Below, one piece after another: positions 1 through 33,585 of a DNA stretch of 33,585 nucleotides. The translations under genes and the position numbers were made by a program. Below the pieces are notes generated by a model, which saw only the letters and a program-made list of their open reading frames with translations, was not told where the DNA came from and made no database searches. The DNA comes from Planctomycetia bacterium (GTDB taxonomy: Bacteria > Planctomycetota > Planctomycetia > Gemmatales > Gemmataceae), in the NCBI GenBank assembly GCA_005772955.1, contig SXID01000036.1, forward strand, positions 1-33,585. The letters are read 5' to 3'. Position 1 is the first letter of the stretch; every line of letters starts with the position of its first letter.

Positions 1-737
1 GAGCCACCGCCCACGCAGGCGTAAACGCGGTCAGGGAGCTTGCCGGCCGCGGTGAGAATCTGCTGGCGGGCCTCGATGCCGATAACAGACTGGAACCAGC
101 TCACCATCTCGGGGAAGGGGTGCGCGCCGCAGGCGGTGCCCAGTACGTAATGCGTGTCGGCCATGTTGGTGGCCCAATCGCGCATGGCCTCGTTGATGGC
201 GTCTTTCAGCGTTTGCTGACCATCCTGCACCGAGATCACCTCGGCGCCGAGGTTCTCCATCCAGAAGACGTTCGGGCGCTGACGGGCGATGTCCACTGCC
301 CCCATGTAGATGCGGCAGCTGAACCCGAACTTCGCGGCCATCGTGGCCGTGGCAAAACCGTGCTGCCCGGCTCCCGTCTCGGCGATCACGCGCGTCTTGC
401 CGAGGCGCTTGGTGAGAAGCCCCTGCCCCATCACGTTATTCAGCTTGTGCGAGCCCGTGTGGTTCAGGTCTTCGCGCTTCAGGAAGATGCGCGCACCACC
501 GGCTTCGCGCGTGAGCCGCTCCGCGAAGTACAACCGCGACGGCCGCCCGACGTAGTCGTTCAAGAGGCGGTGAAACTCGGCGGTGAACGCGGGGTCGGCT
601 TTCGCGGTGCGGTACGCGACGTCGAGTTGTTCGAGCGCGAACATGAGCGTTTCGGGTACGAATCGGCCGCCGAACGCGCCGAACCGCCCGCGAGCGTCGG
701 GAACCCGGGAGACGGGAGAACTTGTCGCAGTAGGCAT
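1..737 (-). CDS. trpB: Tryptophan synthase beta chain (partial, C-terminus outside window)
   Basis: TrpB joins indole and L-serine to make L-tryptophan, using PLP, in the cytoplasmic TrpAB complex. About 245 residues are visible, beginning [20 protein letters not shown]; the following [13 protein letters not shown] stretch is typical of TrpB N-termini. The PLP-lysine segment reads HTGSHKLNN, where most TrpBs have [21 protein letters not shown] follows. The last complete residues at the window edge are ACVGGG, the start of the phosphate-binding glycine loop, so the reading frame is intact up to the edge and the gene continues beyond position 1. The ATG at 735-737 has no Shine-Dalgarno; its leader is one arm of the inverted repeat shared with mutM. 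trpA is not visible and could lie beyond the edge. Confidence 0.95.
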
Positions 738-741
738 GAAG

Positions 742-870
742 AGATTCACCGCGGTGGGCGCAGAGGAGGGAGAACAACGACGAGATTGATTGTAGCAGCC
801 CGAACGGGGTTCGCGCCGGGTTGCGGATGCGTCATACTCGTGTTGTTCCTCTGCCCCCTGCGGTGAATCT
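742..870. repeat. Inverted repeat forming the leaders of divergent trpB and mutM
   Basis: The left arm (742-784) and right arm (837-870) are imperfect reverse complements. Both contain CCTCTGC followed by GCGGTGAATCT. Read toward each gene, the two leaders are nearly identical and the similarity runs through the start codons: GGTGAATCTCTTCATGCC for trpB and GGTGAATCTGTTCATGCC for mutM. Neither leader has a Shine-Dalgarno. The 52 bp between the arms must hold both promoters, but I see no clear -35/-10 pair there. Confidence 0.8.
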
Positions 871-874
871 GTTC

Positions 875-1756
875 ATGCCCGAACTGCCCGAGGTCGAAAC
901 GGTCGTTCGCGATCTGCGCCCGCTGCTCGCGGGGCGCACCGTCACCGGCGTGCGACACAGCAAGTACAAACTCCGGCGCCCGTGGCTGCCAAAGTGGAAC
1001 ACGAAAGCGACCGGCTCGCACATCGAAGGCGTGCGCCGAAGGGGGAAGTGGATTTTGGTTGACCTCGTTAGCCGCAAACCGAAGGCGAGCGGTTCGCCTA
1101 CCCTGCGCGTTCACCTTGGCATGTCGGGGCAGTTCACGGTCGTGGACGCAAGCTCGCCCGAAGCGGATCACGTTCACGTCGTCTTCGCGCTCGATAACGG
1201 AAACGAACTGCGCCTGCGCGACCCGCGGCGGTTCGGCGCCGCGGAATTTTTTCCTGATCGTGCCGCACTCGAAGCCGAGATGAACACCGAACTCGGACCG
1301 GAACCGTTTGGCCTCGACCCCGATTACTTCCGCACCGCGGTTCGCGGCACATCTCGCAATCTGAAGGCGCTGCTACTCGATCAGAGCGTCGTCGTGGGCG
1401 TCGGCAACATCTACGCGGACGAAGCGTGTTTCCACGCGAAGTTGCACCCGGGCCGCGCGGGGAATCGCGTTACCCTCCCCGAATGCGACGCGCTTCGCGA
1501 AGCCATCGAAGCGGTACTGACAAAGGCCATCGAGTCACGCGGCAGCACTATCCGCGATTACGTCGGCGGGTCGGGCCTGCGCGGCGGCTTTCAGAATGAG
1601 TTTGCGGTGTACGGCCGCACGGACGAACCGTGCCCGACGTGCGGCACCGCGATCAAGTGTGCCCGCTACGCCGGCCGCGCCTCGCACTTCTGCCCGGTGT
1701 GCCAGAAGCGTTCCGTGCGAAGAAAAGCCAAGGCGAAGAGTGTTCAGAAGCCGTAA
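875..1756 (+). CDS. mutM: Formamidopyrimidine-DNA glycosylase (MutM/Fpg)
   Basis: Bifunctional DNA glycosylase/AP lyase that removes 8-oxoguanine and ring-opened purines in base-excision repair. The protein has 293 aa, close to the family's usual length (about 270-290). It begins MPELPEVETVVRDL, where the processed N-terminal Pro is the Schiff-base nucleophile and the following Glu is catalytic. The RRRGKWILV segment carries the conserved Lys. The H2TH region includes GVGNIYADEACF. The C-terminal zinc finger has CPTC and CPVC pairs about 16 residues apart. I chose the ATG at 875 because the protein must start MPELPE; the open frame extends upstream but would displace this N-terminus. It has no Shine-Dalgarno and sits at the end of the inverted-repeat leader. 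Its stop is 38 bp before the kinase gene. Confidence 0.96.
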   Translation: MPELPEVETVVRDLRPLLAGRTVTGVRHSKYKLRRPWLPKWNTKATGSHIEGVRRRGKWILVDLVSRKPKASGSPTLRVHLGMSGQFTVVDASSPEADHVHVVFALDNGNELRLRDPRRFGAAEFFPDRAALEAEMNTELGPEPFGLDPDYFRTAVRGTSRNLKALLLDQSVVVGVGNIYADEACFHAKLHPGRAGNRVTLPECDALREAIEAVLTKAIESRGSTIRDYVGGSGLRGGFQNEFAVYGRTDEPCPTCGTAIKCARYAGRASHFCPVCQKRSVRRKAKAKSVQKP

Positions 1757-1794
1757 TCTGGTGTCTTCTCTGCGACCTCCGCGGTGACCACGTC
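1757..1794 (+). repeat. Third copy of the CTCTGCG/GCGGTGA leader repeat
   Basis: The 38 bp between mutM and the histidine kinase contain CTTCTCTGCGACCTCCGCGG followed by TGACCACGTCATG. This is the same CTCTGCG-xCCTCCG-CGGTGA heptamer series that leads into trpB and mutM, here as a single arm. It ends at the kinase start codon and again replaces a Shine-Dalgarno sequence. Confidence 0.65.
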
Positions 1795-3444
1795 ATGTCC
1801 TACAAAGCGTTCAAGCGGCTGGTCGGCGAAACGAGCCTGGAGCGGAAGTGCCGCTGGCTGCTCGGGGCCGGCGTGCTCATCCTCATGACCGGCAGTTTCA
1901 TGGTCTATGCGAAGCAGACCGAAGACCTCGCATACGAACAACTCGAAACGACTGGCCGCGCGCTGCTCTCGCCCATCGTTGCGCGGCTGCACGTCAAGGG
2001 CGAGCAGTTCCAGGCTGTGGACGAGTTCCAGAAGTTGACCGAGGAGAACTGGCCTGCGACGCTCAAGGGGTACAACTACAAGGTCATCAAGCCGGACACG
2101 AAAGACCCCGACTACCAACCCACCAGCGACGACCTCACCGCCGTTCACCGCATTCAGAACGACCCGACCCGCAACGAAGAGACGCGACAGGCACCCAAGG
2201 AAAACGCCTACTACTACTACGGAGCGATCCGCGCCGGGAACTCGTGCGTGAACTGCCACAGAGACCCAGCCAAGGTCGGCGAGAAGCTCACACGCCCCGA
2301 TTTGAAGCAGGGCGAAGTGATGGCGGTCGTGCGCATCCGGCTCTCGACGCAGTCTATCGAAGAAGGCTTTCACACAAACCGCGCGGTGCTGTTCTCCTTT
2401 GCGATTGGCACGTCGCTCCTCATCATCGCGGGCAGTTACCTCATCATCCGCTACGTGATCGTGAAGCCGGTGAAGCACCTCAAGGAAGTCTCCGAAGCGA
2501 TCGCGAGCGGCGAACTGAACATCCGCAGCGAGATTCAAACCGGGGACGAGTTTGAAGACCTGTCGCACGCGTTCAACCGGATGCTCCGCAACCTCACGAA
2601 CATTCAGGAGCGGAACAAAAAATTAATCGCGGACCTCGACCGGAAGGTAGACGAACTCGCGCGTGTGAACCTGGCGCTCTTCGAGGGCAACCGGCTCAAA
2701 AGCGAGTTCCTTTCCACGATGAGCCACGAACTGCGAGATCCGCTCAACAGCATCATCGGGTTCAGCGAGGTACTGATCGCGGCCGATAATCTGACCGAGA
2801 AGCAGCACCGTTACGCCGGCAACATCATGACGAACGGTCAGCGACTCACGGCGCTCATTAACGACATCCTGGAACTTGCGAAACTCGAAGCCGGCAAGAC
2901 GCGGTTACATCCTGAACAACTCAACATCGCGCAAGCGTGCGAACATGCCGCCGCGCTCATCCGCCCACAGGCTGAGAAGAAGAACATCGACGTGAAAGTG
3001 GTTGCGGATCTGAACGCACCACCCACACGCCAGGACGCGGGGAAGGTTCACCAGATCATCACGAACTTGTTGTCGAATGCGGTGAAGTTCACGCCGGAGG
3101 GCGGACGCGTCACGATCAAGGCCGCGACCGACGGCACCGACCTCGTGTTCACCGTGTCGGACACCGGCGTCGGGATCGCGCCTGAAGAACAAGACCTGAT
3201 TTTCGAGAAGTTCCGGCAGGCCGCGAACCCGATGACCCGCGAGCAGGGCGGCACCGGCCTTGGCCTTTCCATCGTGCGCGAGTTGGCGAAGTTGCTTGGC
3301 GGCGACGTGACCGTTCACAGCGAACTTGGTCGCGGCAGCACGTTCACGGTGCGGATCGCGGCGCGCCTCGCAGACGAACCGCTGTTGGGGTTCGAGCTAA
3401 GCGAAGAAACGCCCGCGGCGCGCCCAGAGAGCGTCGCGGGGTGA
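1795..3444 (+). CDS. Membrane sensor histidine kinase with c-type haem (DUF3365) sensor domain
   Basis: 549 aa. One membrane helix lies at about 21-39 and a second at about 198-222. The segment between them is a DUF3365/Tll0287-like sensor with a c-type haem motif, CVNCH, at 151-155, so it probably senses redox state or a diatomic gas outside the inner membrane. After helix 2 come a HAMP domain, a coiled linker, HisKA with the phospho-accepting His at about 311 (SHELRDPLN) and a HATPase_c domain with the N-box NLLSNAVKFT, DTGVGIA and GGTGLGLSIV. The residue after ELR is Asp where Thr is usual. That position belongs to the ExxT/N motif used for phosphatase activity, so phosphatase function may be weak (inference). 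No response regulator lies next to it, so it is an orphan kinase. The ATG at 1795 follows the repeat leader; an upstream in-frame extension into mutM is implausible. Confidence 0.9.
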   Translation: MSYKAFKRLVGETSLERKCRWLLGAGVLILMTGSFMVYAKQTEDLAYEQLETTGRALLSPIVARLHVKGEQFQAVDEFQKLTEENWPATLKGYNYKVIKPDTKDPDYQPTSDDLTAVHRIQNDPTRNEETRQAPKENAYYYYGAIRAGNSCVNCHRDPAKVGEKLTRPDLKQGEVMAVVRIRLSTQSIEEGFHTNRAVLFSFAIGTSLLIIAGSYLIIRYVIVKPVKHLKEVSEAIASGELNIRSEIQTGDEFEDLSHAFNRMLRNLTNIQERNKKLIADLDRKVDELARVNLALFEGNRLKSEFLSTMSHELRDPLNSIIGFSEVLIAADNLTEKQHRYAGNIMTNGQRLTALINDILELAKLEAGKTRLHPEQLNIAQACEHAAALIRPQAEKKNIDVKVVADLNAPPTRQDAGKVHQIITNLLSNAVKFTPEGGRVTIKAATDGTDLVFTVSDTGVGIAPEEQDLIFEKFRQAANPMTREQGGTGLGLSIVRELAKLLGGDVTVHSELGRGSTFTVRIAARLADEPLLGFELSEETPAARPESVAG

Positions 3445-3473
3445 GGATGTACATCCCGGAAACACCAATGGGA

Positions 3474-4421
<948 letters not shown>

Positions 4422-4474
4422 GTGTGCTCCCGTCAGTGGCGCGAGCGAGCAGAACCGGCTCTATCTCGATAGTA

Positions 4475-4489
4475 CGAGCGGGGGGCGTG
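4475..4489. repeat. Half-arm resembling the palindrome inside the SNF2 gene
   Basis: GAGCGGGGGGCGTGA in the 223-bp gap between cysE and the YXWXGXW gene matches, with one difference, GAGCGGGGGGCGTAA in both arms of the palindrome at 31184-31266. No second arm is visible here. It may be a decayed copy or chance in GC-rich DNA. I see nothing else recognisable in this gap. Confidence 0.3.
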
Positions 4490-4644
4490 AAGCGGCAACG
4501 ACACCAGATGTACTGTCGGGTCTTGGCGCGGATGAGTTCACACAAACTGCTTGCCGGAAATGTCACAAGACGCGGCACCACTCGGCGGCGCGTGCTTGTG
4601 CAAGCAGCAGACGGTCGCAATCGTTCGGGCACAGTTGTTGTCGC

Positions 4645-6843
4645 TCACTGCGGCTTCTTCGCCGGCTTGCCCATCGGCGCTGGCGGCTTCGGCGCTGGCG
4701 GCTGAATGATCTTCACCGGCGGCGCGGCGGGGACCACTGCAGCCGGGCGCGGTTGCACGGGTGCAGGTTGCGGCTTCGGCGGAATGACCACAGGCGCGAC
4801 CACCGGCTTGGGCTGCGGTTGCACGACTGGTGGCTGAATGACCGGTGGCTTCGGCTGTACCGGCGGCGCCGTTGGCGGATTCACCTTTGGCGGCACCGGC
4901 GCAGGCACGATCGGTTTCGGGTCCACCTTGGGCGCAACGGGGGGCACCACGATCGGCTTCGGATCAACCTTCGGCGTCACCGGCGGTTGGACCGGCGGCT
5001 TCGGATCAACCTTCGGCGTCACCGGCGGTTGGACCGGCGGCTTCGGATCAACCTTCGGCGCGACGACGGGCGGATTCACCTTCGGCGTCACCGGCGGTTG
5101 GACCGGCGGCTTCGGGTCCACCTTCGGCGCGACGACGGGCGGATTCACCTTCGGCGTCACCGGCGGCAGCACCGGCGGCTTGGGATCAACCTTCGGCGGG
5201 TCGATCTTCGCGCCGGGGCTGGTATTCGCCCGCAGCGGGTTTGGCGGCGGCGCCTTGGTTTCGTCGGTCGCTACGCGAGCCCGTTGCGCTGCAACCTTTG
5301 GCACATCCAGTTTGATCGTCTGCGGCTGAACCGCGACCTTCGGCGCGCCTGGCACCGCGATCGGCTTGGGCTGGTTCACCACTGCGGTTTCGAGCTTGTT
5401 CCGTTGCGTGCCCACGTCGCGAAGTTGCCCCGCCGCGACACTCTCGGCGCGCCGGCGATCCGCACTCACCGCCTCGAACTTCGTCCGCTGAAGATCCGGC
5501 GCGACCTTCAACGGGGCGACCATCGCCACGTTCGACACGTCGCGGTTAGCCACCATCGGGGTGCCGTTCACCACCGTGATGTTGTTCGTCACGTTGGTAA
5601 CGTTCGTTCGCGTTATGTTGTTGAGGGTCGTGTTCTGCTGCACGAGCGTGGTTGGTGGGCGCACCACGGTGCCGCTGTAGCGGCCTGCGTACAGGTCGTT
5701 CACGCCGCCGTGCCATCGCGGGCTGTTGCGGTACTGGACCGAGTAGTAACTCCACAGTGGGTCGTAACCCCAGGTGCGGCCTGTGCTGAACCCGATGCTG
5801 AACCCGTTGCGGCCCACGGTCCCGCACCACGCGGAGTACCCGCGATCGACGTACCGGTTGTCGAAGTAGTCGCCGAAGTAGTAGTGCCCGTGCCCGCGGC
5901 GCACGAAGAGCGCACCAGTCATGCACGGCTCGCTCACGACATACACCGGGGTGTAGACGAAGCCGCGTCGCGTGTAGACGGCGGGCGCGAATACGACCGG
6001 CGCGAACAATACGCCTCGGTGGGCGAGCGTGTAGTCCCAGTAGCCGTCGCTGAACACGTATCCGGCTGGCGTCCAGTGATAGTGGGCCGGCACCCACACC
6101 CAGTCGCGACGGTGTTCGATCCACACGCCCGGGCGCCACAGGTACTTACCGCGCCACACCCACGAACCCGGCACGTACACGCTTGTGGCGTTCGGCGCGC
6201 CGACCGTCGGCCCGATCTCGATCGACTGCGGCGGTTGCGGCAGGTACTCGATTTCCGGCTGCACCTGCGGTTGCAAAGGCTGTTGCGGTTGTTGGGGGGC
6301 GAGCTCCTGCCAGAAGCCGGGAACGTACTGCCAGCCGCCCTTCACCTCGCGCCACGAGCCGGGAGCCCACACGCGGCCCGGAGGAGGCTGGCGCCAGAAC
6401 CCGCTCACCCAGATGAACTGGTTGTTCTCTTCGTCCCAGCTCCAGTAGCCGGGGAGCCACTGAACGTTGTCGCCTTCCGGCTTCTGATCCGGCGGCAGTT
6501 CCTCGATTGGTTCGGGGGGTTGCTTCGCGACGACGGGCGACGCGACCGGGGCTTCCGCGGTGGACGCGAACGCCTCGTGAACCGGTCCCTTCGCGAGGAC
6601 TTCGATCCCCTCGCCCTGCGCTGGCTGAGCCGGTTGCGCGGGCTGTGCCGGATATCCCGGTTGACCTGGCAACGGGAGCGGAATCGGTTGAGGCTGGACC
6701 GGCGGCACCGGAGGCACCGGCGGCTGGCCGGGCGCCACAAGCGGAATCGGTTCCTGGGCGGGCGCCGTGTTAATGGCAGCGAGCGTGAACACCAGCGAGC
6801 CGAACACGCCGAGGGGCAGCACCTTCCGCATTCGTTCGGTCAT
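4645..6843 (-). CDS. Secreted YXWXGXW-repeat protein with long Pro/Lys repeat tail
   Basis: 732 aa. It begins MTERMRKVLPLGVFGSLVFT and has a signal peptide ending near PAQEP, followed by a Pro/Gln-rich stretch. The core has several Trp/Tyr/Gly repeats of YXWXGXW type: WLPGYWSWDE, WVSGFWRQPPPG, WAPGSW, YVPGFWQ, YVPGSWVW, WRPGVWIE and WVWVPAHYHWTPAGYV. A Tyr/Arg-rich region (HYYFGDYFDNRY) and an Asn/Thr-rich segment follow. The last third is tandem PKVDPKPPVxPPVT repeats ending in KPAKKPQ. The family is common in planctomycetes and its function is unknown; a cell-surface or wall-associated role is an inference. The ATG at 6841-6843 is supported by GAGGT 8 nt upstream; a TTG at 6864 would place that site inside the gene. 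The opposite strand is also open for 857 codons, a compositional shadow. Confidence 0.85.
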   Translation of the reverse strand: MTERMRKVLPLGVFGSLVFTLAAINTAPAQEPIPLVAPGQPPVPPVPPVQPQPIPLPLPGQPGYPAQPAQPAQPAQGEGIEVLAKGPVHEAFASTAEAPVASPVVAKQPPEPIEELPPDQKPEGDNVQWLPGYWSWDEENNQFIWVSGFWRQPPPGRVWAPGSWREVKGGWQYVPGFWQELAPQQPQQPLQPQVQPEIEYLPQPPQSIEIGPTVGAPNATSVYVPGSWVWRGKYLWRPGVWIEHRRDWVWVPAHYHWTPAGYVFSDGYWDYTLAHRGVLFAPVVFAPAVYTRRGFVYTPVYVVSEPCMTGALFVRRGHGHYYFGDYFDNRYVDRGYSAWCGTVGRNGFSIGFSTGRTWGYDPLWSYYSVQYRNSPRWHGGVNDLYAGRYSGTVVRPPTTLVQQNTTLNNITRTNVTNVTNNITVVNGTPMVANRDVSNVAMVAPLKVAPDLQRTKFEAVSADRRRAESVAAGQLRDVGTQRNKLETAVVNQPKPIAVPGAPKVAVQPQTIKLDVPKVAAQRARVATDETKAPPPNPLRANTSPGAKIDPPKVDPKPPVLPPVTPKVNPPVVAPKVDPKPPVQPPVTPKVNPPVVAPKVDPKPPVQPPVTPKVDPKPPVQPPVTPKVDPKPIVVPPVAPKVDPKPIVPAPVPPKVNPPTAPPVQPKPPVIQPPVVQPQPKPVVAPVVIPPKPQPAPVQPRPAAVVPAAPPVKIIQPPAPKPPAPMGKPAKKPQ
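4905..5205. repeat. Nested coding tandem repeat (42-bp and 69-bp units)
   Basis: Within the tail of the YXWXGXW gene, a 42-bp unit encoding KPPVQPPVTPKVDP and a 69-bp unit that adds a PKVNPPVVA segment alternate with very few base differences. Examples are at about 4968-5050 (short units) and 5048-5200 (long units). The near identity at the DNA level suggests recent expansion by slippage or unequal crossing-over. It is a protein repeat and not a CRISPR array. Confidence 0.8.
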
Positions 6844-7015
6844 GATTGTGTACCTCGAAAACAATGGCGTGATCGCTTATGACCCGACAGGAAACGCGAC
6901 AGCGTGCGGAACTTGCGCAGGGCATCCAGCCCACAATAAAGGATACCACCTCACGCGTAGCGATGTAACGCGAACCGCGAGTTGGGAAAAGGGAAAGTTT
7001 GGGCGTGTTGCGCCG

Positions 7016-8218
7016 TCACTCTCCCACCGTCACCATCGCCTTGTGTGCGTCGGGAATGAGGAGCACGGTGCCACCGGTGTTGATGAGACGCTGCGCTTCC
7101 GATGCCGTGCGAATCGGTGTGGTGAACAGCTCTTCTGCGACGTTGTCGGGATAGCCGCTCGCGAAGAACACACTCGCAGACCTTGCCGCGTACACCCACA
7201 GCGCCGCCGCGGCCCAATCGTCGGGCTTCTCGCGTGCGAGTAACCTCTTCGCACCGGTCGGGCCATCGAGCTTGCGGAGCAGTTCGGCCCCCGGTCCGAG
7301 GTCGGGTGCGGCGGTGGTCAGCAGCGCGATGCGCCCGCCTTTCTTCACGGCGCGCGCCGCGGTCGCGGCAGCCTTCGCGAGATCAGCGAATGTGATGTTC
7401 GCGGGGTCGCCACTCACGGACGCGATCACGGTGTCGGCTTCCGCGTCGATGGTGCCGCGCCAGCGCGCATCTTGTCTGCGAATGCCTTCCGCACCACTGT
7501 CGAACAGACCCGCGACCACTTCCTGAACGCTGTCACCTTCGCCCTCGATCACCTGGATCAGGAACGGCGTGCCGAGCAGGTACGCGACTTCCGCGGCTTC
7601 GCTTTCGCGGTTGCCGTCGGGCGCGGAAGACTTGAACTCGCCCAGCAACGCGGCCTGCGTTTCCTCGTTCGAGAGGGACGGGAAGAGCATATTCTCCGCG
7701 CCCGCGTAGCCGCAGTGCGGATCGTAACGGCGTCCGGCGAGCACGACGGTGAAGTCCGCTTCGACCACGGTGCGGTTGAGGTACACGCGGCGTTCGCCCT
7801 TCGTGGTCGCGAGGTACATGAGCTTAGGCGCGGTGGCCGGGTCGTGCGTCTCGGCGGTCACGTCCTCGAACTCGTCTGGCAATTCCTCGATCCACGTCTG
7901 CGGCTCGCCTGGCGGCGAAACGACCGTGACCGCGGCCGGAGCGATGCCTGCGGTGCCGACGTGCCGCAGCACTTCCGCGAGCATCTCCGTAAGGTACGGC
8001 AGTCGCGGGTCGATCACGATTGCAACACGATCATCCGGCGTGAGCGCGCGCCGGAGCGATTCAAAGTTGAACGGTTTCTCCAGTGCGGCGCGAACGAGTT
8101 CCGCTGCTGACACGGTCGGCGGAGCGTATTCGGCGCGCGGGAACGCGATTACACGATCGGCGGGCACCGTTAGCCGCCACGGTTGCGATCCGACAATCAA
8201 TTCCGTCGTTTCTGGCAT
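7016..8218 (-). CDS. LarA-like (DUF2088) protein, probably not a canonical lactate racemase
   Basis: 400 aa. The overall plan matches the nickel-pincer lactate racemase (LarA) superfamily: an N-terminal Rossmann-type half (PDDRVAIVIDPRLPYLTEML) and a segment DPHCGYAGAENMLFPSLS that aligns with the LarA region PHxxAGxSGGRKxILPG. The lysine that carries the nickel-pincer cofactor in LarA corresponds here to Asn176. The N-terminal catalytic-histidine segment reads VVSPPGEPQTW with no His, and no His follows within about 35 residues of Asn176. His168 is retained. It may have another substrate chemistry or no racemase activity. The ATG at 8216-8218 has GAGGG 6 nt upstream. It is 172 bp upstream of the YXWXGXW gene on the same strand. 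No larB, larC or larE is visible. Confidence 0.72.
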   Translation of the reverse strand: MPETTELIVGSQPWRLTVPADRVIAFPRAEYAPPTVSAAELVRAALEKPFNFESLRRALTPDDRVAIVIDPRLPYLTEMLAEVLRHVGTAGIAPAAVTVVSPPGEPQTWIEELPDEFEDVTAETHDPATAPKLMYLATTKGERRVYLNRTVVEADFTVVLAGRRYDPHCGYAGAENMLFPSLSNEETQAALLGEFKSSAPDGNRESEAAEVAYLLGTPFLIQVIEGEGDSVQEVVAGLFDSGAEGIRRQDARWRGTIDAEADTVIASVSGDPANITFADLAKAAATAARAVKKGGRIALLTTAAPDLGPGAELLRKLDGPTGAKRLLAREKPDDWAAAALWVYAARSASVFFASGYPDNVAEELFTTPIRTASEAQRLINTGGTVLLIPDAHKAMVTVGE

Positions 8219-8394
8219 GAAGATCCCTCAAGCGGTGTCCCGCATTCACGAATTATACGCGGACCGTCGCGCTTGCTGCGGTCGTTGTCGCGGGCGTAGA
8301 ATGCGGCAGGTGAAATGGGAAAGAGTGGCTTCGCGCGGCTCCCTCTAGTATTTGAGGGTGGGAACCGGTGCGGAGGTTCGCCGGGAGGTTCGTT

Positions 8395-9903
8395 ATGGCC
8401 ACCATTCCAAACGTTTCGGGCCAGTTGTTCGTCGGTGGCGAGTGGCTCGCGGCTCGCGACGACTTCGCGGACCTGAACCCCGCGAACCTCAGCGAAGTGG
8501 TCGGCACGTTCCCGAATGCGACTCCCGCCGAAGTCAATTCTGCCGTCGATGCTGCGCGCGATGCGTTCCCGGCGTGGCGCCGAACGTCGCGCATTTTGCG
8601 CGCCGAGTGCTTCGACCGGTTGGCGCAACTCATCAAGCGCGACACGGACGCGCTCGCGGTGCTGATGGCCCGCGAATGCGGCAAGAACGTCACCGAATGC
8701 CGCGCCGAAGTGGTCGAAGGCTTGCACATGGTGCAGTGGGTCTTCGGCAGCGGGCGCGCCGGCGTGTACGGTGAAGTAATCGCCAGCGAGATCGCGGAGA
8801 AGGACGCGTTCACGCGGCGCAAGCCGTGGGGCGTGGTCGCGGTGGTGACGCCGTGGAACTTCCCGTTCGCGGTGCCGCTCTGGATGCTCGGGCCGTCGTT
8901 GCTCGAAGGCAACACGTGCGTCTTCAAACCGAGCGAGGAAACGCCCGCGATTGCGCAGCGGTTAGTGGCGTTGTTCGCGGAAGCCGGCTTCCCCGCCGGG
9001 ACCGTGAACCTCGTGCAAGGTAGCGGTCCGGTTGGTGAGGCACTCGTGAAGAACCCCGGCGTGAACGTGGTGTGCTTCACCGGAAGTTACGCGGTGGGGA
9101 AGCGCATTCAGGAAATCTCCGCGAGCATGCCGGACCGCATCGTCGCGGCCGAAATGGGCGGCAAGAACGCGGTGATCGTGTGCGATGACGCGCGTTTCGA
9201 TTTGGCCGTGAACGCGGGCATTCTCTCGGCGTTCAAAACGACCGGTCAGCGGTGCGTCTCCGCGAGCCGCATCATCGTTCACGAATCGCTGATGGATAAG
9301 TACGCGAAGGCGTTCGTCAACACCGCGAAGCAGTTGAAGTTCGGCGACCCGCTCGACGCGAAGAACTTCGCGGGTCCGCTCGTGAACCGCAAGGGCGTCG
9401 AGAAGGTCTTGAGCTACAACGCGCTCGCGCGTTCGGAAGGAGTCGAAATTCTGCTCGCCCCGAACGGCCCGCCCGACGCGAAGGGCTGCTTCCTGGCGCC
9501 GTTCGTGTACCGCACGGAAGCGAAAGCCGATCTCCGCGTCACACACGAGGAGGTATTCGGCCCGCACGTCGCGCTGATTCCGTTCAAGACCGATGAAGAC
9601 GCGGCCCGCATTTACAACGACACCGAATACGGCCTCTCGATGGCGGTGATAACCGAGAGTTACCGCAAGATGAAGTTCTTCCGCGACGAGTGCGATTACG
9701 GTATGGGCTACGTGAACCTGCCGTCGATCGGTGCGGAAGTTCACCTGCCGTTCGGCGGCGTGAAGAAGAGCGGCAACGGCCATCCGTCCGCCGCGGCGCT
9801 GGTGGAAGCGGTCACGCACAAGACCGCGTGGACCGTGAACCACGGCACCGACATCAAGATGGCGCAGGGACTAACGACCGCGATTGACGGAGGCCCGGCG
9901 TAG
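8395..9903 (+). CDS. NAD(P)-dependent aldehyde dehydrogenase
   Basis: 502 aa, the standard ALDH length. It oxidises an aldehyde to the carboxylate. Motifs in order: PWGVVAVVTPWNFPFAVP (cofactor site), KPSEETP, FTGSYAVGKRI, AAEMGGKN with the general base Glu253, TTGQRCVSASR with the catalytic Cys287, EEVFGPHVALIPF, and LPFGGVKKSGNGHPSAAALV. The Glu-Cys distance of 34 is the family norm. The substrate cannot be read with certainty. The SGNGHP segment and the aminotransferase directly downstream suggest a semialdehyde such as succinate or aminoadipate semialdehyde. The ATG at 8395 has GGGAGG 6 nt upstream and is preferred over the GTG at 8368. It is divergent from the LarA-like gene, with 176 bp between the starts. 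Confidence 0.9.
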   Translation: MATIPNVSGQLFVGGEWLAARDDFADLNPANLSEVVGTFPNATPAEVNSAVDAARDAFPAWRRTSRILRAECFDRLAQLIKRDTDALAVLMARECGKNVTECRAEVVEGLHMVQWVFGSGRAGVYGEVIASEIAEKDAFTRRKPWGVVAVVTPWNFPFAVPLWMLGPSLLEGNTCVFKPSEETPAIAQRLVALFAEAGFPAGTVNLVQGSGPVGEALVKNPGVNVVCFTGSYAVGKRIQEISASMPDRIVAAEMGGKNAVIVCDDARFDLAVNAGILSAFKTTGQRCVSASRIIVHESLMDKYAKAFVNTAKQLKFGDPLDAKNFAGPLVNRKGVEKVLSYNALARSEGVEILLAPNGPPDAKGCFLAPFVYRTEAKADLRVTHEEVFGPHVALIPFKTDEDAARIYNDTEYGLSMAVITESYRKMKFFRDECDYGMGYVNLPSIGAEVHLPFGGVKKSGNGHPSAAALVEAVTHKTAWTVNHGTDIKMAQGLTTAIDGGPA

Positions 9904-9919
9904 GGCGAACGGCTCGGAG

Positions 9920-11200
9920 ATGCTCGCGCGCGACAAGCTCTATGTATCGCCGTCGTACACGCCCATGTACCCGCTCTTTGTGGAACGCGGCAGCGGGGCC
10001 GTCATTCAGGACGTGGACGGCAACCTGTTCCTCGACTTCACCGCCGGCATCGCGGTCACGAACACCGGGCACTGCCACCCGGAAGTCGTCGCGGCAATCC
10101 AAGATCAGGCCGCGAAACTGCTCCACATGAGCGGCACCGACTTCTACTACCGCCCGCAGATCGACCTCGCGGAGAAACTCGCCAAGATCGCGCCGGGGCC
10201 AAGCCCCAAGAAGGTGTTCTTCGCGAACAGCGGCGCGGAATCGCTCGAAGGCGCGCTGAAGCTCGCCCGCTTCCACACGGAGCGCAACCGCGTCGTCGCG
10301 TTCTTCGGCGCGTTCCACGGGCGCACCTACGGCGCGATGTCGCTCAGCGGCTCGAAACTCGTGCATCGTCGCGGGTTCTCGCCGCTCGTGCCGGACATTC
10401 ACCACGTGAACTTCCCTCGCGCGGTCGGAACCGAAGACCGCGGGGAGAAACTCGTCGCGGAGATCGAAGACACCATCTTCAAACGGACCTGCCCGCCGGA
10501 AGAAGTGGCCGCGATCTTCGTCGAACCGATTCAGGGCGAAGGCGGCTACCACCCGATCGCACAAGGGTGTCTGCCCGCCCTTCGCGCGCTGTGCGATAAG
10601 TACGGCATTCTGCTCGTCGTCGATGAAGTGCAATCGGGCATGGGCCGCACCGGGAAGATGTTCGCGGTGGAACACTACGGCGTCGAACCCGACATCATCT
10701 GTAGCGCGAAAGGCATCGCCAGTGGCATGCCGCTCGGCGCGATCATCGCGAAGGCGAACGTGATGGACTGGCCGCCCGGAAGCCACGCGAGCACCTTTGG
10801 CGGCAACCCCGTGAGCTGCCGCGCCGCGCTCGCTTCCATCGACTTGCTCGAACGCGAATACATGGCGAACGCGACTGCTCGCGGTGAGCAACTGCGGGCG
10901 GGCCTGCGCGAACTCGCGAAGAAGCACAGTGGGCTAACCGGCGTTCGCGGACTGGGCCTCATGACCGCCGCGGATTTGCCTTCGGGCGCGACCCGCGAGA
11001 AAGTGATTCAGACCGCGTTCCAGCGCGGGTTGCTCCTGCTCGGCTGCGGCGACACGGCCCTCCGCTTCTGCCCTCCGCTGTGCATCTCCGCGTCGCAGGT
11101 GGACACCGCGCTCGGCATCCTCGACGGGGTGCTTGGCGCGGTCGAACCCGCGAAGGCGCCCGCCGCGCCGGCCACCGGCGGCACGCTCCCGGTGGTGTGA
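9920..11200 (+). CDS. Class-III PLP aminotransferase (GABA/acetylornithine type)
   Basis: About 426 aa. It transfers an amino group, usually from an omega-amino acid to 2-oxoglutarate or pyruvate. Motifs: GHCHPEVVAAI, FANSGAESLEGALKLAR (PLP phosphate site), AFHGRTYGAMSLSG, FVEPIQGEGGY, VVDEVQSGMGRTGK with the PLP-binding Asp235, SAKGIASGMPLGA with the Schiff-base Lys264, and STFGGNPVSCRAA. It most resembles the GabT branch. With the upstream aldehyde dehydrogenase it would convert an omega-amino acid to a dicarboxylate in two steps (inference). The start is uncertain: the ATG at 9920 has GGAG too close to be ideal, while a TTG at 9884 would overlap the ALDH by 20 bp. The pair is almost certainly one operon. 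A large palindrome lies 17 bp after the stop. Confidence 0.87.
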   Translation: MLARDKLYVSPSYTPMYPLFVERGSGAVIQDVDGNLFLDFTAGIAVTNTGHCHPEVVAAIQDQAAKLLHMSGTDFYYRPQIDLAEKLAKIAPGPSPKKVFFANSGAESLEGALKLARFHTERNRVVAFFGAFHGRTYGAMSLSGSKLVHRRGFSPLVPDIHHVNFPRAVGTEDRGEKLVAEIEDTIFKRTCPPEEVAAIFVEPIQGEGGYHPIAQGCLPALRALCDKYGILLVVDEVQSGMGRTGKMFAVEHYGVEPDIICSAKGIASGMPLGAIIAKANVMDWPPGSHASTFGGNPVSCRAALASIDLLEREYMANATARGEQLRAGLRELAKKHSGLTGVRGLGLMTAADLPSGATREKVIQTAFQRGLLLLGCGDTALRFCPPLCISASQVDTALGILDGVLGAVEPAKAPAAPATGGTLPVV

Positions 11201-11217
11201 TTCCGCGTTCAACCACG

Positions 11218-11291
11218 AATCAACCCGGCCTGCTGACGCAGGCGGTTCGACCAGCCCTGTCGACCGCCTGCGTCAGCAGGCCGGGTTGATT
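11218..11291. repeat. REP-like palindrome, copy 1
   Basis: The left arm is 11218-11250 and the right arm 11260-11291, with a 9-nt loop. The outer 28 bp of each arm pair perfectly, from AATCAACCCGG to GACGCAGGCGG. The loop side differs by one T. It lies just after the aminotransferase stop and is followed by TTTT, so it could also act as a terminator. The inner core CTGACGCAGGCGGTTCGA recurs with one base change at 24843-24927. Confidence 0.85.
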
Positions 11292-11383
11292 TTCGGGGTG
11301 CCCTATTCACAACCGGCAACCTCTGGTATCTCGCGGCGCGAGAGGACACAATGGTGGAATAGCCGACTCGCGCGGGAGGAGCC

Positions 11384-12643
11384 ATGCACCGACCCGGCCT
11401 TGTATTCGCGTGTTTGTTCGTCACCGCCGGCTGGTCGCAGGCCGCGTCGCCGAACCCGGATGATCTCGCGATTTCGCCTGATATTCAGGTGAAATCCCGC
11501 GCGCTGGTGCGCCAACTCGGGAGCGAAGATTTCGCCGAACGCGAAGACGCAGAAAAGCAACTCGCTCAGTTGGGTCGGCTCGCACGCCCGGCACTCAACG
11601 CGGGCGCGGCCTCCAGCCCCGACCCGGAAATCCGCTTCCGGTGTAATCAGTTGATCTCGCGCGCCACGGACCTCGACCGGAAAGCACGCCTCGACACCTT
11701 CCTCGCCGACACGAAGGGCGAATACGAACACGACCTGCCCGCGTGGAACCAATTCCGCGCAACGGTCGGCACGCAGTGGGCGTTCTTCGGGTACGCGGTA
11801 GTGTCCGATCGGGCGCTCGAAGTTGCTGCACGCCGCGTGTTCACTGAACTGGTTTCCAGCCACGCCAATCGCCGATTGATGCTCGCAGTCGACGGTTCAC
11901 GAGTCGAACTCAGCGACCTCGTCGTGTGGCGGCGCCAGGAACTGTACACCCTGCGGTACGCGAACGAAGACGGCGGGGAAGCGCGCGACCCGTCGCTCGA
12001 AGACGTGACCACGCTGCTGTTCGCCGAGAGCCTCGTCGGGTCGAGCTACATTTCGGGGCGCCGGACGTCCATTTCCTCGCTGATGAGCGGGTCGGGCTTT
12101 ACCACCGTGGCCCGCGCGACGGACGAGAAGGGCAAGGTCTACCGCGGGGTCGCGATCGCGTGGCTCAACTCACGCAACGAAGCGCGCGAAATGTACCAGG
12201 CACTGAGTATCGCGACGAGTCTCGATCTCCCCGAGCAAGCGTGTGGTCTGGCGGCCCGGATGCTCACCACGCCCGCGATCTCCCCGGTTTGGCGCACGCG
12301 AGGTGTCAGTTACCTCGCCGCCAACGGCGCCAAGAAGCACATTCCGCTCCTGGATTATGCGATGACCGACGCATTCCCGGTGTACAGCATCCCGCGACCG
12401 GTGTTGAACGAGGGCGACCCGGAAACAGCCTATACCATTCAGGTGCGCGATCTCGCACTGTCCGTCGCGATCTTGCTCGCCGAGCAAAAGCTCGAAGACT
12501 ACGGCTTCACGGACCGCTACGGCGGCAGTTCCGTGAGCAGGCAGTCGTACTCGTACACGCGGCACTACTTCCCGGACGACGCGACCCGCAAGGCCGCGTT
12601 CGCGAAGTGGGAGAAGTGGCGCAAGGCGAACCCGCTTGAGTAA
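11384..12643 (+). CDS. Secreted protein of unknown function
   Basis: 419 aa. It begins MHRPGLVFACLFVTAGWSQA, a signal peptide probably cleaved near WSQAAS. The next segment, RQLGSEDFAEREDAEKQLAQ, looks like the HEAT-like opening often found in planctomycete secreted proteins (here also RPALNAGAASSPDPEIRFRC). The rest includes helical segments such as ALSIATSLDLPEQACGLAAR and a Tyr/Ser-rich stretch SRQSYSYTRHYFPDDATRK near the C-terminus. I see no catalytic motif. The ATG at 11384 has GGGAGGAG a few bases upstream. It lies between the palindrome and rmlB, and no functional link to either side is evident. Confidence 0.75.
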   Translation: MHRPGLVFACLFVTAGWSQAASPNPDDLAISPDIQVKSRALVRQLGSEDFAEREDAEKQLAQLGRLARPALNAGAASSPDPEIRFRCNQLISRATDLDRKARLDTFLADTKGEYEHDLPAWNQFRATVGTQWAFFGYAVVSDRALEVAARRVFTELVSSHANRRLMLAVDGSRVELSDLVVWRRQELYTLRYANEDGGEARDPSLEDVTTLLFAESLVGSSYISGRRTSISSLMSGSGFTTVARATDEKGKVYRGVAIAWLNSRNEAREMYQALSIATSLDLPEQACGLAARMLTTPAISPVWRTRGVSYLAANGAKKHIPLLDYAMTDAFPVYSIPRPVLNEGDPETAYTIQVRDLALSVAILLAEQKLEDYGFTDRYGGSSVSRQSYSYTRHYFPDDATRKAAFAKWEKWRKANPLE

Positions 12644-12687
12644 CTCGCGTCCCGGTTTGACCCCGGACCGCTCGCGACTTACAACCA

Positions 12688-12712
12688 CTTCGGGCGCACG
12701 TGCCGCCCGAAG
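12688..12712 (+). promoter_or_regulatory. Hairpin just upstream of the rmlB ribosome site
   Basis: CTTCGGGC (12688-12695) pairs perfectly with GCCCGAAG (12705-12712) around a 9-nt loop. The Shine-Dalgarno G-run begins at the base of the 3' arm, 4 nt before AAAC-ATG. It could modulate rmlB translation. It is short, so chance is possible. Confidence 0.35.
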
Positions 12713-12720
12713 GGGGAAAC

Positions 12721-13698
12721 ATGGCGACCGTTCTTGTGACCGGCGGGGCGGGTTTCATCGGGTCGAATTTCGTCCGGCACCTGCTCGCCACCGACCCGGC
12801 CACTTCGGTCGTCAACCTCGACTCGCTCACCTACGCAGGCAACCCCGCGAACCTCGCCGATCTTTCCACACACACGCGATACACCTTCATCAAGGGCGAT
12901 GTAACTTCGCGTGACGACGTGCGAGCCGCGATGCAGCGCGGCGTGACCGACATCATTCACTTCGCGGCGGAGAGTCACGTCGATCGCAGCATCCAGGACA
13001 GCGGGCCGTTCGTGCGCACGAACGTACTCGGCACACAAGTGTTGCTCGACGCGGCCCGCGAGTTCGGCGCGAAGAAGTACGTACAGGTAAGCACGGACGA
13101 GGTGTATGGCAGCCTCGGCGCGACGGGTTACTTCACGGAGGAAACGCCGCTGCACCCGAACAGCCCGTACTCCGCGAGTAAGGCCGCCGCGGACCTGCTC
13201 GTGCAGGCGTATCACCACACGTTCGGGCTGAACGCGGTCATCACGCGGTGCTCGAACAACTACGGCCCGTATCAGTTCCCCGAAAAACTGATTCCGCTGT
13301 TCGTGACGCGATTGCTAAACAACGAGCAGGTGCCGGTGTATGGCGACGGTCTGCAGGTGCGCGACTGGATTCACGTGCTCGACCACTGCCGCGGGGTCGA
13401 ATCTACGTGGCGCACGGGAAAGCCCGGCGAAGTGTACAACTTCGGCGGGCGGTGCGAGATGACGAACCTCGCTCTCACGAAGCTGTTGCTGAAACTCTTG
13501 GGCAAGCCGGAAACGCTCATCAAGTACGTCGAGGACCGGCTCGGGCACGACCGCCGGTACGCGATCGACTGCACAAAGGCCGAACGCGAACTTGGCTGGA
13601 CGCCGCAAGTGACCTTCGACGCGGGGCTAGCGGAAACGATCGCATGGTATCAGGCGAACACCGCGTGGGTCGACGCGATCAAGAATCGGAAAGTCTGA
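12721..13698 (+). CDS. rmlB: dTDP-glucose 4,6-dehydratase
   Basis: 325 aa, normal for RmlB (about 330-360). It converts dTDP-glucose to dTDP-4-keto-6-deoxyglucose with bound NAD, the second step toward dTDP-rhamnose and other deoxysugars. The N-terminus VLVTGGAGFIGSNFVRHLL is the Rossmann NAD site. HFAAESHVDRSI, VSTDEVYG (catalytic Thr-Asp-Glu region), SPYSASKAAADLL (YxxxK) and RCSNNYGPYQFPEKLIPLF follow in the family order. The ATG at 12721 is preceded by GGGGG and AAAC; an upstream GTG at 12700 would put that site inside the gene. The next gene, an rmlA-like nucleotidyltransferase, starts 9 bp after the stop. rmlC and rmlD are not in the window. Confidence 0.95.
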   Translation: MATVLVTGGAGFIGSNFVRHLLATDPATSVVNLDSLTYAGNPANLADLSTHTRYTFIKGDVTSRDDVRAAMQRGVTDIIHFAAESHVDRSIQDSGPFVRTNVLGTQVLLDAAREFGAKKYVQVSTDEVYGSLGATGYFTEETPLHPNSPYSASKAAADLLVQAYHHTFGLNAVITRCSNNYGPYQFPEKLIPLFVTRLLNNEQVPVYGDGLQVRDWIHVLDHCRGVESTWRTGKPGEVYNFGGRCEMTNLALTKLLLKLLGKPETLIKYVEDRLGHDRRYAIDCTKAERELGWTPQVTFDAGLAETIAWYQANTAWVDAIKNRKV

Positions 13699-13707
13699 GG
13701 AGTTACC

Positions 13708-14436
13708 ATGTCCATTCGCGGCGTGATTCTGGCGGGCGGCAAGGGCACCCGCATGGGTGAACTGACACGCGTAACGAACAAGCACCTGCTGCCGGTCGGC
13801 CCGTGGCCGATGGTCTACCACCCGCTGAAGAAACTCACCGGGGCCGGGCTACAAGAGGTGTTACTTGTGTCCGGTACGGAACACATGGGCGACTTCGTCG
13901 AACTGCTCGGCTCCGGACGCGACCACAACTGCCGGCTCACGTACCGCGTACAGGACGAAGCCGGTGGCATCGCGCAAGCGCTCGGACTGGCGGAACACTT
14001 CTGCATGGGCAGTCGGTCACTGGTGCTGCTCGGCGACAACATCTTCCGCGACCCGCTCGTGCCGCTTCTGGAGAAAGCGAACTCGCGCCCGGACTGGGCG
14101 TGGATCGGCTTGAAACAAGTGCCCGACCCCGGCCGCTACGGGGTCGCGGAGTTGCAGGGCGAGAAGGTGGTGGGCATCGAGGAGAAGCCGGAGAAGCCGA
14201 AGAGCGATCTCGCGGTGGTGGGCATCTATATCTACCCACCGGACGTGTTCGGGCTGATCAAGACGCTCAAGCCCAGCGGTCGCGGGGAGCTGGAAATCAC
14301 GGACGTGAACAACCACTACATCAAGCAGGCCCGAATGGGATGCTTCAACCTCGACGGCTACTGGACCGACGCGGGCACGCTCGACAGCCTCGACTACGCG
14401 AATGAACTGGTCCGCAAGGAGCCGCCGCGGTTCTGA
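13708..14436 (+). CDS. rmlA: Glucose-1-phosphate thymidylyltransferase (short RmlA type)
   Basis: 242 aa. It makes dTDP-glucose from dTTP and glucose-1-phosphate, supplying RmlB. The N-terminus GVILAGGKGTRMGELTRVTN with KHLLPVG is the nucleotidyltransferase signature. LVLLGDNIFRD, PGRYGVAEL, GIEEKPEKPKSDLAVVGIYI, GELEITDVNNHYI and GYWTDAGTLDSL match RmlA. It is about 50 residues shorter than the E. coli enzyme (about 290 aa) and lacks the C-terminal extension, as in the short RmlA subgroup. The start overlaps a strong site: TGAGGAG includes the rmlB stop, 5 nt before the ATG. Translation is probably coupled to rmlB. Confidence 0.9.
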   Translation: MSIRGVILAGGKGTRMGELTRVTNKHLLPVGPWPMVYHPLKKLTGAGLQEVLLVSGTEHMGDFVELLGSGRDHNCRLTYRVQDEAGGIAQALGLAEHFCMGSRSLVLLGDNIFRDPLVPLLEKANSRPDWAWIGLKQVPDPGRYGVAELQGEKVVGIEEKPEKPKSDLAVVGIYIYPPDVFGLIKTLKPSGRGELEITDVNNHYIKQARMGCFNLDGYWTDAGTLDSLDYANELVRKEPPRF

Positions 14437-14450
14437 CCGCCAGGAACAGA

Positions 14451-14558
14451 GGAAAGGCCGGATGGCAACAAAGGAGCACAAAGAGCACAAGAACAGAGTT
14501 GAGATTACTCCTCTGTCTTCGTCTTCCTTGTGCTTCTATGTGGCCATCTTGCCTTTCC
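14451..14558. repeat. Imperfect inverted repeat leading into the beta-propeller gene
   Basis: The left arm 14451-14491 (GGAAAGGC..GATGGC..AGCACAAAGAGCACAAG) pairs imperfectly with the right arm 14527-14558 (CTTGTGCTTC..GGCCATC..GCCTTTCC). ACAGAG and CTCTGT continue the pairing toward the loop. It belongs to the AGCACAAAGAGCACAAG-type short-period repeats and resembles the perfect repeat at 26978-27126. It occupies most of the 133 bp between rmlA and the beta-propeller gene and replaces a Shine-Dalgarno. Confidence 0.7.
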
Positions 14559-14569
14559 GAGAAGCCGTG

Positions 14570-15727
14570 ATGCCGCGAATTGTGTTGCTCGTGCTGGTGG
14601 CGCTCGCGCCCACGTTGTCGCGCGCGGCGGACCTCGCGCCCGAGCCGCGTCCCGCTGGAACGCATGCCCGGCTCGGCACGCCCGGCCCACCCAGCGCGCG
14701 CGTTCCTGGCGCGTACCCACGCGCGATTACCAGCGTTTACTTCACTCCAGACGGCAAGCACGTCCTGACCGCCGACAGCAAGCGCCGGGTCGTGAAGTGG
14801 GCGGGGACAGGTGCCAAACTCACTCGGATGGATGACCCGGCGGAAACCGCAACAGACCACTCCGAATCTGCGTTCCGGCCGGATGGTCGTGCGGTCGCTT
14901 TCACGGACTACGTCGGCCTGAAGGGACTCGATCTGACCGGTGGGAAGCGGTCGTTCGCCACCCCGCACACATATTGGACGCGGATCGGCGGGTGGTCGGC
15001 CGATGGGCGCCGACTGCTCGCCGTTCACGGAGAGATCGTAAACGGGAAGTGGGCCGAGACCGTCGGTACGCTAGTAGACACGAGAACCCAGAAGGTACTC
15101 GCGACGGTGCGAGTCGGTCCCGAGTCCGAACTGGCGCTCTTACCCGACGGGGCGACAGTCGTGACCGCCACGCCGAAGGGCGTTCCCCAAACCGGGCGGA
15201 TGGAGTTCGAGTTCGTCGCGACCGATGTGACAACCGGGAAGAAGCTCGCGTCGTATCGCGGCCCTTACGCCTACCAGAGCCGGCTCACGCCCCTGCCCGA
15301 CAACCGCACAGTGGTCGTCACCTACGGGGACCATTCTGGATTGATCTGGGACGCGGTGACCGGCAAGGAAGTGCGCCGGTTCAACGGCGCGCCCGTGGCG
15401 GTTTCCGCCGACGGGAAGTTAATGGTGTTGGGGGTGAACGAACCGCTCCCGATGCCCGGCGACCTCAAACTCGCGTGGGAGTGGTTCGGCGACATTCTCT
15501 CACCGCGACGCGGCAAGGCGTGCGGGCACGGGTTCAAGCGAGATTACCGCACGCGACTATTGGTCGTGGACGTGGCGACCGGGGAAACGCGGTTCGAGGT
15601 GCCAAGCGATCGAGAGGGAGCACCGCCGATGGCGTTCAGCCCGGACGGAAAGACACTCGCGGTCGTCGAACCCGACGACACGACGGTGTTGCTCTGGGAT
15701 CTGACCCGCTTGGCACCGAAGCGATAG
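14570..15727 (+). CDS. Secreted WD40-like beta-propeller protein
   Basis: 385 aa. It begins MPRIVLLVLVALAPTLSRAA, a signal peptide. Repeats of propeller type follow: SVYFTPDGKHVLTADSKRRV, ALLPDGATVVTATPKG, VVTYGDHSGLIWDAVTGKEV and MAFSPDGKTLAVVEPDDTTV-LLWDL near the C-terminus. Such propellers are abundant in planctomycetes and usually mediate binding; no enzyme motif is visible. I chose the ATG at 14570 because it gives the signal peptide. An in-frame ATG at 14462 lies inside the repeat and would add a low-complexity N-terminus (MATKEHKEHKNR). There is no Shine-Dalgarno; the inverted repeat ends 11 nt before the start. It converges with trxB, 24 bp away. Confidence 0.82.
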   Translation: MPRIVLLVLVALAPTLSRAADLAPEPRPAGTHARLGTPGPPSARVPGAYPRAITSVYFTPDGKHVLTADSKRRVVKWAGTGAKLTRMDDPAETATDHSESAFRPDGRAVAFTDYVGLKGLDLTGGKRSFATPHTYWTRIGGWSADGRRLLAVHGEIVNGKWAETVGTLVDTRTQKVLATVRVGPESELALLPDGATVVTATPKGVPQTGRMEFEFVATDVTTGKKLASYRGPYAYQSRLTPLPDNRTVVVTYGDHSGLIWDAVTGKEVRRFNGAPVAVSADGKLMVLGVNEPLPMPGDLKLAWEWFGDILSPRRGKACGHGFKRDYRTRLLVVDVATGETRFEVPSDREGAPPMAFSPDGKTLAVVEPDDTTVLLWDLTRLAPKR

Positions 15728-15751
15728 CGAGCCACGCTATCAACACTCTTC

Positions 15752-16822
15752 TCAAATCAACCCATGATGGCCGAGGTAGCGCTCCGCGTCGAGCGCGGCC
15801 ATGCACCCGGTGCCGGCCGCGCTCACGGCCTGGCGGTAGTAGTCGTCGGCCACGTCGCCAGCCGCGAACACGCCTTCCACGCTCGTGTACGTCCGCGCCA
15901 GCGTCGTCCACTTGAGGTAGCCGCCCGCGTTCAGTTCCAACTGCCCGTCCAAGAAGCTGACGTTGGGCGTGTGGCCAATCGCCAGGAACAGGCCATTGGC
16001 CGGGAGTTCTTCCTTCAGCCCGCTCTTGTTGTTCTTCACGCGAACCGCGGTCACGCCCTTCTTGTCGTCGCCGATGACCTCATCGACTTCCGTGTGCCAC
16101 TTCAACTCGATCTTCGGATTCGACGTGGCCCGCTCTGCCATGATCTTGCTCGCCCGGAGCACGTCGCGGCGGACGAGCAGGTGGACCTTGCTACCAAACT
16201 TGGTCAGGTATCCGGCCTCTTCGACGGCGGTGTCGCCACCACCGACCACGACGATCGGCTGATTGCGGAACCGCGGCAGCGCGCCGTCGCACACGGCGCA
16301 CGCGGACACGCCCTTGTTCTTGTACTTGTCCTCCGAAGGCAACCCGAGGTAGTTCGCCCGCGCGCCGGTCGCGATGATGAGCGCGTGTGCCTGCGCGGTC
16401 TTGCCGTCGTGCAATGTGACCGTGAACGGCTTGCCCTTCAGATCGACCTTCACCACGTCCTTCGACTCGACGCGAGTGCCGAAGTTCTTCGCTTGCTGTC
16501 GCGAGAGCGCGACCAACTCCGGGCCGTTGATGCCGTGCGTCGGTTGCGGTTTGTCCGCGGCGACCCAGTAGGGGAAGTCCGGGTCGTCGGCCTTCAGCGC
16601 GGTTTTGAGGTACTGACGTGTGTCGCCGGCGGGCCATGTGGGGAAGTTCTCCACTTCCGTGGTGAGCGCGAGTTGGCCGAGCGGCATCGTGCCGTTGATG
16701 CGGTTCCGGTCGTCGTTCGGGTTGCCCTCGAACACGAGCGGGTTCAGGTTCGCGCGGGCCGCGTAGATGGCGGCCGTCCACGCGGCCGGACCGGAACCGA
16801 TGATGATCACGTTTTCTGCCAT
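15752..16822 (-). CDS. trxB: Thioredoxin-disulfide reductase
   Basis: 356 aa. This FAD/NADPH enzyme reduces thioredoxin. The FAD site [20 protein letters not shown] is at the N-terminus. The redox-active pair CAVC(DG) is at about 175-178. The NADPH site [20 protein letters not shown] follows, and [20 protein letters not shown] is the C-terminal FAD motif. It is somewhat longer than E. coli TrxB (about 320 aa), mainly because of an insertion around [17 protein letters not shown]. The start is the ATG at 16820-16822 (MAENV). A GTG 39 bp upstream would add [13 protein letters not shown], which is translated repeat sequence. No Shine-Dalgarno is present; the leader is ACGAAAC/ACCAAAC heptamers that run into the ATG. 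It is divergent from argA. Confidence 0.93.
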
Positions 16823-16998
16823 TGGTGTTTCGTGTTTCGTGTTTGGTGTTTCGCCGTTCACGACCGCGGTGTCGCCGGGCGGTGCTGTCGTGCTATTCTA
16901 GAGGGACGCGGCGTTGTGTCTGGATCGGTGTTACCCAGGCGAATCATCGGCGACCGTCACAGCGGAATACCAAACACCCAACACGAAACACCAAACAC
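16821..16998. repeat. Inverted heptamer repeats forming the trxB and argA leaders
   Basis: At 16821-16853 (read on the minus strand) the trxB leader is a run of ACGAAAC/ACCAAAC heptamers. At 16968-16998 (plus strand) the argA leader is ACCAAACACCCAACACGAAA and ACACCAAACAC. The two are reverse complements over TGGTGTTTCGTGTT plus neighbouring heptamers, separated by about 114 bp that must hold both promoters. TGCTATTCT at 16891-16899 resembles an extended -10 toward argA, but no convincing -35 goes with it. Confidence 0.8.
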
Positions 16999-17005
16999 TG
17001 TGAAG

Positions 17006-18292
17006 ATGCACGAACGCCTGACCCACTTCCGCGAGATTCTGCGCTACGTCCCCCGGTTCCGCGACCGGGTGTTCGTTATCGCCATCGACGGCGCCGTCGT
17101 CGAAGACGACAACTTCCCGAACCTGCTGCTCGACATCGCGCTTTTGCGGAGTCTGAGCATCCGGGTTGCGCTCGTTCACGGGGCGGCGCATCAGGTGAAG
17201 CGGTACGCGGATCTCGTCAAGATGACGCCGTCGGACCTCGACGGCACCGGCATCACGGACCGCGAGACGCTGAACGTCGCCATCACTGCGGCCAATCGCG
17301 TCACGCACGAAATCCTTGAAGGGCTGTCCGCCAACGACCTGCGGTCCGCGTGCCCGAACGCGGTGGTCGCGCACCCGGCGGGTATCTTGGGGGGCGTCGA
17401 TCACCTGTTCACCGGGCGCGTCGAGCGCGTCGATACCGGGTTGCTCCAAACGCTGCTCGAACACGACATCGTGCCCGTCGTTCCGCCCATCGGCATCGAC
17501 GGTGCGGGCGCGTCGTACCGGCTCAACTCCGACGCGGTCGCGGTGGAAATCGCGAAATCGCTCCGCGCGGTCAAACTCGTGTACCTGAACACCGAGGGCG
17601 GGGTCTCCGACTTAAAGGGCGTGATCCGGCAGATGGACGTGCAAGAGGCCGACACGTTCCTGAAGAAGTGCCGCGGCGAACTGCAACCGGGGACCGTCAC
17701 CAAACTCACGCACGCCGTCCGCGCGTGCAAAGAGGGCGTGGAACGCGTTCACATCATCGACGGTCGCGAACAGGAAGGGTTGCTCGGCGAGGTGTTCTCG
17801 AACGAAGGCATCGGCACGCTGATCTACGCGAACGAGTACCAGGCAATCCGCGCGGCGCAGAAGAAAGATGTGCGTGCGGTCTACACGCTGATTCAACAGG
17901 GGGCACAAAACGACGAGTTGGTGAAACGGACGCGGGCCGAACTCGAAAAGATCATCGGGGACTACTTCGTATTTGAGGTGGACCGCAACGCGATCGCGTG
18001 CGCGGCGTTGCACGTGTACCCCGAGCAGAACATGGCGGAACTGGCGAGCGTGTTCGTCGATTCGCGGTACGAGAACAAGGGCATCGGCGCGAAACTGATC
18101 CAGTACACGGAGAGCGAAGCCCGCAAGAAAGGGATTGCGAAACTGTTCTGCCTCTCGACGCAGGCGATCAACTATTTCATCCAAAAGGGCGGGTACAAAC
18201 TCGGCACGCCCGACGACCTGCCGCCGACACGCCGCGAGAAGTACGACCAGCACAGGCGCAACTCGCAGGTACTCATCAAGGCGCTTGGGTAG
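17006..18292 (+). CDS. argA: Amino-acid N-acetyltransferase (N-acetylglutamate synthase)
   Basis: 428 aa, near the usual ArgA length (443 in E. coli). It acetylates L-glutamate with acetyl-CoA to start arginine synthesis. The N-terminal amino-acid-kinase fold spans about 1-285: FVIAIDGAVVEDDNFPNLLL, RVALVHGAAHQVKRYADL, RLNSDAVAVEIAKSLRAVKL and LNTEGGVSDL. The C-terminal GNAT domain (about 290-428) contains ALHVYPEQNMAELASVFVDS, RYENKGIGAKLI (acetyl-CoA loop) and STQAINYFIQKGGYK. The kinase-like half lacks catalytic function in this family and carries arginine feedback control. The ATG at 17006 follows the heptamer repeat and has only GAAG nearby, no true Shine-Dalgarno. It is divergent from trxB. 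Confidence 0.92.
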   Translation: MHERLTHFREILRYVPRFRDRVFVIAIDGAVVEDDNFPNLLLDIALLRSLSIRVALVHGAAHQVKRYADLVKMTPSDLDGTGITDRETLNVAITAANRVTHEILEGLSANDLRSACPNAVVAHPAGILGGVDHLFTGRVERVDTGLLQTLLEHDIVPVVPPIGIDGAGASYRLNSDAVAVEIAKSLRAVKLVYLNTEGGVSDLKGVIRQMDVQEADTFLKKCRGELQPGTVTKLTHAVRACKEGVERVHIIDGREQEGLLGEVFSNEGIGTLIYANEYQAIRAAQKKDVRAVYTLIQQGAQNDELVKRTRAELEKIIGDYFVFEVDRNAIACAALHVYPEQNMAELASVFVDSRYENKGIGAKLIQYTESEARKKGIAKLFCLSTQAINYFIQKGGYKLGTPDDLPPTRREKYDQHRRNSQVLIKALG

Positions 18293-18429
18293 GGTCGCCC
18301 GCTCGCGCAGCCGCAAGCAGCTCCTGAAAAACTGGGAGGTTAGGCTGTCTTTGTTGCCTGTGCTACGCTTCCGCCCGATCCTTGCATCCCCTACACCCCT
18401 TCGCTTCCGCCCCCTCGCTCGTCGCGGCC

Positions 18430-18464
18430 GATAACCCCTCTCGCCACCACCGCGAGAGGTTATC
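18430..18464 (+). promoter_or_regulatory. Hairpin that buries the ribosome site of the next gene
   Basis: GATAACCCCTCTCGC (18430-18444) pairs with GCGAGAGGTTATC (18452-18464) around the loop CACCACC, with a 2-nt CC bulge. The 3' arm contains GAGAGG, the Shine-Dalgarno of the gene starting at 18467, and ends 3 nt before its ATG. The stem has 13 base pairs, so translation would need it opened. It could be an RNA switch, thermometer or attenuator; no ligand domain is visible upstream. Confidence 0.6.
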
Positions 18465-18466
18465 CC

Positions 18467-18790
18467 ATGGCCACATTCTACCTGCTGCCGCCACGCGAAT
18501 GCCTCGAACAAGCCGTGAGCGACCTGTTCGCGAATCTGCTCCCCGGGTTGCCGCTCCCGGCGGATGCGTGGGACACGCTGGCGGGGCAACTCGCGGCGGT
18601 TGTGGGGTGGAGCGACGACGTGTTCCTCGTGCCCCGCGACGAGCTACCGGAAGGCGAACCCGGCGCGGCACTTGCGGAAGGATACGGCGCCGAACCCGGC
18701 GACCGCGTCGTGGACGTGAGCCTCGCGCGCGCGGCGCGGTCGTGGGTCGTGACACAAGCCGACGTTTCCAGCGCCGCGCCCGCGCGATAG
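18467..18790 (+). CDS. Small protein of unknown function
   Basis: 107 aa, starting MATFYLLPPRECLEQAVSDL. It is acidic, with a helical N-terminal half (FANLLPGLPLPADAWDTLAG) and a C-terminal part with VFLVPRDELPEGE and VVDVSLARAARSW. No signal peptide, membrane helix or catalytic motif is visible. GC-rich third positions and a clear GAGAGG site 7 nt before the ATG support a real gene. Its ribosome site lies inside a stable hairpin. The next gene starts 62 bp downstream, also without known function; the pair may be co-transcribed. Confidence 0.72.
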   Translation: MATFYLLPPRECLEQAVSDLFANLLPGLPLPADAWDTLAGQLAAVVGWSDDVFLVPRDELPEGEPGAALAEGYGAEPGDRVVDVSLARAARSWVVTQADVSSAAPAR

Positions 18791-18852
18791 GATGAGTGCA
18801 TCGCGGCGCCGTTTTCGCGCCACGAACACTGACACACACGAAACCCCACCCC

Positions 18853-19377
18853 ATGACCGATCCCCTCGACACGAGCGACGACTGGGCAGAACTCGCCCGC
18901 GAACTGGAACGAGACAAACCGCCCGCCGCCCCCAAACCGCGCCCGGAAGACACCGACAGCGTGACGGAATCAAGCGAGGGCGAAGGCGACGAGGAGTTTG
19001 ACGACTCCGAAGAGACACCCGCCAGCGAAGCCGGCGCCGAGGGCGACGGGGCCGGCGGCACCGGGCGGAAACGCCGCCGCCGCCGCCGCCGCCGCCGTAA
19101 GGGCGCGCCGGGCGAGGCCGTGGCCCCGGTCGCGGACGCTGCCGCTGCGGGCGAAGACGAGAGCGAAGCGGAAACCGAGGCCGAAGAGGAACCCGTAGCC
19201 GAATCGGTCGCGGAGGCCGAAGACTTCGACACGCCCGAAGGCGAAGACTTCGACGCCGAACCTGCCCCGCTCGCGGCTGAAGAGGACACAGCCAACGATG
19301 TACTCCGCGAACTTATCGCCACGTGGAACGTGCCGTCGTGGGACAGCATCGTGAGCGGGCTGTACCGGCCCAACTAA
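18853..19377 (+). CDS. Acidic disordered protein with poly-Arg block
   Basis: 174 aa, starting MTDPLDTSDDWAELARELER. The middle is Glu/Asp-rich and low-complexity, interrupted by a block of about nine Arg flanked by Lys (positions about 72-84). A short ordered C-terminus follows, NDVLRELIATWNVPSWDSIV then SGLYRPN, which looks like a conserved tail. The Arg block could bind RNA or membrane phosphates, but this is only a charge argument. It is encoded by eight consecutive CGC codons and a CGT (19072-19098), a slippage-prone run. The ATG at 18853 is preceded by A/C-rich ACACACGAAACCCCACCCC and no Shine-Dalgarno. The opposite strand is open through this region because of composition. Confidence 0.75.
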   Translation: MTDPLDTSDDWAELARELERDKPPAAPKPRPEDTDSVTESSEGEGDEEFDDSEETPASEAGAEGDGAGGTGRKRRRRRRRRRKGAPGEAVAPVADAAAAGEDESEAETEAEEEPVAESVAEAEDFDTPEGEDFDAEPAPLAAEEDTANDVLRELIATWNVPSWDSIVSGLYRPN

Positions 19378-19380
19378 AGC

Positions 19381-19470
19381 AGTTGCGAGTCCTGAGTTGC
19401 GAGTCCCGAGTTGAAAACACCCGCTTTCTGTCTTCGCTTCGGCTCACAACTCACAACTCACAACTCGGAG
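19381..19470. repeat. AGTTGCG/ACAACTC heptamer repeats before the GNAT gene
   Basis: AGTTGCGAGTCCTGAGTTGC continues to about 19413 on the left. CACAACTCACAACTCACAAC and TCGGAG lie at 19445-19470 on the right, with three ACAACTC heptamers. The two blocks are approximate reverse complements, so the region can fold into a long imperfect hairpin. The right block ends at the Shine-Dalgarno GGAG of the GNAT gene. Confidence 0.75.
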
Positions 19471-19475
19471 CTGAA

Positions 19476-19931
19476 ATGGCGGATGCGATTATAGACGTGG
19501 TGGGAGTGGACGAACTCCCGCTCATCGTTGAGATGTACAACCAGATTTTCCGGCCCGCGAAGCCGATCGAGTCGTTTCGCCGCCGGTACCTGGGGCGGCA
19601 CAATGTTCTCCAACTCGTCGCGAGAATAAAGGGCAAGCCAGCCGGCTTTTTCCTCGGCTTCGAGTTGAAGCCCGACACGTTCTTCGCGTGGTTCTATGGC
19701 GTGATGCCAGACGCGCGACGACTGGGCATCGGCTCGCAACTCATGGAAGCGGCGCAAGGTTGGGCGACCCAACACAACTACGAAACGATCCGGCTAGAGT
19801 GCCACAACACCCACCGCCCGATGCTCCACCTCGCCATCGAACTTGGCTACGATGTCGTCGGCCTGCACTGGGACGCCGACCGCGGCGATAACCTCATCAT
19901 GTTCGAGAAGAGTCTTTCGGGCGGGCGCTAG
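19476..19931 (+). CDS. GNAT-family N-acetyltransferase
   Basis: 151 aa, a single GNAT domain that would acetylate an unknown amine with acetyl-CoA. The acetyl-CoA loop reads [17 protein letters not shown] after the beta-4 strand [13 protein letters not shown]-terminal elements are [20 protein letters not shown] and NLIMFEKSL. The LxxNxxH-like [11 protein letters not shown] segment is common in GNATs acting on protein N-termini or small amines; the substrate is not predictable. The ATG at 19476 has GGAG 5 nt upstream, so here a repeat leader and a Shine-Dalgarno occur together. glgC begins 152 bp downstream. Confidence 0.85.
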
Positions 19932-19985
19932 AGGACCGAGGGTAGAAGGCAGAGGAACAGTAAAGCAGCAAGCAAAAGCAAGCCG

Positions 19986-20009
19986 TGCGACTGCGGTCAC
20001 ACGGCCTTC
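19986..20009 (+). terminator. Possible hairpin after the GNAT gene
   Basis: GCCGTG and CACGGC pair, with GAC-GTC inside, one C-A mismatch and a TGCG loop. A short T-containing tract (CTTCGCATTT) follows. It is a weak terminator candidate lying 5' of the glgC leader repeat. Confidence 0.3.
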
Positions 20010-20030
20010 GCATTTCCCTCTGCGCGTCAC

Positions 20031-20083
20031 TCTGTAGTCTGTCTTCTGTCTTCTGTCTTCTGTCCTTTTGTCTCTGGTGTCTC
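20031..20083 (+). repeat. TGTCTTC heptamer repeat as glgC leader
   Basis: Three exact TGTCTTC units (20040-20060) followed by TGTCC and TTTTGTCTCTGGTGTCTC run directly to the glgC ATG. The leader is almost purely C/T with scattered G and has no Shine-Dalgarno. The same heptamer occurs in the hairpin at 24053-24101. Confidence 0.8.
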
Positions 20084-21346
20084 ATGCGTGGCGTTGTTAC
20101 CGTGATCCTGGCCGGGGGCAGGGGAACCCGGCTCGAACCGCTGACACGCGACCGCGCGAAGCCGGCCGTGCCATTCGGCGGACTGTACCGCATCATCGAC
20201 TTCACGCTCTCCAACTGCATCAACAGTGGACTGCGTCGCGTCCTCGTACTCACGCAGTTCAAGTCACGCAGCCTGGACCGGCACATTAGGCACGGGTGGG
20301 GGTTCCTCAGTTCCGAACTCGGTGAGTCGGTCGAGGTGCTCCCGCCACAACAGCGGATCGACGAGACGTGGTACAAGGGCACTGCGGACGCGATCTATCA
20401 GAACATCTACTCGCTGGAGCGTGAACACGCCGACTACACGCTGATCCTCGCCGGCGACCACATCTACAAGATGGACTACGGGCACATGATCCGGGCACAC
20501 ATCGACCGCAAGGCCGATGTGACTATCGGGTGCATTCCCGTTCCGCTCGACGAAGTCAGGAATTTCGGCATCATGCAGACCGGGACCGATGACCGCGTCG
20601 TGAACTTCCTGGAGAAGCCAAAGACCGCGCCCCCAATGCCCGGCGACGCGCACCACGCCCTCGGCTCCATGGGCATCTACGTGTTCAAAACGCGATTGCT
20701 GTTCGAGTTGCTCTGTCAGGACGCCGCGAAGACCGGCAGCGACCACGACTTCGGCAAGAACATCATCCCGCAGATGCTGGAGAGCGGGCAGAAGGTGATC
20801 GCGCATCGCTTCCTGGACCAGAACCGCAAGGCGGTGCCGTACTGGCGCGACGTAGGCACGCTCGACGCTTACTACCAGGCGAGCATGGACTTGGTCGCGG
20901 TCGAGCCGGTACTGAACATGTACGACGCGACGTGGCCGATCCGCACGCTTCAACCGCAACTGCCGCCGCCGAAGTTCGTGTTCACGGGCGAAGGGCCGCA
21001 CGGGCACGCACGCCGCGGCGAGGCGCTGGACAGCATCGTGTGCGCCGGGAGCGTCGTCTCTGGCGGGCACGTGCGACGCAGCATCCTCTCGCCTCGCGCT
21101 CGCGTGAACAGTTACGCCGTCGTGGAAGACTCGATCCTGCTCGACGGGGTGGACGTGGGCCGCTACTGCCGCGTGCGGAAGGCGATCATCGACAAGGACG
21201 TGAAACTCCCGCCGTACACGGTGATCGGTTACGACCCGGACTTCGACCGGCGCCGCGGACTCACTGTGACTGACCTCGGCGTCGTCGTGGTGCCGAAGAA
21301 CGAGCCGCCTGAAACGTTCCAGGCACCCAACCCACTGCCGAACTGA
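20084..21346 (+). CDS. glgC: Glucose-1-phosphate adenylyltransferase
   Basis: 420 aa, near the E. coli length (431). It makes ADP-glucose from ATP and glucose-1-phosphate, the committed step of glycogen synthesis. The N-terminus [20 protein letters not shown] and [20 protein letters not shown] are the nucleotide and regulatory signatures. [47 protein letters not shown] (catalytic and sugar-binding regions) and a C-terminal left-handed beta-helix ([36 protein letters not shown]) follow. The ATG at 20084 is the first position that gives the normal GlgC N-terminus; the open frame upstream is translated repeat. glgA and glgB are not in the window. Confidence 0.96.
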
Positions 21347-21467
21347 AGACGAAGTCCTGGGGTCTGTGGTCGTTCTCTTCAACTGTTTTCACTTCCTTTG
21401 TCGTTCTTCGCACTCACACGCGCGTGTTCTTTTCCTCATCACTACGGTCAGACGACACTTCGCGACC

Positions 21468-21509
21468 GCGAACAAAAAGAAGAAGGTCCGGCGGGGTCGC
21501 CGGACCTTC
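21468..21509 (-). terminator. Rho-independent terminator for the Tad cluster
   Basis: GAAGGTCCGGCG (21482-21493) and CGCCGGACCTTC (21498-21509) form a perfect 12-bp stem with loop GGGT. On the minus strand the hairpin is followed by TTCTTCTTTTTG, a good U-tract. It lies 22 bp after the tadG-like stop. The rest of the gap (21347-21467) shows no other feature. Confidence 0.88.
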
Positions 21510-21531
21510 GGGGAGCAGTTGAATGGCTGGG

Positions 21532-22821
21532 TCACTCGACGAGCAGAATCTCCCGCGTGCCGGGCGTGAGGTCCGGCTTCCACGTGCAGTTGTAGGTGCC
21601 GTTCCCGCTGAGTACCAGATCGTAGCTGATGTACTGGGAACCGATCGTCTGCTGGGTACCGTTGCCCGATACGCTCAGGGCCGCGCTGGCCGCGTAGAAC
21701 GTTCCGGTGATGCTCATGATCGCGTCGGCACTCCCGCTGATGTTCACGGGGGCGGTCGCGGTTCGTTCCTGGAACAGGAGGATTCCCTGGTACGGTCCCG
21801 TTGTCATCGGAGAGAGGACAACTGTCCCCTGGCCGGCAATGTCGATCTTGTCGCTGGTCGATTGCGGGGCGTTGTAGATCAGCACGCCTTCGCCGTACAA
21901 CGCACCCTGACCACCCAGGCTGAACCCGCCGCCGTCCATGTAATAAATTCCCGGCGCCAGGTTCACCGTCCCACCCGTGATACTGATCCCGCCCTGGTAC
22001 ACTCCCGGTTGGAGATTGAGCGTGCCGTTTCCAGACTTCTGGAGCTTGTGGGTACGCTGGACGACCAGTTTGCTCGGGTCCGGGGGCGGCACGCTCGCCA
22101 GCGGGTCGGGGATCGGCTCGGAGTACGTCACGATCGGTCCGGTGAACGAGCCGCCCCCGGGGGTGGTGTACCCGATGGGGCCGCCACCAACCAGGAACTT
22201 GTCGGCGGTCATCGTCCCGTTACCGTTAGCGATCATCGCCTCGTTGCTGTTCGAGTTGACCTGGATTGGCGCCCCTTGCACGGTGATCCCGCCGTTGCCA
22301 CCGGCGTTCAGTGCGCCCTTGCCGACTGGGTCCAGACAGATGATGGCGTTGCTGATGCCACCGCGACGGCCGCGGGACACCGACCGCGCGCCGTAGGACA
22401 CCTTGTCGCTGCCGAACACCCGGCTGAAGTACTGCGGCTGGGAGTGACTGATGATCACCTCGGTGTGGCACGTCTGGCCCTTGAACGGACCGGACTGGGG
22501 CGGAATGTTGACGGTTACGGTACAGTCGTCCACCCCGTGCTCGTACCCGTTCGCCTTGGCCGTCGCCAGGGCCGCCGCCTTGGCGGTGCCGTTCGGGTCG
22601 GTCCCCTTGTTCGCCCACCAGTTGGCGTACATGTCATTGGCGGCTGCCAGCGCCGCCGCGTCGGAGGCGCTGTACGCCTGGCGGCGCTTGTCCAACAGCA
22701 TTCCGCCGTCGAGCGACAGGGCGACGATCGCGAGGATCGCAATTAACGAGACCGCGACGACCACCACCACCGTGCCCTTCCGCCGAGGTCCGCCGCATCG
22801 GGCGGGAGTACGCAGTTTCAT
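21532..22821 (-). CDS. TadG-like pilus-assembly protein with Gly/Asn-rich beta-helix region
   Basis: 429 aa. The N-terminus has KGTVVVVVAVSLIAILAIVA-LSLDGG (membrane helix at about 17-38), then MLLDKRRQAYSASDAAALAA, the TadG/Flp-pilus N-terminal pattern. The middle (about 60-145) includes a Cys-containing segment and ends in RVFGSDKVSYGARSVSRGRR. From about 150 onward there are repeated GNG/GGT motifs (LNAGGNGGITVQGAPIQVNS, SGNGTLNLQPGVYQGG, NLAPGIYYMDGGGFSLGGQG), typical of right-handed parallel beta-helix or polymer-forming folds. The usual TadG has a von Willebrand domain instead. The ATG at 22819-22821 has GAGG 5 nt upstream. It is the last gene of a three-gene minus-strand operon and is followed by a strong terminator. 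Confidence 0.8.
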   Translation of the reverse strand: MKLRTPARCGGPRRKGTVVVVVAVSLIAILAIVALSLDGGMLLDKRRQAYSASDAAALAAANDMYANWWANKGTDPNGTAKAAALATAKANGYEHGVDDCTVTVNIPPQSGPFKGQTCHTEVIISHSQPQYFSRVFGSDKVSYGARSVSRGRRGGISNAIICLDPVGKGALNAGGNGGITVQGAPIQVNSNSNEAMIANGNGTMTADKFLVGGGPIGYTTPGGGSFTGPIVTYSEPIPDPLASVPPPDPSKLVVQRTHKLQKSGNGTLNLQPGVYQGGISITGGTVNLAPGIYYMDGGGFSLGGQGALYGEGVLIYNAPQSTSDKIDIAGQGTVVLSPMTTGPYQGILLFQERTATAPVNISGSADAIMSITGTFYAASAALSVSGNGTQQTIGSQYISYDLVLSGNGTYNCTWKPDLTPGTREILLVE

Positions 22822-22828
22822 GGGTGCC

Positions 22829-23314
22829 TCAGTAAGAGATCGTGTTGACGGATGTGCTGGAAACCGGGAGCGATCCAAACAGTCCGGTGTTCCACGTGTA
22901 AGTGACGGTGACGGTGACGGTGTTGCTCCTGGCCACGCCTTGGACCAGGCCCGTGACCGGATCAACGACCTGGACGACCCGGATCGGGTTCTTGTCCGGG
23001 GTGCCGTCGGCGTTCGTGTTCCAGGTGACCGAGTACGTAAGCCCCTCGGTCTGCATCCCGGCCGCGTGCGGGGCGATCGCGTTCGTGTACACGTCCTGCG
23101 GGGTTGCGGCCGTCGTACTGTTCTCTCTGGCGTACTGACTACCGTGGACCGACGCCCACCGCGACGCCTCCCGCGAGGCGTGAGCCACCTGCTGATACCG
23201 GAACACGCCAAGGCCGAGCAAGATGATGCCGAGTAGGAGCAGGAAGAGGACCGGGTAGACCAACGCGGCCTCGGCCAGGACTGTACCCGAACGTGCTTTC
23301 CGTTTCAGTAACAT
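22829..23314 (-). CDS. TadE-like pseudopilin
   Basis: 161 aa. The short basic N-terminus MLLKRKARSGTVLAEAALVY with the following PVLFLLLLGIILLGLGVFRY is the TadE signature: a Gly before a Glu-containing hydrophobic helix. The ectodomain ends in TVTVTYTWNTGLFGSLPVSS. TadE proteins are minor pseudopilins of Tad/Flp secretion systems, processed by a TadV-type peptidase. The start has GGAG 9 nt upstream. The downstream tadG-like start is 7 bp after this stop, so the genes are probably translated together. No Flp pilin, CpaF/TadA ATPase or TadB/C is visible in the window. Confidence 0.85.
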   Translation of the reverse strand: MLLKRKARSGTVLAEAALVYPVLFLLLLGIILLGLGVFRYQQVAHASREASRWASVHGSQYARENSTTAATPQDVYTNAIAPHAAGMQTEGLTYSVTWNTNADGTPDKNPIRVVQVVDPVTGLVQGVARSNTVTVTVTYTWNTGLFGSLPVSSTSVNTISY

Positions 23315-23343
23315 GGTCGTGGTCTCCGTCCGGTGTCAGCGGA

Positions 23344-23757
23344 TCACTTGGTCACAAGAGGGGCGACCCGCATCTGGACGCTCCGGGAGAGCGTCTGGGA
23401 GCTTGGCACACCGGGGAAATTGGTGATCGTCCCGAACGGCATTTCCACCTTCACCGTGACGACTGCGGCGCCGGTCGAGTCGTTGGCGTAAGTCGGGGTC
23501 ACGGTCGCGACTGCGTTCAGGTACGGCGCCTCCGCCAGGGCTGCCGCAGTGACGTTCGCGTACGGCGACTTGGCTGCCGTCTCCTGGTCGGCTGCATAGA
23601 GTGCCCCGTTTCGGGCACACGCCTCGATCGTGATCGTGTAGTGGAGGAGCCGCGCCCAGTCCGTCGCGATCACGCTAATGAACAGCAGGAACGGGAGGAG
23701 AACGGCGAACTCGACCGTTGCCGCTCCCGAGCGCCGGTTGGACTTGGAGACACGCAT
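23344..23757 (-). CDS. TadE-like pseudopilin (second)
   Basis: 137 aa from the ATG at 23755-23757. The N-terminus MRVSKSNRRSGAATVEFAVL with the following LPFLLFISVIATDWARLL is again the TadE pattern (Gly, then Glu five residues later). ACARNGALYAADQETAAKSP and a short beta-rich ectodomain follow. It differs from its neighbour in length and sequence, so the pair is divergent. An upstream in-frame Met would add an Arg-rich extension; the chosen ATG gives the usual short leader. The upstream site is weak (TTGGAA). It is the first gene of the Tad operon; its promoter should lie at 23758-24052. Confidence 0.82.
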   Translation of the reverse strand: MRVSKSNRRSGAATVEFAVLLPFLLFISVIATDWARLLHYTITIEACARNGALYAADQETAAKSPYANVTAAALAEAPYLNAVATVTPTYANDSTGAAVVTVKVEMPFGTITNFPGVPSSQTLSRSVQMRVAPLVTK

Positions 23758-24052
23758 GATATTCCAAGTTACGGGGCGAACTTCGGGTCCGAGTCCCGAG
23801 CGCGGACAAAACCGATCCAACATCCTCATAGTGCGCCCTTGGTCCCGTCGGGTCGGCATTCACGAATATGATGAATTTTTCGAAGTGGATGGCCCCCGCG
23901 CCCGCTCGTTTCGCCTGGTTCGATTTCGTGTGGCGCGAATTGAGACGCGTTTCAGCTCTACTTGGCGCGGCCAGGAATGTAGATTCTGCGGACTGATACC
24001 GGATGGGAGCAAGATTCGGACAGGGAACGTGTGAGGACAAAGGCAAAGAAGT
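23758..24052. other. Tad operon upstream region, no gene found
   Basis: About 295 bp, with no convincing open frame and no repeat. An AT-rich patch at 23860-23885 (ACGAATATGATGAATTTTTC) stands out from the surrounding GC-rich DNA and may be part of the Tad promoter. I could not identify -35/-10 or sigma-54 elements with confidence. Confidence 0.4.
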
Positions 24053-24101
24053 GAAAAGACAGAAGACCAAAACCAAGTTGGTTCTGGTCTTCTGTCTTTT
24101 C
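24053..24101. terminator. Near-perfect 24-bp inverted repeat with TGTCTTC motif
   Basis: GAAAAGACAGAAGACCAAAA-CCAA (24053-24076) and its complement at 24078-24101 match at 23 of 24 positions with a 1-nt spacer. The right arm ends in TCTTCTGTCTTTTC. It sits between the Clp_N gene stop and the Tad promoter region. It may terminate the Clp_N gene on the minus strand, but it also carries the heptamer seen upstream of glgC, so it may be a repeat rather than a simple terminator. Confidence 0.6.
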
Positions 24102-24139
24102 GCTCCGCCATACACGTGCTCGCGCCGCGAGCGCCCACA

Positions 24140-24802
24140 CTACTTCATCGGTGCATCCCGTTCGGCTAACACCGCGAGTTCGGTGAGTTTGGCGGCTGTC
24201 ATGCCGATCCGCTCGAAGCACTCCGCGACGATGCTGTTGGGAGTGGTAAACAGGGTGATGAGCAGATCCATAGGGGTGAGCACCCCACGCCCGCAGTTGG
24301 AGGCGCGGCCGTGCGCGTCGCGGAGCAACCGAATCACGTTATCCGAGAGGAACTCGCGGTTGAGCAACAGCGGCGGGACCGGTTCGGCGTTGGCCTGGTG
24401 GAACAGGTCGCGGAACTGGTCGAGTAAGCCGGGCAGGTCGGCCCCGAGTTTCCCGGCCCACTTGAACACACCGGAGTCCGGCGCGGCCAGGAGGCCCATG
24501 AACAGGTGTGGGGTCCGCACGCTGTCCCAGTTGGTAGCGCGGGTGTGACCCAGAGCCTCGCGCAAGACGCGCGTCGCGGCCTCGTCCAGGATGTCCGGGC
24601 GGAGTCGGCCACTTGGCAGGAAGATGTCGTCCACGTTTTTGGACCCGTTCCCGTCTCGTACTGCGAATGCGGGGCGCGTTTCGGGAGGGGTAACCACCCG
24701 AATGGTGTGGTGATTATGTCGCGTCTCCACCCGACCCGCAAGACGGCCTCTTCGTTCACTTCGTACTTTTTCCTTGCTCGGCCGGTGGTTCCGGCCGACC
24801 AT
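24140..24802 (-). CDS. Stand-alone Clp N-terminal (Clp_N) domain protein
   Basis: About 220 aa. The C-terminal two-thirds resemble the double helical repeat at the front of ClpA/ClpC: LDEAATRVLREALGHTRATN with PHLFMGLLAAPDSGVFKWAG, then LSDNVIRLLRDAHGRASNCG with LTPMDLLITLFTTPNSIVAE. These are the TPEHLLLALL-type repeats. No ATPase follows, so it could act as an adaptor or a substrate-recognition module like ClpS or stand-alone ClpN proteins (inference). The N-terminal about 65 residues are Arg-rich and may not be translated. The start is uncertain: the ATG at 24800-24802 has no Shine-Dalgarno, and a GTG at 24853 lies inside a palindrome. Confidence 0.7.
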   Translation of the reverse strand: MVGRNHRPSKEKVRSERRGRLAGRVETRHNHHTIRVVTPPETRPAFAVRDGNGSKNVDDIFLPSGRLRPDILDEAATRVLREALGHTRATNWDSVRTPHLFMGLLAAPDSGVFKWAGKLGADLPGLLDQFRDLFHQANAEPVPPLLLNREFLSDNVIRLLRDAHGRASNCGRGVLTPMDLLITLFTTPNSIVAECFERIGMTAAKLTELAVLAERDAPMK

Positions 24803-24842
24803 GAATCGCGCCACACCGTAAGAAGTCCCCAGGTGAAGCCAC

Positions 24843-24927
24843 ACCCGACCCACTGACGCGGGCGGTTCGACAGTAACCAGTACTCATACTTCAAAGCGTT
24901 GAACCGCCCGCGTCAGCGGGTCGGGTT
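24843..24927. repeat. REP-like palindrome, copy 2
   Basis: The left arm is 24843-24868 and the right arm 24901-24926. The arms match at 25 of 26 positions (ACCCGACCC, A/G, CTGACGCGGGCGGTTC), with a 32-nt loop. The core is nearly the same as in copy 1 at 11218-11291: CTGACGCrGGCGGTTCGA. It lies between the Clp_N gene and the secreted gene at 24948, upstream of both. Confidence 0.82.
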
Positions 24928-24947
24928 CAGTCCACGAGGAGTTTCCC

Positions 24948-25841
24948 ATGCTGCGCCGGGTCTGGGCAGTCGTCGGGTTAGTGCTGGCCTGCGGGCTGGC
25001 AGGAGCGGTTCCGCGAGCGGCCGACGCGCCTGCGGAGGCGACCGTCACCGACGCCGAGAACAAGGAAGTGAAAGTAACTGGGCTGAAGTTCGGCATCGGC
25101 ACGCACCGGCTCGCGTGGATGGCCGACCCCGCCGGCACCACCGAGGACGCGAAGAAGGGGCCGCTCGCGCTCGAACTCCGCGAGCCGCACTCCACCACCC
25201 TCGCCAAGGGGATCATTACCTACGTTCCGGTCGGCTCGATCGAGGCAATCAAGTACGACTACGACAAACTCGTGGCGTCGGTGATGGTGAAGGGTTTGCC
25301 GGAACCGCTCGCGGGCACGCTCCAGTACAAGGGCATCAACGTCCTCGGCTTTGACGGCGTCGCCGACAGTAAGATCACGAAATTCAGCGGCGGCGCGTTC
25401 ACGAAGGGGAACATCAAGGCAGTCGCGTTCGCAGGCGCCAAGCCGGTCGTCCCGAAGAAGGGGCTGTCGCAGTGGCAGGTGCAGATCGACCAACCGAAAG
25501 CGATGGACCCGACGCTCAAGGTGGCGAACTTCAAGTTCCTGTACCAGTATCCCCTCGGCGTTCAGGTTCTGGCCGACGCCGCGATGGTCCGCAAGGGCGA
25601 CCCACTCAAGCTCGACGACACGGTGAAGCAGTTAACTGTGCTCGCGGTCGATCAAAACACGCACGTTGCGGTGGTGGAAGTTCTGATCGGCGACGCGGAG
25701 AAGGTGTTCGTGATTCCGCAAGAGGTCGAAAAAGACGGGAAGAAGGGCACGCTGGTCGGGTTGCTCGGAGAAGTGGACGCCGGGTGGAAGCTGTTCCCGC
25801 TGCACGCCATCAAGACCATGAAACGCCCCAAGAAGGACTGA
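24948..25841 (+). CDS. Secreted protein of unknown function
   Basis: 297 aa, beginning MLRRVWAVVGLVLACGLAGA and a signal peptide that probably ends near PRAADA. The mature part is beta-rich: ATVTDAENKEVKVTGLKFGI, GIITYVPVGSIEAIKYDYDK and ISKFSGG-like strands, with a Lys-rich C-terminus, LHAIKTMKRPKKD. The family is not recognised. The ATG has GAGGAG 7 nt upstream. The leader AGGAGTTTCCCATG is identical to that of the next gene at 25997, which suggests similar translation levels. It is directly downstream of the REP-like palindrome. Confidence 0.75.
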   Translation: MLRRVWAVVGLVLACGLAGAVPRAADAPAEATVTDAENKEVKVTGLKFGIGTHRLAWMADPAGTTEDAKKGPLALELREPHSTTLAKGIITYVPVGSIEAIKYDYDKLVASVMVKGLPEPLAGTLQYKGINVLGFDGVADSKITKFSGGAFTKGNIKAVAFAGAKPVVPKKGLSQWQVQIDQPKAMDPTLKVANFKFLYQYPLGVQVLADAAMVRKGDPLKLDDTVKQLTVLAVDQNTHVAVVEVLIGDAEKVFVIPQEVEKDGKKGTLVGLLGEVDAGWKLFPLHAIKTMKRPKKD

Positions 25842-25862
25842 GTACTGAATGAGCCAAACAAA

Positions 25863-25884
25863 CCCTGCGACCGCGGTCGCGGGG
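25863..25884 (+). terminator. Possible terminator hairpin
   Basis: CCCTGCGACCGCGGTCGCGG with a following GG forms a stem around the palindrome GCGACCGCGGTCGC, followed by CTTCTGCGTTTCTTCTTCC. It lies 22 bp after the stop of the 24948 gene. The U-tract is interrupted, so this is a moderate candidate. Confidence 0.45.
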
Positions 25885-25996
25885 CTTCTGCGTTTCTTCT
25901 TCCTGCTCGCCATTCGTTTCCACACCTTCGCGCTGCTGGACAAGCGCCTCGCGCTCGCGGATACTTTCCATTCGCCCACCCTCCCAGGAGTTTCCC

Positions 25997-26755
25997 ATGC
26001 GATCCGCTGCGCTGATTCTGGCTGTTTCGTTCACCGCTTCGCTCGCGGTATTGCGGGCCGAACCGCCCAAGCCCGAAAAGTTCGACGACACCGGCTTCGT
26101 GAAGATCTTCGACGGCAAAACGCTCGACGGCTGGAAGGTGTCCGCAAAGACCGGGCACAGCGGCACGAGCAAGAACAAGAGCGGTGGCAAGTGGGTCATC
26201 GAGAAGGGCGCGATCATCGGGAGCCAGGACATCCCCGGCAACGGCGGGATCATCATCACCGAGAAGGAGTACGGCGACTTCGAGATCGCGCTCGAGATGA
26301 ACAACGACGACGGCCCGGACAGCGGCCTGTTCCTCCGCAGCACCGACACCGGTAAGTGCTATCAGGCGATGATCGACTATCACAAGGGCGGTAACCTGAT
26401 GGGCATCTATGGCGAGGGCATCGGCGGGAAGCCGCACGTGCGGAACTTCGACTTCACGAAGGACGTGAACGAGATCGCGGTGAAGGAGTACAAGGAGTTC
26501 CCGTGCCCGGTGAAGGCGGAGGACTGGGCGAAGTTCTGGAAACACGGCGAATGGAACGAGATTCGCGCCCGCATCGAGGGCAACCCGCCGAAGCTCACGA
26601 CCTGGATCAAGGGCGTGAAGTTCATGGAGTATCAGGACACGGAGAAGCGCCTGGCTGACAAAGGCGGGATCGCGCTGCAAGTTCACGGCGGCGGGGACTA
26701 CACGAAGCAGTTCGTGCGCTACCGCAACGTCCGCGTGAAGGAACTGAAGAAGTGA
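25997..26755 (+). CDS. Secreted DUF1080 (3-keto-disaccharide hydrolase-type) protein
   Basis: 252 aa. A signal peptide, MRSAALILAVSFTASLAVLR, is followed by FVKIFDGKTLDGWKVSAKTG, the usual DUF1080 opening. GKWVIEKGAIIGSQDIPGNG, YGDFEIALEMNNDDGPDSGL, GEWNEIRARIEGNPPKLTTW and GIALQVHGGGDYTKQFVRYR complete the concanavalin-like lectin/glucanase fold. The family is greatly expanded in planctomycetes and is linked to binding or hydrolysis of keto-sugars; the exact substrate cannot be read from sequence. The ATG has AGGAG 6 nt upstream. Two tRNA genes on the opposite strand start 6 bp after the stop. Confidence 0.88.
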   Translation: MRSAALILAVSFTASLAVLRAEPPKPEKFDDTGFVKIFDGKTLDGWKVSAKTGHSGTSKNKSGGKWVIEKGAIIGSQDIPGNGGIIITEKEYGDFEIALEMNNDDGPDSGLFLRSTDTGKCYQAMIDYHKGGNLMGIYGEGIGGKPHVRNFDFTKDVNEIAVKEYKEFPCPVKAEDWAKFWKHGEWNEIRARIEGNPPKLTTWIKGVKFMEYQDTEKRLADKGGIALQVHGGGDYTKQFVRYRNVRVKELKK

Positions 26756-26760
26756 GCGAG

Positions 26761-26832
26761 TACCCCGGCCAGGAGTCGAACCCGGAACGTCCCGGTAGAA
26801 GCGGGATGTGATTTCCGTTTCACCAACGGGGC
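26761..26832 (-). tRNA. tRNA-Arg (anticodon TCT)
   Basis: A 72-nt cloverleaf on the minus strand. The acceptor GCCCCGT pairs with CCGGGGT with a G-U at 1-72 and one T-C mismatch at 7-66; the discriminator is A. The D stem is GTGA/TCAC with loop AACGGAAA. The anticodon stem is TCCCG/CGGGA with loop CTTCTAC, anticodon TCT. The variable loop is 4 nt, and the T arm is CCGGG-TTCGACT-CCTGG. CCA is not encoded. It would read AGA and AGG. Confidence 0.85.
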
Positions 26833-26836
26833 CAAG

Positions 26837-26921
26837 CGGAAGGGACAGGACTCGAACCTGCAAGGGCTTGCGCCTCGTTCGCTTTCCAAGCGAGTGCCGT
26901 CACCAATCGGCTTGCCCTTCC
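26837..26921 (-). tRNA. tRNA-Ser (anticodon GGA)
   Basis: An 85-nt tRNA on the minus strand. The acceptor GGAAGGG/CCCTTCC has discriminator G. The D arm is GCC-GATTGGTGAC-GGC, and the anticodon stem CTCGC/GCGAA has a C-A mismatch at its outer end. The loop TTGGAAA gives anticodon GGA. A long variable arm is present (CGAGGCGCAAGCCCTTG), as expected for serine, and the T arm is GCAGG-TTCGAGT-CCTGT. It is 4 nt upstream of tRNA-Arg, so the two are one transcript. CCA is not encoded. Confidence 0.88.
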
Positions 26922-26977
26922 GTGTGATGTGGAGGAGACAGCCGTGACCTGGGAGAGGTTCGCGCCGTGGGCGCAGC

Positions 26978-27126
26978 AAAGGCAGAAGAGGGATTAACCA
27001 CGAAGACACAAAGAACACAAAGAAGACGAACACAAGAGAAGTTCTGTTTTGAAGAACTCTGCTTCTGCTTGTGTTCGTCTTCTTTGTGTTCTTTGTGTCT
27101 TCGTGGTTAATCCCTCTTCTGCCTTT
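26978..27126. repeat. Perfect 59-bp inverted repeat
   Basis: 26978-27036 and 27068-27126 are exact reverse complements over 59 bp, with a 31-nt spacer that itself has AGTTCT/AGAACT pairing. The arms carry ATTAACCACGAAGACACAAA and GAACACAAAGAAGACGAAC, an 8-9-bp periodic repeat of the AACACAAAG type. It separates the Ser-Arg tRNA pair from the M61 peptidase stop (27134). A perfect match this long points to recent formation or active gene conversion. Confidence 0.92.
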
Positions 27127-27133
27127 AACTGCG

Positions 27134-28996
27134 TCACTTCGCTTTCGGCTTCACAACCTCCGCGAGCACATCCGCCTTCCCCTCGGCTTTCTCCAGTCGC
27201 GGGTGGCGCGCGCCGCCCGTGTAGTCGAGCGCATGCGTCTTGAAGAAGTCACCGCTCTCGGCGAGCAGTTCCAACTTGCCGCCGGATTTGGTCGCGGCCA
27301 CGGCGGTCTTCAGATAGTCCGTCGCGAACCGGCGGCCGTTCACCGCGATCAACTTCATCCCAGGCGCGAGGCCGGCTTTCGCGGCGGCCGAGTCCGGCAC
27401 GATGTCGCCGATCAACCCGTCGGCACTCACCGCGAAGCCGACCGAGTCCGTCAGGTTCGCGCCGCGCGACAACCCTTCCATCGTGGCGAACAGGTCGGTG
27501 GGCTTCTCGGTGTACGTCAGTTTCCACCCGCCCTCGGTGATACCTTCGAGCGGCGGCGTTTCGGCGGCCACTTCGACGCGTCGCGCGAAGTACGCCTTCC
27601 AGTCTCGCTCCACGACCGCGTTCAGCGCGTCGAGGACGTTTTCGAAGTTGTAGCCCTTCACCTCTGGCTTGCCGCTGCCGCTGCCGAAGAACGCTTTGCA
27701 AAAGTCGTCGAGCGACTTCGCGCCCTTCGTTTGCGTGCGGATCAGCACATCGACTTCGAGCCACAGCAGCGTGCCCTCGTCGTAGAAGTCCACCGAGCGG
27801 CGGGCCGAGCGCCAGGAACCGGTCGCGTCGAACAGCGTGCTGGCAGCCGCGGCGGTGTCGTCGAGCGGGCGCCAGCCTCGCGCCTTCACGTTGGTCATGC
27901 GCGCCGCGGTCATCGCGAGGTAGTCGCGTCCCTCGTCCGCGGTGTACAGGCCGCTGCGCACCGCGAGCAACCACCCGAGGTAATTGGTTAACCCTTCGTA
28001 GACCCATAGTAGTCGCGTCTGCTGCGGCTTCTGGTAGTCGGGCATAATCATGTCGGCGGGGCGCCGAAACTTGCCGTTCCACGCGTGAACGAACTCGTGC
28101 GGGAACAACGTCGCCGACCCCTTGCGCTCCGCGGTCTTGATCAGCGCGAGTTCTGACAACCGGTTGTCACTCGACTGATGGTGTTCGATGCCCGCTCGCG
28201 GGATGTGGTTGCTCAAGCCCAGCAGGAACGTGTAGTTCGTGTACGGTTTCGCGGGGCCGAACAGCGCCGCCGCTTCGCCCGGCAACTTGTTCCACGACTT
28301 GAGCGTGGCTTCCGGCACTTCAAGTCCGTCTGGGCTGTCGCACGCAATCACGACGCGGTGTTTGTCCTTCTCGTCGCCCAGCGGAACGATGCGCACGTAT
28401 TCGCCCGCGAGCAGCGGCGAGTCGATGAGCGTTTCGAGCGTGACCTCTTTGAACACGACCTTCCCGTTTTTCTCGTCTTTCGTGGGAAGCGCGGTACCGT
28501 ACTTCCAGTTGGTCGGGAGCTTCACCGCGGCATCGATGGTGAGGCCCAGCGGCTTCGCGAGTTTGGGGTACACGAGTACGTCGTTCCAGTTCATCGTCAT
28601 CAGCTTGGGTGACGCGACCGTCATGAACTGCGCGCCGCCTTCGGCGCCGGCCGCGAGCAACAGGTCGAAGGTCACTTCGACCGCGCTCGCGCCCTGCGGC
28701 ACGGTGACGTTGATGGTGAACGGGTCGGCGTCGTCGCGCTTCCAGTCGATGGCCTTGCCACCCGCTTTGACGCGCAACTCAGTCACGTTCGCGATCTGCC
28801 CGACAGGCCGGTGGCGGCCCGGTATCCACTTCGGGTAGTGCAGCGAGAGTTGCCCCGGTGCGGCCGGGATCGTCACGCGAACGTGGATCACCTTCCGCGC
28901 CACCTCGGACGCATTGACCTCCAGTTCAATGTTCTGTGCGAAGGTGAGCGATGGGACCGCAACGAGCGCGAAAATGACGAACGCGAAACGCGGCAT
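27134..28996 (-). CDS. Secreted M61-family (glycyl aminopeptidase-like) metallopeptidase with PDZ domain
   Basis: 620 aa. The signal peptide MPRFAFVIFALVAVPSLTFA is cleaved near AQNIE. The N-terminal beta domain contains LSLHYPKWIPGRHRPVGQIA. The catalytic zinc motif HEFVHAWNGK starts at His300 (Glu301, His304), in the family's HExxH-WN form. LLWVYEGLTNYLGWLLAVRS supplies the downstream Glu ligand. The C-terminal PDZ domain (about 520-600) includes GLIGDIVPDSAAAKAGLAPG and MKLIAVNGRRF. It probably cleaves peptides in the periplasm or outside the cell. The ATG has GGAG 9 nt upstream. It is divergent from the SNF2 gene and ends 8 bp from the perfect inverted repeat. Confidence 0.92.
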   Translation of the reverse strand: MPRFAFVIFALVAVPSLTFAQNIELEVNASEVARKVIHVRVTIPAAPGQLSLHYPKWIPGRHRPVGQIANVTELRVKAGGKAIDWKRDDADPFTINVTVPQGASAVEVTFDLLLAAGAEGGAQFMTVASPKLMTMNWNDVLVYPKLAKPLGLTIDAAVKLPTNWKYGTALPTKDEKNGKVVFKEVTLETLIDSPLLAGEYVRIVPLGDEKDKHRVVIACDSPDGLEVPEATLKSWNKLPGEAAALFGPAKPYTNYTFLLGLSNHIPRAGIEHHQSSDNRLSELALIKTAERKGSATLFPHEFVHAWNGKFRRPADMIMPDYQKPQQTRLLWVYEGLTNYLGWLLAVRSGLYTADEGRDYLAMTAARMTNVKARGWRPLDDTAAAASTLFDATGSWRSARRSVDFYDEGTLLWLEVDVLIRTQTKGAKSLDDFCKAFFGSGSGKPEVKGYNFENVLDALNAVVERDWKAYFARRVEVAAETPPLEGITEGGWKLTYTEKPTDLFATMEGLSRGANLTDSVGFAVSADGLIGDIVPDSAAAKAGLAPGMKLIAVNGRRFATDYLKTAVAATKSGGKLELLAESGDFFKTHALDYTGGARHPRLEKAEGKADVLAEVVKPKAK

Positions 28997-29068
28997 GGCA
29001 GGCTTCTCCGGGTGAGGGTGCGACGAGCCGACATGATACCCACGGCACGCGCGAAAGTGTGCGTTTTC

Positions 29069-29125
29069 CGGACGAGCCGGAGCGACAGATCATGTGGTCC
29101 GTCGCTCACGCTTCCGGCTCGTCCG
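29069..29125. repeat. Palindrome between the M61 and SNF2 genes
   Basis: CGGACGAGCCGGA (29069-29081) pairs perfectly with TCCGGCTCGTCCG (29113-29125). AGCGAC (29081-29086) also pairs with GTCGCT (29101-29106), so the hairpin has two stems separated by CACGCT on the 3' side. The right arm reads GTCGCTCACGCTTCCGGCTC, which looks like a dispersed repeat unit with a 7-bp deletion in the left arm. It occupies the middle of the 201-bp divergent promoter region. Confidence 0.75.
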
Positions 29126-29197
29126 CGCCGACTGACGGAGCGTTTCGGGTCTTCACCGGGTAGGATGAACGGAAGTCAACCGAGATGAGGGTCAAGG

Positions 29198-31432
29198 ATG
29201 TTACGCGAAGTGCAGATCGACATCCGGCGGCAGCGCGCGAAGGCGGTCAAGTTCCAGATCGAGAACCTGGGCAAGAACCGCGTGTTCTCCGATTACCGGA
29301 TCACCAACCCGGAGTCCGGCGGGCAGTACACCGTGTCCGTCAAGGGGTTCGACACTGGCGACAACGCCTGCACGTGCCCCGACTTCAAGGCCAACACGCT
29401 CGGCACCTGCAAACACATCGAGGCGATTCTCGATCAGCTCAAGGACGAACTGCCACCGAACCTCCAGAAGAAGAAGGCCGCCGTCACGCGCCCGGAGATT
29501 TTCCTCCACTACGGCGAGCACCTGCAACTTGGTGTTCACCTTCCACCCAGGCACTCCGACAAACTCGCGAAGCTCGCGCTCACCTATTTCGACGACAAGG
29601 GGCTGTGGTCCGGGCGCGGGAAGTACCCCGACCTCATCCGCGACGTAGAAGCGGTGCCCGAAGAAGTTACCGTGATGTCCGACGCGCTGGAGTTCGTCGA
29701 TCGCGAGATCGAGCGTGCGGAGATGGGCGCGCGCGAACTCGAATGGGTGAAGCAACTTGAAGCCGGGACGCTCGACCTGAACCTGCTCTCCGTTCCGCTC
29801 TACGATTACCAAATGCGAGGTGTGCTATTCCTCGCGTGCCGGGGTCGCAGCATCCTCGGCGATGACATGGGACTTGGCAAAACCGTTCAGACACTCGCGG
29901 CAGTGGAACTGCTCGCCCGCGAACGCGGCATCCAGCGCGCGTTAGTGGTCGCGCCGGCATCCGTGAAGTACCAGTGGGAAACGGAGATTCGCAAGTTCAC
30001 GACGCGCCCGGTTCAGGTGATCGACGGCAACCCGGAGGCGCGGCTCGGTCAGTACGAGGAGCCGACCTTCTACCGACTCGTTAACTACGAACAGGTCGTG
30101 CGCGACCGCGAGGCGATCAACGCGTGGAAGCCCGACGTGATCGTTCTAGATGAGGCCCAGCGCATCAAGAACTGGGAAGCGAAGACCAGCAAAGCGGTGA
30201 AGAAATTGCAGAGCCGCTACGCGATGGTGCTAACCGGCACACCGCTGGAGAACAAACTCGAAGAACTTTACAGCATCGTGCAGTTCGTTGACGAACGCCG
30301 GTTTGGGCCGGCGTTCGAGTTCCTCCACGAACACCGCGTCCTCGACGAAACCGGCAACCTGAAAGGCTACCGCAACCTCGACAAGATTCGCGAGAAACTC
30401 GCGCCAATCTTCTTGCGCCGCACGCGCGGCGAGGTACTCACCCAACTGCCGGCTCGCACGGACAACACCGTGTTCGTCGAACTCGCGGACGAGCAGCGCG
30501 GCCCTTACGAGGAGCAACGCGTCACGCTCGCGCGCCTGCTGCAAAAGAACTACCTCACCGATCTCGACCGCAAGCGCATCCTCGCGTCTCTGGTGAATCT
30601 CCGCACGATCTGCGACAGCTTGTTCCTCTTCGACAAGCAGACCCGCGTCTCGCCAAAACTCGACGAGTTCGCGGAGTTGGTACCCGACCTCGTGACCGAG
30701 CACAAACTGGTCGTCTTTTCGCAGTGGGAAACGATGGCGATGGAGGCGGCGAAGGTACTGGACACGCTCGGCGTTGGGTATGTGCTGTTGCACGGCGGGC
30801 TGCCGGGCAAGGATCGCAAAGCGGTTCTGGAGCGGTTCCAGACGGACCCCGCGTGCAAAGTGTTCCTCAGCACCGACGCGGGCGGAACCGGACTGAATCT
30901 TCAGACTGCGGACACGGTGGTGAACCTCGAACTGCCGTGGAACCCCGCCGTACTGGAACAGCGTATCGCACGCGTCCACCGCATGGGCCAGAACCGCCCA
31001 GTGCGGGTGATCAATTTTGTCACACGGGGCACTATTGAAGAAAAGGTGCTGCGAACTGTCGAGTCGAAACAGGCGCTGTTCACGGGGTTGTTCGCGGGCG
31101 ACGCCGACGAGATCCCGTTCGAGGCGATCGGCACCGGCGGGTTCCTCGACACGATGCGCGAACTGGTCGGCGCCGGTGGTGAAGCGAGCGGGGGGCGTAA
31201 GTTCCCTGTTGAATCGCAACTCGAGGAGTCACGAAAAGAAACAGGGGGTTTACGCCCCCCGCTCGCCACGACTGCCACGCTGTGGCACGGGGTCGCGCAG
31301 ATCGTGGAAGGCGCGTGCGCGGTTCTCGCGGACTCCGGCGCTGCCGGGCAGATTCCGCCCGAAGTGCGCGAACGCCTTCACGCCGCAATTCGTTCGCTCG
31401 CAAGCAACCTCGGGCCCGAATCCGCGAATTAG
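29198..31432 (+). CDS. SWIM-type zinc finger SNF2-family helicase/ATPase
   Basis: 744 aa. The N-terminal SWIM finger has ACTCPDFKANTLGTCKHIEA (C-x-C-x10-C-x-H, about 57-75). The ATPase core contains DDMGLGKTVQTLAAV (motif I, about 222), VVAPASVKYQWETEI, VIVLDEAQRIKN (DEAQ at 318), MVLTGTPLENKLEELYSIVQ, and then HELICc motifs KLVVFSQWETMAMEAAKVLD, STDAGGTGLNLQTADTVVNL and RIARVHRMGQNRPVRVINFV. SNF2 proteins move along DNA or displace bound proteins; in bacteria the RapA/HepA and SWIM groups act in transcription recycling or repair. The C-terminal tail (663-690) is encoded by an in-frame palindromic insertion. The ATG has GAGGG upstream. Confidence 0.93.
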   Translation: MLREVQIDIRRQRAKAVKFQIENLGKNRVFSDYRITNPESGGQYTVSVKGFDTGDNACTCPDFKANTLGTCKHIEAILDQLKDELPPNLQKKKAAVTRPEIFLHYGEHLQLGVHLPPRHSDKLAKLALTYFDDKGLWSGRGKYPDLIRDVEAVPEEVTVMSDALEFVDREIERAEMGARELEWVKQLEAGTLDLNLLSVPLYDYQMRGVLFLACRGRSILGDDMGLGKTVQTLAAVELLARERGIQRALVVAPASVKYQWETEIRKFTTRPVQVIDGNPEARLGQYEEPTFYRLVNYEQVVRDREAINAWKPDVIVLDEAQRIKNWEAKTSKAVKKLQSRYAMVLTGTPLENKLEELYSIVQFVDERRFGPAFEFLHEHRVLDETGNLKGYRNLDKIREKLAPIFLRRTRGEVLTQLPARTDNTVFVELADEQRGPYEEQRVTLARLLQKNYLTDLDRKRILASLVNLRTICDSLFLFDKQTRVSPKLDEFAELVPDLVTEHKLVVFSQWETMAMEAAKVLDTLGVGYVLLHGGLPGKDRKAVLERFQTDPACKVFLSTDAGGTGLNLQTADTVVNLELPWNPAVLEQRIARVHRMGQNRPVRVINFVTRGTIEEKVLRTVESKQALFTGLFAGDADEIPFEAIGTGGFLDTMRELVGAGGEASGGRKFPVESQLEESRKETGGLRPPLATTATLWHGVAQIVEGACAVLADSGAAGQIPPEVRERLHAAIRSLASNLGPESAN
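31184..31266. repeat. Palindromic element inserted in frame in the SNF2 gene
   Basis: GCGAGCGGGGGGCGTAA (31184-31200) continues to 31210; the right arm 31240-31266 is its reverse complement with 24 of 27 matches, around a 29-nt loop. The whole 83 bp is read in frame as about 28 residues beginning ASGGRKF and ending GGLRPPLA, between the helicase core and a helical C-terminus. The left-arm core recurs once at 4475-4489. Confidence 0.82.
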
Positions 31433-31450
31433 CCCCGCAACCGGCGCAGT

Positions 31451-31466
31451 TGGCACGGACCGTGCA
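31451..31466 (+). promoter_or_regulatory. Sigma-54 (RpoN) promoter candidate
   Basis: TGGCACGGACCGTGCA matches the -24/-12 consensus TGGCACR-N4-TTGCA at all but one position. GG and GC are separated by exactly 10 nt. Transcription would start near 31477, about 84 nt before the ATG at 31561. A 7-bp hairpin (TTCCCGC-TCC-GCGGGAA, 31520-31536) lies in the leader. Sigma-54 promoters need an activator; none is visible nearby. Confidence 0.7.
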
Positions 31467-31560
31467 AGTTCTTCCCGGTGCTGAATCGACCTGACGCGGA
31501 TCGTCGGGTCACAATCCACTTCCCGCTCCGCGGGAAACTCTCACACCGGAGGACCAAGAA

Positions 31561-31884
31561 ATGAGAGCGTTCGCACTTGCGGCCACGGCGGTTGCGGGGT
31601 TGCTCTGTACCGCGAGCACCGCCGATGCCCAGTACCGCTACCGCAGCCGAGTGGTTTACAGTTACCCAACGCAGACGTACCCCATTCCTGATGGGGTGAC
31701 GAGTGTCGGCACCTACGTCCCGCTCAGGGGCACGAGCATTTTCGTGCCGAGTTCGTCGTCGTCCTACTACACGCCGACGTACGTGTACTCAACCTCCGAT
31801 GGCGTCTACTACATGGCGCCGTACTCCAACAGGTACATCGTGCCGTCGAACGGAATGTGGCGCGGTCGGGGATGGCGCTGGTAA
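31561..31884 (+). CDS. Small secreted Tyr/Ser-rich protein
   Basis: 107 aa. The signal peptide MRAFALAATAVAGLLCTAST is followed by ADAQ and a cleavage site. The mature peptide of about 83 residues is rich in Tyr, Ser, Pro and Arg: YRYRSRVVYSYPTQTYPIPD, IFVPSSSSSYYTPTYVYSTS, ending GMWRGRGWRW. It has no Cys in the mature part. It shares design with the next gene (signal peptide, AxAQY start, Tyr-rich, C-terminal Trp), so they are probably distant paralogues. The ATG follows GGAGGACCAAGA, a strong site. It is preceded by a sigma-54-like promoter and followed by a strong terminator, so it is its own transcription unit. Function unknown. Confidence 0.8.
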   Translation: MRAFALAATAVAGLLCTASTADAQYRYRSRVVYSYPTQTYPIPDGVTSVGTYVPLRGTSIFVPSSSSSYYTPTYVYSTSDGVYYMAPYSNRYIVPSNGMWRGRGWRW

Positions 31885-31897
31885 GAGTAACGCGACG

Positions 31898-31937
31898 CGA
31901 ACGGGCCGCGAGGGAAACCACGCGGCCCGTTCGTTTT
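31898..31937 (+). terminator. Rho-independent terminator
   Basis: CGAACGGGCCGCG (31898-31910) and CGCGGCCCGTTCG (31921-31933) form a perfect 13-bp stem around AGGGAAACCA, followed by TTTT. It lies 13 bp after the stop of the 31561 gene. Confidence 0.88.
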
Positions 31938-32017
31938 CCCCGTGAAAGAGCGCCGTAATCCGGCAGTACGATTTCACGTCTCGCGAATAACGCGAGCTTC
32001 AACATAGGAGGTACATC

Positions 32018-32377
32018 GTGACACGCCTCGCAATCGCGGTTGCTCTGGCCGCTGTCCTCGGACTCGGAACCGCGGGCACAGCCGACGCACAGTACGTCTC
32101 GCAGTACCGGGTCATCACGCCGAACGGTGGCGTGGTGATTGGCAACACCTACTCCAGTTGGGGCGTGTACCAGTCGCACCGTATGTACGTCTCGCCGTTC
32201 GGTTTCGTGAAGCAGCAAACATATTACGGCGACGTGTATGGCAACAGTTACGGTCCGTCATCCGGCTACAACAACTACAGCGGGTATGGCTACAACCGCG
32301 GGTTCTACCAGACGAGTCCGTTCGTAGCCCCTTACGGCGGCGGCTACAACTACAACTTCTACAGCCGCCGTTGGTGA
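32018..32377 (+). CDS. Small secreted Tyr/Gly-rich protein
   Basis: 119 aa with a GTG start supported by GGAGG 6 nt upstream. The signal peptide MTRLAIAVALAAVLGLGTAG is followed by TADAQYVSQYRVI. The mature part is dominated by Tyr, Gly, Ser and Asn: GDVYGNSYGPSSGYNNYSGY, GGGYNYNFYSRRW. It resembles the preceding gene in layout and end (Trp). Such low-complexity Tyr-rich peptides could cross-link or coat surfaces, but this is speculation from composition. A short hairpin (CTCGCG-AATAA-CGCGAG, 31980-31996) lies in its leader. It converges with the ImpE-like gene. Confidence 0.8.
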   Translation: MTRLAIAVALAAVLGLGTAGTADAQYVSQYRVITPNGGVVIGNTYSSWGVYQSHRMYVSPFGFVKQQTYYGDVYGNSYGPSSGYNNYSGYGYNRGFYQTSPFVAPYGGGYNYNFYSRRW

Positions 32378-32431
32378 GCGAGACAAGATGTGAAGACACG
32401 ATCCGCGGGACAACCCTACAACTCGCGTCGT

Positions 32432-33217
32432 TTATCGCACTTCGATGAGCCGGCATTCGGACAGTAGCACTTCGTCGTCGTCGCCCACGAGCAGCAACTT
32501 GCCGCCGATGCACCGCGTCGGGCCGTTGTCCGGGCACACGTGATCCGTTTCGATACCGAGCGCGAACTCCGATTCCGCGCGGTGCGACGCGGGGTACACG
32601 AGCGGCAGGTGAACGTCCGCGGTGGTGCCGTCGCGGAACGTGAGCGTCGCGGGGCGGTAGAGTTGGTCGAGCAGAGAAGCCGCCGACGAGAGCAGCACCT
32701 TCCGCAGCATCTCCCACGGCACCCACAGATATTCGCCGCCGCGAAACGCTTCCAGCACCGACGCGAACCGGTCGTCGGCGTCGCGCAGACCATCGAACTC
32801 GCGCCCGTCGATGAACCCGCGGATCACCGGGCTGACGGCGTCGGCCCCATCGACGGCCCGCACCGCTTTCTCAGGCTCGGCGCGGCGGAGTAACTGAACC
32901 GCTTTCCACCTTCGGCTGGTGTGCTTTGGCGGCGGGTCGGGAATAATTGTAGGCTCCCGACCGGCGTGTGTGCGGGACCGCTCGCTGCGGAACAACCGGT
33001 GGAACGACCGTTCCACTTCGGGCCAGTCCGGTTCGTCGGAGTCGATCTGCGTGAGGTGTTCGAGCGCGTCGTCGAGCCGGCCAGCGAAGGCCAGCAAATC
33101 GACGAGCAACCGGCGCGCGACCGGGTCGGCCGGTGCGGCGACAACCGCAGCTTCCTGGTGTACGACCGCGTCCGCGAGCCGGCCTTCAGAGAGCATGTCG
33201 TGAACCGTCACTGCCAT
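32432..33217 (-). CDS. ImpE/TagJ-family type VI secretion accessory protein
   Basis: 261 aa, the family's normal length. The N-terminal half is helical with TPR-like features: MLSEGRLADAVVHQEAAVVA, PVARRLLVDLLAFAGRLDDA. The C-terminal half matches ImpE/TagJ: VLEAFRGGEYLWVPWEMLRK, YRPATLTFRDGTTADVHLPL, VYPASH and SECRLIEVR. TagJ binds the TssB sheath and ClpV in characterised type VI systems. No tss gene is visible in the window, so the rest of the cluster would have to lie beyond the IS element or elsewhere. The start overlaps the stop of a damaged upstream gene by 10 bp. No good Shine-Dalgarno is seen, which suggests it was translationally coupled to that gene. Confidence 0.82.
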   Translation of the reverse strand: MAVTVHDMLSEGRLADAVVHQEAAVVAAPADPVARRLLVDLLAFAGRLDDALEHLTQIDSDEPDWPEVERSFHRLFRSERSRTHAGREPTIIPDPPPKHTSRRWKAVQLLRRAEPEKAVRAVDGADAVSPVIRGFIDGREFDGLRDADDRFASVLEAFRGGEYLWVPWEMLRKVLLSSAASLLDQLYRPATLTFRDGTTADVHLPLVYPASHRAESEFALGIETDHVCPDNGPTRCIGGKLLLVGDDDEVLLSECRLIEVR

Positions 33218-33447
33218 ACGGGCAGTTTACACGAATCACGCGGCCCGCGCAACTGCTGGCGCGCCGGTAGGGCCGCGACCGGCACCGGGTGTCCGGTCAA
33301 CCGCGACAGCACTTCCGTTACCTGGAACGGGTTGAGCGTCTGGACCACTTCCGATTCGACCGTCATTCCGGGGAACCGAACCTCCGCATCGGCCGCTGGG
33401 CGCACGACCGACCAGCGCGACGCGCTCGCCGTTGAGACGCGGCACTA
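33208..33447 (-). pseudogene. C-terminal remnant of a gene upstream of impE, frameshifted and cut by an IS element
   Basis: From the IS boundary at about 33447 the minus strand reads VPRLNGERVALVGRAPSGR in one frame with strongly GC-biased third positions. Near 33390 the coding bias moves to another frame, which reads DAEVRFPGMTVESEVVQTLN and PFQVTEVLSRLTGHPVPVAA and ends PRDSCKLPVWQ at 33208. That stop overlaps the impE start by 10 bp. The family is not recognised. The ATG at 33366 could give a 52-residue peptide, but the more likely reading is a decayed C-terminus. Confidence 0.5.
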
Positions 33448-33459
33448 GAGCAGTTTCGG

Positions 33460-33585
33460 TTAATGCGTAGCGGTGTACCCAGCGTGTCGGATGTAGTTGC
33501 CGCACTCGTCGGGCGTGAACGCCTCGTGAACCGTGCCGAAGAAGCGTTCGATCTTGTCGATGGTGCGCAGTTCGGCGGCTCGTAA
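33460..33585 (-). mobile_element. IS630-type transposase C-terminus (partial, at window edge)
   Basis: The last 41 residues before the stop at 33460-33462 are LRAAELRTIDKIERFFGTVH then EAFTPDECGNYIRHAGYTAT-H. This resembles the C-terminal tail of IS630/ISRSO5-type DDE transposases (LRxAxARTIExLWxAI...TPxECANYFxxAGY). The N-terminus lies outside the window. The sequence after the stop (CCGAAACTGCTCTAG) ends in a CTAG, consistent with the TA target used by this family; the element boundary is therefore probably at about 33446. Confidence 0.72.

Follow-up and report, generated by a model that had tools for sequence, protein, structure and literature searches.

A perfect intergenic palindrome of a planctomycete, probably a gene-less copy of a dispersed element whose full form carries a GxxExxY gene

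The window analyzed here is the whole stretch of 33,585 nucleotides from a Planctomycetia bacterium of the Gemmataceae. In it, an M61 peptidase gene ends at a long palindrome, beyond which lies a tRNA-Ser gene (Table 1). Comparison of the two arms showed that 59 of 59 bases are complementary around a 31-nt loop, exactly as a preliminary description of this DNA had stated, and the 8-9-nt period that it had read in the arms is real. That description also placed the palindrome between tRNAs and a convergently read peptidase gene; the palindrome does lie between them, but all of these genes are on the minus strand and the order is tandem. Five extra pairs form beyond a small bulge, so that the stem ends beside the stop codon of the peptidase gene (27134-27136, minus strand).

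Table 1. Features at and related to the palindrome, in window coordinates.
Feature	Position	Strand	Remarks
Left arm	26978..27036	+	purine-rich; units CCACGAAG ACACAAAG AACACAAAG
Loop, 31 nt	27037..27067	+	small hairpin AGTTCT (27040-27045) / AGAACT (27053-27058)
Right arm	27068..27126	+	exact reverse complement of left arm
Outer stem extension CGCAG	26972..26976	+	pairs with CTGCG 27129-27133 past small bulge; sequence and RNA fold
CTGCG, partner of 26972-26976	27129..27133	+	abuts M61 stop codon; sequence and RNA fold
M61 glycyl aminopeptidase gene	27134..28996	-	PF17899, PF05299; 3' end faces palindrome
tRNA-Ser(GGA)	26836..26921	-	next gene downstream of M61, same strand
tRNA-Arg(TCT)	26760..26832	-	
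Probable diverged relative of the palindrome	14451..14558	+	GGCAACAAAGGAGCACAAAGA / TCCTTGTGCTTCTATGTGGCC; likeness by eye

When the minus strand of 26960-27140 was folded as RNA, the energy was -129.3 kcal/mol, compared with -45.7 +/- 4.2 kcal/mol for dinucleotide shuffles (z = -20), and none of 200 shuffles folded as well. The palindrome does not have the G+C-rich stem followed by a T run of an intrinsic terminator, and a scan that handles only loops of 3-8 found no terminator-like site in it. Together with the tandem order of the genes, and with related copies that sit between closely spaced genes of the same direction, these results lend no support to the earlier proposal that the palindrome may stop transcription. 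An Rfam search of 26700-27400 returned 23 matches up to an E value of 1, of which those over the palindrome were all below the family gathering score and the sole match reaching its cut-off was a tRNA. Two mechanical reading frames, 26719-27033 (minus) and 27071-27991 (plus), start identically, with MFVFFVFFVSSWLIPLLPL, since they read the two arms from opposite strands, and both are likely spurious if annotated as proteins.

Palindromes of other sequence are also found in the window. One at 16822-16994, with units TTTCGTGT/TTTGGTGT, is in frame and forms the start of a minus-strand frame that enters a gene, presumably reductase-like. Another at 733-879 (GATTCACCGCGGTGGGC / GCCCCCTGCGGTGAATC, with a 93-nt loop) lies directly ahead of a glycosylase gene (PELPEVETVV) that we take to be MutM-like.

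The preliminary description had recommended a search for related arms. A DNA search of the home genome, an assembly of 278 contigs, returned 57 matches to the window palindrome on the two strands together, which correspond to 27 places with the window as one of them, and a pattern search added at least one further place, on C109. The copies have in common a core, TTAACCACAAAGGCACAAAGGACACAAAGAAG, plus its inverse around a variable loop, and by eye, motifs akin to the loop of the window copy reappear in other copies in either orientation. Each arm of the window palindrome contains a pair of 8-10-nt units of the CACRRAG type. The copies occupy gene-gene spacers; the setting of the 26 copies outside the window is tandem for 18, like that of the window copy, convergent for 6, divergent for 1 (L009) and undetermined for 1, as judged by simple gene calling in which several calls are open-ended and the one at L009 is doubtful. 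Like miniature elements of the MITE type, the family thus has many short copies that are non-coding, carry terminal inverted repeats and are scattered through the genome.

We then compared the two arms within copies. In the variable outer arms of the 27 copies, the mean matched run was 4.9 within a copy and 1.8 when right arms were permuted (0/5000), and matches in 18 positions numbered 9.6 and 7.6, respectively (again 0/5000). The 21-nt core has 12 variants that occur in both arms of the same copy, where about 3 coincidences would be expected, and the window copy has three such shared variants; the 60 variants confined to a single arm include some from arms in which a unit was gained or lost. 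These data support gene conversion between the arms, which had been among the origins suggested for their perfect identity. As to recent birth, another of them, the absence of the palindrome at the same junction in a congener (see below) shows gain or loss at this site, but a recent insertion of a copy that is still present lacks support, the closest relative in the home genome being 84% identical. Because there is no closer sister than this, arm-to-arm correction, or a source copy lost since, fits the perfect arms better than very recent transposition.

A close relative carries the same arms in a comparable position, but there they surround a gene. At locus L302 of congener G018 the order is the stop codon TAG, the arm TCACCACAAAGGCACGAAGGGCACAAAGAAGACAAGAGAGA, an intact GxxExxY gene, the inverted arm, a few bases and the ATG of the next gene. 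When the window palindrome was compared with 19 sets of arms, those of L302 were the best match with a score of 26, the next reaching 20. GxxExxY (PF13366) belongs to the PD-(D/E)XK nuclease superfamily and is a predicted nuclease. Residues G24, G26, L28, E29, Y32, E39, D69, E79, K81, H90, Q93, Y97, G106, L107, N110 and F111 are invariant in 14 aligned members, and we take the D...ExK...QxxxY pattern to recall RecB/Cas4-like nucleases. We know of no activity of the protein. Searches by sequence for solved relatives gave nothing credible (two chains at E values of 0.26 and 0.84; a second search none up to 1), and an AlphaFold2 model built from 3 sequences, with a pLDDT of 41.8, was unusable. 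In the open-licence literature we found no statement of function for GxxExxY proteins and no paper containing any of six unit strings of 15-16 letters; nor did that literature, which leaves absence from print as a whole unproven, link GxxExxY to palindromes. In the accessible text of PMC8934634, GxxExxY appears a single time, as a domain adjacent to a reverse transcriptase in a place that another tool annotated as cas4, and PF13366, TIGR04256 or PDDEXK_3 is mentioned in work on Arctic microalgae.

We examined whether GxxExxY genes elsewhere lie between inverted arms. PF13366 was detected in 138 of 294 genomes sampled from the phylum, and CACRRAG unit pairs were found at 14 of 30 fetched loci, near the gene at 13 and about 1 kb off at one (L138). 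In a test that does not depend on the units, upstream sequence was aligned locally with the reverse-complemented downstream sequence and a score of 14 or more was required. Inverted arms were detected at 24 of 28 phylum loci (the frame was not found at the other 2 of the 30), which were, like all the GxxExxY loci tested, the highest-ranked by the search tool and not a random sample, whereas only 1 of 225 control window pairs in the same loci passed. Within the genus, GxxExxY is present in 14 of 19 genomes and arms flank 19 of 20 fetched loci; of the 259 control genes called in four congeners, 4 passed the same kind of test, or 2 of 75 when genes of similar length were considered. In other groups, 19 of 20 named genomes, which had been chosen because they carry the core pattern of the family, contain GxxExxY, with arms at 24 of the 29 loci that could be tested, in 16 of 18 genomes. 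By eye the arms mostly consist of 8-10-nt units, L183 being one of the exceptions. In the genus, all 37 matches are free of stops within the matched stretch, and two adjoining matches on G003:C1266 look like a single gene split between frames. The architecture and the association of the gene with inverted arms are direct observations at these loci.

Gene-less palindromes also resemble the arms of GxxExxY genes. Of 26 spacers from seven congeners, hand-picked as holding or possibly holding palindromes, 15 matched a GxxExxY arm with a score of at least 17; for 7 of these 15 the best match came from the same genome, against a permuted mean of 1.2 (0/20,000 permutations as high). The home genome itself gave no GxxExxY match, and therefore we call the window copy gene-less and not a full element. 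The genus search of 19 genomes likewise found none in G001, G005, G011 and G017. In G007, G009 and G012, GxxExxY is present together with palindromes of other unit types, and there is no BLAST match to the window palindrome.

Relatives of the window palindrome occur in 14 of the 19 genus genomes, the home genome included, and in one genome of another genus (15 of 41 searched). The core pattern TTAACCACRAAGGNACRAAGGACACRAAG is more widespread, with 63 stretches in a collection of species genomes from about a dozen phyla; by title these include Planctomycetes, Cyanobacteria, Gamma- and Deltaproteobacteria, Verrucomicrobia, Bacteroidota, Chloroflexi, Aminicenantes, Nitrospinota, Omnitrophota, WOR-3 and KSB1. 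An inverted partner, sought as a 13-mer in which 2 mismatches were allowed, was present within 800 nt at 30 of the 63 places and downstream within 250 nt at 21; the test found none at 33, and therefore many of the places are lone arms or are too diverged. Among 110 scanned frames (of 119 found) adjoining these places, three, at L079, L105 and L106, were PF13366 and were confirmed as TIGR04256 GxxExxY. The commonest family was Aconitase_C (5 of 110 frames), which we take to come from five Dolichospermum/Anabaena loci that, judged by the bases before the motif, resemble one single place.

Carriage by phages or plasmids was considered and set aside. The core pattern had no hits in viral contigs, in which GxxExxY was found at no locus with one protein query and at one locus with a profile. 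Only 8 of 72,556 plasmid records contain GxxExxY, so the genes look mainly chromosomal.

Comparison of the locus across congeners revealed an empty site. M61 relatives are present in 15 of the 19 genus genomes, and by eye the order M61 to tRNA-Ser is kept only in G001, where the spacer is short and without a palindrome; the window site has therefore undergone gain or loss. At the site of another copy of the home genome, L026, G001 has only GCC between the stop codon TGA and the ATG. Presence or absence at orthologous sites, as is expected of MITEs, is thus seen at two sites in G001. We recognized no target-site duplication by eye at the two empty sites, the flanks of which have diverged. In the other genomes with an M61 relative, the next gene is a different one, as judged by eye.

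Different palindromes occupy the same junction in different species. At the L010 site, the home genome has CACGAAGGCACAAAG, G001 CCGCAGAGACCGCGG, G015 GAACCGCGACCGTGAGGG, G009 GAACCCCGCCCGC, G007 GAACGGCCGGTGTGGG, G016 TCCGCAGATTACGCAG, G018 CACCACAAAGGCAC and G010 TCCGCAGATGGACGCAG. In G012 the site (L227) has no long palindrome but about 490 nt of other sequence, in which a small reading frame seems to be present. Of 40 orthologous congener spacers, 27 contained an inverted repeat with a score of at least 14, and just 5 of the 40 contain the units of the home genome; the 40 comprise 39 spacers at seven sites in eight congeners, in which both halves were found adjacent, and the M61 spacer of G001. 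(At the L014 site the halves are not adjacent in relatives, and L024 was cut from the query.) For background we used 222 gene-gene spacers of up to 500 nt from 400 kb of four congeners (L265-L284), chosen regardless of palindromes. Palindromes proved pervasive in the genus, with an inverted repeat of this score in 39 of the 222, and they belong to many sequence families. Long palindromes in spacers are thus common here, contrary to the earlier view of long perfect ones as rare. Among spacers of 60-500 nt, 15 of 32 convergent, 19 of 70 tandem and 4 of 38 divergent ones were palindromic, and among shorter spacers 1 of 82. Compared with the non-divergent background (34 of 102 at 60-500 nt; 34 of 177 at any length up to 500 nt), the sites of the home copies are therefore enriched, although palindromes are common generally and the congeners are not independent. 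The re-use of sites may in part be concerted drift of one old palindrome, as at the L011 site in G000, G001 and G015, and not replacement.

One alternative explanation, akin to the selection for the hairpin suggested in the preliminary description, is that the palindromes are kept because a hairpin at the end of a gene is useful, whether as a 3'-end or intercistronic RNA hairpin, as an RNase III site or as a bidirectional terminator; any palindrome would then serve and its sequence would turn over. The enrichment at orthologous spacers with so few retained units speaks for this explanation, as do the abundance of background palindromes in convergent spacers, their scarcity in divergent ones and the other palindromes seen by eye behind M61 in G004, G012, G013 and G015. 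We nevertheless regard it as rather unlikely. The two sites in G001 do without any palindrome, and at the L030 site G007 has merely a short hairpin; the window palindrome contains no terminator-like site, and copies lie between closely spaced tandem genes. Nor does usefulness of the hairpin explain why GxxExxY genes lie inside the same kind of arms.

A second family of genes is found inside palindromes. Genes of PF05635 (four-helix bundle, S23) lie between inverted arms at 21 of 27 testable loci (L145-L174, from other Planctomycetota genomes), and by eye these arms are made of 7-nt units, AGTGGTTAGTGATTAGTG and the like. As a partner of the window family, PF05635 was rejected: it has no match in the home genome, and CACRRAG unit pairs occur at 0 of 30 of its loci. 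The control genomes gave no match either, yet 150 of 294 genomes of the phylum were positive. In the open-licence literature, the terms 'four helix bundle protein' and 'palindrom' do co-occur in some papers.

It could therefore be asked whether the palindromes spread by other means, such as template switching during replication or a host enzyme, with the GxxExxY and four-helix-bundle genes as tolerated passengers of the loop. That two unrelated gene families occupy palindromes would fit, as would the many copies kept by genomes without GxxExxY and the existence of nested palindromes; by eye, G007 has at the site of home copy L018 (locus L239) a palindrome within a palindrome of a different unit type. 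We consider this explanation doubtful. By eye the unit type tracks the gene family, 7-nt units going with PF05635 and mostly 8-10-nt units with PF13366, and the resemblance of gene-less copies to the GxxExxY arms of their own genome is expected of a specific partnership.

A third explanation, a palindrome of the REP or TIR type moved by a tyrosine (Y1, RAYT/TIRYT) transposase, is quite improbable. The home genome has 8 Y1_Tnp matches, 6 of them above the family cut-off, and inverted repeats scoring 19 or more flank four of the eight, a score that none of 260 background pairs of 500-nt windows reached. This is the layout of the REPtrons and TIRtrons described in the available part of PMC3733652. 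However, the repeats are unlike the window family in sequence. At the 8 fetched Y1 loci there were no CACRRAG unit pairs, and the arms of the window family scored at most 10.5, so the same repeat does not flank a Y1 transposase at any of them. The arms belong to other palindromes: by eye, those of the Y1 gene at L049 resemble two related long palindromes of the window at 11218-11291 and 24843-24926 (ACCCG..CTGACGC.GGCGGT), so that palindromes of the Y1 type, already known from the same source, coexist in one genome with those of the present kind. Two of the eight Y1 genes (C236:84-650 and C89:2393-2911) lie about 2 kb from copies of the family (C236:2506 and C89:4833); two called genes intervene on C236, the second reaching into the copy, and one on C89. 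On these grounds the Y1 transposase is disfavored as a partner of the window family.

That an assembly artefact produced the perfect arms is unlikely, almost to the point of dismissal, despite the 278 contigs of the home assembly, because perfect inverted repeats of 30-50 bp occur at ten congener spacers, four of which belong to assemblies of 2-3 contigs; related, mostly imperfect copies also lie at 26 other places of the home genome.

Taken together, these data suggest that the window palindrome is probably a gene-less, MITE-like, non-autonomous copy of a dispersed element whose full form carries GxxExxY. The preliminary description missed this wider context, both the dispersed family and the gene. 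In the full element, two inverted arms of short CACRRAG-type units would enclose a single GxxExxY gene, the predicted PD-(D/E)XK nuclease. We infer that the nuclease moves or maintains the palindromes in trans and, because the home genome lacks the gene, that it would be supplied by congeners or by a past resident. It perhaps acts on an extruded hairpin or cruciform. Copies may persist for the most part in short spacers between genes, where the hairpin, once transcribed, would fold away without harm, and the perfect arms of the window copy may have arisen by arm-templated correction during replication. Several observations count against this reading. GxxExxY is missing from some genomes, including the home genome, and G000 nonetheless has many copies; G007, G009 and G012, conversely, have the gene but no match to the window palindrome; the searches gave no credible solved relative of the protein; the PF05635 genes inside palindromes of another unit type would also suit passengers; fewer than half of the core-pattern places (30/63) have an inverted partner and only 3/110 neighboring frames are PF13366; no target-site duplication was recognized; and two of the 8 Y1 genes lie close to family copies.

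A broader proposal, which we offer only tentatively and consider less likely than not, is that these palindromes represent an undescribed and widespread class of mobile elements. Short-period palindromes would be moved by a small GxxExxY nuclease whose substrate is the hairpin or cruciform into which its own arms fold, gene-less derivatives would be moved in trans and re-seed the same gene-end spacers, and a sister class with 7-nt units would carry S23. If this is true, the intervening sequences of 23S rRNA would be one special case of that sister class, and the spread of S23-bearing rRNA intervening sequences, an open question, would be tied to a general architecture. There would also be a nuclease-based alternative to the RAYT/REP scheme, one that accounts for common short-period intergenic palindromes. 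The position of GxxExxY between inverted arms at most tested loci, in many phyla, gives the protein a concrete, testable role. The different palindromes at orthologous junctions across species raise the question of site choice or of selection for a hairpin.

The present family shares features with three known systems. As in the REPtrons and TIRtrons of PMC3733652, of which we refer to the available part, a repeat-flanked gene is accompanied by many gene-less, mostly intergenic copies in several phyla including Planctomycetes; in that system, however, the gene encodes a Y1 transposase, whereas the gene here encodes a predicted PD-(D/E)XK nuclease, and the present arms, about 40-60 bp long, are composed of 8-10-nt units. 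The GTAG/CGTC end tag of REPs is not evident by eye at the outer ends of the present palindrome. Like the MITEs ERIC and Correia and the Rickettsia palindromic elements, as far as the accessible text of PMC10969869 describes them, the copies are short, have inverted repeats, are mostly intergenic and non-autonomous, and are sometimes in frame; they differ in that no target-site duplication was recognized and in that a congener holds a relative in which the same arms enclose a gene. In layout the full form also resembles the 23S rRNA intervening sequences with S23, for which the accessible text of PMC4990558 describes a long stem of terminal inverted repeats whose loop contains a single small ORF, a sporadic distribution and a mobility that is suspected but unproven. 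Those sequences lie in rRNA helices and carry S23 (PF05635), whereas the present family lies between genes, in the window between a protein gene and a tRNA, and its full form carries GxxExxY (PF13366).
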